A stretch of 64,000 nt of DNA from Deltaproteobacteria bacterium (GTDB lineage Bacteria; Desulfobacterota; Desulfobacteria; Desulfobacterales; Desulfobacteraceae). The stretch is taken from the NCBI GenBank assembly GCA_013151635.1, contig JAADHV010000086.1:62001-126000 (forward strand), in the 5' to 3' direction. The position numbers were made by a program, and so were the translations under genes. Shown piece after piece: positions 1 through 64,000 of the stretch; within the stretch, counting starts at the first letter, position 1, and every line of letters starts with the position of its first letter. The notes under the pieces are model-generated. The model worked only from the letters and a program-made list of their open reading frames with translations, did not search any database and was not told the origin of the DNA.

Positions 1-493
1 CCTTTTTAATGGATAAGATGGAACCGCGTACCACCCTTGCATATCTGACCCATCCTACAGAGGTAAGGGCAATTATCAAATTCATTATTGATGAGCCAAG
101 CAAGCCTGCAATAACCAGGGCCAGGATTATACCGGGAAAGGCTAGAAGGATATCGGCAAGTCTCATTATGATCTCATCGACAGCCCTCCCGAAATAGCCT
201 GCAGCCGTACCCACGACCACACCAAAAAATACCTCTATGATGACCACGATTACTGCAATCATCAAAGAGATTCTGGTTCCATAAATAATTCTGCTCAATA
301 TATCCCTGCCCACTGAATCAGTCCCCAGTAAATGTTTAATACTCGGAGATAATAGCCGTTGTGTTAAGTTCAGCTCCACTGGATCATACGGAGCTATATA
401 CGGTGCCAGGATCGCAATGAAGGTCAATAACAATAATATAATCATTCCAAGGACAGCCAATCTGTCTTTTTTATTTGTAATATGCAGCAGCAT
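1..493 (-). CDS. ABC transporter permease, DppC/NikC-like (partial, 3' end outside window)
   Basis: Second inner-membrane permease of a peptide/nickel-type ABC importer. Only the first 163 codons are in the window. The protein opens MLLHITNKKDRLAVLG, followed by a hydrophobic segment, a short external loop (PYDPVELNL), the family signature LLGTDSVGRDILSRI and further membrane segments, as in DppC/NikC proteins with an N-terminal OppC-type domain. The start ATG at 493 lies one codon after the stop of the upstream permease and in the same frame, so the two are co-transcribed and probably translationally coupled. The conserved cytoplasmic EAA loop lies beyond the left edge. Ligand unknown; it belongs with the binding protein at 1471-3015. 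Confidence 0.9.
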   Translation of the reverse strand, partial: MLLHITNKKDRLAVLGMIILLLLTFIAILAPYIAPYDPVELNLTQRLLSPSIKHLLGTDSVGRDILSRIIYGTRISLMIAVIVVIIEVFFGVVVGTAAGYFGRAVDEIIMRLADILLAFPGIILALVIAGLLGSSIMNLIIALTSVGWVRYARVVRGSILSIKK

Positions 494-496
494 CTG

Positions 497-1462
497 TCAC
501 TGTGTCCTTCCATACCGTATCCTCGGGTCAAGGAAAGCATAAAGTATATCCACAATAAGATTAGAGAGAACAAAGAAAAAGGCTATTATCAAAACAAATC
601 CTTGAATTACCGGATAGTCCCTGGCATTGATCGAATCGACCAGGAAATGGCCGATGCCCGGCCAGGCAAAGACCTGCTCCACAATCACAACACCGGACAG
701 CAAATGCGCGAACTGCATGCCAATGATAGTAACAACTGGAATCAAAGTATTTTTAAAAGCGTGTTTTCCAATCACCAATACTTCGTGCAGACCCTTGGCC
801 CTTGCTGTCCTGATATAGTTTTCATTTAAAACTTCCAGCATGCTTGCACGCTGCAAACGCATCAAGATAGCAGTCATACTCGTTCCCAAGGTAATAGTTG
901 GAAGAATCAGGTGGACTATACTCCCGGAACCATAAGTGGGAAACCAGCCAAGAATGACTCCGAAACACAGGATAAGGAGTAAGCCCAACCAAAAGTTGGG
1001 CATTGAGACGCCCCATAATGCAACAAACCGGATGACATTATCCAGAATTGAATTCTGTTTGACTGCCGAGATAACTCCAAACGGCAACGCAATAATGATA
1101 GCCAGCGCCATGGAGGAGGCAGCTAATTCAAATGTAGCCGGAAATCGTGCCCGGAATTCTTCGGCTACCGGTTCACCGGTCCTGAGAGAAATTCCAAAAT
1201 TGCCCTTGCTCAACATATGGAGCCATTGAGATAAGCGGATCAGCCGGGAGTTGTTCAACCCATGCCTTTCCATAAAGCTCTCCACCTCTGCAAGCTGGGG
1301 GTCATCAGCACGTTCTGCGGACAGGATTGCCTCGGCTGCATTCCCTGGTGCAAGAGTGAGTATGGAAAAAGACAGTATTGCCGATCCGAGCATTATCAGT
1401 ACGGCAAGAGCTAATCTGCCAGCGATAAATTTCACCATATTATCTAAAGTCTTCCTTATCAA
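497..1462 (-). CDS. ABC transporter permease, DppB/NikB-like
   Basis: First permease of the nickel/peptide-type ABC importer, 321 aa, the usual family length. There is a long N-terminal membrane segment (about residues 15-40), a large external loop containing the conserved LAPGNAAEAIL stretch, and five more membrane segments in the binding-protein-dependent transport domain (from about residue 95). The EAA-type loop (RTARAKGLHEVLVIGKHAFKN) is intact. It starts 8 bp after the binding-protein gene and ends 4 bp before the DppC-like gene. No ATPase is visible; these are expected further left. Substrate cannot be told from the permease. Confidence 0.92.
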   Translation of the reverse strand: MIRKTLDNMVKFIAGRLALAVLIMLGSAILSFSILTLAPGNAAEAILSAERADDPQLAEVESFMERHGLNNSRLIRLSQWLHMLSKGNFGISLRTGEPVAEEFRARFPATFELAASSMALAIIIALPFGVISAVKQNSILDNVIRFVALWGVSMPNFWLGLLLILCFGVILGWFPTYGSGSIVHLILPTITLGTSMTAILMRLQRASMLEVLNENYIRTARAKGLHEVLVIGKHAFKNTLIPVVTIIGMQFAHLLSGVVIVEQVFAWPGIGHFLVDSINARDYPVIQGFVLIIAFFFVLSNLIVDILYAFLDPRIRYGRTQ

Positions 1463-1470
1463 AGACCCGT

Positions 1471-3015
1471 TTACCGGGTCATTACCACTTCTGTTAAATC
1501 CATATCAAACATCGTCGGCCCGTGTTTGAATCCCTGTACTCTCTTATTCATTACCACTGCCTTTATGATGTCATATAGTGGAATACATGGGTTGGCATTG
1601 TGCAATAAGGTCCATATTTCATCGCATCTGGCCCGCATCTGCACTTTATCCAAGGAGGTAAAGGCCGACTCAATCAAGGTATCCAACTTGTCTGAGTGAA
1701 AAGCATATGGCCACCCTTTGGAGTGATACTTTCCCCCTATCCCTATTCCCCCTGGAATTGAGGGCAGACATCCGCTATGGTGCAAAAATAGATCATACTC
1801 CCCTGTTTTCCGTTTGTCCCATGCATTTATAAGCGTTCTGATATTAAGTCTGATTCCCATACTTTTCAGCTGGGATTGAACCACAAGGGCAACCATATCA
1901 GCATTGGCCTCACCCGTGGGAACCAGAAGATCAACCTCAAAGTCTTTTCCATCCTTGTCCAGGATGCCATTGCCGTCCGAATCAACCCATCCGGCCTTTG
2001 TAAGGAGGTTCCTGGCCTGTACAGGGTCATATTTATACCCTGTTGTTATATTGGAAGGTCCCCAGATAAACTTTGGATCAGTAATAAGATAGCTGGGTTC
2101 GGTAATATTCCCGAAAAGGGATCTGACCATTTTCTGCCTGTCAATAATACAATTGAAGGCCTTTCGAACTCTTACATCATCAAAAGGCGGCCGGCGACAA
2201 TTGAACTCAAGCACCTGGAAACGTCCGTAAGAATGTGTTGAAACCACAAAATCAGGATCTGCTTCAAGCTCGGCAAGTTTTATAAAAGGGATGCTGGAAT
2301 GATGCTCCGGGGCCCCGATGATATCGAGCTCACCCGCTTTCAAAGCCAGTATCTGGGCATAGGGATCAGGGGTATACTTCCACAGGATTTTTGTAAGCTT
2401 TGGCTTTTTCCCCCAGTAGTCATTATTTCTTACCAGGGTGGCGCCCCGGTCCCTTTTGTAATCGACCACCTTGAAGGGCCCTGTTCCAATATACCTGACT
2501 ATTTTACCTTTTGGGTCCCACGCCGGATCAACTGCTGACGGGCTGACAAAATTAGCGGCACGCCATCCGCTGGACATATCCCTGAGAAAAGGATAATAGA
2601 AGGTATTGAAGACGACTTTCAAGGTATGCGAATCAACAATCTTGATAGCGTCCACATATTTTCCCCAGACCGCACTGGTCATTGCCCTTTCAATAGTGAA
2701 CTTTGCTGCCCTGGCATTAAATGGTGTACCGTCATGATATTTGACACCCCTCCTTAAAAAGAGGGTCCACTCTTTTCCGTCAGGAGAGATTTTCCAGGAT
2801 GACGCAAGTTTGGGAACCATGTTTCCCGACTCGTCAAGGGAAACGAATGTATCAAATACCAGGAGTTTACCTTCGGCTGCGGCCCTGAAGTCTTTTTGCG
2901 CCCCCATGACCATGACCTGCCTGTCTTTGTCAAGCGGATTCGCTGCCACTATGCCGGATGTAAATGCCATGCAGATTATTACAAATAAAACTGCAAATTT
3001 TCTGGTTAGTATCAT
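1471..3015 (-). CDS. ABC transporter substrate-binding protein, NikA/DppA-like (SBP family 5)
   Basis: Periplasmic ligand-binding protein of the importer, 514 aa. It has a Sec signal peptide (residues 1-25, ending ...SGIVAANP) without a lipobox cysteine. The family 5 hallmarks are the LASSWKISPDGKEWTLFLR region (about 68-86), GVKYHDGTPFNA, GTGPFKVVDY and the DDVRVRKAFN block. The sequence resembles nickel or metallophore binders (NikA, CntA) at least as much as oligopeptide binders, but I cannot assign the ligand. A 72-bp gap separates it from an upstream methyltransferase gene on the same strand, a pairing that fits uptake of a metal-ligand complex better than of plain peptides. That last point is inference. 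Confidence 0.88.
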   Translation of the reverse strand: MILTRKFAVLFVIICMAFTSGIVAANPLDKDRQVMVMGAQKDFRAAAEGKLLVFDTFVSLDESGNMVPKLASSWKISPDGKEWTLFLRRGVKYHDGTPFNARAAKFTIERAMTSAVWGKYVDAIKIVDSHTLKVVFNTFYYPFLRDMSSGWRAANFVSPSAVDPAWDPKGKIVRYIGTGPFKVVDYKRDRGATLVRNNDYWGKKPKLTKILWKYTPDPYAQILALKAGELDIIGAPEHHSSIPFIKLAELEADPDFVVSTHSYGRFQVLEFNCRRPPFDDVRVRKAFNCIIDRQKMVRSLFGNITEPSYLITDPKFIWGPSNITTGYKYDPVQARNLLTKAGWVDSDGNGILDKDGKDFEVDLLVPTGEANADMVALVVQSQLKSMGIRLNIRTLINAWDKRKTGEYDLFLHHSGCLPSIPGGIGIGGKYHSKGWPYAFHSDKLDTLIESAFTSLDKVQMRARCDEIWTLLHNANPCIPLYDIIKAVVMNKRVQGFKHGPTMFDMDLTEVVMTR

Positions 3016-3087
3016 TATCTGTCAAGTCCTTTTTTTTAAATTTTATTTGAAAACATGCGATATATTTAATATTTTTAATTCAAACAC

Positions 3088-3849
3088 TTATGCAGTCTTT
3101 ACCCCCTTGACCACAAATTGATATTTACTATACCGGGAATAACCATATTTTATATAGTTGAGAATGGAATATTCCCTTGGAAGTTCCACTTCTGTTACAC
3201 TGGCTGCAAATCCCAGGCTCTCAAATAACTTGATATCCGCAGCAGGACGCTTCCATCGCCTCATGGGAAGTTGTTCATCCCAATCTTGCTTTTTCATCCT
3301 TGGATCTCTTTTTTCCGTAAGGAGGATCAACGGTATGGCCATTAGACGCCAGATTTCCTGCAATATGGTCCTCTTGTTTCGGGTAAAATCCCCATCGATA
3401 ATAACGATTATTCCTCCTGGTTTCAGAAGGTCCTTCCATGCCTTTCCGGCGTTTTCCGGGTCAGGCAGGGTCCAGAGAACATGCCGGCTGACAATCGCGT
3501 CAAACGATCCGTGTCCAAAAGGAGGGTCCTCGGCGTCGCCAACCTTGAACTCTACAAACAGGTTGCCGGATTGAGCCTTTTCACCGGCTTTTTTCAACAT
3601 CCGTTTCGATAAGTCAATGCCGACGGTTTCGTGCCCCAACTCTGCCAGCAGAAGAGCCAGTGCCCCAGTGCCTGTGCCCACATCCAGCACCCTTAGTCCT
3701 TGTTTTTGTTCAAGCGCATTTGAAAGGATTTGCATCCAGGTCTGTTTCTCCTGCTCGGAATGGATGCCGTGCCCGGGACAATTATCATAAGTCCGGGCCC
3801 TGTTGCCCCATTGTTGCCTTATTTTTTGTTTCAGATCACCTTCATACAT
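3088..3849 (-). CDS. class I SAM-dependent methyltransferase, first gene of the ABC transporter cluster
   Basis: Cytoplasmic Rossmann-fold methyltransferase, 253 aa. The SAM-binding motif I is clear (RVLDVGTGTGALALLLAELG, about residues 53-72), followed by the acidic strand-2 end (VGIDLS), motif with GDAEDPPF and the FDAIVSRHVLWTLPDP stretch. The N-terminal stretch around YDNCPGHGIHSEQEKQTW is unusual for ubiquinone-type methyltransferases and may shape the substrate pocket. It precedes the NikA-like gene by 72 bp on the same strand, so it is probably transcribed with the importer. Substrate unknown; a small metal ligand or the transported compound is a reasonable guess. Confidence 0.82.
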   Translation of the reverse strand: MYEGDLKQKIRQQWGNRARTYDNCPGHGIHSEQEKQTWMQILSNALEQKQGLRVLDVGTGTGALALLLAELGHETVGIDLSKRMLKKAGEKAQSGNLFVEFKVGDAEDPPFGHGSFDAIVSRHVLWTLPDPENAGKAWKDLLKPGGIIVIIDGDFTRNKRTILQEIWRLMAIPLILLTEKRDPRMKKQDWDEQLPMRRWKRPAADIKLFESLGFAASVTEVELPREYSILNYIKYGYSRYSKYQFVVKGVKTA

Positions 3850-4255
3850 ATTGCTGTTACCTTTTTTGTTTAAAATGGTTTGATTCGATCATATACCGCC
3901 ATACACTGTTTTCCTTTGGTTTTTGGCACTATACAGGTTTTTTAAACAGACAGGGTTTAAAACAACATAACCTGTCCTCCAAAAATAAAAAAACCACGAA
4001 AGCAGTACAGATTTTTTTCTGTTACCCTTCGTGGTTTATTTTTAGAACAATAAAACTTTATGTTTTACATAAAGCCTGGAGCTGTTTTTAGCTTTTCTGT
4101 CTTTTTATAAATATGAAATTTATTCAATCATTTTCGTAATGATTTTACGAATTCATATGGCACATCCTTGTGATCATGTCAACCTTTTTTTTAACTGGCC
4201 GGGATGGCCGGATGGTGCCATGATGATGGCGGCATTTTTCCGGCCGGGACGTGTA
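3850..4255. other. intergenic region without a gene
   Basis: Lies upstream of the methyltransferase gene and downstream of the SLC13-type gene, both on the minus strand. It contains the terminator at 3981-4037 and, at about 4197-4248, a GC-rich segment with repeated GGCCGG elements that could fold. Frames across it are short and lack ribosome-binding sites. No other feature seen. Confidence 0.6.
3981..4037 (-). terminator. Rho-independent terminator of the SLC13-type transporter gene
   Basis: Perfect 10-bp arms AAACCACGAA (3991-4000) and TTCGTGGTTT (4028-4037), with a further inner ACAG/CTGT pairing. On the minus strand the hairpin is followed by a T-rich tract with one interrupting A. It lies about 220 bp beyond the stop of the 4256-6679 gene. 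It may also insulate the methyltransferase promoter from read-through. Confidence 0.8.
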
Positions 4256-6679
4256 TCAAAGGTAGAAAAAATAAGTCATTGCCACCAGTATGGCGATGTA
4301 GATGATCGAAAGGCAGCCGCCTATTTTAAAGTAGTCTTTGGATCGGTATCCGCCCGGGCCCATGTACAGTGCGTTGACCTGGTGGGTTGGCAGCATAAAG
4401 GAATTGGAAACACCCAGGCCGACTACGATAGCGGCTATCCTGGGATCGATGCCGATCTGGTGGGCAATGGAAATTCCCAGGGGTACCAGCAGGGTACAGG
4501 CCCCGACATTGGAGATCACCATGGTAAAAGCACAGCTCAGACAGGCAAGAATGATCAGGAGCAGCAAGGGTGACATGAGGCTTCCCAAGCCAGTGACAAT
4601 GCCCTTGGCAATCCATTCGGCAGTGCCGGTCTGGTCAACCGCCATTCCAAGCGGGATCAGTCCGGCCAGCAGAAAAACGGTCCGCCAGTCAACCGCATGG
4701 TAGGCCTCATTGATTGTAATGACGCGGGAAATGACCATACCCACAGCTCCCAGCATAAGGCATATCGACAAAGGGATAGGGTTGTAGGGCTGCTTTTGAA
4801 AATAAAAGCTTGAGAGTACCATGAGAAAGAGGGAGATCAAAAACCAGGTTAAGGCCCATTTGGCCTTTTCAGGTTTGTGGAATTCTTTTTCATAAGGGGT
4901 TATGATAATGAGGTTCTGGTGGAGATCCTGAAGGGCGTGCAGTTGTGCCCAGGCCCCGTGGATCAGCACGGTATCACCAGGCAGGAGCGGCCGGTCGGCT
5001 AACTCCCGATAATAGGTGTTGCCTGCCTGGTGCAGGGCCAGAGCGTTGATCCTGAAAGTTTCACGGAAGCGGATTTCCTTGATCGTCTGACCGACCAGAT
5101 GGGAACGTGGGGCTACCACCGCCTCAACAATACCGGCCAGGGAAGGATTGAACAGATTGTTTTTAAAGCATTCAGGTTCTTCTTTCAGGATGAGCCCGTA
5201 GTCTTGGATAAATTGCCGGATAGCATCTTCAGGCCCATAGGCGCACAACACAAAACCGGGCCGGATAGATATGTCGGGAAGAGGGGCGATCTCGCATTTG
5301 CTGTCGGCCTTTACTGCAGCCACGATGTTGACTAGAAACTTTTTGCGGATATCTATCAGTTTTTGCGCTTTGTTGCCCGCCTGGTAATTTTTTGGGACTT
5401 CAATCTCGTAAGGCCCTGTAATTTGGGGATATACATCAAGGAGACTGCTGCTGTGACCGGTATCGCAGACATCTTCCTGGCTGGCGGGCAGCTTGGCCAG
5501 CATCCTCATGCCGACCGTGGAAAGAAATGCAATTCCTCCGACAGTGATGGCCAGACCGATGGGGGCCAGCTCAAGGAAACCGAATCGTGGCATGCCCGGC
5601 GGCAGGATATCGTTCAGCAGGATCAACGGGCTTGTGCCGATCATTGTTATGGTGCCGCCCAGGATTGCTGCCATGCCGATGGGCATGAGTACACGGGAAA
5701 TCGGGACTTTGAGCCGGTAAGAGGTGGCCAGGCGGATACCGGGTAAAAACAGAACGGCAGCACCGGTATTCTGCATGATGCTCGAAATCAATGCGATCAG
5801 ACTGGAAAAAACTATCGTCAGCCGCCGGGTGCTTTTGCCGATCATCTTCAGCATGGGATGAATGAGCCGGCTGACCAGGCCTGCCCGGTTTAACCCGTAA
5901 CTGATAATCATTACCCCGATGATAGCGACTACGGCATTACTGCTTAATCCTTTAAATGTATCCTGAGCGTTGAGCAGGTTCAGTTCGGGCAGCATCACCA
6001 TCATGACGATGGCCACTACGTCCACCCGCACCCATTCCACAATGAACAGAAATACTGCCACGGCTACCACCAGCAGCATCAGCAGCTTGGTCCAAAGGTG
6101 GGTATCAACTTTAAAAGGCACGGTGGCAATGCCCATGTCCTGGATTTTCTGTCCCTCCGGGCCGGTCAGGTCGGACAGGATATCCATCCAGAGTTCATGT
6201 TTTCCGGTTTTCGTTTTTGGGTCTATAGTGTAGTTCACCTTTGTTGTTAACGGTTGGAAAAAATTGTTACTGGGCCTGGAAAATTTGGCAAGGAAATGAT
6301 GAACAGGCTTTTCAGGGTGCAGTTTGTCAATAAAGGCAATGCCGCTTTTGACAGGGGTGGCAATCCATACCACGACAGGTGCCTGGGCGTTGGGATCCCA
6401 TTGCAGTTGATGACCGTTTGCCTTTTCCGGGCCGACCAGGCTGGCTACCAGCTCAAAGCTGCCGTTTTGCCCGGCCACCAAGGTCTCAAGAGATTGTTTC
6501 AGGCGTATTGAGACATACCGAGACGTTTGTGACGGGCCTGTGGTTATCCGGCCTGCCGCACCTGGCAAATTGCCCTGTGGGCCTTTTTTTGCCGGGTTTA
6601 TAGGATTGGCCCCTCCTGGAAAAGCCGTCATGACTATTAAAACAATAACAACAACAAAGATCCACTTTGATATTTTCAT
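4256..6679 (-). CDS. SLC13/DASS-type anion permease with TrkA-C domains and periplasmic N-terminal domain
   Basis: Inner-membrane transporter, 807 aa. A signal-anchor or signal peptide (residues 1-24) is followed by an extracytoplasmic region (about 30-195) not found in ordinary family members. Then comes a divalent-anion/ArsB-type membrane domain split into two halves (about 200-405 and 620-807). Between them is a soluble insert of about 200 residues with two TrkA-C-like ligand-binding segments, as in bacterial SLC13 permeases with RCK_C domains. Membrane motifs include NAVVAIIGVMIISYG, MIGTSPLILLNDILPP and the late VISNVGACTLLVPLG. Probable substrates are sulfate, thiosulfate or dicarboxylates, but this is not decidable from sequence. 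Divergent from the Cache/AlbA_2 gene at 6933 across 253 bp, which may be its regulator. Confidence 0.85.
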   Translation of the reverse strand: MKISKWIFVVVIVLIVMTAFPGGANPINPAKKGPQGNLPGAAGRITTGPSQTSRYVSIRLKQSLETLVAGQNGSFELVASLVGPEKANGHQLQWDPNAQAPVVVWIATPVKSGIAFIDKLHPEKPVHHFLAKFSRPSNNFFQPLTTKVNYTIDPKTKTGKHELWMDILSDLTGPEGQKIQDMGIATVPFKVDTHLWTKLLMLLVVAVAVFLFIVEWVRVDVVAIVMMVMLPELNLLNAQDTFKGLSSNAVVAIIGVMIISYGLNRAGLVSRLIHPMLKMIGKSTRRLTIVFSSLIALISSIMQNTGAAVLFLPGIRLATSYRLKVPISRVLMPIGMAAILGGTITMIGTSPLILLNDILPPGMPRFGFLELAPIGLAITVGGIAFLSTVGMRMLAKLPASQEDVCDTGHSSSLLDVYPQITGPYEIEVPKNYQAGNKAQKLIDIRKKFLVNIVAAVKADSKCEIAPLPDISIRPGFVLCAYGPEDAIRQFIQDYGLILKEEPECFKNNLFNPSLAGIVEAVVAPRSHLVGQTIKEIRFRETFRINALALHQAGNTYYRELADRPLLPGDTVLIHGAWAQLHALQDLHQNLIIITPYEKEFHKPEKAKWALTWFLISLFLMVLSSFYFQKQPYNPIPLSICLMLGAVGMVISRVITINEAYHAVDWRTVFLLAGLIPLGMAVDQTGTAEWIAKGIVTGLGSLMSPLLLLIILACLSCAFTMVISNVGACTLLVPLGISIAHQIGIDPRIAAIVVGLGVSNSFMLPTHQVNALYMGPGGYRSKDYFKIGGCLSIIYIAILVAMTYFFYL

Positions 6680-6932
6680 GAATGTAACCTCAATATTTTA
6701 AATTGCATCATAGCGTGGATAGAAATAGAATAGGAAGATGCTTTCTGTCAATAGAAGTATGTAAAAAAAAAGATTGAAATCGGGTATCTTCAGGGCAGGG
6801 GTTATGGGATCATTAAACCTGTAGCTGATATGATTTCTGTTTTTGAATGGTGGTTAAAAGTTGCTATAAAACACTATCTACGCTATATTCGAATCCGAAT
6901 TACCAATGTGACGGACTATTGATGGCGGTAAA

Positions 6933-8648
6933 ATGACGGTAAGAAAAAATACTAAACACTCTCTATCCCGGCTGCAGCGTTTTTTGCAGATCGTTCCCTG
7001 GTTGCTTCTTTTCCTGACTCTGGTTGTAACGTTTATGACCCTCCTTCAAGCTCTGGAGGCTAAGGAGAATCTTTTTCATGCCTGGGTGACTGAGTTGTCG
7101 TATGATAAGCGGCTTGAATTCAAGCATTTTACCGAGCCTGTGGTTACTACCTTGCGGATTGCCAGAGACTGGGGGAAAGAGAGTGCTATAAACCTGGAGG
7201 AAAGACAGAGGATTAACAACTATTTTATCCCGATGCTGGAAAGTATTCCGCAAATCCATGCTCTGATTATTGCCAATAGCCATGGCCAGGAGTATTTTTT
7301 ACAACGCACCGGCAAGGGTTGGCAAAGCCGTAGTTGCGACCCTTTACAGTGGCCGGGAAAGGTTTTGGTGACTAACTGGCGTAAAGGCAGTATTCCTGTT
7401 GGCAAAGGAAGTTTAGTCAAGAGCGATTATGATCCACGGCAGCGTCCCTGGTTTAAAGGGGTATTGGGGGCGGATAGTACACGGGAAATTTTCTGGACAT
7501 CTCCATACCGCTTTTCTTCTAATGGCCAGATCGGTATTACTGCAGCTTTGAAACTGAAGATTCGGGGTTTTGATTCACAAGCCGGTAAAGTCGTGCCGGG
7601 TGAAGACTATGTGATCGCTTTTGATGTCTTGCTCTCGGATTTGCTGGCTTGGACTTCTGAGCTTGACCTGGGCCCGGAGGGGCGGGCTTTTATGCTCTCG
7701 GATGATGGGCGGGTCCTGGGCCTTTCGCAAAATGGGCCTGTTCGTCCTGGTGAGAACCTGTCTGCGGTCGAAAACCCGGCTGATAATGGTCTTGGCCCGG
7801 CACTGGTCAAGTGGCAGAGATCAAGGGTCTCCGGTGAACAGGTTTTTGCTTTTTTCATGAATGATAAGCCCTGGTGGGCCGGGTTTGTGCCATTGGCAAT
7901 CGGGGGCCGCCACTTGTGGCTGGCGGTGATTCTCCCGGAGAAAGATATTTTACAGATCGTCGGCTATCCCGTGACTTTTTTCCAGATACCTATCATTATC
8001 CTTGTGGTGGGCGGGCTGCTTTTTTTTATCTCTCTTTTTCTTGTCCGGCACCATCTCCATTCTCTGGAAGAGTTACACCGTGAAAACCGGCGCCTGGTCA
8101 ATGATGAATCTCAGCGGGCTTCCCTTGATAACCCGGCCCAACGAATTTACAAGCTGATCAAGGCGGGTGAAAGCGAATGCCTTGAATTTAAAGCAACCGT
8201 GCGCTGGAACCTGCGCGAGGACCGGGCAGGCAATGAGATTGAGACCGCCTGGCTAAAAGCGATTGTCGGTTTTCTTAATACCGAAGGCGGGGTTTTATTG
8301 ATCGGAGTCGAGGATGATGGTATGGTGGCCGGCCTTGAGCGTGATAATTTTGCCAATGATGATAAATGCCTGCGCCACATCGATAGTTTGATCAGCTCTC
8401 ATATCGGGCTGGAATTTTCACGTTTTATCCATTTTGCCATCGTTGAAATAGGCGACAGGAAGATAGTCGAAATCCGCTGCCGGCCCTCTGATATTCCGGC
8501 TTTTCTCAAAAAGAGAGAGGCGGAAGAGTTCTTTATCCGCACTGGTCCGGCCAGCCGCAAACTGAAACCGAGCCAGATTATCAAATCCCGGGCAAGCCGC
8601 AAAGCAGGGCCGCCCGAAAACAGACCTGCTGAAACGGCTCAAGAATGA
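6933..8648 (+). CDS. membrane sensor: dCache extracytoplasmic domain fused to cytoplasmic AlbA_2 (Schlafen-type) domain
   Basis: 571 aa. Architecture: transmembrane segment (about 20-40), a periplasmic double-Cache-type sensor (about 45-345) containing the typical YDPRQRPWFKG motif, a second transmembrane segment (about 347-372), a short coiled linker, then an AlbA_2/divergent-AAA_4 domain (about 405-545) recognised by GESECLEFKATVRWNL, FLNTEGGVLLIGVEDDG and FFIRTGPASRKL. No histidine kinase, GGDEF, EAL or methyl-accepting region is present. AlbA_2 domains usually sit in soluble proteins tied to nucleic-acid binding or transcription control. Here the domain is tethered to a ligand sensor in the membrane. 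It is divergent from the SLC13-type transporter, suggesting it senses the transported anion. Function is inferred. Confidence 0.85.
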   Translation: MTVRKNTKHSLSRLQRFLQIVPWLLLFLTLVVTFMTLLQALEAKENLFHAWVTELSYDKRLEFKHFTEPVVTTLRIARDWGKESAINLEERQRINNYFIPMLESIPQIHALIIANSHGQEYFLQRTGKGWQSRSCDPLQWPGKVLVTNWRKGSIPVGKGSLVKSDYDPRQRPWFKGVLGADSTREIFWTSPYRFSSNGQIGITAALKLKIRGFDSQAGKVVPGEDYVIAFDVLLSDLLAWTSELDLGPEGRAFMLSDDGRVLGLSQNGPVRPGENLSAVENPADNGLGPALVKWQRSRVSGEQVFAFFMNDKPWWAGFVPLAIGGRHLWLAVILPEKDILQIVGYPVTFFQIPIIILVVGGLLFFISLFLVRHHLHSLEELHRENRRLVNDESQRASLDNPAQRIYKLIKAGESECLEFKATVRWNLREDRAGNEIETAWLKAIVGFLNTEGGVLLIGVEDDGMVAGLERDNFANDDKCLRHIDSLISSHIGLEFSRFIHFAIVEIGDRKIVEIRCRPSDIPAFLKKREAEEFFIRTGPASRKLKPSQIIKSRASRKAGPPENRPAETAQE

Positions 8649-8692
8649 GATCGACTTACCCCGCCTTTCCAGCCTCATTAATTCAATTTGAT

Positions 8693-10414
8693 TTATACTT
8701 TAAACCTGCCAACCATTTCATTAAGATTTTCAGCCAGCCTTGATAATTCTTCTGCGCTGGTATTGATCTGCCGGCTGCCGCTATTCATTTCTCCTGCTGC
8801 CAGGCTGACCTCTGCAATATCTTGAGTTACCTCCCCGGCCACGGTTGAGGTCTGGTTAATATTTTCATTAACTTCCTGGACCCCTGAGGCGATTGCGATT
8901 TGACTCACATTGCTTGAAATTTCCTGGGTGGTGGCTGACTGTTCTTCAATGGCAGTCGCAACCGTGGTGACAATCTTATTGATATCATTAATAACCGTGA
9001 CAATGGATTCAATGGCAGTAACAGACTCTGCCGTGGTGGTCTGGACCCCGGAAATTTTTTTATTGATTTCCCTGGTGGCTTCGGCTGTCTGCTTGGCAAG
9101 GGCCTTAATTTCTCCTGCCACAACAGCAAACCCTTTACCGGATTCCCCGGCCCTGGCAGCCTCAATAGTGGCATTGAGTGCCAGGAGGTTTGTCTGTTCG
9201 GAAATATCCACAATAGTTTCCGTGACCTTACTGATTTCTGTGGCAGCCTTTCCAAGCTCATCGACTTTTTCTGATACTTCCTCGGCTTTTTCAACCGCCC
9301 GGGCGGTTGTTTCACTTCCTTTAGCCGTATTGCTTGCAATTTCATTGATCGTGGCGGTCATCTCTTCTGCGGCGGAAACAATCATCTGTATATTTGTCGT
9401 GGTCTGTTCTGTAGCTGCTGCAACGCTGTTCATATTGGTCGACATTTCTTCAGCCGCTGTTGCAACGCTGTTTGATTTTTCTGCGGTTTGTTCGGAATTT
9501 GTGCTGATTTGCTCTGAAACGGCTGAAAGCTCGGTGGAAGATGCTGTCAGCGTCTTAGTACCCAATGCAATTTCAGTGAACATCTTTCTTAGATTTTCAG
9601 ACATGCTGTTTAATGCATTGGCAAGCGTTCCGATTTCATCTTTCTGATGAATATCCAGAGTTTGAGTCAGGTCTCCTCTGGCTATGACCTGGGCCATAGT
9701 CACACCCTTAATTATAGGTTTTGTGATCATTCTGGTGATGAAAAAACCTAGAACAAGAGACAATATTATTCCTGCAAGGCCGATAATGATCAACATCTCT
9801 ATCTCACGGTCAGTTGTCTCGGTGGTAGCAGCTTGAGTTGCCCTGATTGTATCCCTTGCCACCTTCTCTATTATAGTAAGTGTATTCAGCATCTGGTCAC
9901 CGACATCGTCTGCTTCACGATCAAATTTTTTAAGCATTTTTTGAGAAAAATTTTTTCCGGATAATTTTTGGCCCATCAAGGCATGAATTTTTTTAATCCT
10001 GGGTTGGAATTCATTATTATGAAAGAGATCCGATTTTTTAACGATTTCCCTGAGCTTTTCATCCTTGGCCGGATAGATCCGGCCTTCTTTTGTCATTCCT
10101 CCTTCAAGAAAAGCTTTTACAAATATATCAAATGTTTCAGCAGCAGCTTTATGCTCCTTCCAAGCTTTATCAAGGTCATCCTTTGACTTGGAGGCCAGAA
10201 GTTCCATGATCATCCGCATGTCTTTTTCCACAGAAATTTTCATTGTCAAGGCTGCGTCAATTAATGGTGCGGTTTTAATGATTTTGAAAAAATCTGCCTC
10301 AATAGCTTTTAATCCTGAAATTCCGGTTAAGGCGACAACAACTGTAATCACACTTACCAGCAAAAAACCACCAATGAGCTTGACGCCTAATTTAAGATCT
10401 TTAAATTTTGTCAT
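8693..10414 (-). CDS. methyl-accepting chemotaxis protein with helical-bundle sensor
   Basis: 573 aa chemoreceptor. TM1 about 10-32, a helical periplasmic domain about 35-185 (4HB/HBM-like, rich in Lys and Leu with no Cache motifs), TM2 about 188-210, HAMP 212-265, then a signalling domain with the hairpin tip [20 protein letters not shown], a perfect match to the receptor consensus, and glutamine/glutamate-rich methylation helices either side. A small gene lies 20 bp upstream and is probably co-transcribed. The gene converges on the Cache/AlbA_2 gene with a 44-bp gap and no obvious terminator. Ligand unknown. Confidence 0.93.
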
Positions 10415-10433
10415 GAAGTACTCCTTAATTGAA

Positions 10434-10817
10434 TTATTTATAAGTTTGTCTCTTTAAATGTTTTATAATCCCTTCCAGGGCGGAAGGCAGTAAGTCTTTG
10501 CAGCTGTCATTGTCTGTTACCAGCCTGGGAGACAGGGCGTAGGCCCTGGAAGCAATGGTGGCATCTTCAATGTCCAGATGGATCAAAAGTTTGATATCCA
10601 CAAAGTTTTTTTCCATGGATTCAAGAAACACAATGTCTTTTTCCCTGGTGACAAAAAAAATAATGATGCATTCCCCGGCAAAACAGGCCGACAGTTTTTT
10701 TTTAAACGGTTTGTAATCTGTGACTTGGATTATCATGCAGTTTGTAAATTTTAATGCCCTGGTTTTAATGACCTGGATGACCGGGTGATACCTGGTGTTG
10801 TAAATAATAATATTCAA
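10434..10817 (-). CDS. small uncharacterised protein upstream of the chemoreceptor
   Basis: 127 aa, TTG start with a good Shine-Dalgarno (AAGGAT, 7 nt upstream). Not recognised. The pattern of alternating hydrophobic strands and helices ([19 protein letters not shown], then [13 protein letters not shown]) recalls a degenerate receiver or STAS-like fold, but no phosphoacceptor Asp/Lys set can be aligned. It ends 20 bp before the chemoreceptor start and so is likely to be its operon partner. Confidence 0.6.
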
Positions 10818-11018
10818 TCGTCTGATCCTTATGATAACCAGTGCGTTGTTTTAGTTATCATAAAATAAATCAAGATTCGTGCCATAAAACTAAAATTAAA
10901 ATAAATAGAGTAATTAAAAGCACTTATATTTGTTTGCGAGTTTTTCCTATTGGACTGCGGAATAAAAAGTCAGGTGATTTTTTTGTTTTTCAAAACAGGT
11001 TTTTTGTTTTTCAAAAAA

Positions 11019-12449
11019 TCAATCCTTTTTTAGATGATACTTTCGTATAAAAAAATAAAGGCGGTTTTTGCTCAGACCTGATATTTTTGCTGCCTGATCT
11101 AAATTCCACCCGGCTTGAACCATCAGGGTCTGAAAGTAAAGGGGTTCAACCTGTTCAAGGGTGTTGTTTCGAAATACCTTGAATGGGGGAATTTGATCAT
11201 TGAACGTGGTCAGGCACAGCAAGGAGGCCAGTGAAGGCAATGCAGTTCCCGTGGAATTGGTATTCAAATATTTCAATCCTTTTTCAGCATGGGAAACGCG
11301 GATATGGGCAGGCAGCAACATGGAATACAGCAGTGGCATATCCGGTTCGGACAAAATCGCTTTTTCAATGGCATTGATAAGCTCCCTTACATTCCCCGGC
11401 CAGTCATAGGCTTCCAGTATACTGAGTGTATCCGGCAGCAGTACTTTCTGGGGGGTTTCATGTTTTTTGCATAATTGATCCAGGTAAAACAGCGAGATGT
11501 CTTTAATATCTTCTTTCCTGTCCCGCAGGGGGGGCAGTTCAATTACAAAAGTTTTCAGCCGGTGAAGCAGGTCATTTCTGAATTCTCCCTGTTCCACCAT
11601 TATATCAAGGTTTCTATTCGTTGCGGAAATCAACCGGAAGCTGGATTTAATTTCCTTTGTGCTGCCCACAGGCCTGAATTTTTTTTCCTGTAGAACTCGT
11701 AAAAAAGCCTTTTGCGTGGGCAAAGGCAGCTCGCCTATTTCATCTAAAAAAAGGGTGCCTCCATCTGCCTTTTCAATCAGGCCTTTTGAATCTTTGTCAG
11801 CACCTGTGAAGGCCCCTTTTTTATGCCCGAAAAGGACACTCTCTGTCAGGGCTTCGGGCATGGCTGCACAATCCACTACAATATAAGTGTCATTTGTTGC
11901 CATGCAATTATCGTGAATGGCTTTTGCGAATAACTCCTTACCGGTTCCGGTTTCCCCCTGGATGAGGACATTTACTGAACCGGAAGCGCATTGGGCAACT
12001 TGTTGAAGGCATTTGTTAATGGCATTGCTTTTGCCGATGATAGTATCCGTATCAAGTAAAACCCGTTGGGGTTGATGCTGTTTGGCATCCCTGAATTCGA
12101 GGGCTCTTTGAACATGCAGGATGATATCTTCTTTTTTAAACGGTTTTTCAATATAATCCCAGGCCCCGTTTTTTATAGCCAGCTCCGCCCCCCGGACGCT
12201 GCCCACGGCCGTAATAATGATGACCTGGGGCTGATGCCTGTTTGCCTTGATGGCAGGCAATGCAGTAAGCCCGTTGCCATCGGGCAGGTTGACATCCAGA
12301 AATACAAGTCCGAATGCAGTCTGTTCCAGCCTTTTTAACCCATGTTCTATGGTTGATGCAGTATAGGCGACATGCCCCATCCGCTCCACCCTGGTTGAGA
12401 GAATATCCCTTATGTATTCTTCATCATCAATAACAAGAATTTTTACCAT
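11019..12449 (-). CDS. sigma-54-dependent response regulator, NtrC family
   Basis: 476 aa cytoplasmic transcription activator. Receiver domain 1-120 with the acidic pocket (VIDDEEYI) and phosphoacceptor Asp in LVFLDVNLPDG (about residue 53). AAA+ domain about 145-375 with Walker A GETGTGKELFAKAI, the sigma-54 contact loop GAFTGA and Walker B GGTLFLDEIGELPL. C-terminal Fis-type helix-turn-helix (LDQAAKISGLSKNRLYFFIRK). Its start codon overlaps the 3' end of a receiver relic that once belonged to the upstream kinase gene. The kinase at 12555-13760 is the obvious partner. Target genes not identified here. Confidence 0.93.
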   Translation of the reverse strand: MVKILVIDDEEYIRDILSTRVERMGHVAYTASTIEHGLKRLEQTAFGLVFLDVNLPDGNGLTALPAIKANRHQPQVIIITAVGSVRGAELAIKNGAWDYIEKPFKKEDIILHVQRALEFRDAKQHQPQRVLLDTDTIIGKSNAINKCLQQVAQCASGSVNVLIQGETGTGKELFAKAIHDNCMATNDTYIVVDCAAMPEALTESVLFGHKKGAFTGADKDSKGLIEKADGGTLFLDEIGELPLPTQKAFLRVLQEKKFRPVGSTKEIKSSFRLISATNRNLDIMVEQGEFRNDLLHRLKTFVIELPPLRDRKEDIKDISLFYLDQLCKKHETPQKVLLPDTLSILEAYDWPGNVRELINAIEKAILSEPDMPLLYSMLLPAHIRVSHAEKGLKYLNTNSTGTALPSLASLLCLTTFNDQIPPFKVFRNNTLEQVEPLYFQTLMVQAGWNLDQAAKISGLSKNRLYFFIRKYHLKKD

Positions 12450-12550
12450 TTGATTTTTCCGTCAAGAACATCCCTGATAACTAAAGCCATTTTTTTAATT
12501 GTGATGGGTTTATATAAAATTGCATTAATTTTCGTTTTTGAAGCATTTGT
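12443..12550 (-). pseudogene. stump of a kinase-borne receiver domain
   Basis: In the short gap between kinase and regulator, one minus-strand frame reads TNASKTKINAILYKPI and then a helix ending LVIRDVLDGKIKW, followed by TAA. This matches the last strand and helix of a response-regulator receiver, including the conserved Lys-Pro after strand 5 (LYKP), as seen at the C-terminus of hybrid kinases. The frame opens directly after a TGA at 12551-12553 and has no start codon. Its TAA overlaps the ATG of the NtrC-type gene (AAATGGTAA), the typical overlap of two adjacent operon genes. I infer that the upstream kinase was once PAS-HK-REC and lost most of its receiver by internal deletion. Confidence 0.7.
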
Positions 12551-12554
12551 TCAT

Positions 12555-13760
12555 TTATATCTTCGGTACATTACTGCAAGCCGGGAGGTAAATATCAAAC
12601 TTTGACCCGGTATTAATCTTGCTGGTTAAAGTTATAAACCCGCCCAGGCCTTTGACAATACCATGGACCACAAACAGCCCCATCCCGGTCCCCTGTTCTT
12701 TGGCTTTTGTTGTAAAAAAGGGTTCCATGATTTTTTTAATGATATTACCGCTTATTCCCGTGCCGGTATCTGCAATGGAAATCAAAATAAATTTTCCTGG
12801 CTTGGTATTTTCATGTCCTGCCAAATCTGTTTTATCCAGAATTGCATCTGTTGTGGAAATAGATAAAACACCACCGGTTTTTTCCATTGCATCTTTTGCA
12901 TTGGTGCAGATATTCATAAGAACCTGGTGGATATTTATCGGATCAGCCATTACACAGTGGCTGGACATCAAGGATTGTTCGATTTTAATAGTGGAAGGTA
13001 AAGAGGCCCTTAAAAGTTTTGTTACTTCCTTGATCAGCAAAGTGACATCAACAGGGTGCCGGTCTCCATGGGTTGAACGGCTGAAGGTGAGAATCTGCTT
13101 GACCAGGTCTTTTGCCCGGTTGACAGAAGCGACTACGTTTTCAAGCCTCTCAAGGGTTTTGGAAGGAACGTTGTTGTCTTCCAGATCTTCAATCACAAGT
13201 TCGGTATATCCCATAATCCCGGTAAGGATATTATTGAAATCATGGGCAATACCACCGGCAAGCGCACCAATTGTTTCCATTTTATGTGTCTGCTGTAACC
13301 GTTTTTCTATTGTTTCCTGCTCAGTGATATCCCTTCTGACAGATACAAAAGAGATTATGTCGCCTCCTGTATCAAGAATAGGGCTAATGGTGGCATCATG
13401 AATGAGCTGCCTGCCGTCTCTGGACTGGTTGATTATTTTGCCTTTCCATGTTTTTTTGTTAAGAATTGTGTGCCAAAGGTTTTTATAAAACAAATGGTCA
13501 TGGAACCCGCTTTTAAGTATCCTGGGATTTTTTCCCAATATATCGCTTTTGTCAAAACCGGTATTTTTTTCAAATGCCGGATTGACATATTGTATCATTC
13601 CTTCCACATTTGTAATCACGACTTCTTCCGCTGTCTGCTCAATAACAGCAGCAAATTTTTTCAATTCCGCTTCCTGTTGTTTTTCCCCGGCCTGTTTATG
13701 TTTGCCGGTACAGAACAGATCCGGAAAAGGTTTTGGTTTGTCCGCTGTTGCCTGTGTCAT
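12555..13760 (-). CDS. PAS-domain sensor histidine kinase (receiver domain lost)
   Basis: 401 aa, no membrane segments, so a cytoplasmic sensor. A PAS domain spans about 35-155 (VVITNVEGMIQYVNPAFEKNTG; PAC end VRRDITEQ). The kinase core follows: phosphoacceptor His in LAGGIAHDFNNILTGI (about residue 172), N box NICTNAKDAM, G1 DTGTGISG, F box EPFFTTK and G2 GTGMGLFVV. The end FDIYLPACSNVPKI is where hybrid kinases of this type run on into a receiver, and a receiver stump lies just downstream. Paired with the NtrC-like regulator at 11019-12449. The start directly abuts the stop of a 27-codon leader ORF, so its translation may be coupled. Confidence 0.92.
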   Translation of the reverse strand: MTQATADKPKPFPDLFCTGKHKQAGEKQQEAELKKFAAVIEQTAEEVVITNVEGMIQYVNPAFEKNTGFDKSDILGKNPRILKSGFHDHLFYKNLWHTILNKKTWKGKIINQSRDGRQLIHDATISPILDTGGDIISFVSVRRDITEQETIEKRLQQTHKMETIGALAGGIAHDFNNILTGIMGYTELVIEDLEDNNVPSKTLERLENVVASVNRAKDLVKQILTFSRSTHGDRHPVDVTLLIKEVTKLLRASLPSTIKIEQSLMSSHCVMADPINIHQVLMNICTNAKDAMEKTGGVLSISTTDAILDKTDLAGHENTKPGKFILISIADTGTGISGNIIKKIMEPFFTTKAKEQGTGMGLFVVHGIVKGLGGFITLTSKINTGSKFDIYLPACSNVPKI

Positions 13761-13844
13761 TCAACCGTCTCCGAAATCAAGCATGGGAAAGGAATTGGAG
13801 CTCTTCATGATTTGAGCAGATATATGATGGCAAGGGATTGTCAT
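13761..13844 (-). CDS. 27-codon leader ORF ahead of the PAS kinase
   Basis: Encodes MTIPCHHISAQIM and 14 further residues. It has an almost perfect Shine-Dalgarno (AAAGGAGG, 6 nt before the ATG), better than the one before the kinase. Its TGA is immediately followed by the kinase ATG (TGAATG), the classic arrangement for translational coupling. No similarity recognised. It may be a genuine small protein, a regulatory leader peptide, or the original N-terminus of the kinase separated by a frameshift. Confidence 0.45.
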   Translation of the reverse strand: MTIPCHHISAQIMKSSNSFPMLDFGDG

Positions 13845-14017
13845 GGTATCCTCCTTTGATGTTTGATGGCTGGAACGGGAAGCTTGTTGAAAATTAAAGG
13901 TTAATTTGCCTTCATTGTCAAGATAAAATATAGATTTATTTTAGCCGCGATATAGGCCCTCCGCCTCTGGTGGATGACCCGCACAGGTTCACCGGCCCGG
14001 CGTGAAATAGTATAGGC

Positions 14018-14629
14018 TCATACTCCTTGGGTTTTTAATATTAATTTTTTATAATCATCCATTGTATCCACATCGATTAGGATAGCATTATCCTGAATCG
14101 TAACTTTTAATACGGCTTCTTTGAATTCGTCAAAAAGGACTCTTGCACCTGTATCGGCAGACAATGATTTGATGCGGCCAAAAAAAGTGTTTCCAATGAT
14201 GACGGGATTGCCCCGTCTGCCGCTGCAATAAGGAACCGCAATCCGGTCTTCAGGTGTTTTAAGAGCATCAATAAGCTTGTTGATAATAGCGGCTGTGACA
14301 AAGGGTTGATCTGCAAGGATGAACATTGCTGCGCTGCAAAGGGGTGAAACATTTTCAAGTCCGGCGATAAGTGAGGTACTCTGTCCTTTTTTATACTCTT
14401 TGTTTCTTACGATTTTCGTGCCGGAAAAATTTACGACTTTACAGATTTTTTTGGCATCGTGGCCCAGGACTACAATGATTTCATATAGAGCCGATTCCCT
14501 GGCATTTTGAATCACCCGGCCAAGAAGCGTGGTGCTGGCAAACGGCAGGATTTGTTTGGTTTTACCCATCCTTGATCCAGACCCGGCAGCGAGTATGATC
14601 CCGGAAATTTTTTTTTGAGATGGATTCAT
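14018..14629 (-). CDS. mocA: molybdenum cofactor cytidylyltransferase-type NTP transferase (MocA/MobA family)
   Basis: 203 aa, the typical length for MocA. It begins with the nucleotidyltransferase signature GIILAAGSGSRMGKTKQILPF (residues 10-30), has the strand VLGHDAKKI and the metal-binding LADQPFV motif. MocA transfers CMP to molybdopterin to give the MCD form of the cofactor used by xanthine dehydrogenase and aldehyde oxidoreductase enzymes. Its ATG overlaps the stop of the xdhC-like gene by 4 bp, and the third gene, yqeC, is equally tight, so the three form one operon read leftwards. A relative acting on another sugar nucleotide is unlikely in this setting. Confidence 0.85.
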   Translation of the reverse strand: MNPSQKKISGIILAAGSGSRMGKTKQILPFASTTLLGRVIQNARESALYEIIVVLGHDAKKICKVVNFSGTKIVRNKEYKKGQSTSLIAGLENVSPLCSAAMFILADQPFVTAAIINKLIDALKTPEDRIAVPYCSGRRGNPVIIGNTFFGRIKSLSADTGARVLFDEFKEAVLKVTIQDNAILIDVDTMDDYKKLILKTQGV

Positions 14630-15690
14630 AAGATAAGGTTTTGCTTTTTTCTCTCTGGCGCCCGTTTTTTTATCAGCTCTCCCACTATGCTTACAGCGAT
14701 TTCCTCCGGGGTTTCAGCATTGATATCAAGACCGACGGGTGAGTAAACTTTTTCAAGGGTTTCTTTTGAAAATCCTTTGTCCATAAGATCCTTATATATG
14801 ATATTCCTTTTTTTAATGCTTCCGATCATGCCGATATAGGATGCCCGGGACAAAAGGGCCTGTTCCAGTACGGTTTTATCATGAAGGTGGCCTCTTGTGA
14901 TAATAAGTATATATGAATTTTGTGGAATATTTACCTGTTCAAAGGCTTTTTTAAAATCAGTTACAATGATTTCATCAGCTTCAGGAAATTTTTGCTTGTT
15001 GGCAAACTCAGGCCTGTCATCAAGTACGGTGATTTTAAATCCCACTGTTTTTGCAAGTTTTGCCACAAAAAAAGAGACATGGCCTGCCCCGAAAAGAAAA
15101 ATTCCGGAGTTGATGACAATTCTTTCCAAAAAGAGATCTGTTTTTTTATCACCCGAAGCTGTGAGATCATAAGGAACATCTTTATCAAGGCTTATTGTTC
15201 CTGGATCAAGGCCTGGAATGTTTCCTGATATTTTACCATTATCTGATATAAATAGTCTTGCCCCGGTATCCATGGCATTGATGCCGTCCTCAATCCTTGT
15301 TACCAGGATACCGCCTTTGTTGTCGATGATGTGGCTGTGTATTGTTTTGAAAAGCGATACCATTCCTGTGTTTGAGGGGAAAAGTCCTTCCAGGTAAAGG
15401 TCAACGTTTCCACCGCAGATCATGCCGTTCCTGGCCAGATCCTCATTGCTGAGCTTGAACCTGTATATGAATGATTTTCCCTGTTTTAAAAGAGTTCTGG
15501 CCTTTTCTTGAACCCGGTATTCTAAAATGCCGCCGCCAACAGTTCCGATAAGCTCTCCTTGTTCCGTGATGATGCACATTGAACCCACGTCCCTTGGAGC
15601 GGACCCGGAGCGTCTTATGGTTCTTGCAAGAACAATTCTTTGCCCTGTCAAAAGAAGCTCATGAACTTTTTTATATATATTTTCCCCCAT
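14626..15690 (-). CDS. xdhC: XdhC/CoxI family molybdenum hydroxylase maturation factor
   Basis: 354 aa with the two expected domains: an N-terminal XdhC_CoxI segment (residues about 10-80; RTIRRSGSAPRDVGSM, GTVGGGILE, MICGGNVDLYLE) and a C-terminal Rossmann domain (from about 190; FLFGAGHVSFFVAKLAK, TVLDDRPEFAN). XdhC-type proteins bind the molybdenum cofactor, favour its sulfuration and insert it into the apoenzyme. The Cys in MICGGN is retained. It lies between mocA and yqeC with 1-4 bp overlaps. In clusters with yqeC the target is often a selenium-dependent hydroxylase; no such enzyme lies in this window. Confidence 0.88.
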   Translation of the reverse strand: MGENIYKKVHELLLTGQRIVLARTIRRSGSAPRDVGSMCIITEQGELIGTVGGGILEYRVQEKARTLLKQGKSFIYRFKLSNEDLARNGMICGGNVDLYLEGLFPSNTGMVSLFKTIHSHIIDNKGGILVTRIEDGINAMDTGARLFISDNGKISGNIPGLDPGTISLDKDVPYDLTASGDKKTDLFLERIVINSGIFLFGAGHVSFFVAKLAKTVGFKITVLDDRPEFANKQKFPEADEIIVTDFKKAFEQVNIPQNSYILIITRGHLHDKTVLEQALLSRASYIGMIGSIKKRNIIYKDLMDKGFSKETLEKVYSPVGLDINAETPEEIAVSIVGELIKKRAPERKKQNLIL

Positions 15691-16505
15691 TATTTTTTCC
15701 TTTTATTATTTATTTTTTTACAATTAAAATTATTTTTTAAAGGGGCCTTATCCTTAAGGGATGCTATAATAACCCTGCTGATGGCACCATTTGTTTGCAG
15801 GAGGCCTGCAATTTTTTCACCGGATTTTATCTGGCTCTTGTTGTCTGCCTTGTTTAGAAACACAAAGTTTAAAAAAGGTAAAAAGAGCCCGGCTTTTTTT
15901 ATCTCAAAGGCAATTGAGGTTGCAATAGACTGCTCATTTATTGCTTCACCAGGTAAAAGTCCTGTATTATTTGAAAAGAGTTTTGCCCTGTGGACTATTT
16001 TGTCATCAAGGATTTTCCCGACAGCATCAAGCCCTGTAACAAGAACCAGGCGGGTGGTGGTACCGGGGACCACAGGTTCATGTAAAGCCGTGGCCTTAAG
16101 GGATTTTTGCTTTGCCCCGTCCGCTTCCACAATTATCCAGTCAAACAGATTTTTCTCCCAAAGTTGATCTATGATGCCGGGGCTAAAGCCGTTGAGCTTC
16201 CCTGCTGCCTGGTCATGAACACTTCCTGCTGAAAAATGCCGGTATTGATGTAAACTTGATTTTGTCCTGTCAAGAATTTTATCAAAGGAGTTTGCAACAA
16301 TGGTGTAAGGGGATTGAGCCCTGTCCGGCATAAAGATTTTAGTTGTGGTTGTTGTTAAAACTGTTTTTCCCGAATTTTCAAGCTCCTTTGCCAGGCGGAA
16401 CATAAGGCTTGTCTTTCCGCCGGCACCAATAAGGCTTATGACTCCCCGGTCCTTTAAGCATAATTTGTCAATTAGTTTGCCTGACATCTCGTATAATGAA
16501 TCCAT
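15690..16505 (-). CDS. yqeC: YqeC-type selenium-dependent molybdenum hydroxylase accessory protein
   Basis: 271 aa P-loop protein starting with VISLIGAGGKTSLMFRLAKE (residues about 19-38), followed by TVLTTTTTKIF, the typical YqeC opening. Further conserved patches are DWIIVEADGAKQKSLKA and VVPGTTTRLVLVTGLDAVG. It is found genetically with molybdenum hydroxylase accessory genes (E. coli yqeB-yqeC-mocA region); its exact reaction is not established. First gene of the yqeC-xdhC-mocA operon; the promoter should lie in 16506-16700. Confidence 0.85.
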   Translation of the reverse strand: MDSLYEMSGKLIDKLCLKDRGVISLIGAGGKTSLMFRLAKELENSGKTVLTTTTTKIFMPDRAQSPYTIVANSFDKILDRTKSSLHQYRHFSAGSVHDQAAGKLNGFSPGIIDQLWEKNLFDWIIVEADGAKQKSLKATALHEPVVPGTTTRLVLVTGLDAVGKILDDKIVHRAKLFSNNTGLLPGEAINEQSIATSIAFEIKKAGLFLPFLNFVFLNKADNKSQIKSGEKIAGLLQTNGAISRVIIASLKDKAPLKNNFNCKKINNKRKK

Positions 16506-16886
16506 AGGTGTTTAATTTATTTAATATTTGGGTGATTATATTTTAAAATATAAAAAAACAAAAGGTTAAAAAAGACAGCCGCCGGGAAATTCCGGGAATG
16601 CCTTTTCTATAGAGCCTCTGCCTTGGAACCATGAATTTCCTTGACTTGTTTAAATCTTAAAAGTATCTATTAAAAACAAGCCTTCAATTCCCGGTGGGAA
16701 TGGTGATGGGGGCGGTCGTTCAGGATAGCATCTTTTTTGCCCGAATCAAGGCTCCTTGCAAGAACAGGATATCATTGCGCGGTCTTAGGACTTTTGGGAA
16801 TATTTCCGACAGCTTTTGCAGGTTACCTTGACTGGCAGCATACCTTTGGCGGTGAGCTTCAACATGGATAGAAAGGAGTAAAAAAA
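16506..16886. other. intergenic region between yqeC and the DOMON gene
   Basis: Divergent promoter region of 381 bp. An AT-rich stretch (16530-16575) next to yqeC would suit its promoter. A CCGGGAAATTCCGGGAA stretch sits near 16578-16595. The right half holds a probable gene relic (16707-16871) described separately. No RNA gene seen. Confidence 0.5.
16707..16871 (+). pseudogene. possible relic of a small membrane protein (DUF2231-like)
   Basis: One frame, open from a TGA at 16704 to a TAG at 16869, reads with membrane-protein character: TGYHCAVLGLLGIFPTAF, then AGYLDWQHTFGGELQHG. The pattern of a small hydrophobic helix followed by GYLDW and FGG resembles the N-terminal part of DUF2231-like membrane proteins. 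There is no ATG or GTG, only a TTG without a ribosome-binding site, and the frame ends after 54 codons. It may be an eroded gene; chance composition cannot be excluded. Confidence 0.3.
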
Positions 16887-17432
16887 ATGAAAAAATTTTT
16901 CCTGGTTATTTCAATATTGGCACTCATGTCCCTTGCAATACCATTGTCTTTGTCTGCAATGGAATACCAGCATAAACTTGAAGTAAAGAATATGCAATTT
17001 TTATGGACTATTGAAGGAGAGCTGATCCATATCAGGTTGTCTGCAAAGACAACCGGCTGGGTAGCCGTGGGTTTTGGTCCTGAAAAGGCCATGTCAGGTG
17101 CCAATATTATTATTGGTGCGGTTAAGAACGGCAGAGTAAAAATCGAGGACCACTATGCCAACAGGAAAAGAGGACATGCAAGTGATGAGAAACTGGGAGG
17201 AACAAATGATGTCTTAAACCCGTCAGGTACTGAAGAAGACGGTATAACAACCGTTTCTTTTTCATTCCCACTTAATTCAGGTGATAAATATGACAAACCC
17301 GTCAACCCCGAAAGTACAACAAGGGTGATGCTTGCATACGGGGCCGGGGAAGATTCTTTTAGGAACCACCATCTGTATCGTACAATATATGAGATCAATT
17401 TATCCACTGGCGAAAACAAAAAGGTGAAATGA
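16887..17432 (+). CDS. secreted DOMON-domain protein
   Basis: 181 aa with a Sec signal peptide (residues 1-23, ending ...SLSAME). The rest is a single DOMON domain (about 30-170): FLWTIEGELIHIRLSAKTTGWVAVGF-type opening (read as WTIEGELIHIRL, then GWVAVGFGP), a SGANIIIGAV strand and the RVMLAYGAGEDSFRNHH end. DOMON domains bind haem or sugars, and bacterial single-domain versions often occur with cytochromes and respiratory membrane complexes. A Met (in KAMSG) and two His residues (NHH) could serve as haem ligands by comparison with cytochrome b561-linked DOMONs; this is inference. Strong ribosome-binding site GAAAGGAG. A kinase gene follows 170 bp downstream on the same strand. Confidence 0.8.
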   Translation: MKKFFLVISILALMSLAIPLSLSAMEYQHKLEVKNMQFLWTIEGELIHIRLSAKTTGWVAVGFGPEKAMSGANIIIGAVKNGRVKIEDHYANRKRGHASDEKLGGTNDVLNPSGTEEDGITTVSFSFPLNSGDKYDKPVNPESTTRVMLAYGAGEDSFRNHHLYRTIYEINLSTGENKKVK

Positions 17433-17602
17433 TAAATATAAGATTTTAATGTAACCACTTCCAAAGGCGGGGCCTGTTTTGTACCGGCACCTGTTCCGGA
17501 TGTGTTTGAAACCTGTAAGTGGAATTGTCTTTACAGGTACTTTGAAATTAATATTTGGCCACAGATTCGATGAAACAATATCCTTAAGGGAGACTTGATA
17601 TT

Positions 17603-18724
17603 ATGGAAACGTGTTTTGCTCCTGCTAAAAGAACAGACAGGCGGAAGTTTAAAAATCAAATCTTTGACATAAGCCATAGCCCGATTATGGATACCCTTTT
17701 AAAGACAATGTCAGGTTTAATGATAGTTCTAAATGAAGACCGCCAGATCGTTGCCCTGAATCATGCTTTTTTAGAGGCTGTCGGCGTTGCTGATGTTCAA
17801 GAAACCCTTGGTTTGCGTTTAGGTGAAACCCTTCATTGTGTAAATGCACAACAAGAGCCCAATGGATGTGGAACTACACCTTGCTGTGTTACATGCGGGG
17901 CCGTAATCGCAACAATGGCAGCCATAAGGGATGATAAAACCGATGAACAAATTTGTGTGCTCACCTCTGAGAAGGATGGAGTTAAAAATGATATTTGCCT
18001 GATGATAAGGGCGCAGGCGATCACACTGGAAAATAACAGGTGGATTTTAATATTTGCCCAGGACATCACCCAACAGCAGTTCTGGGCTAACATGGAAAGG
18101 GTGTTTTTCCATGACATTAACAATATGCTCACCTCTTTACTTGGCAACATTGAGCTGTTATCAATGGAAATGCCCGGCAATAAAGATGTTGAGCAAATAA
18201 AAGATGTGACCGAAAGGCTGCACAATGAAATCAAAATACAAAAAACCCTTATTCATTATAAAGATGCCAAATCTCTTTTGAGAAAGACGAAAGCCTCGGT
18301 CAATGACATAAAAAAAGAGCTTGCCCTTATAATACACGGACATGAATCTTTAAAGGGGAAACAGGTTAAAGAATCCTGGCCGGACAAGGATATAAAAATA
18401 TACACAGATATTTTCATGGTTTCGAAAATTCTTGGGAATATGGTTATAAATGCCCTTGAGGCAACAGAAAATGGGGGTTTGGTTCAAATTACCGAAAAGG
18501 CAGGGCCCAGGCATATAATATGGGAAGTATGGAACAAGAGTTTTATCCCGCCGGACATACAGAAAAGAATTTTTCAGAGGCATTTCAGTACCAAGTCAGA
18601 CATGGGTAGAGGTATAGGTACTTTTTCAATGAAACTGATTGGAGAAGACCACTTAAAGGGAAAAGTAAGTTTTAAGTCATCTTCGGACCAGGGAACAATA
18701 TTTACTTTTAAGCTTCCGCGCTGA
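17603..18724 (+). CDS. PAS sensor histidine kinase with cysteine cluster in the sensor domain
   Basis: 373 aa, soluble. The N-terminal PAS-like domain (about 25-155) carries five Cys within 20 residues (C79, C89, C94, C95, C98; core NGCGTTPCCVTCGA), a pattern suited to metal, Fe-S or redox sensing. The C-terminal kinase part is atypical but readable: His in FFHDINNMLTSL (about residue 174), N box ILGNMVINALEAT, and a G2-like DMGRGIGTFSMKLI; the F box is RHFSTKS. No receiver domain. The GHKL core is compact. It follows the DOMON gene and precedes, convergently, the arginine kinase gene. Its partner regulator is not next to it. Confidence 0.82.
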   Translation: METCFAPAKRTDRRKFKNQIFDISHSPIMDTLLKTMSGLMIVLNEDRQIVALNHAFLEAVGVADVQETLGLRLGETLHCVNAQQEPNGCGTTPCCVTCGAVIATMAAIRDDKTDEQICVLTSEKDGVKNDICLMIRAQAITLENNRWILIFAQDITQQQFWANMERVFFHDINNMLTSLLGNIELLSMEMPGNKDVEQIKDVTERLHNEIKIQKTLIHYKDAKSLLRKTKASVNDIKKELALIIHGHESLKGKQVKESWPDKDIKIYTDIFMVSKILGNMVINALEATENGGLVQITEKAGPRHIIWEVWNKSFIPPDIQKRIFQRHFSTKSDMGRGIGTFSMKLIGEDHLKGKVSFKSSSDQGTIFTFKLPR

Positions 18725-18785
18725 TTGATAAACTTTTAAAAAAAATAGTTAAAGCAATAAACGGTTTTTTGGGGGACTTAAAAAA

Positions 18786-19808
18786 TCATAGGTTTTTTTC
18801 AGCCTTGATAATTGCCATAAGCCCTTGGTAAAGGTTGCTGATTATCCCGTGTTCCGTGACCCCGAGCCGTTGCCGGTTGCTGATATCAAAAACAGCATTT
18901 TTAATTTTTGTTTTTTCTCCCAGGGTCCCCCTGATTTGAAGATTATATTCAAGGCAGAGATTGCCAAGAAGGTCTTTTTCTTGTTCAAGCTTTTCAAGCT
19001 GTATGTGTACGCCGGCCCTCATGGATGTGCCTATGTTTGTAGGACAGGATGTAAGATAGCCATATGTTTCATCCCTGGCGAATTCAAGGCCCCTGTTTAA
19101 TGACATGAGCGCCCGGCAAAGGCGGTTATAAACGCTTGAAATATCAGATGTCTTTTCAAGGCTTATGATCCTTAAGTGATCTTCCTCGTTTACCCAGACC
19201 ATAAACTTTTTGTTAAAAGAGCAAAACACACCCCTGCATCCGGGGAAATCAGAGTTGATCCCTGCGGCATCCTGGAACCGGTCCCCCTTTTTAAAGATTA
19301 AATTTTTTTTTTCAAGCTGTTGGATTTTTTTTTTATCCATTTGCTCAAAAGAAAAATAATTTCCTTTAAGATCTTTTTTTAAAAAGCTTAAGGCCGTAAT
19401 GATTTTGTTTTCAAGTTCTTTGCGCCGGGGCAAACTGATATGGCATGGAAAACAAAAGCCATTAAGGTTTCTTGCAACTCTTATCCTTGTAGACCTTATA
19501 AATTTGCCTTCAGGGTCAAGGCTTGGGAGGTCAAGCTTTGTGATATCCGATTTGTGCTTTTTGCCTTTTGAAAATCCATGGTACTCGGAAATTACAGGGT
19601 CAAAAAGCTGTGAAAAAGTATCATAAGACTGGGCATCCCCGGCATAAATGCCAATAGCACTGTCAGGGTTCTTAACCCCGGAATTTATAGCCTTTGCCAG
19701 GGTAAACCCGGAACAGGTCTGTTTATGTTCAAGAGCTTTATAGATTTCCCGTGACAAATGTTTTTTTACAAGGGAGCCTGATTCCTGTGGAAAAGCAGAC
19801 AAGCTCAA
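18786..19808 (-). CDS. phosphagen kinase, arginine kinase type
   Basis: 340 aa ATP:guanido phosphotransferase. Unlike the protein-arginine kinase McsB, it has the phosphagen-kinase N-terminal domain: GIYAGDAQSYDTFSQLFDPV (about residues 52-71) aligns with the guanidino-specificity region of arginine kinases. The catalytic domain has STRIRVARNL, VWVNEEDHLRIIS (carboxylate that orients the guanidinium), the reactive Cys in TSCPTNIGTSMRAGVHIQL and the phosphate-binding RGTLGE...FDISNRQRLG block. All key residues are present, so it should interconvert ATP plus arginine with ADP plus phosphoarginine, an energy buffer. Bacterial examples are known from Desulfotalea and Myxococcus. A 64-aa Cys4 protein is encoded 7 bp upstream. 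Confidence 0.9.
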   Translation of the reverse strand: MSLSAFPQESGSLVKKHLSREIYKALEHKQTCSGFTLAKAINSGVKNPDSAIGIYAGDAQSYDTFSQLFDPVISEYHGFSKGKKHKSDITKLDLPSLDPEGKFIRSTRIRVARNLNGFCFPCHISLPRRKELENKIITALSFLKKDLKGNYFSFEQMDKKKIQQLEKKNLIFKKGDRFQDAAGINSDFPGCRGVFCSFNKKFMVWVNEEDHLRIISLEKTSDISSVYNRLCRALMSLNRGLEFARDETYGYLTSCPTNIGTSMRAGVHIQLEKLEQEKDLLGNLCLEYNLQIRGTLGEKTKIKNAVFDISNRQRLGVTEHGIISNLYQGLMAIIKAEKNL

Positions 19809-19815
19809 AAATCAC

Positions 19816-20010
19816 CTAACTTTCATAACCGGAAGACTGTGATGAGATACCCCTTGCAAGCATTGTCTGGATTTTGTCCAGGATATGGCAATCTGCATGG
19901 CATTTTGGAAGTTCTGATCTATGCTCGCAATTTAAGCACGGACTTTTAGTCAAATACCCGATTTCAAAGTCAAACATGTCTCTTTTAATAATATTTTCCA
20001 TGGCTGACAC
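19816..20010 (-). CDS. small Cys4 protein in operon with arginine kinase
   Basis: 64 aa. Four cysteines spaced C-x2-C-x8-C-x3-C (C25, C28, C37, C41; core PCLNCEHRSELPKCHADC) suggest a zinc or Fe-S site. No family recognised. Its stop lies 7 bp before the arginine kinase ATG on the same strand, so the two are almost certainly co-translated. Candidate roles are redox sensing or binding to the kinase; neither is shown. Confidence 0.65.
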   Translation of the reverse strand: MSAMENIIKRDMFDFEIGYLTKSPCLNCEHRSELPKCHADCHILDKIQTMLARGISSQSSGYES

Positions 20011-20251
20011 TATCTAATTTATAAATAAAATCTATCTATATCAACTGCCGGAAGAATCGTCAATATCCGGGATTTGTCCTTGATTTTTCTTGGGATATGC
20101 GAGAATGTATTATCATATTCAAAATTATCAAATTGCTCAATATGCCGGGTTATATCCTGAGATATTTCCGGGCACTGAAATTGCTGTAAACATGCTGTAA
20201 ATAACTTAAGAAATGCAGATTAATAATATATTTTATTCTAAGGAGGGTCAT

Positions 20252-21970
20252 ATGTTAAACCGTTTCAGCATTAAAGGAAGAATGTATCTGATCATAGTTT
20301 CGATTCTGGTTCTATTTCTTCTCATGGTCTGGTTTGCAGTTAACAGCAGCAATACGGCAAGGGATCTTGCCATTGAGAAAACAGGCCAGGCGATGCTTGA
20401 AGCCCAGAAAGAGAAAATTAAAATTGTAACAAAATCAATGGCTGTTGCAATTTCCAATATGATTAAAGGGGTTAAAAAAGAGGAAGAAAAGATTGATATT
20501 ATCAGAAAAGAGCTTGAAGGAATAAGGTTTGAAGATGATAATTCAGGGTATTTCTTTGTGAATAAAGGCACAGTCATGTTCGCCCATATCAAGAAAAGCC
20601 TTATTGGCAAGGATTTAAAAGACCTGAAAGATAAAAATGGTGTTTTTTTGATAAAAGAACTTTTGGACCAGGCTCAAAAAGGGGGCGGGTTTGTAACATA
20701 TATATGGGATAAACCAGGCAAAGGCGACACCCCGAAACTCAGCTATGCCCAGATGATTCCGGGAACGGACTTCTGGATAGGAACAGGGGTGTATCTTGAT
20801 AATATTGAGGCCACAAAGGCTTTAATCAGCAACGAGATTAATTCAAATGTCAAAGCATTTATTATTAAAATGGTTATTACCTCCGGTATTATTTTTCTTG
20901 GAATCGCGGCATTGTGCCTGATCATTGTATTTGGCATAGGTTCATCTCTTAATGCAATGCTTGTAAATTTTGAAGATGTTGCAAAAGGTGAGGGGGATTT
21001 AACAAAGAGGATTAAAATCAATTCCAAAGATGAACTGGCTGCACTTGGCAACCTGTTTAACCTGTTCATGGAAAAACTCCAGAAAATCATCCGCCAGTTA
21101 GCAGGGAATTCGGAAAATATAGACAGTTCTTCTACCGAGCTTGTTACTATTGCAACGGACATGGCCAATAATGCCGGCAATACCTCTGATATGGCAGGGA
21201 AGGTTACCAATGCCTCCGAAGAAATGAATTCAAATCTTGCTTCTGTGGCAGCATCCATGGAAGAGTCTTCTTCCAACGCAACCATGGTGGCTTCTGCAGC
21301 AGAGGAGATGAACGCCACAATTAATGAGATTTCCCAGAATGCAGAAAAGGCAAGGGCCATTTCCGAAAGCGCGGCCTTGAAAACGTCAGAAGCAGAAGAA
21401 TCCATGTCTGTATTGAATAAAGCGGCTCAGTCCATTGGAAAAGTAACAGATACCATAGCGGAAATATCAGACCAGACCAATCTCCTGGCCCTGAATGCAA
21501 CTATTGAAGCTGCAAGGGCGGGAGAAGCCGGAAAAGGCTTTGCCGTGGTCGCCAATGAGATCAAGGAGCTTGCCAACCAGACAGTTGCTGCAACAAAAGA
21601 TATCAGGGAGCAGATCGATAATGTCCAAAGCAACACTGATGCAACAGTGGGCTCTATTAAAGAAGTTTCAGGTGTTATCCATGACGTGAATGAAATCGTT
21701 TCCACCATTGCAGCAGCAGTAACCCAGCAGTCTGCCGCAACCCAGGAGATTGTCAGTAATATCTCAAGCCTGTCCCTTAGTATACAGGAAGCCAATGAAA
21801 GTGTCAGCCAGGGTTCCCAGGTTGCAGAAAGTATTGCAAAGGAGATAGGGGGTGTTAATTCGGCTACGGATCAGATGAAACAAAGCAGTGATTTAGTCAT
21901 GGAGAGCTCTGATAAAATGAGTTCAATGGCAGAGGAAATGAAAAAGATAGTGCAGAGCTTTAAGGTTTAG
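20252..21970 (+). CDS. methyl-accepting chemotaxis protein with single Cache sensor
   Basis: 572 aa from the ATG at 20252, which has a strong ribosome-binding site (AAGGAGG, 5 nt upstream); an in-frame ATG 39 bp further up lacks one. TM1 about 8-28, a periplasmic sCache_2 domain about 30-190 ([32 protein letters not shown]), TM2 about 205-230, HAMP to about 285, then a signalling domain with the perfect hairpin tip [20 protein letters not shown]. sCache_2 receptors commonly bind small carboxylates. The gene is divergent from the arginine kinase operon and 113 bp upstream of a TetR-type gene. Confidence 0.93.
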
Positions 21971-22083
21971 AACTAGTTTTTTCCTGTACAGTCAAATTTA
22001 TTTTGCCTTGTCAGATAGTGAAACAAATGATAAGTCAGAAAGGTTATTCAATCAATGCTATACGCAGGAAAGGGTTAGTATCC

Positions 22084-22701
22084 GTGGCTGAGTCAAAATT
22101 TGCAGAGTTAAAGGAAAAGGAAAAAGAAGCAAGAAGACAGATTGTCGTTGAGTCTGCTTTAGCCCTTTTTGCAAAAAAGCCGTTTTTCGAAGTTGGCATG
22201 CGGGAAGTTGCCGAGCAGGCAGGGATCTCCCCTGCAACTATTTACAGGTATTTTCCAAGCCAGGAAGAATTGTTTAATGAAGCTTTTATCCAGGACATTT
22301 CTTTGGCCAGCAAAGAGTTTAAGTCAATGGTGCAGAAAGATAAACCTGCAAGCATTGAAGAATTCGGCATCAAATTTATAGATCATCTTATGGAAAACGA
22401 ACCCACATTCCAGATGATGACATATCTTATGCTGAAAGACAACCTGGCAAATCCTGTCATGGGCAAGTTTGATTCAGTCACCAAGATTTTTTTTGACCTT
22501 TTTGAACAGCTCCTGTTAAGGCACGGGGTAAAAAATAAAAATGCAAGAATGTATTCCCATTCCTTTATTGCATCTATAACAGGTATCTTAATGACCTTTC
22601 GCAATTACCCTTTAAAGAATAAAAATGCCATTAGAAGTTATATTATAAAAGTAATTAAAATAACGTGTTCTCTTTACTCTGACCAGTTAATAAACAAGTA
22701 A
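22084..22701 (+). CDS. TetR family transcriptional regulator
   Basis: About 205 aa from GTG at 22084, which has a plausible ribosome-binding site (AGGAAAGGG, 9 nt upstream). In-frame ATG (22027) and TTG (22003) starts further up are possible but poorly supported. The TetR helix-turn-helix lies at the N-terminus: QIVVESALALFAKKPFFEV, then MREVAEQAGISPATIYRYF. A long charged helix (KFAELKEKEKEARR) precedes it. The C-terminal ligand domain is unassigned. An 8-bp inverted repeat (AAGGAATG/CATTCCTT, 22700-22738) overlaps the stop and could be a weak terminator. Located between a chemoreceptor gene and the moxR-bat operon. Confidence 0.85.
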   Translation: MAESKFAELKEKEKEARRQIVVESALALFAKKPFFEVGMREVAEQAGISPATIYRYFPSQEELFNEAFIQDISLASKEFKSMVQKDKPASIEEFGIKFIDHLMENEPTFQMMTYLMLKDNLANPVMGKFDSVTKIFFDLFEQLLLRHGVKNKNARMYSHSFIASITGILMTFRNYPLKNKNAIRSYIIKVIKITCSLYSDQLINK

Positions 22702-22841
22702 GGAATGCCTGGTCTGTTCCTTGCCTGTTTCATTCCTTGACACTTTGTTTTCCAATATTATATTAGATGAAATTCGTTTTTAATGTATTTTTTTACACGG
22801 GCTATTTCGTGTAACCTCAAATAATACGGGCATAAAAGATT

Positions 22842-23816
22842 ATGGAACAAATCAAAGAATCAATCGAGGAAACCCATTTTTTAATAAGCAGTATCCGAAA
22901 TGAGATTTCAAAGGAACTCGTTGGCCAGGAAAAACTTGTGGACAGCCTTTTGACAGGACTTTTAACAGGGGGACACGTCCTGGTTGAAGGTGTGCCCGGG
23001 CTTGCTAAAACAAGTGCTATAAAGGCACTTGCTTCTGTTGTCAAGGCAAAGTTCAAACGCATCCAGTTTACCCCGGATCTTCTCCCGGCGGATTTGACGG
23101 GCACTGAAATTTACCGTCCTAAAACATCTGATTTTATTACAAGAAAAGGACCTTTGTTTAATAATATTATCCTGGCAGATGAAATCAACAGGGCACCTTC
23201 CAAGGTCCAGTCCGCACTGCTTGAAGCAATGGAGGAAAAACAGGTCACAATAGGCGACCGGACTTTTTCTTTACCCGCTCCTTTCCTGGTTCTTGCAACC
23301 CAGAACCCAATTGAGCAGGAAGGGACCTATCCTTTGCCCGAAGCCCAGGTGGACAGGTTTATGCTTAAAGTCTTAGTTGACTACCCTGATAAGACCCAGG
23401 AACTTGAGATCCTTAAAAAGAACAGCTTTCAAAAACCCGTGGAACTCAAGGCAGTCATTGATTGCGATCAGCTGGTCGCAATGGGCGAATTGATCGACCA
23501 GGTCTATGTGGATGAAAAACTCAAAGAATATATAGTGGATCTTGTGTTTTCCACGCGCCAGCCCCAAAAATACGGAATTGATGTGGCAGAATATATTGAC
23601 TATGGTGCATCTCCAAGGGCCACAATTTTTCTTGCAAAAGCCGCCAGGGTAAATGCTTTTTTATCTGGCAGGGCCTATGTCACCCCCCAGGATATCAAGC
23701 TTGTGGGTCCTGATGTATTGAGGCACAGGATTATTTTAAGCTTTGAGGCAGAGGCGGAAGATGTGTCCTGTGATGATATAATACAGGCGGTGTTTGATTC
23801 TGTTGAGGTGCCTTAA
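22842..23816 (+). CDS. MoxR family AAA+ ATPase, first gene of the bat operon
   Basis: 324 aa. Walker A GVPGLAKTSAIKAL (about residue 48), Walker B ILADEINRAPSKVQSALLEAM, sensor ATQNPIEQEGTYPLPEAQVDRF and an arginine-rich lid region. MoxR ATPases act as chaperone-like motors that work with VWA-domain proteins encoded next to them, here the DUF58 and BatA/BatB products. It begins a run of six same-strand genes with overlaps or gaps of at most 15 bp through 30474. Confidence 0.93.
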   Translation: MEQIKESIEETHFLISSIRNEISKELVGQEKLVDSLLTGLLTGGHVLVEGVPGLAKTSAIKALASVVKAKFKRIQFTPDLLPADLTGTEIYRPKTSDFITRKGPLFNNIILADEINRAPSKVQSALLEAMEEKQVTIGDRTFSLPAPFLVLATQNPIEQEGTYPLPEAQVDRFMLKVLVDYPDKTQELEILKKNSFQKPVELKAVIDCDQLVAMGELIDQVYVDEKLKEYIVDLVFSTRQPQKYGIDVAEYIDYGASPRATIFLAKAARVNAFLSGRAYVTPQDIKLVGPDVLRHRIILSFEAEAEDVSCDDIIQAVFDSVEVP

Positions 23817-23831
23817 AAGGAGCAGCACCAG

Positions 23832-24710
23832 ATGATCCCGGCTCATATTATCAAAAAGATAAAAAGAATCCATATTAAATCCAGCCGCACGGTAAATACT
23901 ATCATGGCAGGGCAGTATAAGTCTGTATTCAGAGGTTGCGGCATTGAGTTTGAAGAAGTCAGGGAATATTGTCCTGGTGATGATGTCAAAACAATAGACT
24001 GGAAGGTTTCGGCAAGGCTTGGGAAACCTTTTGTCAAACTTTACAAGGAAGAGCGCGAAAGCATTGTCATGCTGCTGATAGACATGAGCTCATCTTTGAA
24101 GTTCGGAACATTTTCAGGATCAAAACTTGAAAGGGCTGCCGAGGTGGCATCGGTCCTTGCTTTCAACGCCATTAAAAACAATGATAAAGTAGGGGTGGTT
24201 TTTTTCACGGACAGGGTTGAAAAATATATACCGCCTAAAAAAGGGTCCGGCCATATCTGGCGGGTGATCAAGGAAATATTCACCTTTTTGCCAAAGGGAA
24301 AAGGAACAAATATCTCGGCTGCCCTGGATTATTTTGCAAAAATATCCAAGAAAAGATCTTTTGTCTTTGTCCTTTCCGATTTTTTAGATGACAATTATTT
24401 GAAGAGCTTGAGAACAGTCCGGCAGAAACATGAAGTCATAGGCGTGATGATATATGATAAAGGGGCATTTTGCCTTCCTTCCAGCGGTATTATTACCCTT
24501 TCTGATCTTGAAACAGCAGAAGAAATGGTTTTTGACGGGTTCAATAAAAAAAGCCGGGATAAATTTACTTATGTTAATAAGTCAGCCCACCAGAAAACAC
24601 TGAATGTTTTTTCCAAGGCAAAAAGTGATGTGATCGAACTTGAAACCGGGGATCTGGTGTCTGATACCCTGATGCAATATTTTAAGTACAGGGAAAGACG
24701 GTTAAGGTAA
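23832..24710 (+). CDS. DUF58 domain protein (VWA-like), moxR-bat operon
   Basis: 292 aa. It contains the DUF58 signature GCGIEFEEVREYCPGDDVKTIDW followed in the same block by KVSARLGKPFVK (about residues 36-70), and then a VWA-like fold with a metal-site DMSSS at about residue 83. DUF58 proteins accompany MoxR in all major bacterial groups and are thought to be its adaptors or clients. Gap of 15 bp from moxR, and its stop touches the next start (TAAATG). Confidence 0.88.
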   Translation: MIPAHIIKKIKRIHIKSSRTVNTIMAGQYKSVFRGCGIEFEEVREYCPGDDVKTIDWKVSARLGKPFVKLYKEERESIVMLLIDMSSSLKFGTFSGSKLERAAEVASVLAFNAIKNNDKVGVVFFTDRVEKYIPPKKGSGHIWRVIKEIFTFLPKGKGTNISAALDYFAKISKKRSFVFVLSDFLDDNYLKSLRTVRQKHEVIGVMIYDKGAFCLPSSGIITLSDLETAEEMVFDGFNKKSRDKFTYVNKSAHQKTLNVFSKAKSDVIELETGDLVSDTLMQYFKYRERRLR

Positions 24711-25253
24711 ATGAAGGATATACACGCAATAAGACCCCCGGTCCAGGTCGGTTTCGATCCAATGCTGATTAAAATTGCCCTTATGGTGCTGGCAGGAGCC
24801 ATTTTCCTTGTGGCCTTGTTTTTTTTAATAAGAAAATGGTGGAAAAAAAGAAACCGGCCGGGAGACCTGAAATACCTTCCTGAACCTTTAGCACCCTATG
24901 AAGCTGCATTAAAGGAAATCGATCTTCTTTTTCAAAGTAAAATAGATGATTCAAGACTTTTTTATTTTGCTCTTACAGCGGCCTTAAAAAAATATATCGG
25001 CAGGTCCTTTGGAATCAACGCCATCGAGATGACCTCCCAGGAATTTATAAGAAGCCTTAACAGCCTTGATCTTGATAAAACAATAAAAAGAGATATTTCA
25101 GAGTTTCAAAAAATATCAGACCGGTTTAAATACGCCGGGGTCGTTCCCGGAAAAAGCAGGGTAAAAGAGGATCTTGTTTTTATAAAAGAGAAAATCATTC
25201 AAATAGAAAAAGACCTTTTAAAACTTAAGCAGAAACAAGAGGAGGATCAATAA
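24711..25253 (+). CDS. DUF4381-like single-pass membrane protein of the bat operon
   Basis: 180 aa. A short N-terminal periplasmic tail (DIHAIRPPVQVGF), one transmembrane segment (about 18-42), a basic cytoplasmic boundary (RKWWKKRNR) and a helical cytoplasmic domain (FYFALTAALKKYIGRSFGINA; EMTSQEFIRSL). This matches DUF4381-type proteins encoded between DUF58 and batA. Function unknown. Its last base overlaps the batA start. Confidence 0.78.
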   Translation: MKDIHAIRPPVQVGFDPMLIKIALMVLAGAIFLVALFFLIRKWWKKRNRPGDLKYLPEPLAPYEAALKEIDLLFQSKIDDSRLFYFALTAALKKYIGRSFGINAIEMTSQEFIRSLNSLDLDKTIKRDISEFQKISDRFKYAGVVPGKSRVKEDLVFIKEKIIQIEKDLLKLKQKQEEDQ

Positions 25254-26248
25254 TGTTCAGGTTTGACTCGCCCCTGTTCTTGTTATTGCTTTTTGTGCCG
25301 GCCCTTATTCTTTTTATAAAGCTCAGAAAAAAAGGTAAAAGCCATATCAAGGTGTCTTCCTTGAAAGGCCTTGGTTCTTTCCCCCAGTCTTTTGCGGCAA
25401 GGCTTTCAAAATTTTTTCCTTTTTTAAAAATCATGTCCCTGGTTCTTTTGATTATTGCACTTGCAAGACCCCAGTGGGGGGATAAAAAAATACACGTGGC
25501 CACACAAGGGGTCAATATTATATTGGCTCTTGATCTTTCCGAATCCATGCGCGCCCTTGATTTTAAAAAAGATAATAAGATCGTGACAAGGCTTGAGGCG
25601 GTGAAAAGTGTAGTACAGGATTTTATCATGAGGCGTGAAGGGGACAGGATCGGTATGGTCGTGTTCGGATCACATGCCTTTACCCAGCTTCCTTTGACCC
25701 GGGACTACAACACGATTTCCTTTATCCTTGACCGGTTGAAAATCGGTGCGGCAGGCCCCAGCACGGCAATAGGGGATGCCATTGGTATCTCATTAAAACG
25801 GCTTGAAGATATTAAAAGCAAATCCAATATTATCATCCTTTTAACAGACGGGAAAAGCAATTCAGGTGAACTTTCCTGGCAGGATGCAACAAAGATTGCC
25901 GTTCAAAGAAAAGTGAAAATCTATACCATCGGGGTCGGCACAAAAGGGGAAGCTCCATTCCTTGTGGATGGCATGTTTGGAAAACGTTATGTATACCGGA
26001 AAGTGGATGTGGATCTTGATGCCTTAAAAACAATTGCCGGGCAGACATCGGGCAGTTTTTTTAAGGCAGGGGATTTAAAGTCCCTTGAGCAGATTTATAA
26101 GATGATCAACAATCTTGAAAAAACAAAGGTGGATGTTGAAAAATGGGTGGAGTACAAGGAGTTGTATAAAGGGGTTCTGTCGGCCGGACTGCTCATTTTT
26201 CTTTTGTATATTATCTTGACTAATACAAGGTTTCTAAGGATACCCTAG
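25253..26248 (+). CDS. batA: BatA, membrane-anchored VWA protein
   Basis: 331 aa. Two N-terminal hydrophobic segments (about 5-22 and 56-72), a VWA domain (about 80-285) with an intact MIDAS motif ALDLSESMRALD and TLTDG-type second site (ILLTDGKSNSG), and a C-terminal transmembrane helix (about 305-327). The BatA VWA domain faces the periplasm in the Bat (Bacteroides aerotolerance) system, which affects stress and oxygen tolerance. Abuts batB with no gap. Confidence 0.9.
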   Translation: MFRFDSPLFLLLLFVPALILFIKLRKKGKSHIKVSSLKGLGSFPQSFAARLSKFFPFLKIMSLVLLIIALARPQWGDKKIHVATQGVNIILALDLSESMRALDFKKDNKIVTRLEAVKSVVQDFIMRREGDRIGMVVFGSHAFTQLPLTRDYNTISFILDRLKIGAAGPSTAIGDAIGISLKRLEDIKSKSNIIILLTDGKSNSGELSWQDATKIAVQRKVKIYTIGVGTKGEAPFLVDGMFGKRYVYRKVDVDLDALKTIAGQTSGSFFKAGDLKSLEQIYKMINNLEKTKVDVEKWVEYKELYKGVLSAGLLIFLLYIILTNTRFLRIP

Positions 26249-27985
26249 ATGAAATTTGCCAATCCATATCTTTTGAATTTATTATGGGGATTAATACCTT
26301 TGTTTGGTATCATGTCATATGGTATTTTAAAACAAAAAAAAATACTTTCAGGCTTTGCCGGGGCCGGAATGCTTTCTTTGATTGTTCCGGGATTTGATCC
26401 TAAAAGAAGGTGGATAAAGGCGGTTTTACTCATCCTTGCTTTTGGTTTTGCCATTATTGCCCTTTCCGGGCCGCAACTTGGATACAAATGGGAAAAGACT
26501 ACCCAGAAAGGTGTGGATATCATGATTGCCCTTGACTGCTCAAAAAGCATGCTGGCAAGGGATATCAAACCAAACCGCCTTGAGCGGGCAAAAAGGGAGA
26601 TTATTGATCTTCTGCACATGATGAAATCAGACAGGGCAGGGCTTGTGGCTTTTTCAGGCAGGGCTATCCTTCAATGCCCTTTAACCCTTGACCATGAAGC
26701 ATTTAATATCTTCTTAAAGGTTCTTAAGCCAGGATTCCTGCCGGTTGGCGGAACTAACCTTGAAGCGGCAATAAAGACAAGTTATGAAGGTTTTGAAAAA
26801 AAATCCGATACCAAAAAAGCCATAATTATTATTACAGATGGCGAAAGCACTTCCGGTGATGTGGAAGAAACAGCAAAACTTATGGCAAAAAAAGGAATTA
26901 AAATTTTCAGTATCGGGGTTGGAAATCTTCAGGGCGCACCCATACCGGATGAAAACGGTGGTTTTAAAAAAGACGGGGCCGGTAATATCATCATGTCAAA
27001 AGTGGATGAAAAAGCTCTTGAAAAACTGGCTGCCGTGACAGGAGGCATCTATGTCAGATCAGTGGCCGGGGATATGGATCTGGACCTGATTTATAAAGAC
27101 AGGATCCTTGGAACCATGGAACGAAAGACCCTGACATCCGGGAAGAGAAAAGTATGGGAAAACAGGTATCAATGGTTTCTTTTTCCTGCCCTTGTTTTAT
27201 TGCTGATGGAATTCATGCTGCCCTCAAAAAAAAGAATAAATAAATTATTTGTTCTTGCACTTGGCGTTGCAATGCTTTTTTTCCAGAATCAGCCGGTTTA
27301 TGCCAAAAGTGTTTCTTTAAGTGTTAAAAAGGGGATAAAGGCATTTGACCGGCAAAATTATGAAAACGCGAAAAAGCATTTTATTGATGCCCAGCTTGAA
27401 AATCCTGAAAACGCAAAACTCTATTATGACATAGGGGCCGCAGCCTATATGAATAAGGAGTATGATCAGGCCAAAAAAAATTTCACACAGGCTTTGAAAT
27501 CAGATGATGCCAGCCTGCGCCATGATGCCCGTTATAATCTTGCCAATACATATTACAGGATGGGAAATTTGGGCGAGGCCATAAAGGAATATGAAAATAT
27601 TTTAAAAAAATTCCCTGGGGATAAGCAGGCAAAAGAAAACCTTAAGTTTGTAAAAAAGCAAAAGAAAAAAAAGCAAAAGAAAAAAAAGGAATCCAAAACC
27701 GGTAAAGACAAAAATAATAAGAAGAATAAAAAAGACCGGAACAAGAATTCAAAGCAGAATAAACAAAAGCAGCACCGGGATAAAAAAACACAAGGAAATA
27801 AAAACAAAGACAAACCGGAACAGGAAAAACTTAAACCCCGGGAAAATAAAAAAGCAGCCTTGAAAGAAAAACAGACCGGACAGGCAAATAAGATATTGGA
27901 AAATAAGCTCAACAGACTGGAAGATAAACCAGGTTCCGGAATGATGCCTTTGCTGCAAGAACAACATGTTGAAAAAGACTGGTGA
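26249..27985 (+). CDS. BatB-BatC fusion: VWA protein with TPR repeats and lysine-rich tail
   Basis: 578 aa, far longer than a plain BatB (about 330). Residues 1-325 are BatB: membrane segments near 8-25 and 55-75, MIDAS ALDCSKSMLARD, second site ITDGESTSGD, transmembrane helix about 308-325. Residues about 329-351 look like an unprocessed Sec signal peptide (LFVLALGVAMLFF...PVYAKS), which would be the start of an ancestral separate BatC. TPR units follow (about 360-460; YYDIGAAAYMNKEYDQAKKNF). The tail (about 468-560) is very rich in Lys/Asn. The fusion fixes BatB and BatC at one-to-one. Stop overlaps the next start by 4 bp. Confidence 0.88.
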   Translation: MKFANPYLLNLLWGLIPLFGIMSYGILKQKKILSGFAGAGMLSLIVPGFDPKRRWIKAVLLILAFGFAIIALSGPQLGYKWEKTTQKGVDIMIALDCSKSMLARDIKPNRLERAKREIIDLLHMMKSDRAGLVAFSGRAILQCPLTLDHEAFNIFLKVLKPGFLPVGGTNLEAAIKTSYEGFEKKSDTKKAIIIITDGESTSGDVEETAKLMAKKGIKIFSIGVGNLQGAPIPDENGGFKKDGAGNIIMSKVDEKALEKLAAVTGGIYVRSVAGDMDLDLIYKDRILGTMERKTLTSGKRKVWENRYQWFLFPALVLLLMEFMLPSKKRINKLFVLALGVAMLFFQNQPVYAKSVSLSVKKGIKAFDRQNYENAKKHFIDAQLENPENAKLYYDIGAAAYMNKEYDQAKKNFTQALKSDDASLRHDARYNLANTYYRMGNLGEAIKEYENILKKFPGDKQAKENLKFVKKQKKKKQKKKKESKTGKDKNNKKNKKDRNKNSKQNKQKQHRDKKTQGNKNKDKPEQEKLKPRENKKAALKEKQTGQANKILENKLNRLEDKPGSGMMPLLQEQHVEKDW

Positions 27986-30474
27986 AGATAATGAACAAAA
28001 AAAGAATTTTTTTTATCACAATCTTGTTGCTTATAATATTACCGGCAACAGGTTTTTGTTTCAATGTCACGGCACTTGTGGATAAAACCCGGATTTCCCG
28101 GGAAGACGCTGTTTTTTTAACCGTGGAGGTAAAAGGCGGCAAAGCAGACCTTGATCTTTCACTGATCAAGGATTTTAAGGTTATTTCCAGGGGTTCTTCT
28201 TCAAGTTATAATTTTATTAACGGCAAATCAGAAAGAAAAGCAAGCTATCAATATGCCCTGATCCCTCTTGCCAATGGAGAGTTAAAGATCCCTGCCATTA
28301 AAGCTGTGAGGGATGGCCAGACCGCATTTACAAGGGAAATTATCATACATGTTTCAGAAAATATTGTAAAACAAGGCGATGTAAAAGCATTGTTTGCAAA
28401 GGCAGATGCAGTGCAGCAAAACCTGTTTGCAGGCCAGCAGACGGTTTATACATTGAGATTTTTTTCATCAAAAAGCTTGTCAGGTTTAGGGTTTGAAACT
28501 CCACCCGAATTTGCCGGGTTTTCATCAAAACCGTTTGAAAAACAAAAAACCTATACACGGAATATCAATGGTATCCTTTACCAGGTGACCCAGGTCAGTT
28601 ATCTGATTATCCCGGAAAGCCCCGGGAATTTTAAAATCGATCCTGCTGTCCTGATTGCAAGGGTGAAGGTTAAATCAAGGCGTGCTCCAGGTTTTGATTC
28701 ATTTTTCAATGACTCGTTTTTCAATGATTCTTTTTTGTCCTCAGACAGGTTTAAACCTGTCCGGGTCGTTTCAAATCCTGTTAAAATAAAAGTATCTCCT
28801 TTGCCGCTATATCAGGGGAACCAAGTGTTTTCAGGACTTATCGGCCGTTTTGACATCCAAGCAAACATAGATAAGAAAAGTCTTAAGGCAGGTGAATCAG
28901 CAACCCTTACCATTAAAATTTCAGGCTCGGGAAATATCATGGATGCAAGTCTTCCTGAAATCGGACTGGATAAGGATGCATTCAAAGTTTATGATGATAA
29001 CCCGGTTGAGAATATTCATTTGACCCAGTCAGGGTATGAGGGCTTTAAGGTATTTAAAAAAGCCATTGTTCCTGTTAATCCCGGCAAATATGTGATCAAA
29101 CCAATCAAGCTTATATATTTTGATGTGGATCAAAAAGCCTATCGAAAGGTTTTAACTGATGAAATCAAGCTTGATGTCCTTTTTCCAGGTAAAATGCAAC
29201 AGGCTTCAAAATCATTTGGCCCGGTAAAAAAACAATTAACTGCCAAACAGGAAGTATCCCTTGTCAATAAAGATATCCTGGAAATAAAGGAGGGGCCTTT
29301 AGTTCTTGAAAACCAAAGGGAAATAAGCCCTTTTTTCTTTATTTTAATGCTGTCAACCCCTGCGATTTTATTTTCAGGGCTCAAAGTTTTTACCCTTGCT
29401 GTAAAAAAGGAAGTATCGATTGAAAAGGTGATGCGGGAAAGGGCAAGGTATCATTTAAAGCAGGCATCAAAAAAAATTAAAGAGGACAATGCATTTTCAG
29501 GTCATCTGTATTCCGGCCTTGTGGCACTTATCCTGGCAAAAGGCAAAAAAAAGGGCGAGAGTGTGACAATAAAGGAAGCTGTTTCAATTTTAGAAGATGC
29601 AAGCGTGGATGCAGATAAAATAAATCAGGCCACCCGCCTTCTTGAAACAATGGAATCAATTCGTTTCGGAGGGGAAAAAATTGATAAAGCCAAAGCAAAG
29701 CAGCTTTTGTCAAAAACAAGTAAAATAATGAAAATGCTTTGCCTTGCACTTGTTTTCCTGGGCATATTTTCTTTTGTGCCTCAAAAGGCAATGGCAGACC
29801 CTGCAAAAACATTCATGGACGGAATTAAAAATTATAATGCCGGGCATTTTAAAAAGGCCGCTGCCGAGTTTGAGACACTTGCGAAAAAAAAACTTAAAAA
29901 CCCTTATCTTTTTTATAATATAGCTAATGCTTACTTAAAGGCCAATGATATCGGCCGTGCTATTTTGTGGTACGAAAGGGCAAAGGTTCTTGCCCCCAAT
30001 GACCCTGATCTTAATTTTAACCTTGCTTATGCCAATAGCCTTGTGAAAGATAAAAGAGAAGATACCATGACTGTTTTTGATGTACTCTTTTTCTGGGACA
30101 ACCTGGTTTCCGTAAAAACAATTCAGATCTCGGCCATTTTCTTTTCTTTTGCTTTTTTTGCATGGGCGGCAATTAAAGTTGTGAAAAAACAAAAGGTTTT
30201 TTCAGGGTCAGGTATTATTTTATGTTCAATATTTATTTTTTTCACAGCCATTACCTGCATAAATTACTATAAAGGATCTTTCCTTAAAAATGCAGTCATT
30301 GTAGCCCCACAAGTATCTGTCCGTTCAGGTGTGACAGATACTTCTACAAAATTGTTCAGCCTCCATGCAGGAACCAGGGTAAAAGTTGAAGAAAAAAGAG
30401 ATGGATATTTAAAAATAATGTTTTCAAAAAATAAAATCGGCTGGGTAAAAACAAAACAAGCTATTATTATCTGA
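27982..30474 (+). CDS. BatD-BatE fusion: BatD periplasmic protein joined to TPR/SH3 protein
   Basis: 830 aa. Signal peptide (1-26), a BatD region of beta-sandwich repeats (about 27-440; SREDAVFLTVEVKGGK, KAGESATLTIKISGSGNIMD), with the Phe/Asn/Asp/Ser tandem FFNDSFFNDSF near residue 240, and a transmembrane helix about 452-470. A short cytoplasmic helical part follows. From residue 583 comes a second signal-peptide-like segment (MKMLCLALVFLGIFSF...KAMAD), then BatE-type TPRs (GIKNYNAGHFKKAAAEF; FYNIANAYLKANDIGRAI), two transmembrane helices (about 715-765) and a terminal SH3b-like domain (VSVRSGVTDTSTKLF; GWVKTKQAI). Start ATGA overlaps the batB-C stop. Last gene of the operon. Confidence 0.88.
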   Translation: MKIMNKKRIFFITILLLIILPATGFCFNVTALVDKTRISREDAVFLTVEVKGGKADLDLSLIKDFKVISRGSSSSYNFINGKSERKASYQYALIPLANGELKIPAIKAVRDGQTAFTREIIIHVSENIVKQGDVKALFAKADAVQQNLFAGQQTVYTLRFFSSKSLSGLGFETPPEFAGFSSKPFEKQKTYTRNINGILYQVTQVSYLIIPESPGNFKIDPAVLIARVKVKSRRAPGFDSFFNDSFFNDSFLSSDRFKPVRVVSNPVKIKVSPLPLYQGNQVFSGLIGRFDIQANIDKKSLKAGESATLTIKISGSGNIMDASLPEIGLDKDAFKVYDDNPVENIHLTQSGYEGFKVFKKAIVPVNPGKYVIKPIKLIYFDVDQKAYRKVLTDEIKLDVLFPGKMQQASKSFGPVKKQLTAKQEVSLVNKDILEIKEGPLVLENQREISPFFFILMLSTPAILFSGLKVFTLAVKKEVSIEKVMRERARYHLKQASKKIKEDNAFSGHLYSGLVALILAKGKKKGESVTIKEAVSILEDASVDADKINQATRLLETMESIRFGGEKIDKAKAKQLLSKTSKIMKMLCLALVFLGIFSFVPQKAMADPAKTFMDGIKNYNAGHFKKAAAEFETLAKKKLKNPYLFYNIANAYLKANDIGRAILWYERAKVLAPNDPDLNFNLAYANSLVKDKREDTMTVFDVLFFWDNLVSVKTIQISAIFFSFAFFAWAAIKVVKKQKVFSGSGIILCSIFIFFTAITCINYYKGSFLKNAVIVAPQVSVRSGVTDTSTKLFSLHAGTRVKVEEKRDGYLKIMFSKNKIGWVKTKQAIII

Positions 30475-30518
30475 ACTTGTTGATCTTTATCCCATCATCA
30501 TCCTTACCAGTTATTTTT

Positions 30519-31763
30519 TTATTCAAATATTTTTTCATCCTTTGCATCAGCTTCAACTGCGTCTTTTTCCAGGTCGCGAACCGCGCCGTCTTTTTTTTTG
30601 TCATGGTATTGCTTATACCATTCATTGGCAATTATCATGGACATGACCTCATTGGTTCCGGTCCAGATGGAGGCCAGCCGGAGATCCCTGAAAATTCGTT
30701 CCACAGGATATATATTGGTGTATCCAATGCCACCCATGACCTGCATGGCATTGTGGACGGCTTTCTGGCAGGATTCGGTGACAAATTTTTTAGATTGGGA
30801 TACCATCCTTCTAATCTGCTTTTCAGGGATTTGTTCGTCAACAGCCCTGGCCGTAGCGTATATCATGGCACGGGAGGCATCCAGCAGGGTTACGGCCTCA
30901 GCCACCTGGAAGGATACTCCCTGGAAGGCTGCCACGGGTTTCCCGAATGCTTTCCTTTTTGAAGTGTAGCCTGTGGCCACATCCACTGCAGGTGCGGCAG
31001 CACCGATGGTCATGGCGGCCGTACCCAGACGTTCCGGTATCATCATGGTGTTAAAAATTTTTACCCCCTGGTTCAGCCCGCCCAGGAGGTTTTCTTTCGG
31101 GACTTTTACGTCCTTGAATACCACCCGGGCCGCCCCGCCGCCCCGGCATCCCATAAGCCCGTAAAGATACTGGCTTTCAACCCCTTTGCTTTTATCCACA
31201 ATAAAGCACGAAATGCTTTTGTGTGGTTCACCTTCAGGATTTGTCCTGGCATATACCAGGAAATAATCTGCTCCTTCACCGCCCACTATAAACCTTTTCT
31301 GGCCGTTGAGAAGGAAGTGATCACCCTTGTCATCGGCCGTGGTGGATGTGCCGAAGAAATCTGATCCGCCCCTTGGTTCGGTAAGGCATTCGGCAGCAAA
31401 TATTTCGCCTTTGAGAAGGGGTTTGACGTATTTTTCTTTTTGTGCATCATTGCCATGGAGGATGATGGCATCACAGACAAGCTCTGCTCCCACGCCAAAG
31501 GTGCAGGCAAAGATATAGCCAATGACCCCTATTTCCTGCATGACCATGCAGGTGGAAACCCAGTCCATGCCGCGACCGCCCCATTTTTCAGGATAGCGGC
31601 AGCCCATTAAGTTCCTTTTGCCCGCTTCCTTTAAAAATTCTTTTGGGAATTGTATTTCATCCGCATCCATGTCCAGTATCATTTTTCTTGGAATGGATTT
31701 TACAAAATCGCGGGCCTCACTTTGTAATTTTTTTTGTTTGTCGCTTAAAAGATAATCAAACAT
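30519..31763 (-). CDS. acyl-CoA dehydrogenase
   Basis: 414 aa flavoprotein of the acyl-CoA dehydrogenase family. It has the FAD/substrate loop AAECLTEPRGGSDFFG (about residue 140), the flavin-binding GGEGADYFLVYART and the C-terminal QVMGGIGYTNIYPVERIFRDLR, with IWTGTNEVMS near residue 370 giving the FAD-contacting tail. The catalytic base is not certain without alignment. It should introduce a 2,3 double bond in an acyl-CoA made by the synthetase encoded just upstream (8-bp overlap), passing electrons to ETF. An odd acidic/lysine C-terminal tail of about 25 residues is present. Chain-length or substrate class unknown. Confidence 0.92.
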   Translation of the reverse strand: MFDYLLSDKQKKLQSEARDFVKSIPRKMILDMDADEIQFPKEFLKEAGKRNLMGCRYPEKWGGRGMDWVSTCMVMQEIGVIGYIFACTFGVGAELVCDAIILHGNDAQKEKYVKPLLKGEIFAAECLTEPRGGSDFFGTSTTADDKGDHFLLNGQKRFIVGGEGADYFLVYARTNPEGEPHKSISCFIVDKSKGVESQYLYGLMGCRGGGAARVVFKDVKVPKENLLGGLNQGVKIFNTMMIPERLGTAAMTIGAAAPAVDVATGYTSKRKAFGKPVAAFQGVSFQVAEAVTLLDASRAMIYATARAVDEQIPEKQIRRMVSQSKKFVTESCQKAVHNAMQVMGGIGYTNIYPVERIFRDLRLASIWTGTNEVMSMIIANEWYKQYHDKKKDGAVRDLEKDAVEADAKDEKIFE

Positions 31764-33267
31764 TTGAAAATTCCTCTCTTAGTTTATATTTCATCACTTT
31801 TCCGGATGGTGTATGGGGAAGTTTTTCCACAAAATGGAATTTACGGGGAATCTTGTATTTTGCCAGCCTGCCTGAAAGAAATTGTGTTAAGCCGTCTTCT
31901 GTCAAGTCTGCGTCTTTGCCCGGCACGATCACTGCATTTACAGTTTCTCCCCAGTCTTTTTGGGCCAAGCCTATGACAGCGGCCTCATCAACTCCCGGAT
32001 ATTCCATGATTCTGTCTTCCACTTCTTTTGAATAGACGTTTTCCCCGCCTGTGATAATCATATCTTTGATCCGGTCTACAATAAACAGGAATCCGTTTTC
32101 ATCGATTCTTGCCATGTCGCAGGTCCGGTACCAGCCGTCATAAAAAGCTTCCCTGGTGGCCAGGGGGTTATCAAGGTATCCTTTCATCATGGATTCGGCT
32201 TTAAGCCAGATTTCTCCTGTTTCCCCCGGACCTGCCGGAGTGGTCTGGTTTTTCATGACTTTCATCCTGGCTCCGGGAAGTGCTTTTTTACCAATGGATC
32301 CTGCATGTTCCCCATGGTCTTCCGGTGAAAGAACAATGCCTGTGGGGCCTGATTCTGTCATGCCATAGACTTGATAAAACCTGTCTGACTTGTAGCTTTT
32401 AACAAGCTTTTTGACAGTTTCCGGGGCAATGGGCCCACCGCCGTATATCCAGGCTTTCATGGAGGACAGGTTAAATTCGCTGAAATGCGGGATCACCTTA
32501 AGGGGCAGCAGATAAGAGATGGGTGCTCCAAAATAAGCGGTACACGATTTTTTTTCAATGGCCTCAAGAAAGTGAAGGGGATGATATTCTCTCAGGAGTA
32601 CGCAGGTGCCGGCCACATAGGTGGTGCCCATGAACCAGTTGTTCAAGGGCGAGGAGTGCCAGATGGGCATGGCAATCAGCATTATGTCGTTTTCATCCAG
32701 GCCAGCGAGTTTGGAACCGGTAATCCCTGCGGACACTACGCTTTTATGGGTATGGACACAGCCTTTGGGACTGCCTGTTGTGCCGCTGGTATAAAGGATT
32801 TCAGCCAGGTCTTCATCTTGAATGGGAACAGGGGTGAAATCAGGGGCCTTATCCATGGCATCACCGAGAAAGCCGATATTTTTGACTCTTGTATCCAGGG
32901 CCATTTTTTGAATGTCAACGTCCAGGCTGCAGGCCACTTTTGCAAGACTGCCATCAAAAAGAAATAGGGCAGCATGGCTGTTTTCAAGGATATAATCCAC
33001 CTCAGCTGCTGTCAGCTTATGGTTAACAGGGACTGCAACCCCACCTGCTTTTAGTATGCCGAAAAAGGAGAATACAAAATCAAAGCTGTTTTGACTCATA
33101 ATGGCCACGGAGTCTCCTTTTTTTATCCCTGAGGCCTTAAAACAGGCTGCGGCCTGCTCGCTTTTTTCCTTTACCTCTCTGAAGGTGACTTTCTTGTCCA
33201 TGGTGCAAAGGGCTGTTTTGTCAGGGTGCCGGGCGGCATTTGCATCAATAATCTCAATGACATTCAT
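31756..33267 (-). CDS. AMP-forming acyl-CoA synthetase (FadD-like)
   Basis: 503 aa adenylate-forming enzyme. ATP-binding motif ILYTSGTTGSPKGCVHTHKS (about residues 162-181), the A4/A5 region YQVYGMTESGPTG, the hinge DRIKDMIITGGENVYSKEVED and the C-terminal catalytic Lys in PRKFHFVEKLPHTPSGKVMK. It activates a carboxylic acid to its CoA thioester for the acyl-CoA dehydrogenase whose gene it overlaps. Fatty, dicarboxylic or aromatic acids are all possible. A MerR-type gene 12 bp upstream probably controls both. Confidence 0.92.
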   Translation of the reverse strand: MNVIEIIDANAARHPDKTALCTMDKKVTFREVKEKSEQAAACFKASGIKKGDSVAIMSQNSFDFVFSFFGILKAGGVAVPVNHKLTAAEVDYILENSHAALFLFDGSLAKVACSLDVDIQKMALDTRVKNIGFLGDAMDKAPDFTPVPIQDEDLAEILYTSGTTGSPKGCVHTHKSVVSAGITGSKLAGLDENDIMLIAMPIWHSSPLNNWFMGTTYVAGTCVLLREYHPLHFLEAIEKKSCTAYFGAPISYLLPLKVIPHFSEFNLSSMKAWIYGGGPIAPETVKKLVKSYKSDRFYQVYGMTESGPTGIVLSPEDHGEHAGSIGKKALPGARMKVMKNQTTPAGPGETGEIWLKAESMMKGYLDNPLATREAFYDGWYRTCDMARIDENGFLFIVDRIKDMIITGGENVYSKEVEDRIMEYPGVDEAAVIGLAQKDWGETVNAVIVPGKDADLTEDGLTQFLSGRLAKYKIPRKFHFVEKLPHTPSGKVMKYKLREEFSNV

Positions 33268-33279
33268 TTTTTTCTCCTC

Positions 33280-33699
33280 TTATTTCTGGTTAGTCTTTTG
33301 TTTAAGTGCTGTCCTCCGTTTGATAAGTTTTTTCCTTGTTGCACGAATGTCCTGCTCTAAAAGTGTTAATTCCTTTTTTCTTTCCCGGATTTCTTTCAGC
33401 TTTGCTTTTCCGAATTCCAGGCTTTTTTCAATCTGTTCGATTTCATTGGGGATGGTATCTGCCATGCCGATCATTTCAGCAATCTCATCAAGAGAGAATC
33501 CAAACCTTTTGCCCCTGAGGACAAGCTTGAGCCTTGCCTTGTTCCTGGGAGTATAGACCCGCTGATTCCCTGCGGTTCTCCGGGGCATGATCAACCCTTT
33601 TTCTTCGTAAAAGCGTATGGTCCGGGTGCTGATATCAAGCTGGTCCGCGATCTGGGATATGGTATAGGTTTTATATGAGCTGTTTTTATCACCGGTCAT
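33280..33699 (-). CDS. MerR family transcriptional regulator of the acyl-CoA operon
   Basis: 139 aa. N-terminal winged helix YTISQIADQLDISTRTIRFYEEKGLI (contains QLDISTRTIRFYEE; residues about 11-36), the wing GNQRVYTPRNKARLKL, and a C-terminal coiled-coil dimerisation helix; no metal-binding Cys. Regulators of this type control acyl-CoA degradation operons in proteobacteria (LiuR-like). The 12-bp palindrome GTTTACGTAAAC lies 52 bp upstream of the start and closely resembles the LiuR-type operator, so autoregulation is likely. First gene of the MerR-synthetase-dehydrogenase operon. Confidence 0.9.
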   Translation of the reverse strand: MTGDKNSSYKTYTISQIADQLDISTRTIRFYEEKGLIMPRRTAGNQRVYTPRNKARLKLVLRGKRFGFSLDEIAEMIGMADTIPNEIEQIEKSLEFGKAKLKEIRERKKELTLLEQDIRATRKKLIKRRTALKQKTNQK

Positions 33700-33750
33700 G
33701 GCAATCCTCCGGGCAAAGCAGTTAGAGATTTATTAAAAATAATAATTAAC

Positions 33751-33762
33751 GTTTACGTAAAC
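33751..33762. promoter_or_regulatory. palindromic operator for the MerR-type regulator
   Basis: Perfect 12-bp palindrome GTTTACGTAAAC upstream of the merR-type gene. It fits the TTTACGTAAAC-type site of LiuR-family MerR regulators. Overlaps the left arm of the larger dyad at 33759-33804. Confidence 0.65.
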
Positions 33763-33804
33763 TGTAATATATTTTTTGTCAATCAAAAAAATATATTACA
33801 GTTT
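33759..33804. repeat. 19-bp perfect inverted repeat between the helicase and merR genes
   Basis: Left arm 33759-33777 (AAACTGTAATATATTTTTT) and right arm 33786-33804 are exact reverse complements around an 8-bp spacer. A further GTAAAC at 33809-33814 mirrors GTTTAC at 33751, so the symmetry extends over about 64 bp. It is AT-rich and has no distinct T-tract outside the stem, so it looks more like a DNA-level operator than a classic terminator, though it may also end helicase transcripts. Confidence 0.6.
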
Positions 33805-33872
33805 TTTTGTAAACATAACTGCAATCCGGAATTATTGATATTTTATTTTCTGCAAAAGCGTGCCGTAAGTTT

Positions 33873-35540
33873 TTACGCACACTTTGAGATTTCCATCTGA
33901 TGGGATTTTATCCATGTTTTTTTCAACAGGGCGAAAACTTTTTCCGGCATGCCGTAAGGAAGATCTACCAATGAAAATTTCTGGTTGACAGCAATGTTTT
34001 GTATGTATTTGCTCTCAAGACCGGCTTCATTTGCAATGGCCCCCACAATATTTCCCGCCCGGACCCCGTGATGCCGGCCCAGTTCGATTCGGTACCGCTC
34101 CATACCCTTTTCTAAGGGGATGAGGTTGTTCTCTTTTATCCGGGACGGTTTTTTGATTTGTATCTGTTTTTGTTTTTTTGAAGATATGTTTTTCTGGCAG
34201 GAAAGCTCTCTTTGGGCTGGCAGGAAAAAGGGGGTGTCGCCATGGGCGAGTTTTGCAAGGGCTGCCGCAACTTTAACTACAGGAATCTTCTGGTCTTTGA
34301 CATATTCTTCAACCAGGCTCTGGAAAACGTTTAAGTCTTCTGAAAAAAGGGCCTTTGTGATGGATTCTTTAAAGTCTGCCACCCTCTTCTGGTTAATATC
34401 CTTATTGGAGGGGAGATTAATTTCCCTGATTTTCTGTTTTGTTTTGTTTTCTATGAGTCTGAGCATCCAGCGCTCATTTCTACCAGCGAACAGGATGGCT
34501 TCTCCTGTGCGGCCGGCCCTGCCGGTTCTGCCGATTCTGTGGATATAGGGTTCCACCTTGGACGGCATGTCAAAATTTATCACATGGGAAATCCGGTCCA
34601 CATCAAGGCCCCGGGCAGCTACATCCGTTGCCACCAGGATATCAATATAACCGTTTTTCAGCCGGTTGATAGTTCTCTCTCTCGCATTCTGAGCAATATC
34701 ACCATTCAAGGCCTCTGCCTTAAATCCTTTATTTTCAAGGATTTTAGCGATATCAACGGTGGAGGTTTTGGTCTTGGCAAACACGATCACCCCGTCAAAG
34801 GATACAGCCTCAAGAATCCTGACCAGGGCATGGGTTTTTTTAGCACCTTTGACTATCCAGTACTGCTGATGGATGTTCTTTTGTTCTGTATTGTCCGGTT
34901 TTACAATGACCTCTTGCGGGTCAGTAAGGTATTTTTGGGCTATCTTCCTTATTGGTCTTGGCATGGTGGCTGAAAAAAGAGCGGTCTGTGAATCATCCGG
35001 GGTCCTTTTAAGGATCCATTCCACATCATCAATAAAGCCCATGTGAAGCATTTCATCGGCCTCATCTATGATCACACAGAAAAGATCTGCAAAAGAGATG
35101 GTTTTTTTCCGCATATGATCCATGAGCCTTCCCGGCGTTCCTACAACCACATGGACACCTTTCCTGAGCTGATTGAGCTGTACCCCGTAACTCTGGCCGC
35201 CGTACACGGGCAACACGTTCAGCCCTTTCATCTTCGCGCCGTATGTTTTAAAAGAATCAGCCACCTGTATGGCAAGCTCACGGGTGGGGGTCAAAACCAG
35301 GACCTGGGGCCGTTTATTGCCAAGGTCAATCCTGGACAAAAGGGGCAGTGCAAAGGCCGCGGTCTTGCCGGTACCGGTCCTGGCCTGACCTATCATATCC
35401 TTCCCCTCTATCAGATGGGGAATAGTCATGGACTGGATTGGTGTTGGGGTTTCATAGCCTACATTCTGCAATATGGAGAATACGGCAGGGTTCAGGTTCA
35501 TTTCGTCAAACCGGATCTTTGGTAAAATTTTATGGGACAT
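33873..35540 (-). CDS. DEAD-box RNA helicase with DbpA-type RNA-binding C-terminus
   Basis: 555 aa, DeaD/CsdA-like. Q motif (FDEMNLNPAVFSIL...TPIQ), motif I ARTGTGKTAAFALP, motif II IIDEADEML, motif III SATMP, motif V ATDVAARGLD and motif VI HRIGRTGRAGRTG. The C-terminal domain (about 475-550; RIELGRHHGVRAGNIVGAIANE) is the DbpA RNA-binding fold, typical of helicases acting in ribosome assembly and mRNA decay, often cold-induced. The linker before it is rich in Lys/Gln. A short hairpin with a T-run sits just ahead of its ribosome-binding site. Confidence 0.93.
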   Translation of the reverse strand: MSHKILPKIRFDEMNLNPAVFSILQNVGYETPTPIQSMTIPHLIEGKDMIGQARTGTGKTAAFALPLLSRIDLGNKRPQVLVLTPTRELAIQVADSFKTYGAKMKGLNVLPVYGGQSYGVQLNQLRKGVHVVVGTPGRLMDHMRKKTISFADLFCVIIDEADEMLHMGFIDDVEWILKRTPDDSQTALFSATMPRPIRKIAQKYLTDPQEVIVKPDNTEQKNIHQQYWIVKGAKKTHALVRILEAVSFDGVIVFAKTKTSTVDIAKILENKGFKAEALNGDIAQNARERTINRLKNGYIDILVATDVAARGLDVDRISHVINFDMPSKVEPYIHRIGRTGRAGRTGEAILFAGRNERWMLRLIENKTKQKIREINLPSNKDINQKRVADFKESITKALFSEDLNVFQSLVEEYVKDQKIPVVKVAAALAKLAHGDTPFFLPAQRELSCQKNISSKKQKQIQIKKPSRIKENNLIPLEKGMERYRIELGRHHGVRAGNIVGAIANEAGLESKYIQNIAVNQKFSLVDLPYGMPEKVFALLKKTWIKSHQMEISKCA

Positions 35541-35550
35541 AGGGTTCCTT

Positions 35551-35576
35551 AAAAAAAAAGACCGGAATAACCGGCC
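35551..35576 (-). promoter_or_regulatory. hairpin plus T-run in the helicase 5' leader
   Basis: On the minus strand GGCCGG-TTATT-CCGGTC is followed by nine T, then AAGGAA and the helicase ATG. It has the form of a small intrinsic terminator placed inside the leader, which could act as an attenuator or cold-sensitive element. The stem is only 4-5 bp, so it may be fortuitous. Confidence 0.35.
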
Positions 35577-35661
35577 ATGAAAATCAAAATAGAAGTATAC
35601 AGGATTCTATTAGATTGTGCAAGTAATATTTATTTTATCAGCAATTCCCGGGGAATGATAT

Positions 35662-36912
35662 TTAGAAACAATAGAATTCGGTTAGTAGTTCTTTAAGTTG
35701 ATGTTTTTCAGAAAAATTTACAGTTTGTAAGAATTCCAGGGCCTCCCTTAAATTTTGTTTAGTGAAACTAGAGAAAGTTCTCTTGGATTTTTTTATTTTA
35801 GAAATCAGTCGAATAAATTTATTATTGGGTGTCGAGTAATAAATTGCCTGGGTGTCGGGTTTTCCTCTTAGATTCTTATAATTCCAATAGGTCCAGTGCA
35901 GGTTTAGCTCTTCTAATAAATGAATGACATCTTGATCATACTTTAAATAATTATCGGCCTTAGTCATTGCGCCAAACTCACCGACCCACACCGGTCTATT
36001 TAACAGCTGACCAGGAACAACTCTTTTTTTCAATCGTCTCCTTAGTGCTTGTTGATCAAATATGTTTCCTCTTATTTTTGACGGATAGGTTCCTTCTCCT
36101 TCAATGTAAATGCCGGGTTCATAAAAGTGAATGCTTAGGGCGGTATTAGTATCCAAAGGTGATTGTATCCAATCAAGATTTTTTGCCCACAGGTTTCCTT
36201 CTAAAAATATAATATGTTTATCATCTACTTCTCTTATTCCTTTTGTTATCTCTCTGTATACCTTATTAAAGACTTCTTTGTCGGGAGCATCCGGCTCATT
36301 CAATAAATCATAGCCGGCGATAACGGGATCTCTTGCATATCTTAAAGCAATTGTTTTCCATAGGACAATCAATCTTCTTTGATATTCTCTATTTGTCCAT
36401 AGTTTGTTTAAACCCTTGTTCCCTGAATGAGGGGTCGAATTATGTCCGCCCGGTGATTGCCTCATGCTCATAATTATGTAAAGTCTATATTTTCCTGCCC
36501 ACTTGATGAGTCTGTCCAATCTTTTGAAATTTTTCTCTCTGTAAGTAAACGGGTTAGTATCATGTTCAAAATCTTTATAGGTACTTAATGACAGCCGGAT
36601 CATATTTGCTCCCATATCCCTTATATTGCGAAAATCATCTTCAGTTATTACATAATCTAACATCATATCAAAAAAATTCTCTAATTTTTTATTGTTGCCT
36701 GGATAACTATATATATCTCCTCTGATAGAGCCAAAATCAATCTGAATACCTCGCAGTTTTACCTCTTTTACCTCTCTGCCAGTTTCATTAACGATTTTAT
36801 CATTTTTTACAGAGAGAAAATGCTTGTTAGAACAAAAGGCGAGGTTGCTATTGTAGTGATATAGAAAAAAAAGAAAAAAGAATATGATTATTTTCGATGT
36901 TCGTAAAATCAT
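35662..36912 (-). CDS. secreted glycoside hydrolase family 5 protein
   Basis: 416 aa from the ATG at 36912, which begins a signal peptide (MILRTSKIIIFFFLFFL). An in-frame ATG 237 bp upstream would add a basic, Pro-rich leader that looks like antisense noise and is rejected. The GH5 features are LRGIQIDFGS, the acid/base Glu in LLNEPDAPDKE (about residue 190) and the nucleophile Glu in VWVGEFGAM (about 320), plus the substrate-wall WTYWNYKN. It should cleave beta-linked glucans or mannans outside the cytoplasm. Composition is more AT-rich than neighbouring genes, and relics of mobile elements lie just to the right, so recent acquisition is likely. Confidence 0.85.
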   Translation of the reverse strand: MILRTSKIIIFFFLFFLYHYNSNLAFCSNKHFLSVKNDKIVNETGREVKEVKLRGIQIDFGSIRGDIYSYPGNNKKLENFFDMMLDYVITEDDFRNIRDMGANMIRLSLSTYKDFEHDTNPFTYREKNFKRLDRLIKWAGKYRLYIIMSMRQSPGGHNSTPHSGNKGLNKLWTNREYQRRLIVLWKTIALRYARDPVIAGYDLLNEPDAPDKEVFNKVYREITKGIREVDDKHIIFLEGNLWAKNLDWIQSPLDTNTALSIHFYEPGIYIEGEGTYPSKIRGNIFDQQALRRRLKKRVVPGQLLNRPVWVGEFGAMTKADNYLKYDQDVIHLLEELNLHWTYWNYKNLRGKPDTQAIYYSTPNNKFIRLISKIKKSKRTFSSFTKQNLREALEFLQTVNFSEKHQLKELLTEFYCF

Positions 36913-37382
36913 TTTTTCAATACTAATCGCGCTGCTGCCGCTGTTATGCAAATTCACCGGGCTTGTGGGGGCGCCATCGGAACAAGTTCCGGCGAAAGGA
37001 GTTAGCCTTTTAAGTCTTTTCAACAATCTACAGTAATTGCCATACATTGTCCAACGGCGTTTTATGGGGGCTATACATTTTCCAAAATAACCCCCGTAAT
37101 TGCATAAAAAAAGAAGGAAATTAATAGTAAAAAGGCTTGAGGAAGCCAATGAATAAAGCTTATAATAAGTTAATAAAACAAAAATAACCCTATTCAGGAG
37201 ACCACCTCAAGTAAAGTCCAGCAAAGCACAAATTTATACTAAATTCCATAAAATCCCTGAGATTCGATTTGAAGATCAATAACTCACATCTTTTTCCTGA
37301 CTTTTAATTTTTCAACTATTGTTTAAACGACTTAATTTGAAAGCTAAATTTAAAAAATGTTTCTCCCATATTCGGACACCAT
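36913..37382. other. intergenic region upstream of the GH5 gene
   Basis: A GC-rich patch (36930-37035) contrasts with the AT-rich surroundings and has a plus-strand frame ending ...GVSLLSLFNNLQ at 37035, possibly the tail of a lost gene. Two imperfect direct repeats (CCATACATTGTCC near 37040 and CTATACATTTTCC near 37070) are present. No gene supported. From about 37350 the plus strand reads FLPYSD-like residues, the probable start of the IS1380 relic. Confidence 0.4.
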
Positions 37383-37751
37383 TTGATCGTTATGCTGCTT
37401 GTCATCCATCTGATTCTTGGTTTCAGGCGGTTGAGAGAGATTGATTATTACAACAGGACTGAGTTCCGGTTTGTGTTTACCGGAAAGAAAATCAAAAAAC
37501 CACAAAGAGGCCCTCTCCAGCTGGATCTTTTTGAACCCCTTGATCTGAATTATGAGTACAGGGTCATTGTAACCAATAAAACAGAATCTGCAAAGGCAGT
37601 TGTTCTTTTCCATAATGGCCGTGGATATCATTGTCAATGCAAATGGTGGCGCATCCGGTCCCAGGGGGAACTCACCTTTACAATGAGTTCAAACCGGGCA
37701 GTTAGAAAAGATTTACTGCATTTTATGGACGTGTTGCAAAAAGCAGCCTGA
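37383..37751 (+). pseudogene. IS1380 family transposase relic
   Basis: 122 codons resembling two non-adjacent parts of an IS1380-type DDE transposase: the internal helix LVIHLILGFRRLREIDYYN followed, after an apparent in-frame deletion, by the central block LDLFEPLDLNYEYRVIVTNKT and FHNGRG. Upstream the frame is broken by a TGA (about 37376). The catalytic set is incomplete, and no terminal repeats could be found. Non-functional remnant. Confidence 0.6.
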
Positions 37752-37877
37752 AAATGAAATATTTTCTGCAACGTTGGGGTTTATTTTAAACAAATGTGGA
37801 AGTCGCTTTGCTCAACTGATTTATATGGTTTTTTTAAGACATGGGCAGGAAAGCTTGAATAATCTTTGCAGGATAAA

Positions 37878-37909
37878 AAGAGGGGAAGCCGAATTGACCT
37901 GCTTCCCCC
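37878..37909 (-). terminator. Rho-independent terminator after the 45-aa gene
   Basis: Stem GGGGAAGC (37882-37889) with GCTTCCCC (37901-37908), loop 11 nt, followed on the minus strand by CTCTTTTTATCC. It ends the small minus-strand transcript carrying the ExeA-type fragment and the 45-codon gene. Confidence 0.75.
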
Positions 37910-37949
37910 TGGCGCATTATTCAATGCCACCTGCTTCCGGCTTCCCTTG

Positions 37950-38087
37950 TCAGGTTTCCTCCCCGGGATATCCTGACTCCGTATTGATTTTTTTGAAGCT
38001 CATAAGGATAATATCCATCAGCAGATATCCCATTTGTTCAACTATCTGGGCCATCGTTTTTTCAAATTCTTTTTCATCGATATTCAT
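37950..38087 (-). CDS. 45-aa acidic/hydrophobic small protein downstream of the ExeA-type fragment
   Basis: Reads MNIDEKEFEKTMAQIVEQMG and continues through LLMDIILMSFKKINTES to TGA. The Shine-Dalgarno GAGGTG sits 3-4 nt before the ATG and a good terminator follows 41 bp after the stop, so this is a complete small gene. It is probably the last gene of the mobile element whose ATPase tail lies 14 bp upstream. Not recognised. Confidence 0.55.
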   Translation of the reverse strand: MNIDEKEFEKTMAQIVEQMGYLLMDIILMSFKKINTESGYPGEET

Positions 38088-38101
38088 GGTCACCTCATAT
38101 A

Positions 38102-38275
38102 TTAAAGAATTTCAGTTGCTGCAATCCGAACGTGTTCGGAAGTAACCATTGCTGATTTTTTCCTGGCTGCAACAATTATTGAGCCCCGGGCCAGATGGTT
38201 GGCTTTTCTGAACAATCCTCCCGATCCTTGGTGGATGGCTGTAATATGGTCAACGACAAATATTTTTTTTCTGCG
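38102..38275 (-). pseudogene. C-terminal fragment of an ExeA/TniB-type transposition ATPase
   Basis: The last about 50 codons, reading VDHITAIHQGSGGLFRKANHLAR and then GSIIVAARKKSAMVTSEHVRIAATEIL, match the helical C-terminus of AAA ATPases that accompany DDE transposases. The Walker motifs and the rest of the gene are missing; sequence to the right of about 38275 is unrelated. It marks one end of a lost transposon. Confidence 0.55.
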
Positions 38276-38530
38276 GGTATTATAGACGCTGACCAATTTC
38301 TTAAGGATAACAAAAGATACAGAAACAAAATCTCGATGAAAAAGAGGTTTGAATAATGCAAGTTAGTCTTGAGTTTCTGGTTTGGTAAAATGTGAGTTTT
38401 TTTTCGTTTTATTGATTATTTTAATCCCATAAAATTCATGTCCTATTTCCAGAATGAAAAGTTAAAGATCTTGTGTGGGGGCGGATTTTAAAATTTAGCT
38501 TGACTAAAAAAATAGAAATAGCCATATTGT

Positions 38531-38570
38531 TTGTCACTTACATAGACCGTTCGTCTTTTAATATGTGACC
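38531..38570. promoter_or_regulatory. candidate IclR operator upstream of its own gene
   Basis: TGTCAC at 38532 and ATGTGAC at 38563 form spaced inverted half-sites 20-60 bp before the iclR-type start. The same half-site occurs in the panB-like promoter (39442-39480), suggesting autoregulation. Confidence 0.45.
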
Positions 38571-38590
38571 ACATCTAAAAAGGATTGAGG

Positions 38591-39355
38591 ATGACAGATA
38601 AAAAGTATTATAGAATTGCCTCCTTGGAAAAGGGAATCAGGATTCTTGAACTGCTGGCCGAGCATGGAGAGTTAAGCGTCAGCGAGGCAGCCAGGCTGAT
38701 GGATACAAATCGTGCCGGAAGCCATCGGTTCATTTCCACATTAAAGGATCTTGGGTATGTTGAGAAAAATGACAGCAATAAATATCAACCGACACTTAAA
38801 ATCATGAAACTGGCTATGAAAGTGGCCAACCGGTTTGAAATTCGCCGGATCGCCAGACCATATATGCACAAACTTTCCATGGCGTACAAGGAAACCATCA
38901 ACTTGGGATTTTTTAAAAATAAGGAAATCATCCATATTGACAAAATTGACAGCCTTGAGGTATTGAGAATGGATTCTGCATTGGGGGATAAAGCGCCTGC
39001 CTATTGCACAGCTCTTGGAAAAGCCATACTGGCCTTTCTACCGGATCATGAGCTGGAACACTACCTTGAGAACACAAAATTCAAACAGCTTACCCCCAAT
39101 ACAATCACGGATAAAGAAGAATTCCTGTCCGAGCTGTCCAGAATTCGACAGAACCGATATGCCATTGATGATGAAGAAATGACCTTTGGGCTTCGATGTA
39201 TTGGGGCTCCTATTTTTGATCATAACTCTTATCCTGCCTATGCATTGAGTATTTCAGGACCTTCTATGCGGCAGACCCACCGAACACTTGAGGAAATGAA
39301 AACAGATATTTTACAAGCAGCTTCCGAATTATCCCGTAAAATGGGTACTCCTTAA
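38591..39355 (+). CDS. IclR family transcriptional regulator of the solute-catabolism island
   Basis: 254 aa from the ATG at 38591 (AGGATTGAGG directly upstream; the TTG two codons earlier is less likely). N-terminal winged helix about residues 8-70 (KGIRILELLAEHGELSVSEAARL; RFISTLKDLGYVEK) and an effector domain about 80-250 with YCTALGKAILAFLP and IGAPIFDHNSYPAYALSISGP, as in IclR proteins sensing small carboxylates. It is followed 170 bp downstream by the long catabolic operon on the same strand. Known ectoine clusters use EnuR (MocR type); an IclR regulator here would be a different solution. Confidence 0.9.
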   Translation: MTDKKYYRIASLEKGIRILELLAEHGELSVSEAARLMDTNRAGSHRFISTLKDLGYVEKNDSNKYQPTLKIMKLAMKVANRFEIRRIARPYMHKLSMAYKETINLGFFKNKEIIHIDKIDSLEVLRMDSALGDKAPAYCTALGKAILAFLPDHELEHYLENTKFKQLTPNTITDKEEFLSELSRIRQNRYAIDDEEMTFGLRCIGAPIFDHNSYPAYALSISGPSMRQTHRTLEEMKTDILQAASELSRKMGTP

Positions 39356-39441
39356 ATCCCTTTCCAACGGGTACGCTCCCCTCTATAAAAAATATAAATA
39401 TATTCCTTGACAAAACACAGGGATATTTATTATTTACGTCA

Positions 39442-39480
39442 TGTCACATAATGCAAACAGTTGTCACATATTACGTGACA
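39442..39480. promoter_or_regulatory. candidate IclR operators in the panB-like promoter
   Basis: A perfect inverted repeat TGTCAC-N7-GTGACA (39462-39480) plus a direct copy TGTCACATA at 39442, 45-85 bp before the first gene of the operon. The half-site recurs before the iclR-type gene. AT-rich TATTTACG and TATTGTTAAAT segments around it would suit the promoter. Confidence 0.6.
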
Positions 39481-39525
39481 TAAATTATTGTTAAATACCA
39501 AATAAAATAAATATATGGAGGTAAA

Positions 39526-40389
39526 ATGGGTAATAAAAAGCTAACAAGATGGGATCTTCAAAAAATGAAGGAGTCCGGTGAAAATGCAGCATGGATCACT
39601 GCATATGATTACTGGAACGCATCCTTTGCAGAAAAAGCCGGCATGGATATGATTCTGGTCGGAGATTCACTGGGAATGTGTGTTTATGGCTATGAAAGCA
39701 CAGTACCTGTTACCATGGAGCAATGTATTTATCATTCAGAAGCGGTTCGCAGGGCTGCAAAAAATACATTTATCGTCGGTGATATGCCTTTTCTTTCTTA
39801 TCAGGTTAGTATTGAAAACGCGGTATTGAATGCCGGTAGATTCCATAAAGAAGCTGGCGTGGACGCCATCAAGCTCGAGGGTGGCAAACGGGTCTGCCCT
39901 CAAATCCGGGCAATCACAGATGGCGGGATGTTGGTAATGGGGCATATTGGTCTGACCCCCCAGAGTTCAGGCCAGTTAGGCGGATTTAAAGCTCAGGGAA
40001 GAACCGCAGATGCCGCCTTTGAGTTGATTGAAGACGCTGAAGCGATTCAGGAAGCAGGCGCTTTTGCACTGCTGGTGGAAGCGGTGCCCCCGGAAGTCTG
40101 TAATATTATCAGGAAAACATTGACTATCCCTGTATACAGTATTGGAGCCGGTATTGATGCCGACGGTCAGTTGATGATTTCTTCCGATGTGGCAGGGGTT
40201 TTTCAGGCCTTTACCCCTAAATTTGTAAAAAAGTATGAAAACCTTGCAGACAAAACGATTAAAGCCTTTTCAGATTACAGAGATGATGTAAAGGAAGGCA
40301 AATTTCCAGCACCGGAACATACTTATAAAATGGTTGATGGCGAATTGGATAAACTTAATAACAAATTTAAAAAAAGGATAATCACATGA
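39526..40389 (+). CDS. PanB-like hydroxymethyltransferase in the catabolic island
   Basis: 287 aa, PEP mutase/PanB superfamily TIM barrel. Family motifs are DMILVGDSLGMCVYGYEST, VGDMPFLSYQ, DAIKLEGGK and ALLVEAVPPEV; the Asp, Asp and Glu ligands for Mg and the catalytic Glu of ketopantoate hydroxymethyltransferase are all in place. PanB normally adds a C1 unit from methylene-tetrahydrofolate to a 2-oxo acid. No panC or panD is nearby; instead it opens an operon of amidohydrolases, a transaminase and a transporter. It may run in reverse, releasing a C1 unit, or act on another 2-oxo acid. Good ribosome-binding site (TGGAGGT). Overlaps the next gene by 4 bp. Confidence 0.82.
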   Translation: MGNKKLTRWDLQKMKESGENAAWITAYDYWNASFAEKAGMDMILVGDSLGMCVYGYESTVPVTMEQCIYHSEAVRRAAKNTFIVGDMPFLSYQVSIENAVLNAGRFHKEAGVDAIKLEGGKRVCPQIRAITDGGMLVMGHIGLTPQSSGQLGGFKAQGRTADAAFELIEDAEAIQEAGAFALLVEAVPPEVCNIIRKTLTIPVYSIGAGIDADGQLMISSDVAGVFQAFTPKFVKKYENLADKTIKAFSDYRDDVKEGKFPAPEHTYKMVDGELDKLNNKFKKRIIT

Positions 40390-41333
40390 GTGAAGTGCTA
40401 AATACAATCAGAAATTTCATGGAAAAAGAGGGAATTCCAGGACGGGACGGATATGAACTTGCTGCATCGGGCAAGACATTTCCCGACGGAGCAAATTTCA
40501 GGATAGAAATTGCCGGCGTTGAACGTGGCACCACAATGGAGGCCATGATCAAAGAATCTCATAAAAGAAATGTCGTTATTCACCGCGCCATTGCAGCGGT
40601 TGGAGGTTCCACTTATTGTGATGCCCAGGAATTAAAAGATATGGCCCAGATGGCCAAAGACGAAAACATTGAAATCATTATGACCGTTGGCCATCGAAAA
40701 GGATGGGACACCGGTGCAAAGGAATCCTTTACCTCAGAAGGCCAAATGCAGGGATTCCGTCTCAGAGGATCAGACAATATTTCCTATCATATTGCCGATA
40801 TCATGCGAAGCATTGAGGCCGGGTTCAGAGGATTTCTTGTCTATGATGAAGGCGTGCTGTTTATCCTCAATAAAATGAGAGCAGAAGGTCTGATCCCTGC
40901 TGAAACCATTTTTAAATTTTCCGTATTCGGCGGATACTGTAGTGCAGCCGGTGCAAAAGTCATTGAAAGCATGGGTGCCAACTCGCTGAACCCCATTTCC
41001 GATATTTCCCGGCCCATCCTGTCCTCCATCCGTCAGGCAGTGGATATCCCTCTGGATGTTTACATCATCGTGGTTAATTCCTTTGGCGGTAACTTCAGGG
41101 CCTATGAAGCTCCGGAAATCGCAAAAGTGGCCTCACCCTGCTATTTCAAATTCGAGCCCGGTACATCTGAATCAGAAATTTACATGCCCTGGATTGCAGA
41201 AGAATGGCATGCAAATTTCATTGAGCAAAAAGTCAAAATTGCCTCAATCGTCATGGAAATTATGGATGAACATGCTCCTGAGATGCTGACCTCTCCCAAA
41301 GGTGCCAAAGATCTGGTCCTGACAAAACCCTGA
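40386..41333 (+). CDS. uncharacterised conserved protein paired with the PanB-like enzyme (TIM-barrel-like)
   Basis: 315 aa, soluble. Not assigned to a family with confidence. The alternation of strands and helices, with patches IEIIMTVGHRKGWDTGAKE, EAGFRGFLVYDEGVLFIL, FSVFGGYCSAAGAKVIESMG and LDVYIIVVNSFGGNFRAYE, suggests an alpha/beta barrel, possibly distantly U32-peptidase-like. Conserved-looking His, Asp and Glu at strand ends would suit an enzyme. ATG lies inside the last codons of the panB-like gene (ATGAGTGAA after GGATAATCAC), so the two are translationally coupled and probably act on the same metabolite. Function unknown. Confidence 0.75.
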   Translation: MSEVLNTIRNFMEKEGIPGRDGYELAASGKTFPDGANFRIEIAGVERGTTMEAMIKESHKRNVVIHRAIAAVGGSTYCDAQELKDMAQMAKDENIEIIMTVGHRKGWDTGAKESFTSEGQMQGFRLRGSDNISYHIADIMRSIEAGFRGFLVYDEGVLFILNKMRAEGLIPAETIFKFSVFGGYCSAAGAKVIESMGANSLNPISDISRPILSSIRQAVDIPLDVYIIVVNSFGGNFRAYEAPEIAKVASPCYFKFEPGTSESEIYMPWIAEEWHANFIEQKVKIASIVMEIMDEHAPEMLTSPKGAKDLVLTKP

Positions 41334-41358
41334 ATCATAAAATGAAAAGACAGATACC

Positions 41359-42525
41359 ATGAATATTGAAAAATTATTTGCCAAACGGAATGCAGGGGTT
41401 GAATGGTCCGGTATCCGCATCATGTTTGCCATGGCTGATAAAATAGATGGGGTGACCAACCTGGGTATCGGCCAGCCGGATTTTGACACACCGATCCATA
41501 TACGAGATGCTGCCAAAAGGGGCCTTGATCAGGGGTTTACACGGTATCCCCCGGCTGCAGGCTTTCAGGATTTGCGAGAAGCTGTGGCCAGAAAAGTTGA
41601 GGCGGAAAACAAATTGCAGGCAGACCCGGACTCTGAAATATTTATCAGCGTGGGGGCTATGCAGGGAATCTTTAATGTCATGCTTCATCTTGTCAATCCT
41701 GGAGACGAAGTCATCGTGGTAGACCCAGGGTATGATTATTATTCCCAGATCCGTTTATTCGGCGGTGTACCGGTCAGGGTAGCGGTCAAAGAAGAAAATC
41801 GTTTCAAGATTGATCCGGAAGACGTTAAAAAAGCAGTTACTCTTAAAACTAAGGCCATTATCCTGAATACACCATCAAATCCTACAGGTGCGGTATTTGA
41901 TAGAGAAATCTTAGAACAAATTGCGATTATTTGTAAAGAACACGAGATTATGGTCATTTCAGACGAACCCTATGAACATATTCTGTTTGACGGGAATGAA
42001 CATGTTTCCATTGGGTCTTTTGATGGCATGAAAGATTTGACAGTTTCCATTTACACGCTTTCAAAATCCTATGCTATGACGGGTTGGAGAGTCGGATATG
42101 TGGTGGCCAACAAAGCTGTCATCGCTGAAATGGAAAAGCTTATGGAACATATGGTGTCCGGGGTGACAGCCGTTGCCCAGCGGGCCGCCCTTGCAGCCAT
42201 TACCGATTCCCAGGATTGTGTCAAACAGATGGTGGAGCGGTATGCCAAACGAAGGGAATTGATGTATAACGGACTCAACAATATAAAAGGTATTTCCTGC
42301 ATCAAGCCGGAATCCACTTTTTATGCATTCCCCAATGTCTCTTCTTTCGGGATGTCATCCTGGGATTTTGCAAAATATATGGTCAACGAGCATAAATTGG
42401 CCCTTTTACCGGGTTCCATATTTGGAGAAAATGGAGAAGGGTTTCTAAGGCTCTCCTTTGCCACAAGTTCCCGGAATATTGAAACAGCACTGAAAAAGTT
42501 GGAAAAAGGTATTGCAGGCATATAG
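41359..42525 (+). CDS. class I/II pyridoxal-phosphate aminotransferase
   Basis: 388 aa, fold type I aminotransferase of the AspC/alanine group. PLP-lysine in TLSKSYAMTGWRVGY (about residue 237), the cofactor-binding NTPSNPTGAVFD and DEPYEHILFD motifs, an N-terminal substrate stretch LGIGQPDFDTPIHI, and the terminal LRLSFATS arginine motif. In this island it could transaminate L-2,4-diaminobutyrate or aspartate. The classical ectoine route uses a class III enzyme (DoeD), so this assignment is tentative. Gap of 25 bp from the upstream gene. Confidence 0.9.
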   Translation: MNIEKLFAKRNAGVEWSGIRIMFAMADKIDGVTNLGIGQPDFDTPIHIRDAAKRGLDQGFTRYPPAAGFQDLREAVARKVEAENKLQADPDSEIFISVGAMQGIFNVMLHLVNPGDEVIVVDPGYDYYSQIRLFGGVPVRVAVKEENRFKIDPEDVKKAVTLKTKAIILNTPSNPTGAVFDREILEQIAIICKEHEIMVISDEPYEHILFDGNEHVSIGSFDGMKDLTVSIYTLSKSYAMTGWRVGYVVANKAVIAEMEKLMEHMVSGVTAVAQRAALAAITDSQDCVKQMVERYAKRRELMYNGLNNIKGISCIKPESTFYAFPNVSSFGMSSWDFAKYMVNEHKLALLPGSIFGENGEGFLRLSFATSSRNIETALKKLEKGIAGI

Positions 42526-42540
42526 TCCATTGAAATAAAA

Positions 42541-42580
42541 ACCAGGACCGACAACCGCTTTATGGTTTTCGGACCTGGTA
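42541..42580. repeat. imperfect hairpin between aminotransferase and M24 genes
   Basis: ACCAGGACCGACAACC and GGTTTTCGGACCTGGT are complementary except for two positions, with an 8-nt loop. There is no T-run, so it may act as an mRNA-stabilising or partial termination element inside the operon. Confidence 0.55.
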
Positions 42581-42604
42581 TTCCATAACAAAACAGGAGA
42601 AATA

Positions 42605-43780
42605 ATGGCCTTATTCAGTAAAAATGAATTCCTTGAACGGATCACCCAAACCAAGGAGTCCATGGCAAAAAAAGAAATTGAAATTCTTGTGGTGTGTGAT
42701 CCGGCCAACATGAATTATCTCACAGGGTATGATGGCTGGTCTTTTTACGTGCCCCAGGCAGTCCTGGTGATTGACGACCAGGAAGAACCCATCTGGATTG
42801 GCAGGGGTATGGATACTAACGGGGCCAAATATACTGCTTTTATCCGGCCGGAGAATATGATCGGGTATCCAGATGATTATGTCCAGTCTGATATTAAACA
42901 TCCTATGAATTTTGTTGCAGACATTATCAAAGAAAAAGGATGGGCCCAAAAAAATATCGGTGTTGAAACCGATGCCTATTATTATACTGCAAGAAGCGAC
43001 AATGAACTGAAAAAAAGCCTTGGAAAAGATACTCTTCTGGATGGCAACCTGCTGGTCAACTGGGTTCGGCTTGTCAAATCAGATGCAGAGATCGAGATGA
43101 TGAAACAGGCTGGTAAAATTGCTGAAAATGTCATGTCAACCGCCCTTTCAAAACTCGCCCCCGGTATTCGGGAATGTGATGCCGTGGCTGCTGTCTACCA
43201 GGCCCAGGTCACAGGCACAAAGGATCTTGGCGGTGATTATCCATCCATTGTTCCCATGATGCCCACCGGTGAAAAAACCAGTGCACCGCACCTGACATGG
43301 ACGGATGAACCCTATCAAACCGGCCAGGCCGTTAACCTCGAACTGGCTGGCTGCCGCCATCGTTATCATTGCCCCATTGCCCGAACCGCCTTTATCGGCA
43401 ACAATCCCCCGGAAAAACTCAAAGAACTTGCTGATATTACCGTTGAAGGATTGAACCTGACCCTGGACGTCATCAAGCCCGGCCTTAAAGCGGAAGATGT
43501 AGAGCGTGTCTGGCGGGAGCATATTGCCAAAAAGGGATTCGAAAAAGAATCCCGCATCGGGTATCCCATTGGGCTGAACTATCCCCCGGACTGGGGCGAG
43601 CATACTGCTAGTCTTCGACCCGGCGATAAAACTATTTTGAAACCCAATATGACCTTTCACATGATCCTGGGAATGTGGATGGACAATTACGGATTTGAAT
43701 GTTCAGAGTCCTTCCGGGTTACGGAAAACGGGGCAAAGACTTTTGCCCGGTTTGAACGAAAACTTTTTGTCATTGAATAA
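42605..43780 (+). CDS. ectoine hydrolase-like M24 family protein (DoeA/EutD type)
   Basis: 391 aa, creatinase/prolidase fold. The N-terminal part has DPANMNYLTGYDGWSFYV (about residues 34-51) and PIWIGRGMDTNGA, typical of DoeA/EutD. In the M24 domain the metal-ligand positions of true peptidases are replaced (LELAGCRHRYHCPIART in place of a D...D pair), as in metal-independent creatinase and ectoine hydrolase. It should open the ectoine ring to N-acetyl-2,4-diaminobutyrate. The motif GYPIGLNYPPDWGEH near residue 320 is intact, in contrast with the second copy at 49170. Good ribosome-binding site (AGGAGA). Confidence 0.82.
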   Translation: MALFSKNEFLERITQTKESMAKKEIEILVVCDPANMNYLTGYDGWSFYVPQAVLVIDDQEEPIWIGRGMDTNGAKYTAFIRPENMIGYPDDYVQSDIKHPMNFVADIIKEKGWAQKNIGVETDAYYYTARSDNELKKSLGKDTLLDGNLLVNWVRLVKSDAEIEMMKQAGKIAENVMSTALSKLAPGIRECDAVAAVYQAQVTGTKDLGGDYPSIVPMMPTGEKTSAPHLTWTDEPYQTGQAVNLELAGCRHRYHCPIARTAFIGNNPPEKLKELADITVEGLNLTLDVIKPGLKAEDVERVWREHIAKKGFEKESRIGYPIGLNYPPDWGEHTASLRPGDKTILKPNMTFHMILGMWMDNYGFECSESFRVTENGAKTFARFERKLFVIE

Positions 43781-43799
43781 ATAAAAAACGGGGCATTTT

Positions 43800-44990
43800 A
43801 TGGACTATATACAAAAAAGAATCCAGGAACTCACATATGAAGTCATTGAACTGAGGCGTAATTTTCATATGTACCCGGAACTGGGGTTCAAGGAATTTGA
43901 GACTGCCAGTATAATTGAAAATTATCTTCAAAACCTCGGATTTGAGACCCTTCGAATAGCTAAAACAGGGGTTGTTACAATTCTTGACAGCGGTAAACCC
44001 GGTCCTGTTCTAATGCTCAGAGCGGACATGGATGCCCTGCCGGTAACCGAGGCCAATGAAGTTGATTACAAGTCAAAAAACGATGGTATTATGCATGCTT
44101 GCGGCCATGATTCCCACATGGCAATGCTCTTGGTTGCGGCAAAAGTTCTCAAAGAAAACCAGGCCTTGCTTTCCGGTAAGATAAAATTTGTATTCCAGCC
44201 TGATGAAGAGATCGCAGGTGCTGCCAAAATGGTAGATGAAGGTATCCTTAAATCCCCTGCAGTGGATGCGGTGATGGGTATTCATATCTGGAGCTTGATT
44301 CCATCGGGCAGAGTTTCCATCACACCTGGTGTTGTCATGGGGGGTATGGATGTCTTTAAAATGAGGGTTATAGGCAAAGGCGGGCACACCGGTTATCCCC
44401 ATGAGGCGGTTGATCCTGTTATTGCGGCTGCTAATATTATCCAGACGGTCCAGACCATTCAGACCCGGGAAATGGATGCACAAAAACCTGTCGTCATCAT
44501 GTTCGGCAAACTTAATGCCGGTAAAAAATCAAATATCATCCCCGAAGAAGTTTATTTGGAAGGGACCATCCGTTTTCTCCACGATGCAGCACCGGATGAC
44601 GATGACAATCCGGCTAAACGATTTATCCGGATCAGTGAAGCCATCTGTCAGGCACATCAATGTACCTGCGACATAGAGATCGAACATGAAAACATTCCCC
44701 TGGTCAATGACAAAAAGATGACGGCCTTTGCTAAAAAGACAGCTGCCAAGGTGTTTGGCAGTATGGATGTTATTGATCCAGGCCGGTATATAACCAGTGA
44801 AGATTTCAGCGAGTATACATCCCGTGTGCCAGGTGTTTTTATTTTTCTGGGATGTGCTGACCCAGAAAAGGGAACTGATATTCCCTTGCACAATCCAAAC
44901 TTTAATATCGACGAAGACGTTTTAGTGAAAGGAGTGGAATTGCATGTTACAGGTGCCTTAACCTTTTTGACCCGCTCAGGTAAAGCTTAG
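43800..44990 (+). CDS. M20 family amidohydrolase
   Basis: 396 aa dinuclear zinc amidohydrolase of the hippurate/aminoacylase type. Metal and catalytic motifs: ADMDALPV, HACGHDSHMAML, QPDEEIAGAAKM, and the dimerisation-domain KGGHTGYPHEAVDP; terminal GCADPEKGTDIPLHNPNF. In known ectoine clusters the N-acetyl-diaminobutyrate deacetylase DoeB/EutE belongs to the AstE/aspartoacylase family, so this enzyme may be a non-homologous replacement that removes the acetyl group. It sits 19 bp after the ectoine-hydrolase-like gene. Confidence 0.9.
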   Translation: MDYIQKRIQELTYEVIELRRNFHMYPELGFKEFETASIIENYLQNLGFETLRIAKTGVVTILDSGKPGPVLMLRADMDALPVTEANEVDYKSKNDGIMHACGHDSHMAMLLVAAKVLKENQALLSGKIKFVFQPDEEIAGAAKMVDEGILKSPAVDAVMGIHIWSLIPSGRVSITPGVVMGGMDVFKMRVIGKGGHTGYPHEAVDPVIAAANIIQTVQTIQTREMDAQKPVVIMFGKLNAGKKSNIIPEEVYLEGTIRFLHDAAPDDDDNPAKRFIRISEAICQAHQCTCDIEIEHENIPLVNDKKMTAFAKKTAAKVFGSMDVIDPGRYITSEDFSEYTSRVPGVFIFLGCADPEKGTDIPLHNPNFNIDEDVLVKGVELHVTGALTFLTRSGKA

Positions 44991-45042
44991 GCCCTGATAT
45001 GGTCAATATATATTTTAAAACCAATAAAAAAAGGAGACTCCC

Positions 45043-46104
45043 ATGGACACAAAATTTAAAAAATTAACCGTTTTATGCATCGCAGTCATCTTCTGTTTGC
45101 TTTCATCACATGCCGGTGCCGCCAATTATACAGGAAAGCTGATTAAAGCAAAGTTGGCATCAGAAGAAATCGAAGGTGATTTTATGACCGTCTGGGCCAG
45201 AAATTTTTCAGATCACATGAAAAACTGGTCAGACAACAAAATTGATGTAAATGTTTATCCTTATGGGACTCTGGGTGCCACCGGTGATATCAATGAACTG
45301 GCCCAAATGGGTGTTGTTCAATATGTATTTTCCGATTATGCCTGGATCTCTTCCTTTGTTCCCCAGGGTCAGGTTCTGGCTCTGAACTATCTTTTTCCCA
45401 CTGAAAAAGTGCCTGAGGTGATTGACTGGATTGTTCGAAACGGTGAGTTTTTTCCTCTTATGGAAAAAGCCTTTAGAAAAAATGATCTTGTCCCTCTTTC
45501 CATCATGTTTGAAGGATGGCAGTGGATGACCACAAAAATCGAAGTCAAGTCCCTTGAAGATATCAAAGGACTTAAACTTCGGGTTATGTCATCAAAACTA
45601 TTGGTGGAAGATTATAAAGCCTATGGTGCATCACCGACTCCAATGAGTTATGGTGAAGTTTACTCAGGGCTGCAGATGGGATTAATCGACGGCCAGGTAA
45701 ACCCCCTGTTTGCCATCAACAGCATGAAATTTTATGAAGTTCAAAACTATTGTACCCAGCTGAAAAGTGAACCATTTCTTGGTATTCCCACGGTTAATAA
45801 GAAATTTTTTGATTCTCTTCCTAAAAATGTTCAGGACGAAATGCGCAAGTTCTGGATCAATGCCATTATCCCTGCCGGAAACTGGATCATGCAAAAAAAT
45901 GCAGATGACAAGGAAAAAATGTTGAAAGCCAAACCAGGACTTAAATTTAATGTTTTAGATGATGCAACCATTGCCACGTTCAAAGCACAGGCCCAGACAG
46001 TTTATCCTAAATTTACCGAAATTGGTGGAGAGGGTTCACAAGAGATCCTGAATGCATTGCTTTCCGATATTGAGAAAGCTAAAAAAGCCCTGAATGTGAA
46101 ATAA
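45043..46104 (+). CDS. TRAP transporter substrate-binding protein (DctP type)
   Basis: 353 aa periplasmic binding protein with a Sec signal peptide (residues 1-27, ending SHAGAANY). The DctP hallmarks are the central DIKGLKLRVMSSKL stretch with the carboxylate-binding Arg (about residue 184), and the YGEVYSGLQMGLIDGQVNPLF motif. By position it should capture the solute degraded by the island (ectoine or hydroxyectoine, compare UehA/TeaA). Strong ribosome-binding site GGAGA. A hairpin separates it from dctQ, allowing the binding protein to be made in excess. Confidence 0.9.
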   Translation: MDTKFKKLTVLCIAVIFCLLSSHAGAANYTGKLIKAKLASEEIEGDFMTVWARNFSDHMKNWSDNKIDVNVYPYGTLGATGDINELAQMGVVQYVFSDYAWISSFVPQGQVLALNYLFPTEKVPEVIDWIVRNGEFFPLMEKAFRKNDLVPLSIMFEGWQWMTTKIEVKSLEDIKGLKLRVMSSKLLVEDYKAYGASPTPMSYGEVYSGLQMGLIDGQVNPLFAINSMKFYEVQNYCTQLKSEPFLGIPTVNKKFFDSLPKNVQDEMRKFWINAIIPAGNWIMQKNADDKEKMLKAKPGLKFNVLDDATIATFKAQAQTVYPKFTEIGGEGSQEILNALLSDIEKAKKALNVK

Positions 46105-46113
46105 TCTTAAAAT

Positions 46114-46160
46114 AGAGCAGTACCCGGTACAATGGTGTCGGGGCTGTTCTGTATTTTTAT
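46114..46160 (+). terminator. partial terminator/attenuator between dctP- and dctQ-like genes
   Basis: AGAGCAG-TA-CCC pairs with GGGG-CTGTTCT (46114-46125 with 46140-46150; one G-T pair), followed by GTATTTTTAT. A leaky terminator at this point would lower dctQ/dctM expression relative to dctP. Confidence 0.55.
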
Positions 46161-46174
46161 ATAAGAGGCTTATT

Positions 46175-46753
46175 ATGAATGAAAAAAATAAGGATAGCAC
46201 CTCCTTAAGCCCTTTTCAAAAATTTAATAAATACACAGGGCGTGTGGTTAACAGCGTGGAAGTCTCCATATTGGTTTTCTGTGTCGCTGCCCTGGGAATT
46301 CTGCTCATTGTCAATGTATTTGCACGCACGTTTTTTGAAAGTATCTACTTTACCGAGGAAATCTCTAAATTTCTGGTGATGCTCACAACCTTCACCGGTG
46401 TGAGTTACGGCGTAAGAAAGGCAAGGCATATCAGGATGGGTGCATTTTTAGATGCCATGCCGCCAAAAATGGAAAAAATCTTTATTATTATTATTTCCCT
46501 GATTTCCGCCATTGTCATGGGAATCATGTGCTGGGCATCGTATGAGTATCTCATCAATGCCATGTCCAAAGGCCATGTGACTGCAGCCTTACGTGTCCCA
46601 AAATGGACATTTTATGTGATCATACCCATCGGGTTCGGCCTTGCCTGTATCCAGTATGTCAGAACGATAATTAAAAATATTACGGAAAAAGATCCCTGGC
46701 AGTCACCAGATCAGCAAAGTGAATACGAAGATGAACAGACAGGAGGTGCTTAA
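46175..46753 (+). CDS. TRAP transporter small membrane subunit (DctQ type)
   Basis: 192 aa with four membrane segments (about 25-48, 60-80, 98-120, 145-168) and the conserved FTEEISKFLVMLTTFTGVSYG and RKARHIRMGAFLD motifs of DctQ. It links to the large DctM subunit, encoded 3 bp downstream, to form the sodium-driven permease. Confidence 0.9.
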   Translation: MNEKNKDSTSLSPFQKFNKYTGRVVNSVEVSILVFCVAALGILLIVNVFARTFFESIYFTEEISKFLVMLTTFTGVSYGVRKARHIRMGAFLDAMPPKMEKIFIIIISLISAIVMGIMCWASYEYLINAMSKGHVTAALRVPKWTFYVIIPIGFGLACIQYVRTIIKNITEKDPWQSPDQQSEYEDEQTGGA

Positions 46754-46756
46754 GTT

Positions 46757-48046
46757 ATGATGCTATTGGGGTTAAGCTTGATTATTATGCTGCTTTTCGG
46801 ATTCCCTTTCATGGTGACGCTTTTGGGATCACTGATACTCTATATTTTTGTTTATATGCCGGACTTTGCCCCCAGGATGATCATTACCATGGTCCAGCAG
46901 GTCATTACCGGGGTCACACCTCCGGCTCTTGTCTGCGTGCCGCTTTTTATCCTGTCGGCCAGTATCATTACCGCAGGAGAGTCGGCAGGCCGGTTGGTCC
47001 GGATGATTAAAGTTTTTGTCGGCCATCTGCCGGGAGGCCTTCTCATCACCACCAATGCCTCATGCACCCTTTTCGGTGCTGTGTCAGGCTCCACACAGGC
47101 CACCGTGGCCGCCATTGGTGGCACCATGCGCCCCATGCTCCTGGATGCAGGATATAAGAGCTCCTTCACGCTCGGGCTGATCATTAATTCCAGTGACATT
47201 GCTTTTTTAATTCCGCCCAGTATCGGGTTCATTGTATACGGGGTTGCCACCAGCACCTCCATCGGCATGCTTTTTCTATCCGGCATTATTCCAGGACTTA
47301 TGATCCTGGTGATGTTTTCCATCTACTGCTATGTGTATTCCAAGATTAAGAAAGTCGGGACCCTGCCCAAGGCAAGCAATGCTGAGCGTTTGACTGCTAT
47401 CAAGGACGGGCTGCCGGTCATGGGATTCCCGTTTATTATTGTGGGGGGTATCTATACCGGAATTTTCAGTCCTACAGAAGCAGCAGCAGCTGCAGTATTA
47501 TATTCCCTGATTCTGGAAGTAATTATTTATAAAAGCTTGACATTTGATATCATTGTTGACGTATTTTTACAGACTGGTGTTATTACCGGGGTTGTCTTCA
47601 TCCTGGTGGGCGCAGGTCAGGCCTTTTCATTTTTAATCGGGTTTTTGCAACTTCCTGATCAATTCCTGCCCCCTCTTTTCGGGACAGCTCCATCTATGCT
47701 CAAGGTTATCGGCATCATTGTTGTTGTCTACTTTGTCGCCTGCATGTTTGTGGATCCTATTGTGGCTATTTTTATCTTAAGTCCAATATTTCAACCCTAT
47801 GTTGTCGGAGCAGGTGTAAATCCAATACTGCTGGGAACCCTTGTCACCCTTCAGGCAGCCATAGGCTCGGCAACCCCGCCGTTTGGCTGTGATATTTTTA
47901 CTGCCCAACTGATCTTCAGGCGGCCATACCTTGAAGTCATTGGCCACTCGTTACCTTTTTTGCTGATTTTGATTCTGGCCACCATTATCCTGATTGCATT
48001 TCCCCAGATTGCTTTGTTTTTACCGAATATGGCATTGGGGGGATAG
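46757..48046 (+). CDS. TRAP transporter large permease (DctM type)
   Basis: 429 aa, about 12 membrane segments. Signature patches are TPPALVCVPLFILSASII, GAVSGSTQATVAAIGGTM, IPPSIGFIVYGVATSTSIG, FSPTEAAAAAVLYSLI and the C-terminal GSATPPFGCDIFTAQ, all close to the DctM consensus. It provides Na-coupled translocation of the ligand delivered by the 45043-46104 protein. Confidence 0.93.
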   Translation: MMLLGLSLIIMLLFGFPFMVTLLGSLILYIFVYMPDFAPRMIITMVQQVITGVTPPALVCVPLFILSASIITAGESAGRLVRMIKVFVGHLPGGLLITTNASCTLFGAVSGSTQATVAAIGGTMRPMLLDAGYKSSFTLGLIINSSDIAFLIPPSIGFIVYGVATSTSIGMLFLSGIIPGLMILVMFSIYCYVYSKIKKVGTLPKASNAERLTAIKDGLPVMGFPFIIVGGIYTGIFSPTEAAAAAVLYSLILEVIIYKSLTFDIIVDVFLQTGVITGVVFILVGAGQAFSFLIGFLQLPDQFLPPLFGTAPSMLKVIGIIVVVYFVACMFVDPIVAIFILSPIFQPYVVGAGVNPILLGTLVTLQAAIGSATPPFGCDIFTAQLIFRRPYLEVIGHSLPFLLILILATIILIAFPQIALFLPNMALGG

Positions 48047-48147
48047 AAAAAAGTGCTTCGCAGCTCTCAGATTTCTATTTTTGTAACAGGCAGATAAAAC
48101 CTGAACATACGGGCTGAATCATAAGACAAAGAGGAATCAATAGACAT

Positions 48148-49143
48148 ATGAAACTGTCAGACATATCGCTAAAAGAGATTTTCCAGGCGAAAAAAAGGAT
48201 CAAGGCGATGGTGAGACCTACACCGATGATCCCTTCACAAGCCCTTTATGATGTACTGGGTAAAAAAGTCATTCTTAAATTGGAAAATCTCCAGGAAACA
48301 GGATCATTCAAACTCAGGGGGGCTGCAAATGCACTGTTAAGCCTTTCAGACAAACAAAGAGACAAAGGGGTGCTTGCTTTTTCAACCGGGAACCACGGCA
48401 GGGCCGTAGCCTGGGTAGCCCGTCAACTGGGAATCCGGTGTGTGATCTGTCTTTCAAAAAGGGTTCCGGCATATAGAGTGGCTGCTATGGAAAAATTCGG
48501 TGCCCAGGTGATTCAAAAAGGAGACAGTCAGGATGATGCCTATGAAGTGGCTTTAAAACTTGAAAAGGATGAAGAACTTACCATGATAAGCCCGTTTGAT
48601 GACCCGTTTGTCATTGCCGGACAGGGTACCATTGGCCTTGAAATAATACACCATATGCCTGACATAGACACATTGGTGGTCCCGGTGTCAGGTGGCGGCC
48701 TGGCAGCCGGGATTGCCAAAGTTATGAAAACGATTGATCCGTCTATTAAGGTTATCGGTGTCTCCATGGAATGCGCTCCCGCCATGTATCATTCCATCAA
48801 AGCAGGAAAACCGGTTGAAATAGAAGAAAAGGATTCATTGGCAGATGCTTTATTGGGAGGTATCGGGCTTGATAACCAATACTCCTACCCAATGGTTGAG
48901 CAGTATGTGGATACGATTGAACTGGTATCGGAAAAAGAGACCGAACAGGGTATTGTTTTTGCCTGGCAGCATCATGGTATTATGATCGAAGGGGCAGCTG
49001 CCGTTACCTTGTCATGGCTGCTAAAAAAAAAGCTCACAATGATGGGAAACCATATTGCCGGCATCCTTTCCGGCGGAAACATGGATACCACTCTTTTTTA
49101 TAATATTCTTTCCAAATATGTAAGGCCGGAAAAACGTCTTTAG
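48148..49143 (+). CDS. eutB: threonine dehydratase-like PLP enzyme, EutB type
   Basis: 331 aa fold type II PLP enzyme. PLP-lysine in ETGSFKLRGAANALL (about residue 53), the phosphate-binding glycine loop VPVSGGGLAAGIAKVMK and the Asn-containing STGNHGRAVAW. EutB, with EutA and EutC, is held to convert 5-hydroxyectoine towards ectoine in proteobacterial ectoine clusters. A catabolic threonine/hydroxy-amino-acid dehydratase is the alternative, but the neighbouring EutA and EutC homologues favour EutB. Good ribosome-binding site (AGAGGAA). Confidence 0.82.
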   Translation: MKLSDISLKEIFQAKKRIKAMVRPTPMIPSQALYDVLGKKVILKLENLQETGSFKLRGAANALLSLSDKQRDKGVLAFSTGNHGRAVAWVARQLGIRCVICLSKRVPAYRVAAMEKFGAQVIQKGDSQDDAYEVALKLEKDEELTMISPFDDPFVIAGQGTIGLEIIHHMPDIDTLVVPVSGGGLAAGIAKVMKTIDPSIKVIGVSMECAPAMYHSIKAGKPVEIEEKDSLADALLGGIGLDNQYSYPMVEQYVDTIELVSEKETEQGIVFAWQHHGIMIEGAAAVTLSWLLKKKLTMMGNHIAGILSGGNMDTTLFYNILSKYVRPEKRL

Positions 49144-49169
49144 GGGAGATCATAAACAGGACTAATAAC

Positions 49170-50339
49170 ATGCTTCTTTTTGATATTTTGGAATATAAAG
49201 AACGGTTGAATAAAACCAAACAGGCAATGGCAAAAAAAGGACTGGATATACTGATTGTAACAGATCCGGCCAATATGAATTATATCACAGGTTATGATGG
49301 CTGGTCTTTTTATGTTCATCAGGGCCTGATCATATTTATCGATAAGGACCAGCCTATCTGGTTTGGACGAGAGCAAGACAGCAATGGCGCCCGAATCACT
49401 ACCTGGCTGGACGATGAAAATATCATCGGTTATAAGGATCATTATGTTCAGTCACAGACCATCCACCCTTATGATTTTGTATCTGACCTGATCAAGGAAC
49501 ACCAATATGCGAACAAAATCGTTGGTGTTGAAAAGGATAACTATTATTTTACAGCATGTTGTTATGAACATTTGCTAAAAGGACTTCCTCTTGCCAAGAT
49601 TCGGGACGGTGAATTGATAATTAATTGGCTCAGAGTCATCAAGTCTAACAAAGAAATAGATTACATTAAAATGGCTGGAAAAATCCTTGAAAATGTTATG
49701 AAGACTGCTGTAGACCTCATCGAATCGGGTGTTCGAGAAGGGGATGTTGCAGCCCAGGTTTATAAAACCATGATCGCAGGCACACCGGAATTTTCAGGTG
49801 ATTACTCTGCCATCATTCCCATCATTCCGTCCGGCAGAAGGACAACTACCGCTCACCTGTCATGGACCGACAGAAAATATCTAAAAAATGAAATTGTCCT
49901 ATTGGAATTATCCAGATGCAAACACCGGTATCATGCCCCTTTAGCCCGAACCGTTATCACGGGGACCCCATCCCGAGAACTGGATAATATCTCCAAAACC
50001 GTCATTCACGGTCTTAATACCGTGGTGGACTTTATAAAGCCGGGTATCCAGGCCCAGGACATTGAAGCCAAGTGGCGGGATTCCATCTCCGGTTCAAGGG
50101 GGGTTAAAGAATCCAGGATCGGCTATTCTTTCTGAGCAAACTATTCACCGGACTGGGGAGAGCACACCATCAGCCTGCGGCCGGGTGATACAACGGTTAT
50201 TCAACCGGGTATGACCCTGCACATTATGCCGGGCATCTGGACGGATACTATGGGATTTGAATGCAGCGAAGCCATTTATATGACCCGGGACGGATGTGAC
50301 ACCTTTGCTGATATACCCCGGCAATTATTTGAAAAATAA
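49170..50339 (+). pseudogene. second ectoine hydrolase-like M24 gene, interrupted by an in-frame TGA
   Basis: 389 codons paralogous to the gene at 42605 (DPANMNYITGYDGWSFYVHQ, then PIWFGREQDSNGA). The frame is open except for TGA at 50133-50135, within GYSF-TGA-ANYSPDWGEH; the intact paralogue has Gly at that position (GYPI-G-LNYPPDWGEH). The downstream 67 codons remain well conserved and end at TAA 50337. A single GGA to TGA change is the simplest explanation, giving a truncated 321-aa product lacking part of the active-site lid. Readthrough or selenocysteine insertion cannot be excluded but no clear SECIS stem was found. Confidence 0.75.
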
Positions 50340-50354
50340 AAAAAGGAATTTAAC

Positions 50355-51086
50355 ATGTTATATCTCCAGAAATCACAACAGGTCTCTTACGGAGAAGCTA
50401 TTGGTATTCTTTTGCTGGACTCGCCTGTTCCTTTTATCCCGGGCGATGTGGCCAATGCCACAACCTATGATTTCCCGGTACGATTTAAAAAGGTACCCGG
50501 ATTTTCAGTGGAAAAGGCTTTGGGTAGGGATGAGAGCATCTATCCGGATCTTTTGAAAGCTGCCAGGGATCTTAAGGAAAACGGGGTCAGAGCTGTGACC
50601 GGAGATTGCGGTTTTATGGCAGTTCACCAGAACCGTCTAAAGCAGGATCTTGGCATCCCGGTTTTTTTATCCAGCCTTCTCCAGGTTCCCTTTATCCGCC
50701 AGATTATCCCAGATGACAGAAAAATCGGTGTTATCACGGCCAGTAAACAAAACCTGACCCCATCCTTTTTAGAATTAATCGGTATTAAGGATATGTCTGG
50801 TCTTGTGATCGAGGGCCTTGAGAATAGTCCGGAATTCAAGTCAACCGTGTTGGACGAGAAGGGAAGCCTTGATACCGGAAAAATCCAGGCAGAGGTTGTC
50901 AATGCGGCCAAGATCCTTGCCGAAGATGGGAAAAACGTAAATGCTATCCTCATGGAATGCAGTGTGCTTCCCCCTTATGCCCATGCCGTTCATAAGGAAA
51001 CCCGCTTGCCGGTGTTTGATTATATCACCATGATCAATTTTGTTTTCAGTGCTGTCGTTAAAAAGACTTACAGCGGGTTTATGTAA
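50355..51086 (+). CDS. eutA: Asp/Glu racemase-like protein, EutA type
   Basis: 243 aa. Two-domain aspartate/glutamate racemase/arylmalonate decarboxylase fold with the two expected cysteines: TGDCGFMAV (about residue 85) and ILMECSVLPPYAHAV (about 195). EutA homologues belong to the hydroxyectoine branch with EutB and EutC. It follows the interrupted M24 gene by 15 bp and precedes the truncated EutC. Good ribosome-binding site AAAGGAA. Confidence 0.82.
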   Translation: MLYLQKSQQVSYGEAIGILLLDSPVPFIPGDVANATTYDFPVRFKKVPGFSVEKALGRDESIYPDLLKAARDLKENGVRAVTGDCGFMAVHQNRLKQDLGIPVFLSSLLQVPFIRQIIPDDRKIGVITASKQNLTPSFLELIGIKDMSGLVIEGLENSPEFKSTVLDEKGSLDTGKIQAEVVNAAKILAEDGKNVNAILMECSVLPPYAHAVHKETRLPVFDYITMINFVFSAVVKKTYSGFM

Positions 51087-51102
51087 AAAAGGAGATTATC
51101 AT

Positions 51103-51228
51103 ATGAGCGTTCTAATATTAACTGAAAAAGAACTTCGCAATATCTTAAAAATAGACCGCTCCGCCATTGATGCGGTTGCTTGTGGATTTAAACGGCTGTC
51201 CTGGGGGAAAGTGACCATACCGCCCATC
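51103..51228 (+). pseudogene. truncated eutC (ornithine cyclodeaminase/mu-crystallin family), first 42 codons only
   Basis: A good ribosome-binding site (AAAAAAGGAGATT) precedes ATG, and the first 42 codons read MSVLILTEKELRNILKI, then IDAVACGFKRLSWGKVTIPPI, the characteristic N-terminus of EutC/ornithine cyclodeaminase proteins. After PPI the sequence is unrelated, although the frame stays open to 51642 by chance. The NAD-binding domain is absent, so the gene is dead. It is the eroded 3' end of the eutB-eutD2-eutA-eutC block. Confidence 0.75.
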
Positions 51229-51239
51229 AAAAACCGGAC

Positions 51240-51465
51240 TTTTTTTTATAAAACCAGGTCCGAGTGCCTAACACGATTATCAGCGTTTATCCCCTGTATA
51301 ACGGGGAAAGCATCAATGGGGCAATCTGCTTTGTCAAAGACTATGAACGACTTCACCCGCACGGCCAAAAAAGCGGCATCCTCGTCTTCTCCCATCATGA
51401 TTCAGGGAGAAAACCGGCACAGGCAAGGAACTCTTTGCCCAATCCATTTTTTTAAGACATGTAGG
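51240..51465 (+). pseudogene. relic of a sigma-54-dependent activator (PAS end plus Walker A)
   Basis: One frame reads VPNTIISVYPLYNGESINGA and then ICFVKDYERL (PAS end). A second reads KKAASSSSPIMIQGE, and after a one-base insertion in GGAGAAAACC the third frame gives TGTGKELFAQSIF, the NtrC-type Walker A. Everything beyond is missing. The fragment is joined directly to the eutC stump, so a deletion fused the two genes. Confidence 0.7.
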
Positions 51466-51479
51466 AATAAATTGACTGA

Positions 51480-52457
51480 ATGCATTCCCGGGTTCAACAG
51501 AGTCTACACCGATAAGAACCAGGCAGGAAGAGTTTTTTCGAAGCTTCAGCGTAAGGGGGGAATTTTTTCAGGGCCTCTCTGTTTTTCCCGGCTACATCCA
51601 GGTCACAAGACTTATCGGGATTTTCGGAAATACGGATGCTGAACTTTGAGACGTCCTGATACATAGCGTACTGGGTGGCAAGATAAACAGGAAAGATAAT
51701 GATTTTGACACATTTGATCTTTTAAAACACATCAATATTTTCAACAAAAAGTTCCGTAGTCTGGTCCTGTTTTCTGATTTTCTCAAGATCATCGATAATA
51801 ATCAAAAGGTTTTTCCCTGAATTCTGCTGTTCTTTATAAGCACCGATAATGTCGTTTGCTTTCTCAACCAGTTCAAGCTTATCAAGGGTAAATATTTCCC
51901 TTACGGTTTTCCTGTTTGATTTCTCAATTTTAAATTTTGCAAAGAATCCTGAATCAAATTTAATCAGGCTCCAAAAAGGCAATTTGGCACGAAAAGATAG
52001 ATCTCCGCCTCCCTGGTCTGATTTAGGCTAATTTTTTTTATCTGTTTTCAAGTTTCCCCAGTTTCTTTTTTTTCAGATCCTCAAGTTCTTCCAAAAATTT
52101 CTTTTCAAGCCTGGAATCCCAGTTAACAATAGTATAGCCGATCATCAGCATGACATCAATAATATCAATATCATCCAGCTTGAAAACATCTCTTCCGTTC
52201 AGGTATTTTATATCATATTTTTTAAAGATAGCTGTATCAGGAAGAAAATTGAGTGCTGTGCTTTTCCCATTGCCAGACTGGCCGGTAACAAAAAACGATT
52301 TGTCCGGGATTAAATTCAGGACCAGGTCTTTTCTCAAGTTTAAAAGATCCTGCTTGTAAATATCAACGTAGAACTCTTTGTTATCCTGATTTAATGGGCT
52401 TTGTGTCTCAAATACCTGGTAGGCCTCTTCAATAGTTGTTGCTTTCTTTAACTCCAT
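51480..52457 (-). pseudogene. degraded P-loop/AAA ATPase gene
   Basis: Reads from ATG 52457 with Walker A FFVTGQSGNGKSTALNF (about residue 54), breaks at 52038, resumes in another frame (LPFWSLIKFDSGFFAKFKIEK; Walker B NLLIIIDDLEKI) and, after a stop at 51722, resumes a third time (CVKIIIFPVYLATQYAMYQ; NREALKKFPP). These three pieces fit one KAP- or AAA_16-like ATPase with two frameshifts. It ends where the sigma-54 relic begins on the other strand. Likely a defence or mobile-element ATPase; not functional as read. Confidence 0.55.
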
Positions 52458-52554
52458 TTGTTCACCAGGGTAATTTCTTGTCAGTCAATTAAACATTCAC
52501 TTAAACCGTCCCTGTCGTTTCAGATAATTTCCCACCGGAATTTCATCGGGTTCC

Positions 52555-53020
52555 AAATTAATCCAGATCTCCCCTTATATCAGCATGAACGGGTGGATGA
52601 TGGTGGAACCAGCCGACATGCCCAGTGATACCGTCCAACTGGACCTGAATTTATCCAATATGCTCCTGTGCGACAAACCCTTCAGAGGAAGCCCTACCTT
52701 TCGCCAGGGTGCTTTGGACGGTATTGAAATGGCCGGCGCCCTGATCGAACTTGCCCGTCACAACCAAGCCTGCGTAGTGGCCTCTCTGATCATGGCCGGT
52801 AACCCTGGACGGAGTCCTGGCCCTTTAAAATGCTGAAATCCTGGCCGGTATCCTGGGGTCTTACATTGCCATGAGTTTTGAAAAATTCCTCGTTGATGAG
52901 GAAACCTGTGGCATGATACAAAGCATGATCAAACAATCTTCTCAAGTCAGGCACTTCCAAAAGACAGGTCATCATGACATCACTCAGCCGCAGGGAACCA
53001 TGGAATCTTTCTATACTTAA
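52555..53020 (+). pseudogene. relic of a trimethylamine/betaine methyltransferase (MttB family)
   Basis: The frame at 52585 reads MVEPADMPSDTVQLDLNLSN, LLCDKPFRGSPTFRQGALDG and VVASLIMAG, matching the central part of MttB-superfamily corrinoid methyltransferases. After a frameshift near 52805 it continues TLDGVLAL-stop-NAEILAGILGSY, where intact homologues have Gln (CAA to TAA), and then jumps to the C-terminal SFEKFLVDEETCGMIQSM. Internal deletions and a nonsense codon make it non-functional. Such enzymes demethylate betaine-type osmolytes, a theme in keeping with the ectoine island. Confidence 0.6.
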
Positions 53021-53074
53021 ATTATTGTTTGTCTTTTTCATCTTTTGTTGCATAGGTTCAACAAATTCTTTATG

Positions 53075-53296
53075 CTATACAACTATATTTAATTCCAAGA
53101 CAGAGTATATTTTAAAATTTACCTTAGAAAGGGATAGTCTTCTTTCTTTCAGGAAATTAATCACTGTCGGTTTAACCACTTTTTCCGGGAGTTCTTTCGA
53201 ACTGGCAGTGATAATAAAATCATTTGCATATCGAATAACGTTGATTTTAGAACTGATGCCACGAGGTCTTCTGGGGTATGGCTTACCATTCTCCAT
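53075..53296 (-). pseudogene. fragment of a group II intron reverse transcriptase
   Basis: 73 codons containing the palm motif region VIRYANDFIITASSKEL (consensus YADDF, here YANDF) and the following helix VKPTVINFLKERRLSLS. The rest of the reverse transcriptase, the maturase domain and the intron ends are not seen. Remnant only. Confidence 0.65.
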
Positions 53297-53460
53297 AAAT
53301 CATGCCGCCAGCCATTTTCCAGAAAAATGTTTTCAAGCTATCCTAACTCGAATCGATAAAAACTAAATAGTCTTGACATAGTATATTTTTTATCATATAA
53401 ATGAACGTGTTCGGTAAATGATCAAGATCACCCAATGTCACTTGAAGGAAGGTATTATAC

Positions 53461-54084
53461 ATGACTGCTGCGAATCGACGACAGATACAAAAAGAGGAAA
53501 CAAGAAAAATAATTCAAGAGACTGCTTATTCCTTATTTGAAAAAAATGGGTATGAAGAAACAACAATGAGAGAGCTTGCCAAACAAGCAGGTGTCGGGGT
53601 CGGTACAATATTCACACACTTTCCAGACAAATCTTCCCTGTTGGCAGGCGCTTTTCTCAATGATCTAAATGAAATTATCGGAAAAGCATTTGTTTCATTA
53701 CCTGAAAATAATATTATTCAGCAATTAGATCATATTGTTTCTGCAATTTATGGTTTTTACGCAGAAAGACCAAATTTTTCACGAATTCTAATTAGGGAAC
53801 TATTCTTTCTTCAAGGTCCATATGGACAAAATCTTGAGAAACAACTTTTTACTTTTTTAATGCAGATTGGACAATTATTCCAAAAAGCAAAGGATAATAA
53901 AGAAATATCAGAAAATATTGATATTGAGCAATGTGTACATGCCTTTGGAGCTTTCTATTTTCATAGCTTACATTCTGGCCTGAGAGAATCAACTTTTAAC
54001 ATAGATATCCAAGTGAAATTATTTAGCTCTTTAATGGAGCATTTCCTGTCAGAAAAAAAGGAGACAAATAATGGTGCAAATTAA
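53461..54084 (+). CDS. TetR family regulator, coupled to a methyltransferase gene
   Basis: 207 aa. N-terminal helix-turn-helix: EETRKIIQETAYSLFEKNGYE, read as IIQETAYSLFEKNGYEETTM, then RELAKQAGVGVGTIFTHFPDK. The ligand domain is of the TetR_C type with no assignment. Ribosome-binding site is weak (AAGGAAGG at about 10 nt). It overlaps the downstream methyltransferase gene by 14 bp, so the pair is one unit; the regulator may respond to the methyltransferase substrate. Both are AT-rich relative to the rest of the window. Confidence 0.88.
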   Translation: MTAANRRQIQKEETRKIIQETAYSLFEKNGYEETTMRELAKQAGVGVGTIFTHFPDKSSLLAGAFLNDLNEIIGKAFVSLPENNIIQQLDHIVSAIYGFYAERPNFSRILIRELFFLQGPYGQNLEKQLFTFLMQIGQLFQKAKDNKEISENIDIEQCVHAFGAFYFHSLHSGLRESTFNIDIQVKLFSSLMEHFLSEKKETNNGAN

Positions 54085-54817
54085 CGAGAATGGCTTATCG
54101 TCACTTCTGGCTGAAGGCATACAGCTCAGGCTAGTTGAGCCGTCTATATTTTCTGTATTTCCAGATAATAAAGCAAGGAACTCCTACGACAATAAATTTG
54201 GTACTTTTTATGATTTGGTTGCATGTAATCCAATATACAATCGTTTGATATGGGGGTACTCCACAGCAAAATTTTCATGGCTAACTGAGTTAGCTCTGAA
54301 TTCTTCAGATAATGGAAACATCTTAGACGTTGGGTGCGGCTCACTGGCGTTTACAGCCAAAACTTATGTTAATTACGATAAACGCCCCGTGGTCTTATTG
54401 GATCAGTCATTAAAATTATTAAAAATGGCTAAATCACGAATGACAAAAGTTCATGATACGATCCCGGAGAACATAATATTTTTACATGCAGATGCTCAAC
54501 AATTGCCTTTTAGGGCTGAAAGTTTTACAACTGTCATCTCCTTGAATTTGCTGCATGTACTTGATGATATTTCTAAAATACTTACAGGCATCAAAACAAT
54601 AAAAAGTAAAAATGCTAAATATTATTTCACTAGTTTTATCATTGGAAATCGACTTGCGGACAAGTATATGAAGGTGTGGGAAGATAAAGGTGAGCTGATA
54701 GGAAGGAAAATTGAAGAAATACAATCTATATTCAATAAATTTGGAATGCCTGTTTCAACAGAAATTAATGGAAATATGGCATTTCTAAGTTGTAAATTAG
54801 ATGGAAATATCACCTAG
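54071..54817 (+). CDS. class I SAM-dependent methyltransferase
   Basis: 248 aa. SAM-binding motif I NILDVGCGSLAFTAKTYV (about residue 78), acidic loop VLLDQSLKLLKMAKSRM, motif with LHADAQQLPFRAESF and the TVISLNLLHVLDD stretch, as in Methyltransf_11 proteins. The N-terminal NKFGTFYDLVACNPIYNRLIWGY resembles small-molecule methyltransferases. Ribosome-binding site AAAGGAGA lies inside the TetR gene. Substrate unknown; no membrane segments. Confidence 0.85.
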   Translation: MVQINENGLSSLLAEGIQLRLVEPSIFSVFPDNKARNSYDNKFGTFYDLVACNPIYNRLIWGYSTAKFSWLTELALNSSDNGNILDVGCGSLAFTAKTYVNYDKRPVVLLDQSLKLLKMAKSRMTKVHDTIPENIIFLHADAQQLPFRAESFTTVISLNLLHVLDDISKILTGIKTIKSKNAKYYFTSFIIGNRLADKYMKVWEDKGELIGRKIEEIQSIFNKFGMPVSTEINGNMAFLSCKLDGNIT

Positions 54818-55135
54818 CACATACTGCGGATTTCTTACTCGGCTTAACCAGGCGGGCATAGGATAGGGATGTTAATTATTGACATTAAATCAAGTAGGTT
54901 GGTAATGTATATAAAATACTTGAAACTCCGGCATAATACAGTACCTGAATCGGGCTGAAAATATTTTTGTTGCAATTTGTATTAATTTTCAAACTGGGCT
55001 GCTACCTAATAATTTTTTCATTTGCCAGTGGTATTATGCCAAAGTTTGAAGCCTTAAATTCAATGGTTCGTGAAAATTAAAGCTCGTCTCCATATAGGTG
55101 GCATACCGTTTTATTTAAGGAAAAATCCTTTTTTT
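54818..55135. other. intergenic region holding a MITE-like repeat
   Basis: No reading frame of interest. It contains the inverted-repeat element at 54919-55051, described separately. The rest is AT-rich and unremarkable. Confidence 0.5.
54919..55051. repeat. MITE-like element with about 21-bp terminal inverted repeats
   Basis: Left end CTTGAAACTCCGGCATAATAC (54919-54939, core GGCATAATAC at 54930-54939) and right end GTATTATGCC (55031-55040) extended by AAAGTTTGAAG. The core is a perfect 10-bp match and the outer part mostly matches. The element is about 133 bp and non-coding. No target-site duplication recognised. Confidence 0.45.
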
Positions 55136-55858
55136 TCAAGAAAAGATTTCATGTGGGGCCGGTTTTTCCGGCCCATGTAATCCGCCATCTGGCGGCCATG
55201 TCATGTCTTTCATATTGCTGTCCCGTGTTAAATAATAGTCACGCATAGTCTTGTCATAGTCGTCCGGGCTTTTGGCCGTCTTTGTTTTCAGGCAGGAGCC
55301 GTGATAGTTTTCTTCTCTTAAAACCAGGTTAAGGGGCAGCCTTGGTTTTATATCAGGCACCTGGTCAGGATAGCCTATGCACATTCCAAAGACAGGATAG
55401 GCATTATCCGGGATTTTTAAAAGTCCGCAAACTTTATCCGGGTCATTGCGGATACCGCCGATAAAAACCCCGCCAAGGCCAAAAGATTCTGCGGCTACCA
55501 TCATGTTCTGTGCCATGAGTGCTGTATCCACGGTGGTCACGATAAATTGTTCCGCCCACCCGGTTTCCGCTGTAACACAGTGCATTTGACATGCAGATTC
55601 AAGCCGGGTCAGGTCGGCGCAGAAGACAAGAAAAACCGGGGCCTGTTCAACCCAGGGCTGGGGGCCTGCCAGCTCTGCCAGCTCTTTCCTGGTGTTTTTA
55701 TCCTTAACCCGGATAATGGTATAGGCCTGAACATGGTTTGAAGTGGCAGCACATTGACCTGCCCTGACAATGGTCTGAAATATGGGTTCCTCAACAGGTC
55801 TGCCCGTAAATTTACGAATAGACCTGTGGGATGACAAAAGACTGATAGCAGGATTCAT
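55136..55858 (-). CDS. NfsA-like NAD(P)H nitroreductase family protein
   Basis: 240 aa from the ATG at 55858, supported by AGAGG and by the family N-terminus MNPAISLLSSHRSIRKFTGR. A longer frame to 56041 adds only hydrophobic antisense-like residues and is rejected. FMN-binding motifs are RSIRKF, GQCAATSNHVQAYTII and the late GLGGVFIGGIRNDP; the C-terminal half contains RPRLPL-type residues of NfsA/Frp reductases (KPRLPLNLVLREENYH). It probably reduces quinones, flavins or nitro compounds. Overlapping promoter region with the plus-strand gene at 56020. Confidence 0.88.
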   Translation of the reverse strand: MNPAISLLSSHRSIRKFTGRPVEEPIFQTIVRAGQCAATSNHVQAYTIIRVKDKNTRKELAELAGPQPWVEQAPVFLVFCADLTRLESACQMHCVTAETGWAEQFIVTTVDTALMAQNMMVAAESFGLGGVFIGGIRNDPDKVCGLLKIPDNAYPVFGMCIGYPDQVPDIKPRLPLNLVLREENYHGSCLKTKTAKSPDDYDKTMRDYYLTRDSNMKDMTWPPDGGLHGPEKPAPHEIFS

Positions 55859-56019
55859 GGTTGCCTCTAATTCCCCTGATGGTTTACTATGATTTTTTTT
55901 AAAAATACCATTTTTAAGTTCCTGTTTCAAGGAAAGCTTAAACCTGAACCAAAACCATAGTTTTAAAAGATGGAAAAATAATGTAAGGATATATTCCAAA
56001 TGTAAAGCAAAGAGGAGAT

Positions 56020-56547
56020 ATGGGGAAAAAAAGAAAATCAAAACAGAGGATTTTACAAATCTCTTTTGGTGTAAGTCTTATTTTTGTTGCCATATTAATA
56101 GAATTTTTGGCAGTGAATCCTTCCGGTATTTATTCATATACGCAAGAAGGATATAAAGAATTTAAAATCGGCCTTTCCAAGGAAAAGGTGCTCAAAAAAA
56201 TCAATAAAAGAAAAGCCATCAGAACAATCAGGGTGTGTGATCCTGAAAAAGTGTTTGTGCTGAAATCAAGAAAGCCTTTTGAGATGGAAGATGCAATGGC
56301 ATCGTCAGATTCCTGGTTCTGCCTTGACAGGACCGGAAAGATTTTTTTATTTTTATTTAAAGATGGAAACCTTGAAAGATTACTCCTCTTAAGATTGAAC
56401 TTTTGGAAAGATGAGGGTTCCATCCTTTTTTCAGACTGCAACCCTGTATTATTAAATGATATTGATAATTACCTTTTTTTCCGGGAAACATTAAGCGTTT
56501 TTTATGATACGGATTCAGGGGGAAAAAATCATCGCAAACCCCGTTAA
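56020..56547 (+). CDS. single-pass membrane protein of unknown function
   Basis: 175 aa with a basic N-terminus (MGKKRKSKQR), one membrane helix (about 12-32) and an extracytoplasmic domain of about 140 residues (YKEFKIGLSKEKVLKKINKRK; SDSWFCLDRTGKIFLFLFKDGN). Good ribosome-binding site (AGAGGAGAT). Not recognised. The GLSKEKVLKKI segment recalls SmpA/BamE-like small outer-membrane assembly factors, but the match is too weak to name it. Confidence 0.7.
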   Translation: MGKKRKSKQRILQISFGVSLIFVAILIEFLAVNPSGIYSYTQEGYKEFKIGLSKEKVLKKINKRKAIRTIRVCDPEKVFVLKSRKPFEMEDAMASSDSWFCLDRTGKIFLFLFKDGNLERLLLLRLNFWKDEGSILFSDCNPVLLNDIDNYLFFRETLSVFYDTDSGGKNHRKPR

Positions 56548-56713
56548 TTTCAAGAAAAAACCTGAATTGTTTTTAAAAAGCCGGTTCTCCGGGATCATTG
56601 GAGCAGCAGAATAAAGTTGATCCTGGAAATAATCTAGAGTATAAACTATTTTTTATGCTCAATTTGATTTTTAATATCAGGATCTTGTCAGGTCTGAAAG
56701 GGAAGTTTAGCGC

Positions 56714-57760
56714 ATGAGCAGGATGATTGACATTGCAAAAACCAGAATAGGGGTTGTGGGTGCAGGCGCATGGGGAACCGCCCTTGCCAAATTACTTGCA
56801 GATAAAGGATTTGTTATTGACCACTGGGTGTTTGAAAAGGAAGTAAAAGACCAGATTCAAACAGACAGGGAAAATAAGGTTTTTTTACCCGATATAAAAT
56901 TACCGGATAATATTATTCCTACCAATGACCTTGAAACATCTGTAAAAGAAAAAGACCTTGTTCTTGTGGTAGTACCTTCCCACTGCATGCGGGATGTGGC
57001 AGGCAGGATAAAAGATTTCATAAGCACTGGTACCATTGTCGTGACAGCATCAAAGGGGATTGAGAATAAAACACATATGACCATGACCCAGATTCTTGCT
57101 GAAAAAATTGATTTTCTCCCGGATGAAAATTTTGCAGTACTCTCAGGTCCGAGCTTTGCCAGGGAAGTCGCCAATAAGGTGCCTACAGTTGTTGCGGCTG
57201 CTTCAACCAGCCGGGAAGTGGCCGAGTATGTTCAGAAAATATTTTCCTGTCCCACATTCAGGGTATATGTTAATGACGACCCCATGGGTACCCAGATAGG
57301 CGGTGCTATGAAAAATGTACTGGCCATTGCGGCAGGTATTTGTGACGGTATGAAAATGGGTCTTAATCCGAGAGCTGCGCTGATTACAAGGGGCCTTACA
57401 GAGATGAACCGGCTGGGGACAAAACTCGGGGCAGACCCCCTGACCCTGTCCGGGCTTGCCGGCGTGGGTGACCTTTTATTGACCTGTACTGGTGCATTAA
57501 GCCGGAACTATACCGTGGGAAAGCAGATCGGGGAGGGCAAAAAATTAGATGATATCATTTCCGAAATGCGAATGGTGGCAGAAGGGGTCAAAACCACCAA
57601 GTCCGTGTATAATCTTTCCAGGAAACTGGGGGTTGATCTTCCAATCTGTAATGAAGTCTATTCAGTCCTTTTTGAAAATCTTTCCGTTAAAGAGACGGTT
57701 GAGCGTCTGATGAACCGGTCATTAAAGCATGAACTGGACGGGGTTCTGGACAACTGGTAA
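56714..57760 (+). CDS. gpsA: NAD(P)-dependent glycerol-3-phosphate dehydrogenase
   Basis: 348 aa. N-terminal Rossmann motif IGVVGAGAWGTALAKLLADKG (GAGAWG), the catalytic-domain Lys in QIGGAMKNVLAIAAGICDGM and substrate stretch GLAGVGDLLLTCTGALSRNYTVG. It reduces dihydroxyacetone phosphate to sn-glycerol 3-phosphate for phospholipid synthesis. Monocistronic, followed by a hairpin at 57790. Confidence 0.95.
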   Translation: MSRMIDIAKTRIGVVGAGAWGTALAKLLADKGFVIDHWVFEKEVKDQIQTDRENKVFLPDIKLPDNIIPTNDLETSVKEKDLVLVVVPSHCMRDVAGRIKDFISTGTIVVTASKGIENKTHMTMTQILAEKIDFLPDENFAVLSGPSFAREVANKVPTVVAAASTSREVAEYVQKIFSCPTFRVYVNDDPMGTQIGGAMKNVLAIAAGICDGMKMGLNPRAALITRGLTEMNRLGTKLGADPLTLSGLAGVGDLLLTCTGALSRNYTVGKQIGEGKKLDDIISEMRMVAEGVKTTKSVYNLSRKLGVDLPICNEVYSVLFENLSVKETVERLMNRSLKHELDGVLDNW

Positions 57761-57789
57761 ATCTAACCCGTCCGGTTTATGGACATTGG

Positions 57790-57819
57790 GGCAGCTTTAA
57801 GATCTGGTCCAAAGCTGCC
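57790..57819. terminator. hairpin between convergent gpsA and GAF genes
   Basis: Perfect 9-bp arms GGCAGCTTT (57790-57798) and AAAGCTGCC (57811-57819), loop 12 nt. No T-run on either side, so it is a likely but not classical bidirectional terminator. Confidence 0.5.
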
Positions 57820-57869
57820 TTGAAGGATAATCAAGCAAATAATTTTTAATAATGGCAGGTTGCCGGGCT

Positions 57870-58418
57870 TTATGCAGTTTTTACTTTCATATTTTTAAGA
57901 ATCTCAATACTGGTTTTATAACCTTTGTACATCCGGCACATATCCATGGCCATGCCGCATATCAATGCAACAGCCTGGGCAAGCGTGATATCATGAAAGG
58001 AAAATTCCCAGGGATTTGCTGTGTAAACCCTGAGCGCACCGATAATTTTATTATGGCTGATAATGGGTACGCCTAACAAAGAGGCAATGCCTTCTTTCCT
58101 GGCTTCCTCAGGGTATTGTATCCTTGGATCATCCATTACATCATAAATGGCGATGGGGATGGCATCCTTTGCTTCCCTTATGGTCTGCATGAAATGAATC
58201 GGGCCCTTGTTTAAATATTCGGAACTTAAACCGAATGATGCGACAAGGCCCAGTTCACGGCTTTCCCTGTTGACAATAAATACTGAGCAGCCTTTTGCAT
58301 TAAAAGCGGTCTTAACGCTTTCCGCTGTGATCAGGGCCACTTCCTCCGGGTCTTTGCATTGAGAAATAGCAGTTGTCAACCGGACAATCGTGTCATAATA
58401 AATGGTATGATTTTCCAT
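57870..58418 (-). CDS. GAF domain protein
   Basis: 182 aa from the ATG at 58418 (GGGGAGGAAGC upstream; the longer in-frame start at 58454 lacks a site). Essentially one GAF domain (about 15-165): LTTAISQCKDPEEVALI, CSVFIVNRESRELGLVASFG, GIASLLGVPIISHNKIIGALRVY. No output domain. It may bind a small ligand or act as a stand-alone sensor for an unlinked kinase. Confidence 0.85.
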   Translation of the reverse strand: MENHTIYYDTIVRLTTAISQCKDPEEVALITAESVKTAFNAKGCSVFIVNRESRELGLVASFGLSSEYLNKGPIHFMQTIREAKDAIPIAIYDVMDDPRIQYPEEARKEGIASLLGVPIISHNKIIGALRVYTANPWEFSFHDITLAQAVALICGMAMDMCRMYKGYKTSIEILKNMKVKTA

Positions 58419-58600
58419 AATTGCTTCCTCCCCTTTTGGATTATAAAATAGCACTTTGATGAAAACTTAAGGTGCCTGGTAAACAAAAACATCCGGTTTT
58501 GAAAAAGAGATGTAGAAATAAAAGTGTGTAAACTTTGCCAGAATAAGTCAAATTGTAAAGAAAGAAACTTGTCAGTTTGATTATTTTAAATATATACCAA

Positions 58601-59899
58601 TCAAATATATTCGTCAAAGGCTTTTAAAATTTCATCACAGGCTTTTTGAGTGCCGCCTTTTTTTGATTCGATAAATTCGTGTGCCCGGCGTTTACGGTCT
58701 GATTTTTGTTCAGGGGTTTTAAGGGCTTTAAAAATTGTTTCAGCTATCGTTTTCCAATTGTCTTTTTTTATCACAATTCTTTTTTTAAAGATATCTTCTG
58801 TTGCCCAGGCAAAATCATCGTAATATGGGCCTGTAACAGCTACGGCGCCCTCAATGGCAGGTTCAATGAAATTCTGGCCGCCAAGAGCTTTCAGACTGCC
58901 GCCGACAAAGACGACCGAAGCAAAACCATAGGCTGCTTTCAGTTCTCCAAATCTATCCCATAAGATAATACCCGGGCTTTCCATGGGGCAAGTTATTTCG
59001 GACCTTAAATAAAAATCAAAATTATGGGATTTTAAGAGTTTTTCCCATGAACCGATCCTGTGCATATGCCTTGGAAAGACGGCCACTACCTGGTGCGGGA
59101 ATGTTTTAAAAATATCCTTTAATATAAATCCTGCTTGTTTTTCTTCTGGCCTTCTGACTGATGCAAGAATTGTCAGCGGCAGGGTTTTGGGGAGAATTTT
59201 TTTAATTTTTACCATGGTATAAGGATCATGGCTGTCAGTTCCAATTGATTCAAACTTGATATTCGGCATTGTGTTAACCTTTGCCTGTTCAAAAACCTGT
59301 CTGTATCTTGCTGCATCCCGGTCCGAAGTTGCAAGGATGAGATCCGGTGCCAGGTGTTTCCATAAAAATCTGGTTTTCATATAATTATTAAAACTTTTTT
59401 TGGAAAGCCTTGCATTTATGATTAAAATTTTAGTGCGGTTCTGTTTAAGGCAATAGAGAAGGGCGGGCCAGATTTCGGTTTCAAGCAGGACCATGATGCA
59501 GGGGTTAATTGTTTTTACAGCTTTCTTGATTATATCCGGCATATCAAAAGTAAACCATTCTATCTTAAGGTTAATTAGCTTGCTGGTATTGTTCCCGGTC
59601 AAATTTTTTTTTAAAATCTCCATTCCCTGGGATGTCGTGGTGGTGACTAAAATTTTAAGGCTTGTTTCAGGAGACAGCTTTTTTAGAATATTGACAGCAA
59701 GATAAGCTTCACCCGCAGAAGCCGCCTGGAACCAGATGTCTGCTTTTGTGTGGTGCAAGGAAGCAGTCCGTTTTCTAAATCCGGGCTTCAGACGCTTATT
59801 ATTCTTAAGAAAGGGAAGGCCAAGCCTCCAGAGCATATTGTAAAGTTTGAAAAAATTGAGTATAAAGGCATTCTTTGTCATGGGGACATATGCTCTCAT
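58601..59899 (-). CDS. waaA: 3-deoxy-D-manno-octulosonic-acid (Kdo) transferase
   Basis: 432 aa, GT30. An N-terminal membrane-associated helix (about 8-28), then the acceptor domain with the catalytic-base Glu in FQAASAGEAYLAVNIL (about residue 63), a FDMPDIIKKAVKTINP strand, and the donor domain with LASVRRPEEKQAGFIL, VFPRHMHRIGSWEKLL and FVGGSLKALGGQNFIEPA. It adds Kdo to lipid A precursors at the inner-membrane face. Divergent from msbA with a gap of only 46 bp. Confidence 0.93.
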   Translation of the reverse strand: MRAYVPMTKNAFILNFFKLYNMLWRLGLPFLKNNKRLKPGFRKRTASLHHTKADIWFQAASAGEAYLAVNILKKLSPETSLKILVTTTTSQGMEILKKNLTGNNTSKLINLKIEWFTFDMPDIIKKAVKTINPCIMVLLETEIWPALLYCLKQNRTKILIINARLSKKSFNNYMKTRFLWKHLAPDLILATSDRDAARYRQVFEQAKVNTMPNIKFESIGTDSHDPYTMVKIKKILPKTLPLTILASVRRPEEKQAGFILKDIFKTFPHQVVAVFPRHMHRIGSWEKLLKSHNFDFYLRSEITCPMESPGIILWDRFGELKAAYGFASVVFVGGSLKALGGQNFIEPAIEGAVAVTGPYYDDFAWATEDIFKKRIVIKKDNWKTIAETIFKALKTPEQKSDRKRRAHEFIESKKGGTQKACDEILKAFDEYI

Positions 59900-59945
59900 T
59901 TTTTTTAAATATTGACAATACCTCTTGGTATATTAAATAAGGTTT

Positions 59946-61709
59946 ATGAAAATAAAAAACCCGAAACTAACCAAAACCCGGCAGGACAAGATTATTTCTC
60001 TTGTTTCCAGATACTGGAAAAGGCTTTTGCTTGCAGCCTTGTGCATGATTGTTGTGGCCTGCGCAAACGGTGCCATGGCACTTCTTGTCAAACCTGTCAT
60101 GGACGATATCTTCATACGCCGGAACAGGGAAATGCTTGTATTAATCCCCGGGGTGGCTGTTCTTGTCTTTTTTTTAAAAGGCGCAGGTTCCTATGGATCA
60201 GAATATTTGATGAATTATATCGGGGAAAAGGTTATCCGGTTTTTCAGGGATTCTTTGTATGAAAAGATCATTGATCTTCCAATTGCATTTATTCACAAGG
60301 AAAAAACAGGGGCGTTAATGTCCCGTATTACAAATGATGTGAATATTGTCAAAGGCATGGTTTCCACGGCAGTGATTAATGTGTTCAGGGATTTTTTTTC
60401 AGTTCTTGCTTTTTTATTTGTTATCTTTTATCGGGACTGGAAACTTGCACTGGGTGCATTTATCGTTCTGCCACTGGCTTTTTATCCCATTGTCCTGTTT
60501 GGCAGGCGCGTTAGAAAATTTTCCACAGGAACCCAGGAAACCATGGCAGACTTGAATTCATTTTTGCATGAAACTTTTACCGGCAGCAAGATAATTAAGA
60601 TTTTCAATCTAGAGGTTTTTGAAAAAAAACGGTTTAAAAAGAAAACAAAAGAGCTTTTCAGGCTTGAGATGAAAAAAGTTATTGCCAAGGCCTTATCTTC
60701 TCCTGTCATGGAATTTTTAGGAGGGCTTGGCATTGCATTTATTATCTGGTTTGGCGGTCTTAGGGTGATTAACGGGACTTCAACGCCAGGAACTTTTTTT
60801 TCTTTTCTTACTGCTGTGATGATGCTCTATGATCCTGTTAAAAAATTATCAAAGCTCAACAACACCCTACAGGAAGGGGTGGCCTCCGCCACTAGGATAT
60901 TTGATGTCTTAGAAGAAGAATCCTTTATTGTTGAAAAAAAATCTCCTGAAATTCTGAAAGGGAATTTTTTTGAAGTAGAGTTTGACCATGTTGGTTTTTC
61001 CTATAATGAAAATGAGGAACCTGCATTAAATGATATCAATCTAAAGGTCGCCCCCGGGGAGGTCCTGGCCCTTGTAGGGATGAGCGGAGGGGGAAAAACC
61101 AGCCTTGTCAACCTGGTGCCGCGGCTGTATGATGCCACTTGCGGCAATGTATTGATTGCAGGGAAAAATGTTAAAGATATTTCTATCAAGTCATTGCGGG
61201 ACCATATTTCCATTGTGACCCAGGAACCGATTCTGTTTAATGAATCTGTCAAAGACAATATCAGGTATGGTAAAATGAATGCCACTGACCTTGAGATAGA
61301 AAAGGCTGCAAGGGCAGCCTATGCCTATGATTTTATTAAAGGATTTCCAAAAGGGTTTGATACCGTTATCGGTGAGCTGGGCTCCAGGCTTTCAGGAGGG
61401 GAAAAACAGCGCATCTGTATTGCCAGGGCCTTAATCAAGGATGCCCCTGTTCTTATCCTGGATGAGGCAACTTCGGCACTTGATTCACAAGCTGAAAGGG
61501 TGGTTCAAAAAGCACTTGGAAACCTTATGAAGGGCAGGACATCCTTTGTGATTGCCCACAGGCTGTCCACTATTGATTATGCATCAAGGATTATTCTGTT
61601 GAAAAACGGGTCCATAAAAGAACAGGGAACCCATGAAGAGCTTATGGCGGAAAAAGGCGAGTATTTTAAACTTCAGGCCATGCAGGCTGCTAAAGGATTA
61701 AATAATTAA
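59946..61709 (+). CDS. msbA: lipid A/lipid export ABC transporter, MsbA-like
   Basis: 587 aa half-transporter. Six membrane helices (about 25-310), then the ATPase domain: Walker A GMSGGGKTSLVNLV (about 375), Q loop TQEPILFN, signature LSGGEKQRICIARAL and Walker B VLILDEATSALDS. It should flip lipid A core across the inner membrane as a homodimer, consistent with its divergent waaA neighbour. A TTGACA at 59912 just upstream could serve as its -35 box. An in-operon Trm112-like gene follows after 11 bp. Confidence 0.92.
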   Translation: MKIKNPKLTKTRQDKIISLVSRYWKRLLLAALCMIVVACANGAMALLVKPVMDDIFIRRNREMLVLIPGVAVLVFFLKGAGSYGSEYLMNYIGEKVIRFFRDSLYEKIIDLPIAFIHKEKTGALMSRITNDVNIVKGMVSTAVINVFRDFFSVLAFLFVIFYRDWKLALGAFIVLPLAFYPIVLFGRRVRKFSTGTQETMADLNSFLHETFTGSKIIKIFNLEVFEKKRFKKKTKELFRLEMKKVIAKALSSPVMEFLGGLGIAFIIWFGGLRVINGTSTPGTFFSFLTAVMMLYDPVKKLSKLNNTLQEGVASATRIFDVLEEESFIVEKKSPEILKGNFFEVEFDHVGFSYNENEEPALNDINLKVAPGEVLALVGMSGGGKTSLVNLVPRLYDATCGNVLIAGKNVKDISIKSLRDHISIVTQEPILFNESVKDNIRYGKMNATDLEIEKAARAAYAYDFIKGFPKGFDTVIGELGSRLSGGEKQRICIARALIKDAPVLILDEATSALDSQAERVVQKALGNLMKGRTSFVIAHRLSTIDYASRIILLKNGSIKEQGTHEELMAEKGEYFKLQAMQAAKGLNN

Positions 61710-61720
61710 AGGAGAGAACA

Positions 61721-61888
61721 ATGGCGGTTTCCAAAGAATTATTGGAAATACTGGTCTGCCCAAAATGCAAGGGCGAGATCCATTTGAATGAAAACCGGGA
61801 TGGGCTTGTATGTGATAAATGCAGGCTTCTATATGAGATAAAAGACGATATCCCCATCATGCTGATTGATGAGGCAAAGCCACTTTAA
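61721..61888 (+). CDS. Trm112 family small zinc-ribbon protein (YcaR-like)
   Basis: 55 aa: MAVSKELLEILVCPKCKGEI, then two further Cys in LVCDKCRLLYEIKDDIPIML. The paired CPKC...CDKC motif and DDIPIMLIDEA end are the Trm112/UPF0434 signature. In Gram-negatives it is commonly encoded with lpxK/kdsB and msbA-type genes, as here. Good ribosome-binding site AAAGGAGAG. Confidence 0.9.
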   Translation: MAVSKELLEILVCPKCKGEIHLNENRDGLVCDKCRLLYEIKDDIPIMLIDEAKPL

Positions 61889-61891
61889 CCC

Positions 61892-62440
61892 ATGAGTATT
61901 CCGAAAAAACCTGATCCGGCAAAGCTTGTGACAGGATGCATTATAAATGATAAAGCATCCATTGGCAAGCTCTATCCTATGCTGGAAGACACCTTCGGCC
62001 CCGTAGACATCATCAGTCGCTGGCTTGATTTTGCCTATACTGATTATTACTACAAAGAAATGGGTTCTCCCTTGTTTCGAAAGGTTTTTGTGTTTAAGCA
62101 CCTGATTGCCCAGGATGAGCTTGCACTGATAAAGGAAAAGACAAATGAACTTGAAAAAAGATTTGTCAGTTCAGGAAAAAGAAATGTAAATATTGATCCG
62201 GGGTATCTTGTATCCTCACGGTTTATCCTGGCCACGGGCAAGGAATATTCCCACAGGATTTATATCGGTCGCAGGATTTATGCTGACCTGACTTTGATGT
62301 ATTCAAAAAAAGAGGGTTTTAAAACTTTGGACTGGACATATCCTGACTATGCTTCTGACAGCATGATTGCATTTTTATCAAAGGTAAGGGATAAATATCT
62401 TTTGGATTTAAAGGCAGGCAAAGGAAAAAAAAATGATTAA
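61892..62440 (+). CDS. DUF4416 family protein
   Basis: 182 aa. Family features include KLVTGCIINDKASIGKLYPM, FGPVDIISRWLDFAYTDYYYKEMG and FILATGKEYSHRIYIGRRIYADL. Function unknown; frequent in deltaproteobacteria next to yicC/gmk. Starts 3 bp after the Trm112-like gene and overlaps yicC by 8 bp. Confidence 0.85.
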   Translation: MSIPKKPDPAKLVTGCIINDKASIGKLYPMLEDTFGPVDIISRWLDFAYTDYYYKEMGSPLFRKVFVFKHLIAQDELALIKEKTNELEKRFVSSGKRNVNIDPGYLVSSRFILATGKEYSHRIYIGRRIYADLTLMYSKKEGFKTLDWTYPDYASDSMIAFLSKVRDKYLLDLKAGKGKKND

Positions 62441-63314
62441 AAGCATGACCGCTTTTTCTGAAGCGTCAAATACTTACAGCACTATCACAGCCGATGTCAC
62501 CATACGTTCTTATAATTCGCGGTACCTTGACATTGCTTATTTTTGCCCGGAATCCTGCCAGGTATTTGAAGATGCCATTAAAAAAATTATTGCAGGGATC
62601 TTAAGCCGCGGAAGAATTGAAATTAAATTGTTTGTCCGGGATGAAGTAAAGGATCCTGACCAGTTTGAAGTGGATGAGGTAAAGGCAGTATCTTATTATC
62701 ATGCGTTAAAAAAGATAAAAGAAGATTTAAACCTGGCTTCCTCCATTTCTCTGTCAAATATCTTATCAGCCAGGGATGTGATTGTTCCTTTCAAAAAGGA
62801 GCATGATTCGGCCAACCTCTGGAAGGCAATAGAGCCGTCCGTTAAGAAAGCCTGTGCCCATCTTGATTCCATGCGGAAAAAAGAAGGGAAAAATCTTTAT
62901 TCTGATTTGACAGCAAGAATCAATTATATTGAAGAAAATTTAAAATTAATTGAAAAAGATGCAGCAAAAATCCCGCCGATCTATAAGAAAAGGCTCATGG
63001 AAAGGATTTCTTATCTTGTTTCTGATGCAAAAGACATGGATATGGTCAGAATTTCCCAGGAGGCTGCTGTCTTAGCGGACAAAAGTGATGTGTCAGAAGA
63101 GATAGTAAGACTTTACAGCCATATTAAACAATTCCGTGATATTCTGGATTCAAATGATTCTGAAGGAAGAAAATTAAATTTTTTAATCCAGGAGTTTAAC
63201 CGTGAATTTAACACAATCGGATCAAAGGCCGGAAATGCATCTTTGTCGCACCGGGTGGTCGATTTGAAATCAGAGCTTGAAAAGATCAGGGAACAAGTAC
63301 AGAATATAGAATAA
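62433..63314 (+). CDS. yicC: YicC family endoribonuclease
   Basis: 293 aa. N-terminal YicC domain ([37 protein letters not shown]) and C-terminal DUF1732 ([40 protein letters not shown], whose core [10 protein letters not shown] and [11 protein letters not shown] is invariant in the family). E. coli YicC is an RNase acting with PNPase in small-RNA decay. It precedes remA and gmk as in many bacteria. Confidence 0.93.
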
Positions 63315-63342
63315 TTTTCATATATTTAGAAGGGTGAACTTA

Positions 63343-63603
63343 ATGGAACAGCTCCTATTAAATTTAGGCTTTGGAAATACTGTGGTGGCAGATAAAGTTG
63401 TAGCAATTTTATCTCCAAACTCATCTCCCATGAAACGGGTCAAGGATGAAGCCAGGGAGGACAAACGCCTGATTGACGTGACCCATGGCAGAAAGACAAG
63501 GGCTATGATTGTAACCCAGAGCAATCATGTCATTCTTTCCGCCATCCAGGCCGAGACCGTTTCCAACCGGTTTGAATCCCTGACTGATGGACAAGAAGAA
63601 TAA
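63343..63603 (+). CDS. RemA/DUF370 family protein
   Basis: 86 aa from ATG 63343 (AGAAGG 9 nt upstream; an in-frame GTG three codons earlier is less likely). Conserved [44 protein letters not shown] in two pieces ([26 protein letters not shown]) and NHVILSAI. RemA binds DNA in Bacillus; in proteobacteria the family usually stands between yicC and gmk. Confidence 0.9.
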
Positions 63604-63607
63604 TACC

Positions 63608-64000
63608 ATGGCCGGCACAGGAAAGCTTTTTGTAATATCCGCCCCTTCCGGGGCCGGGAAAACAACATTGGTAAGAAAGGTGCTTAAGCGTTTTAACTCT
63701 CTTTCATATTCTGTATCGCACACCACAAGAAGTCCCAGGAAAAATGAACAGGACAGTGTTGATTATTTTTTTATCACAGTAAAAGAGTTTGAACAAAAAA
63801 TTTTACTGGACCACTGGCTTGAATGGGCAAAAGTTCATGAAAATTACTATGGCACATCAAGGCAATTTGTGAAAAACTGTCTTGAAAAAGGCCGGAACCT
63901 TCTTCTGGATATTGATGTCCAGGGGGCAAAAAAGGTCATGGCATCGGAGCTTGAACCGGTTACCATATTTATCCTGCCCCCCTCTTTTGAAGTTTTATCC
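63608..64000 (+). CDS. gmk: guanylate kinase (partial, 3' end outside window)
   Basis: First 131 codons. P-loop FVISAPSGAGKTTLVRKVL (residues 8-26), the GMP-binding SVSHTTRSPRKNEQDSVDYFF and WAKVHENYYGTSR, and the strand LLLDIDVQGAKKVM. It phosphorylates GMP to GDP. Starts 4 bp after the remA-like stop and is cut by the right edge. Confidence 0.95.
   Translation, partial: MAGTGKLFVISAPSGAGKTTLVRKVLKRFNSLSYSVSHTTRSPRKNEQDSVDYFFITVKEFEQKILLDHWLEWAKVHENYYGTSRQFVKNCLEKGRNLLLDIDVQGAKKVMASELEPVTIFILPPSFEVLS

Follow-up and report, generated by a model that had tools for sequence, protein, structure and literature searches.

The described systems closest to the locus reported here are the eutABCDE-ssd-atf clusters of Ruegeria and Halomonas, the enzyme PanB and a synthetic C1 pathway. 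Ectoine-type clusters of Thermodesulfobacteriota have already been published as putative, according to passages of PMC13188858, and its Fig. 1D concerns, by its legend, Desulfospira joergensenii, the species of one of the partner loci considered below (L080); the main text of that paper makes no mention of panB or hydroxymethyl. Bouzon et al. (2017) built a synthetic pathway in which E. coli PanB passes the C1 unit of 4-hydroxy-2-oxobutanoate (HOB) to tetrahydrofolate, as summarised in a passage of PMC6966089, and the same pathway is described in portions of PMC13279387 and PMC9792984. Besides, excerpts of other papers describe HOB in synthetic cycles as formed by an aldolase, not by PanB (PMC8879981; PMC8224422), and mention panB of nicotine degraders in the pantothenate sense (PMC3891541). 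Our literature search, which covered open-licence papers and is therefore weak as a negative, returned no account joining ectoine, panB and catabolism, and none joining 4-hydroxy-2-oxobutanoate, ketopantoate hydroxymethyltransferase and pyruvate.

The operon and its genes

The window, by which we mean the whole stretch of 64,000 nucleotides analysed, contains an operon around a PanB-like protein and the product of the adjoining gene, referred to here as the partner. The features are as follows:

38585 to 39355, forward strand: IclR-family regulator, candidate operon regulator (PF01614 184.1 bits, PF09339 42.6 bits)
39463 to 39479, no strand: candidate operator, an inverted repeat of 17 bp (GTCAC-N7-GTGAC) in the IclR-PanB intergenic region
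39526 to 40389, forward strand: PanB-like protein of the catabolic clade, a name used here (TIGR00222, PF02548, active-site residues)
40386 to 41333, forward strand: partner, TIM-barrel protein of an unnamed family, proposed 4-amino-2-oxobutanoate deaminase/hydratase (no family match; AF2)
41359 to 42525, forward strand: class I/II PLP aminotransferase (PF00155 274.1 bits)
42605 to 43780, forward strand: EutD/DoeA-like M24 ectoine hydrolase (phmmer against 6twk; TIGR02993)
43800 to 44990, forward strand: M20 amidohydrolase/deacetylase, probable EutE replacement (PF01546 149.4 bits, TIGR01891 367 bits)
45043 to 48046, forward strand: TRAP transporter, whole (three Pfam families)
45043 to 46104, forward strand: DctP (PF03480)
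46175 to 46753, forward strand: DctQ (PF04290)
46757 to 48046, forward strand: DctM (PF06808)
48148 to 49143, forward strand: EutB-like PLP dehydratase (PRK07476 402.3 bits, just below the cut-off of 413)
49170 to 50339, forward strand: second M24 gene resembling EutD, a pseudogene by nonsense mutation (TGA at 50133-50135; 339.6 bits with TIGR02993 for the part before the stop)
50355 to 51086, forward strand: EutA-like Asp/Glu racemase-family protein (PRK07475 287.4 bits, above the cut-off of 231)
51103 to 51642, forward strand: broken EutC remnant (about 42 residues match TIGR02992)

Judged by gene content, the operon is of the eut type (ectoine/hydroxyectoine) but lacks Ssd, no aldehyde dehydrogenase being found among the operon proteins scanned. 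Cultured bacteria with an operon of this kind are Desulfospira joergensenii DSM 10085 (L080), Desulfosarcina widdelii (L081) and Acetomicrobium hydrogeniformans ATCC BAA-1850 (L118). The EutD-like protein matched Halomonas DoeA (6twk) over residues 4-389 with a phmmer E of 4.3e-112 and scored 480.6 bits with TIGR02993, below the cut-off of 613, while no EutE/DoeB deacetylase was recognised in the operon, the M20 protein reaching 293.7 bits against the DoeB2 cut-off of 550. Since the curated cut-offs for ectoine enzymes are reached by none of the EutD, EutB and M20 proteins, the substrate may be a compound that resembles ectoine. Such a substrate, whose 2-oxo acid would still be handled by the pair, is compatible with the other readings discussed here; these scores and the occurrence of the partner in non-eut clusters favour it, and it is made improbable by the full-length match to DoeA and by the publication of such clusters as putative ectoine clusters, according to passages of PMC13188858. 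The ectoine type of the operon was not recognised in an earlier note on this DNA.

The position of the in-frame TGA in the second EutD-like gene is occupied by Gly in 88/88 aligned matches from related loci (duplicates included), which rules out selenocysteine, and locus L034 holds an unbroken 331-aa relative of the EutC remnant. An IclR gene lies upstream of PanB or of the partner in many relatives, and of the 36 distinct relatives that have both IclR and partner, 13, all of them close relatives, carry the inverted repeat no more than 300 nt upstream of PanB. In many relatives the aminotransferase is replaced by an ELFV amino-acid dehydrogenase, recognised by Pfam in L051 and by similarity to L051 in the others, an exchange that points to alpha-deamination and hence to a 2-oxo acid as product. 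In addition, the host genome has CdhC/ACS and FTHFS genes at most 8 kb apart.

The PanB-like protein

The 287-aa product exceeded the cut-offs of the panB model TIGR00222 (296.2 bits; cut-off 207.55) and of PF02548 (343.3 bits; cut-off 28.7). Alignment to E. coli PanB (1m3u) showed that D47, D86, E118, K116, H140, E185 and S48 are kept, which we take to be Mg ligands, base and substrate contacts of PanB. Among these, D47, D86, E118 and E185 match 1m3u columns and presumably represent the Mg ligands and the catalytic Glu, in agreement with the earlier note, which had reported both as retained. The same note had stated that panC and panD are missing; neither was found among the operon proteins scanned, but the genome does have panC, on C113 and away from the operon. 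It also has two panB genes besides the window copy, on C86 and C126, and the possibility raised earlier of a single panB in the genome does not apply.

In a midpoint-rooted tree, in which bootstrap had not settled and the program flagged L183_bio as a long branch, a 73-row clade of partner-linked PanB and a group of 22 rows, the C86 copy among them, were separated with support of 100/100. The window PanB is not itself a row of this tree and was placed through its 95% identical relative L034, which lies within the 73-row clade and not in that of the C86 copy; the rows labelled 'bio' are those with less than 56% identity to the window PanB, their biosynthetic function being assumed. The decayed cluster L060 was left out both of the tree and of a count of loci (72/78 versus 3/23) that suffers from bias, many of its loci having been retrieved via the partner or via a 420-aa protein. 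Since the genome has three PanB, panC lies elsewhere and the C86 copy belongs to a separate clade, the window PanB appears to be a dedicated paralogue. PanB might nevertheless work in the forward direction here and produce ketopantoate or some other 2-oxo acid bearing a hydroxymethyl group, which the partner would modify, as passing the panB equivalog model with an intact active site would allow; the presence in the genome of a PanB of the other clade and of a panC, and of uptake and degradation genes in the operon, renders this the least probable of the readings.

The partner protein

The 315-aa partner begins within the end of PanB, the ATGA at 40386-40389 forming the four-base overlap of stop and start that had been noticed before. 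It had been described as an alpha/beta protein of no assignable family, and the profile search and structure prediction suggested at that time bear this out: no Pfam or NCBIfam match was obtained at E 0.001, nor any meaningful sequence match in the PDB, and the AF2 model (pLDDT 90.1, pTM 0.89) is confidently predicted to be a TIM barrel. The partner is present in 32/291 genomes of the class, has 213 relatives in the genome collection and is found across several phyla of anaerobes.

The best Foldseek matches of the model were class II aldolases (YdjI 6ofu, E 7.8e-8, TMq 0.44), with TM values of 0.4-0.5, and CutC equalled them in VIA-align (Z 15.5 versus 14.6; rmsd 3.1, 206 residues aligned), a likeness of fold only, no CutC-like sequence profile being found in the partner by Pfam at E 0.001. 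Class II aldolases have a multi-His metal site, which the partner lacks, H66 being the sole invariant His across 59 sequences; two lysines are invariant, K177 (predicted strand 5) and K255 (strand 8). A retro-aldolase of the Schiff-base or metal type, which would release pyruvate together with formaldehyde or methanimine from the 2-oxo acid and leave PanB to act in parallel or in salvage, would be consistent with the aldolases heading the fold matches and with the two lysines. We consider it unlikely given the low TM values, the equally high rank of CutC and the single invariant His, and PanB would then become redundant.

The 420-aa protein adjoins the genome's other PanB of the catabolic clade, and its MAFFT row agrees with the partner at K177, at K255 and in further columns; homology between the two is not claimed, the hhalign probability being 3.2%. 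A ComB neighbour in distant relatives of the partner led us to consider a ComA-like function, and ComA was absent from the 50 structure matches listed for the partner.

Association of the partner with PanB

Among 38 other PanB-partner pairs, with partner starts taken from the alignment, the two genes are separated by 4-173 nt in all 37 but the last pair, whose gap is 870 nt. The translational coupling proposed in the earlier note therefore holds for the window but is not a conserved trait, since none of these pairs overlap. The co-occurrence that it had suggested looking for in other genomes was clear: a PanB of at least 60% identity (here and below, identity to the window PanB) was found in 26/29 partner genomes versus 38/262 others (p=1.6e-16; three distant partner homologues of 33-39% scored as partner-negative). 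In a second phylum the corresponding counts were 10/10 versus 37/139, with partner relatives of 34-46% scored negative and one of the ten (G396) having partial PanB matches only. PanB lies within 3 kb at 29 of the 32 partner loci that have amino-acid-deaminating and eut genes, and where the flanks are full an aminotransferase or amino-acid dehydrogenase lies within 3 kb in 38/53 and eut genes within 6 kb in 39/53. No PanB occurs within 3 kb at 20 of the 62 evaluable partner loci. Of such genomes 19 were followed further, L112 being omitted since it shares its accession prefix, and hence its assembly, with L110; 18/19 have a PanB of at least 57% identity farther away (16/19 at the 60% threshold, G297 by a partial match), in L137 farther along the same locus, and one has no catabolic-type PanB at all. 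The association of partner and PanB is thus conserved and far from chance. Catabolic-type PanB without the partner is far commoner than the partner without such a PanB, which fits a step upstream of PanB for the partner, and it probably acts there.

An aminotransferase, LarA or GlcD-type neighbour was found at 12/20 partner-free loci of catabolic-type PanB versus 2/20 of the other clade (p=0.0022), in an exploratory comparison of hand-picked loci in which several LarA loci form one clade and the queries for LarA, GlcD and MttB came from these very loci once they had been inspected (post hoc); with the earlier-fixed queries only (AT, AADH, HacidDH, Ldh2) the counts were 3/20 versus 2/20. LarA is a racemase. 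A query labelled PanC in these neighbour comparisons, in fact the longest ORF of L066 (470 aa), is disregarded. None of the sought neighbours occurs at 6/20 partner-free loci, one of which, L179, lies near a contig start.

PanB itself might cleave 4-amino-2-oxobutanoate with tetrahydrofolate by a retro-Mannich reaction, giving pyruvate, methylene-tetrahydrofolate and NH3, with the partner performing another step, e.g., one that isomerises this reactive 2-oxo acid or protects it. This compound would be expected from the aminotransferase or amino-acid dehydrogenase and, by threonine-dehydratase-like chemistry, from EutB, and at L175, L178 and L191 a catabolic-type PanB stands beside an aminotransferase without the partner. 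However, the close tracking of PanB by the partner would be left unexplained, and catabolic-type PanB also occurs beside hydroxy-acid enzymes, which hint at a hydroxylated 2-oxo acid; we therefore give this reading a low probability. That PanB alone might use 4-amino-2-oxobutanoate directly also counts against the scheme given below.

The partner itself is accompanied by PTE, Amidohydro_2, arginase/amidohydrolase or weakly LarA-like neighbours at L131, L104, L089 and L110, and by hydroxy-acid enzymes at L057 and L101. These neighbours would not be predicted for a pure 4-amino-2-oxobutanoate deaminase and weigh against that scheme as well.

Proposed pathway

Our tentative reading, for which the chances fall somewhat short of even, is that the pair belongs to an operon for anaerobic degradation of ectoine (and, with EutB, of hydroxyectoine) that lacks Ssd and ends in a reverse PanB reaction. 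The early ectoine steps follow family knowledge: the TRAP transporter would take up ectoine, EutD would cleave the ring to yield N-acetyl-diaminobutyrate, and removal of acetate by the M20 enzyme would leave diaminobutyrate. The aminotransferase, or the amino-acid dehydrogenase in many relatives, would then convert diaminobutyrate to 4-amino-2-oxobutanoate by alpha-deamination. The partner would eliminate ammonia and add water via 2-oxo-3-butenoate to yield HOB, from which PanB in reverse would form pyruvate and methylene-tetrahydrofolate with tetrahydrofolate, the latter product entering the C1 branch of the Wood-Ljungdahl pathway. Among the parts of this scheme, the reverse direction of PanB appears moderately probable, HOB as its substrate is quite conceivable though short of probable, and the deaminase/hydratase role of the partner is doubtful.

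Reverse hydroxymethyl transfer into the C1 pathway, as suggested in the earlier note, is the reading that fits best, since the operon by its family content would make a 2-oxo acid, CdhC/ACS and FTHFS are present and E. coli PanB offers a precedent according to a passage of PMC6966089. From that interpretation the conserved overlap has to be dropped, as does the designation of the whole operon as undescribed, because putative clusters of the ectoine type have already been published for these bacteria, according to passages of PMC13188858. A broader and rather unlikely proposal is that the C1 pathway described until now as synthetic also runs naturally in several phyla of anaerobes. Catabolic PanB would then cleave HOB with tetrahydrofolate, ectoine would feed it via a new TIM-barrel enzyme family (4-amino-2-oxobutanoate deaminase/hydratase), and sister operons would supply 2,4-dihydroxy acids by way of LarA and GlcD, and perhaps also homoserines carrying N-methyl groups by way of MttB with an aminotransferase.

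If true, anaerobic ectoine breakdown would gain an end route bypassing aspartate semialdehyde, and an enzyme usually annotated as vitamin synthesis would have a catabolic reverse role, so that a panB annotation in such genomes need not imply pantothenate synthesis. Moreover, a family of anaerobe proteins that lacks annotation would receive a function, and natural enzymes would be at hand for a C1 pathway whose engineered version had to be evolved.

Comparison with known systems

The window protein belongs to the family of PanB (ketopantoate hydroxymethyltransferase, EC 2.1.2.11), with scores above the curated cut-offs and active-site residues kept, but differs in lying in a clade apart from the C86 copy and its kin and in an operon of the ectoine type, among whose scanned proteins neither panC nor panD was found. 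The partner has the TIM-barrel fold in common with class II aldolases and CutC-like barrels, whereas the missing sequence match, TM values of 0.4-0.5 and one invariant His mean that their function is not transferable. Peptidase U32 (PF01136) is weakly matched by two distant partner homologues (13.0 and 16.9 bits) and its structure 5d88 is among the fold matches of the partner, but both scores are below the cut-off of 22.4 and the window protein itself has no PF01136 match.

With the eutABCDE-ssd-atf clusters and the putative ones of PMC13188858, the operon has in common EutD-, EutB- and EutA-like proteins, an aminotransferase and a TRAP transporter. It differs from them in lacking Ssd, in having an M20 protein for EutE and an IclR regulator, and in the added PanB-partner pair. 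In the synthetic HOB pathway, as outlined in excerpts of the papers cited above, a C4 amino acid is transaminated to a 2-oxo acid, PanB moves C1 to tetrahydrofolate and pyruvate is freed, as is proposed here; that pathway was engineered and starts from homoserine, whereas the present one would be a natural operon of anaerobes, probably starting from diaminobutyrate and employing an extra protein.

Gene pair and operon

Between 38585 and 51.6 kb the genes all lie on the + strand, in the following order.

Gene order of the operon
IclR regulator, +
39526-40389, +, PanB-like protein
40386-41333, +, partner protein (315 aa)
Class I/II aminotransferase, +
EutD/DoeA-like M24 protein, +
M20 amidohydrolase, +
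TRAP transporter, +
EutB-like dehydratase, +
49170-50339, +, second EutD-like gene (nonsense pseudogene)
EutA-like protein, +
Broken EutC, +

The PanB-like and partner ORFs were found where the earlier note had placed them, overlapping by ATGA, and the former belongs to the PanB family by TIGR00222 and PF02548. Its active-site residues line up with those of E. coli PanB (1m3u). The partner, described earlier as unassignable, matched 0 Pfam or NCBIfam models and nothing meaningful among PDB sequences (best E 1.1 with the single sequence and 0.08 with a profile of 59 relatives).

The operon, previously called degradative, is an ectoine/hydroxyectoine-type cluster judging from its gene content (EutD/DoeA-, EutB- and EutA-like proteins among others). 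Ssd is absent from the operon proteins. EutD matches Halomonas DoeA (6twk) over its full length (E 4.3e-112), and the scores of EutD, EutB and M20 all fall under the curated ectoine cut-offs, so that a substrate other than ectoine is a rival reading of the operon. The second EutD-like gene is interrupted by an in-frame TGA (50133-50135) at a position that is Gly in 88 of 88 aligned hits; together with the broken EutC, this shows that the distal part of the operon is decaying. Read by eye, the segment that separates the broken EutC from a TetR gene (51640-53440) is debris with reverse-strand fragments, including a P-loop-like ORF (52038-52484). A palindrome, GTCAC-N7-GTGAC (39463-39479), is a candidate IclR operator. 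It also precedes PanB in 13 of the 36 distinct relatives that carry both IclR and the partner, a count not controlled for chance.

PanB copies

The earlier note had raised the question of another panB with panC, and the genome indeed carries three PanB genes and one panC, located elsewhere. A tree of 95 PanB proteins separated 73 rows from 22 with split support of 100/100, in an analysis whose bootstrap was still unsettled and whose 22-row side included one long branch. The 22 rows, labelled by identity below 56% and assumed to be biosynthetic, include the copy on contig C86 of the same genome. The 73-row side holds the copy on contig C126 and that of L034, a relative's locus whose PanB is 95% identical to the window PanB and stands in for it in the tree. 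The C126 locus (L065, 6257-10823) thus encodes a second PanB of the same clade. In the same row stand a regulator that by eye resembles Lrp, a 420-aa protein without family that was found in 36 of 291 class genomes, and a CBS-domain ELFV dehydrogenase.

Distribution of the pair

Of the 291 class genomes, 32 carry the partner, among them four of the window's genus besides its own. Co-occurrence of the pair is conserved: PanB of at least 60% identity was detected in 26/29 partner genomes of the class vs 38/262 others (p=1.6e-16), and in 10/10 vs 37/139 (p=4.7e-6) within the phylum to which an Acetomicrobium genome belongs. The genome collection held 213 partner relatives, and the best 78 distinct loci included records named as Desulfobacterota groups, Dehalococcoidia, Synergistales, Spirochaetes and Atribacteria.

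PanB lies within 3 kb of the partner in 42 of 82 distinct loci. It is absent from 20 whose flanks each measure 2.5 kb or more, and the remaining 20 were not evaluable. Under a stricter rule (53 loci with full flanks), PanB was within 3 kb in 33 and an aminotransferase or amino-acid dehydrogenase in 38, while within 6 kb eut genes were present in 39 and an M20 gene in 34. PanB accompanied 29/32 loci having both deaminating and eut genes vs 4/21 other full-flank loci. Among 19 genomes without PanB within 3 kb, 18 have such a PanB (at least 57% identity) further off, the genome of locus L098 being the sole one without it. The pair is real, conserved and dedicated. The occurrences of the partner are almost a subset of those of this PanB type, which is often present without it. 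Most simply, the partner would ready the substrate of PanB for a single class of starting compounds.

In one relative (L060, G288:C189), the IclR-PanB-partner-aminotransferase set seems decayed, as the partner gene is interrupted by TGA stops and shifts of frame. Synergistota have a second partner subfamily (44-46% identity), which may have a different role, as some of its genomes lack any PanB match (G421, G436, G453).

Neighbouring genes

An ELFV amino-acid dehydrogenase stands in for the aminotransferase in many relatives. This family strips alpha-amino groups, so a 2-oxo acid is the expected product, namely 4-amino-2-oxobutanoate in the case of diaminobutyrate. Outside the partner loci, 12 of 20 hand-picked PanB loci of this type had a same-strand gene of the aminotransferase, LarA racemase or GlcD type no more than 4.5 kb away, vs 2/20 of the other clade (p=0.0022), in a post hoc comparison whose LarA, GlcD and MttB queries were drawn from the same loci after inspection; earlier-fixed queries alone gave 3/20 vs 2/20. 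Of the remaining loci, two had MttB-like genes as their sole such neighbours, and six lacked all of the neighbours named. These settings suggest that the PanB clade may sit in amino- and hydroxy-acid breakdown.

The clade PanB adjoins MttB-like methyltransferases in L176, L178 (also with an aminotransferase) and L180, for which an N-methylated homoserine route is a candidate idea. It adjoins LarA-like racemases in L183, L185-L190 and L194 (with TRAP genes in L185, L186, L189 and L190), where 2,4-dihydroxy acid degradation is a candidate.

Fold of the partner

The AlphaFold2 model of the partner is a TIM barrel (pLDDT 90.1, pTM 0.89). Its best Foldseek matches were class II aldolases (TM 0.4-0.5), and VIA-align gave Z 15.5 for CutC and up to 14.6 for class II aldolases; as both score together, the fold names no family. 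The rival view of the partner as a retro-aldolase fits the aldolase matches, yet class II aldolases have more than one invariant His, whereas the partner has a single one in 59 sequences. TIM barrels bear their active sites on the side where the strands end. Among the polar positions invariant in these sequences, R104, D154, E155, S179, N202 and E257 directly follow predicted strands or turns, while K177 and K255 close predicted strands 5 and 8. These positions would place all eight on the active-site side; E41, H66, R67 and D224 fall within predicted strands or where they begin.

Distant homologues (32-38%), whose kinship hhalign backs (E 2.3e-58), adjoin phosphonopyruvate decarboxylase in L059 and a 2-phosphosulfolactate phosphatase homologue in L061. 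The L059 cluster also includes the C-C bond lyase PF15617 and MmgE/PrpD. In L061 and L062 the homologue has a cytidylyltransferase (PF02348) on one side and a ComB-like phosphatase on the other, near a sialyltransferase-type gene (by eye), perhaps for a CMP-activated acid of a surface glycan.

Proposed route and known ectoine clusters

By chemical reasoning, a 2-oxo acid aminated at C4 can shed ammonia and add water, forming 4-hydroxy-2-oxobutanoate (HOB). PanB in reverse would pass the C1 of HOB to tetrahydrofolate, freeing pyruvate. The methylene-tetrahydrofolate would have a route into C1 metabolism, as CdhC/ACS and FTHFS are encoded within 8 kb of each other on a single contig of the genome. 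Reversed PanB, guessed at in the earlier note, is the best current reading, at slightly better than even odds, with a forward-running PanB as a rival. HOB as its substrate is proposed at somewhat under even chances, a rival being direct retro-Mannich cleavage by PanB, and a deaminase/hydratase role for the partner is a little less likely still. All activities in this scheme are inferred.

A precedent for the reverse reaction is the synthetic pathway of Bouzon et al. 2017, in which, as described in PMC6966089, E. coli PanB hands C1 of HOB to tetrahydrofolate and releases pyruvate. The pathway had been proposed as undescribed. For the pair, no published role was found in open-licence literature; the operon type is already known as a putative cluster. 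In the account of PMC8739950, EutD and EutE yield diaminobutyrate, which in Ruegeria is converted to aspartate by Atf and Ssd, the EutABC steps being uncertain; the Ruegeria route uses Ssd, unlike the operon described here. Putative ectoine clusters without eutE and ssd were reported in Thermodesulfobacteriota (PMC13188858, 2026), in a main text where the words panB and hydroxymethyl are absent, and the cluster depicted there is from Desulfospira joergensenii, the same species as locus L080 among our partner relatives.
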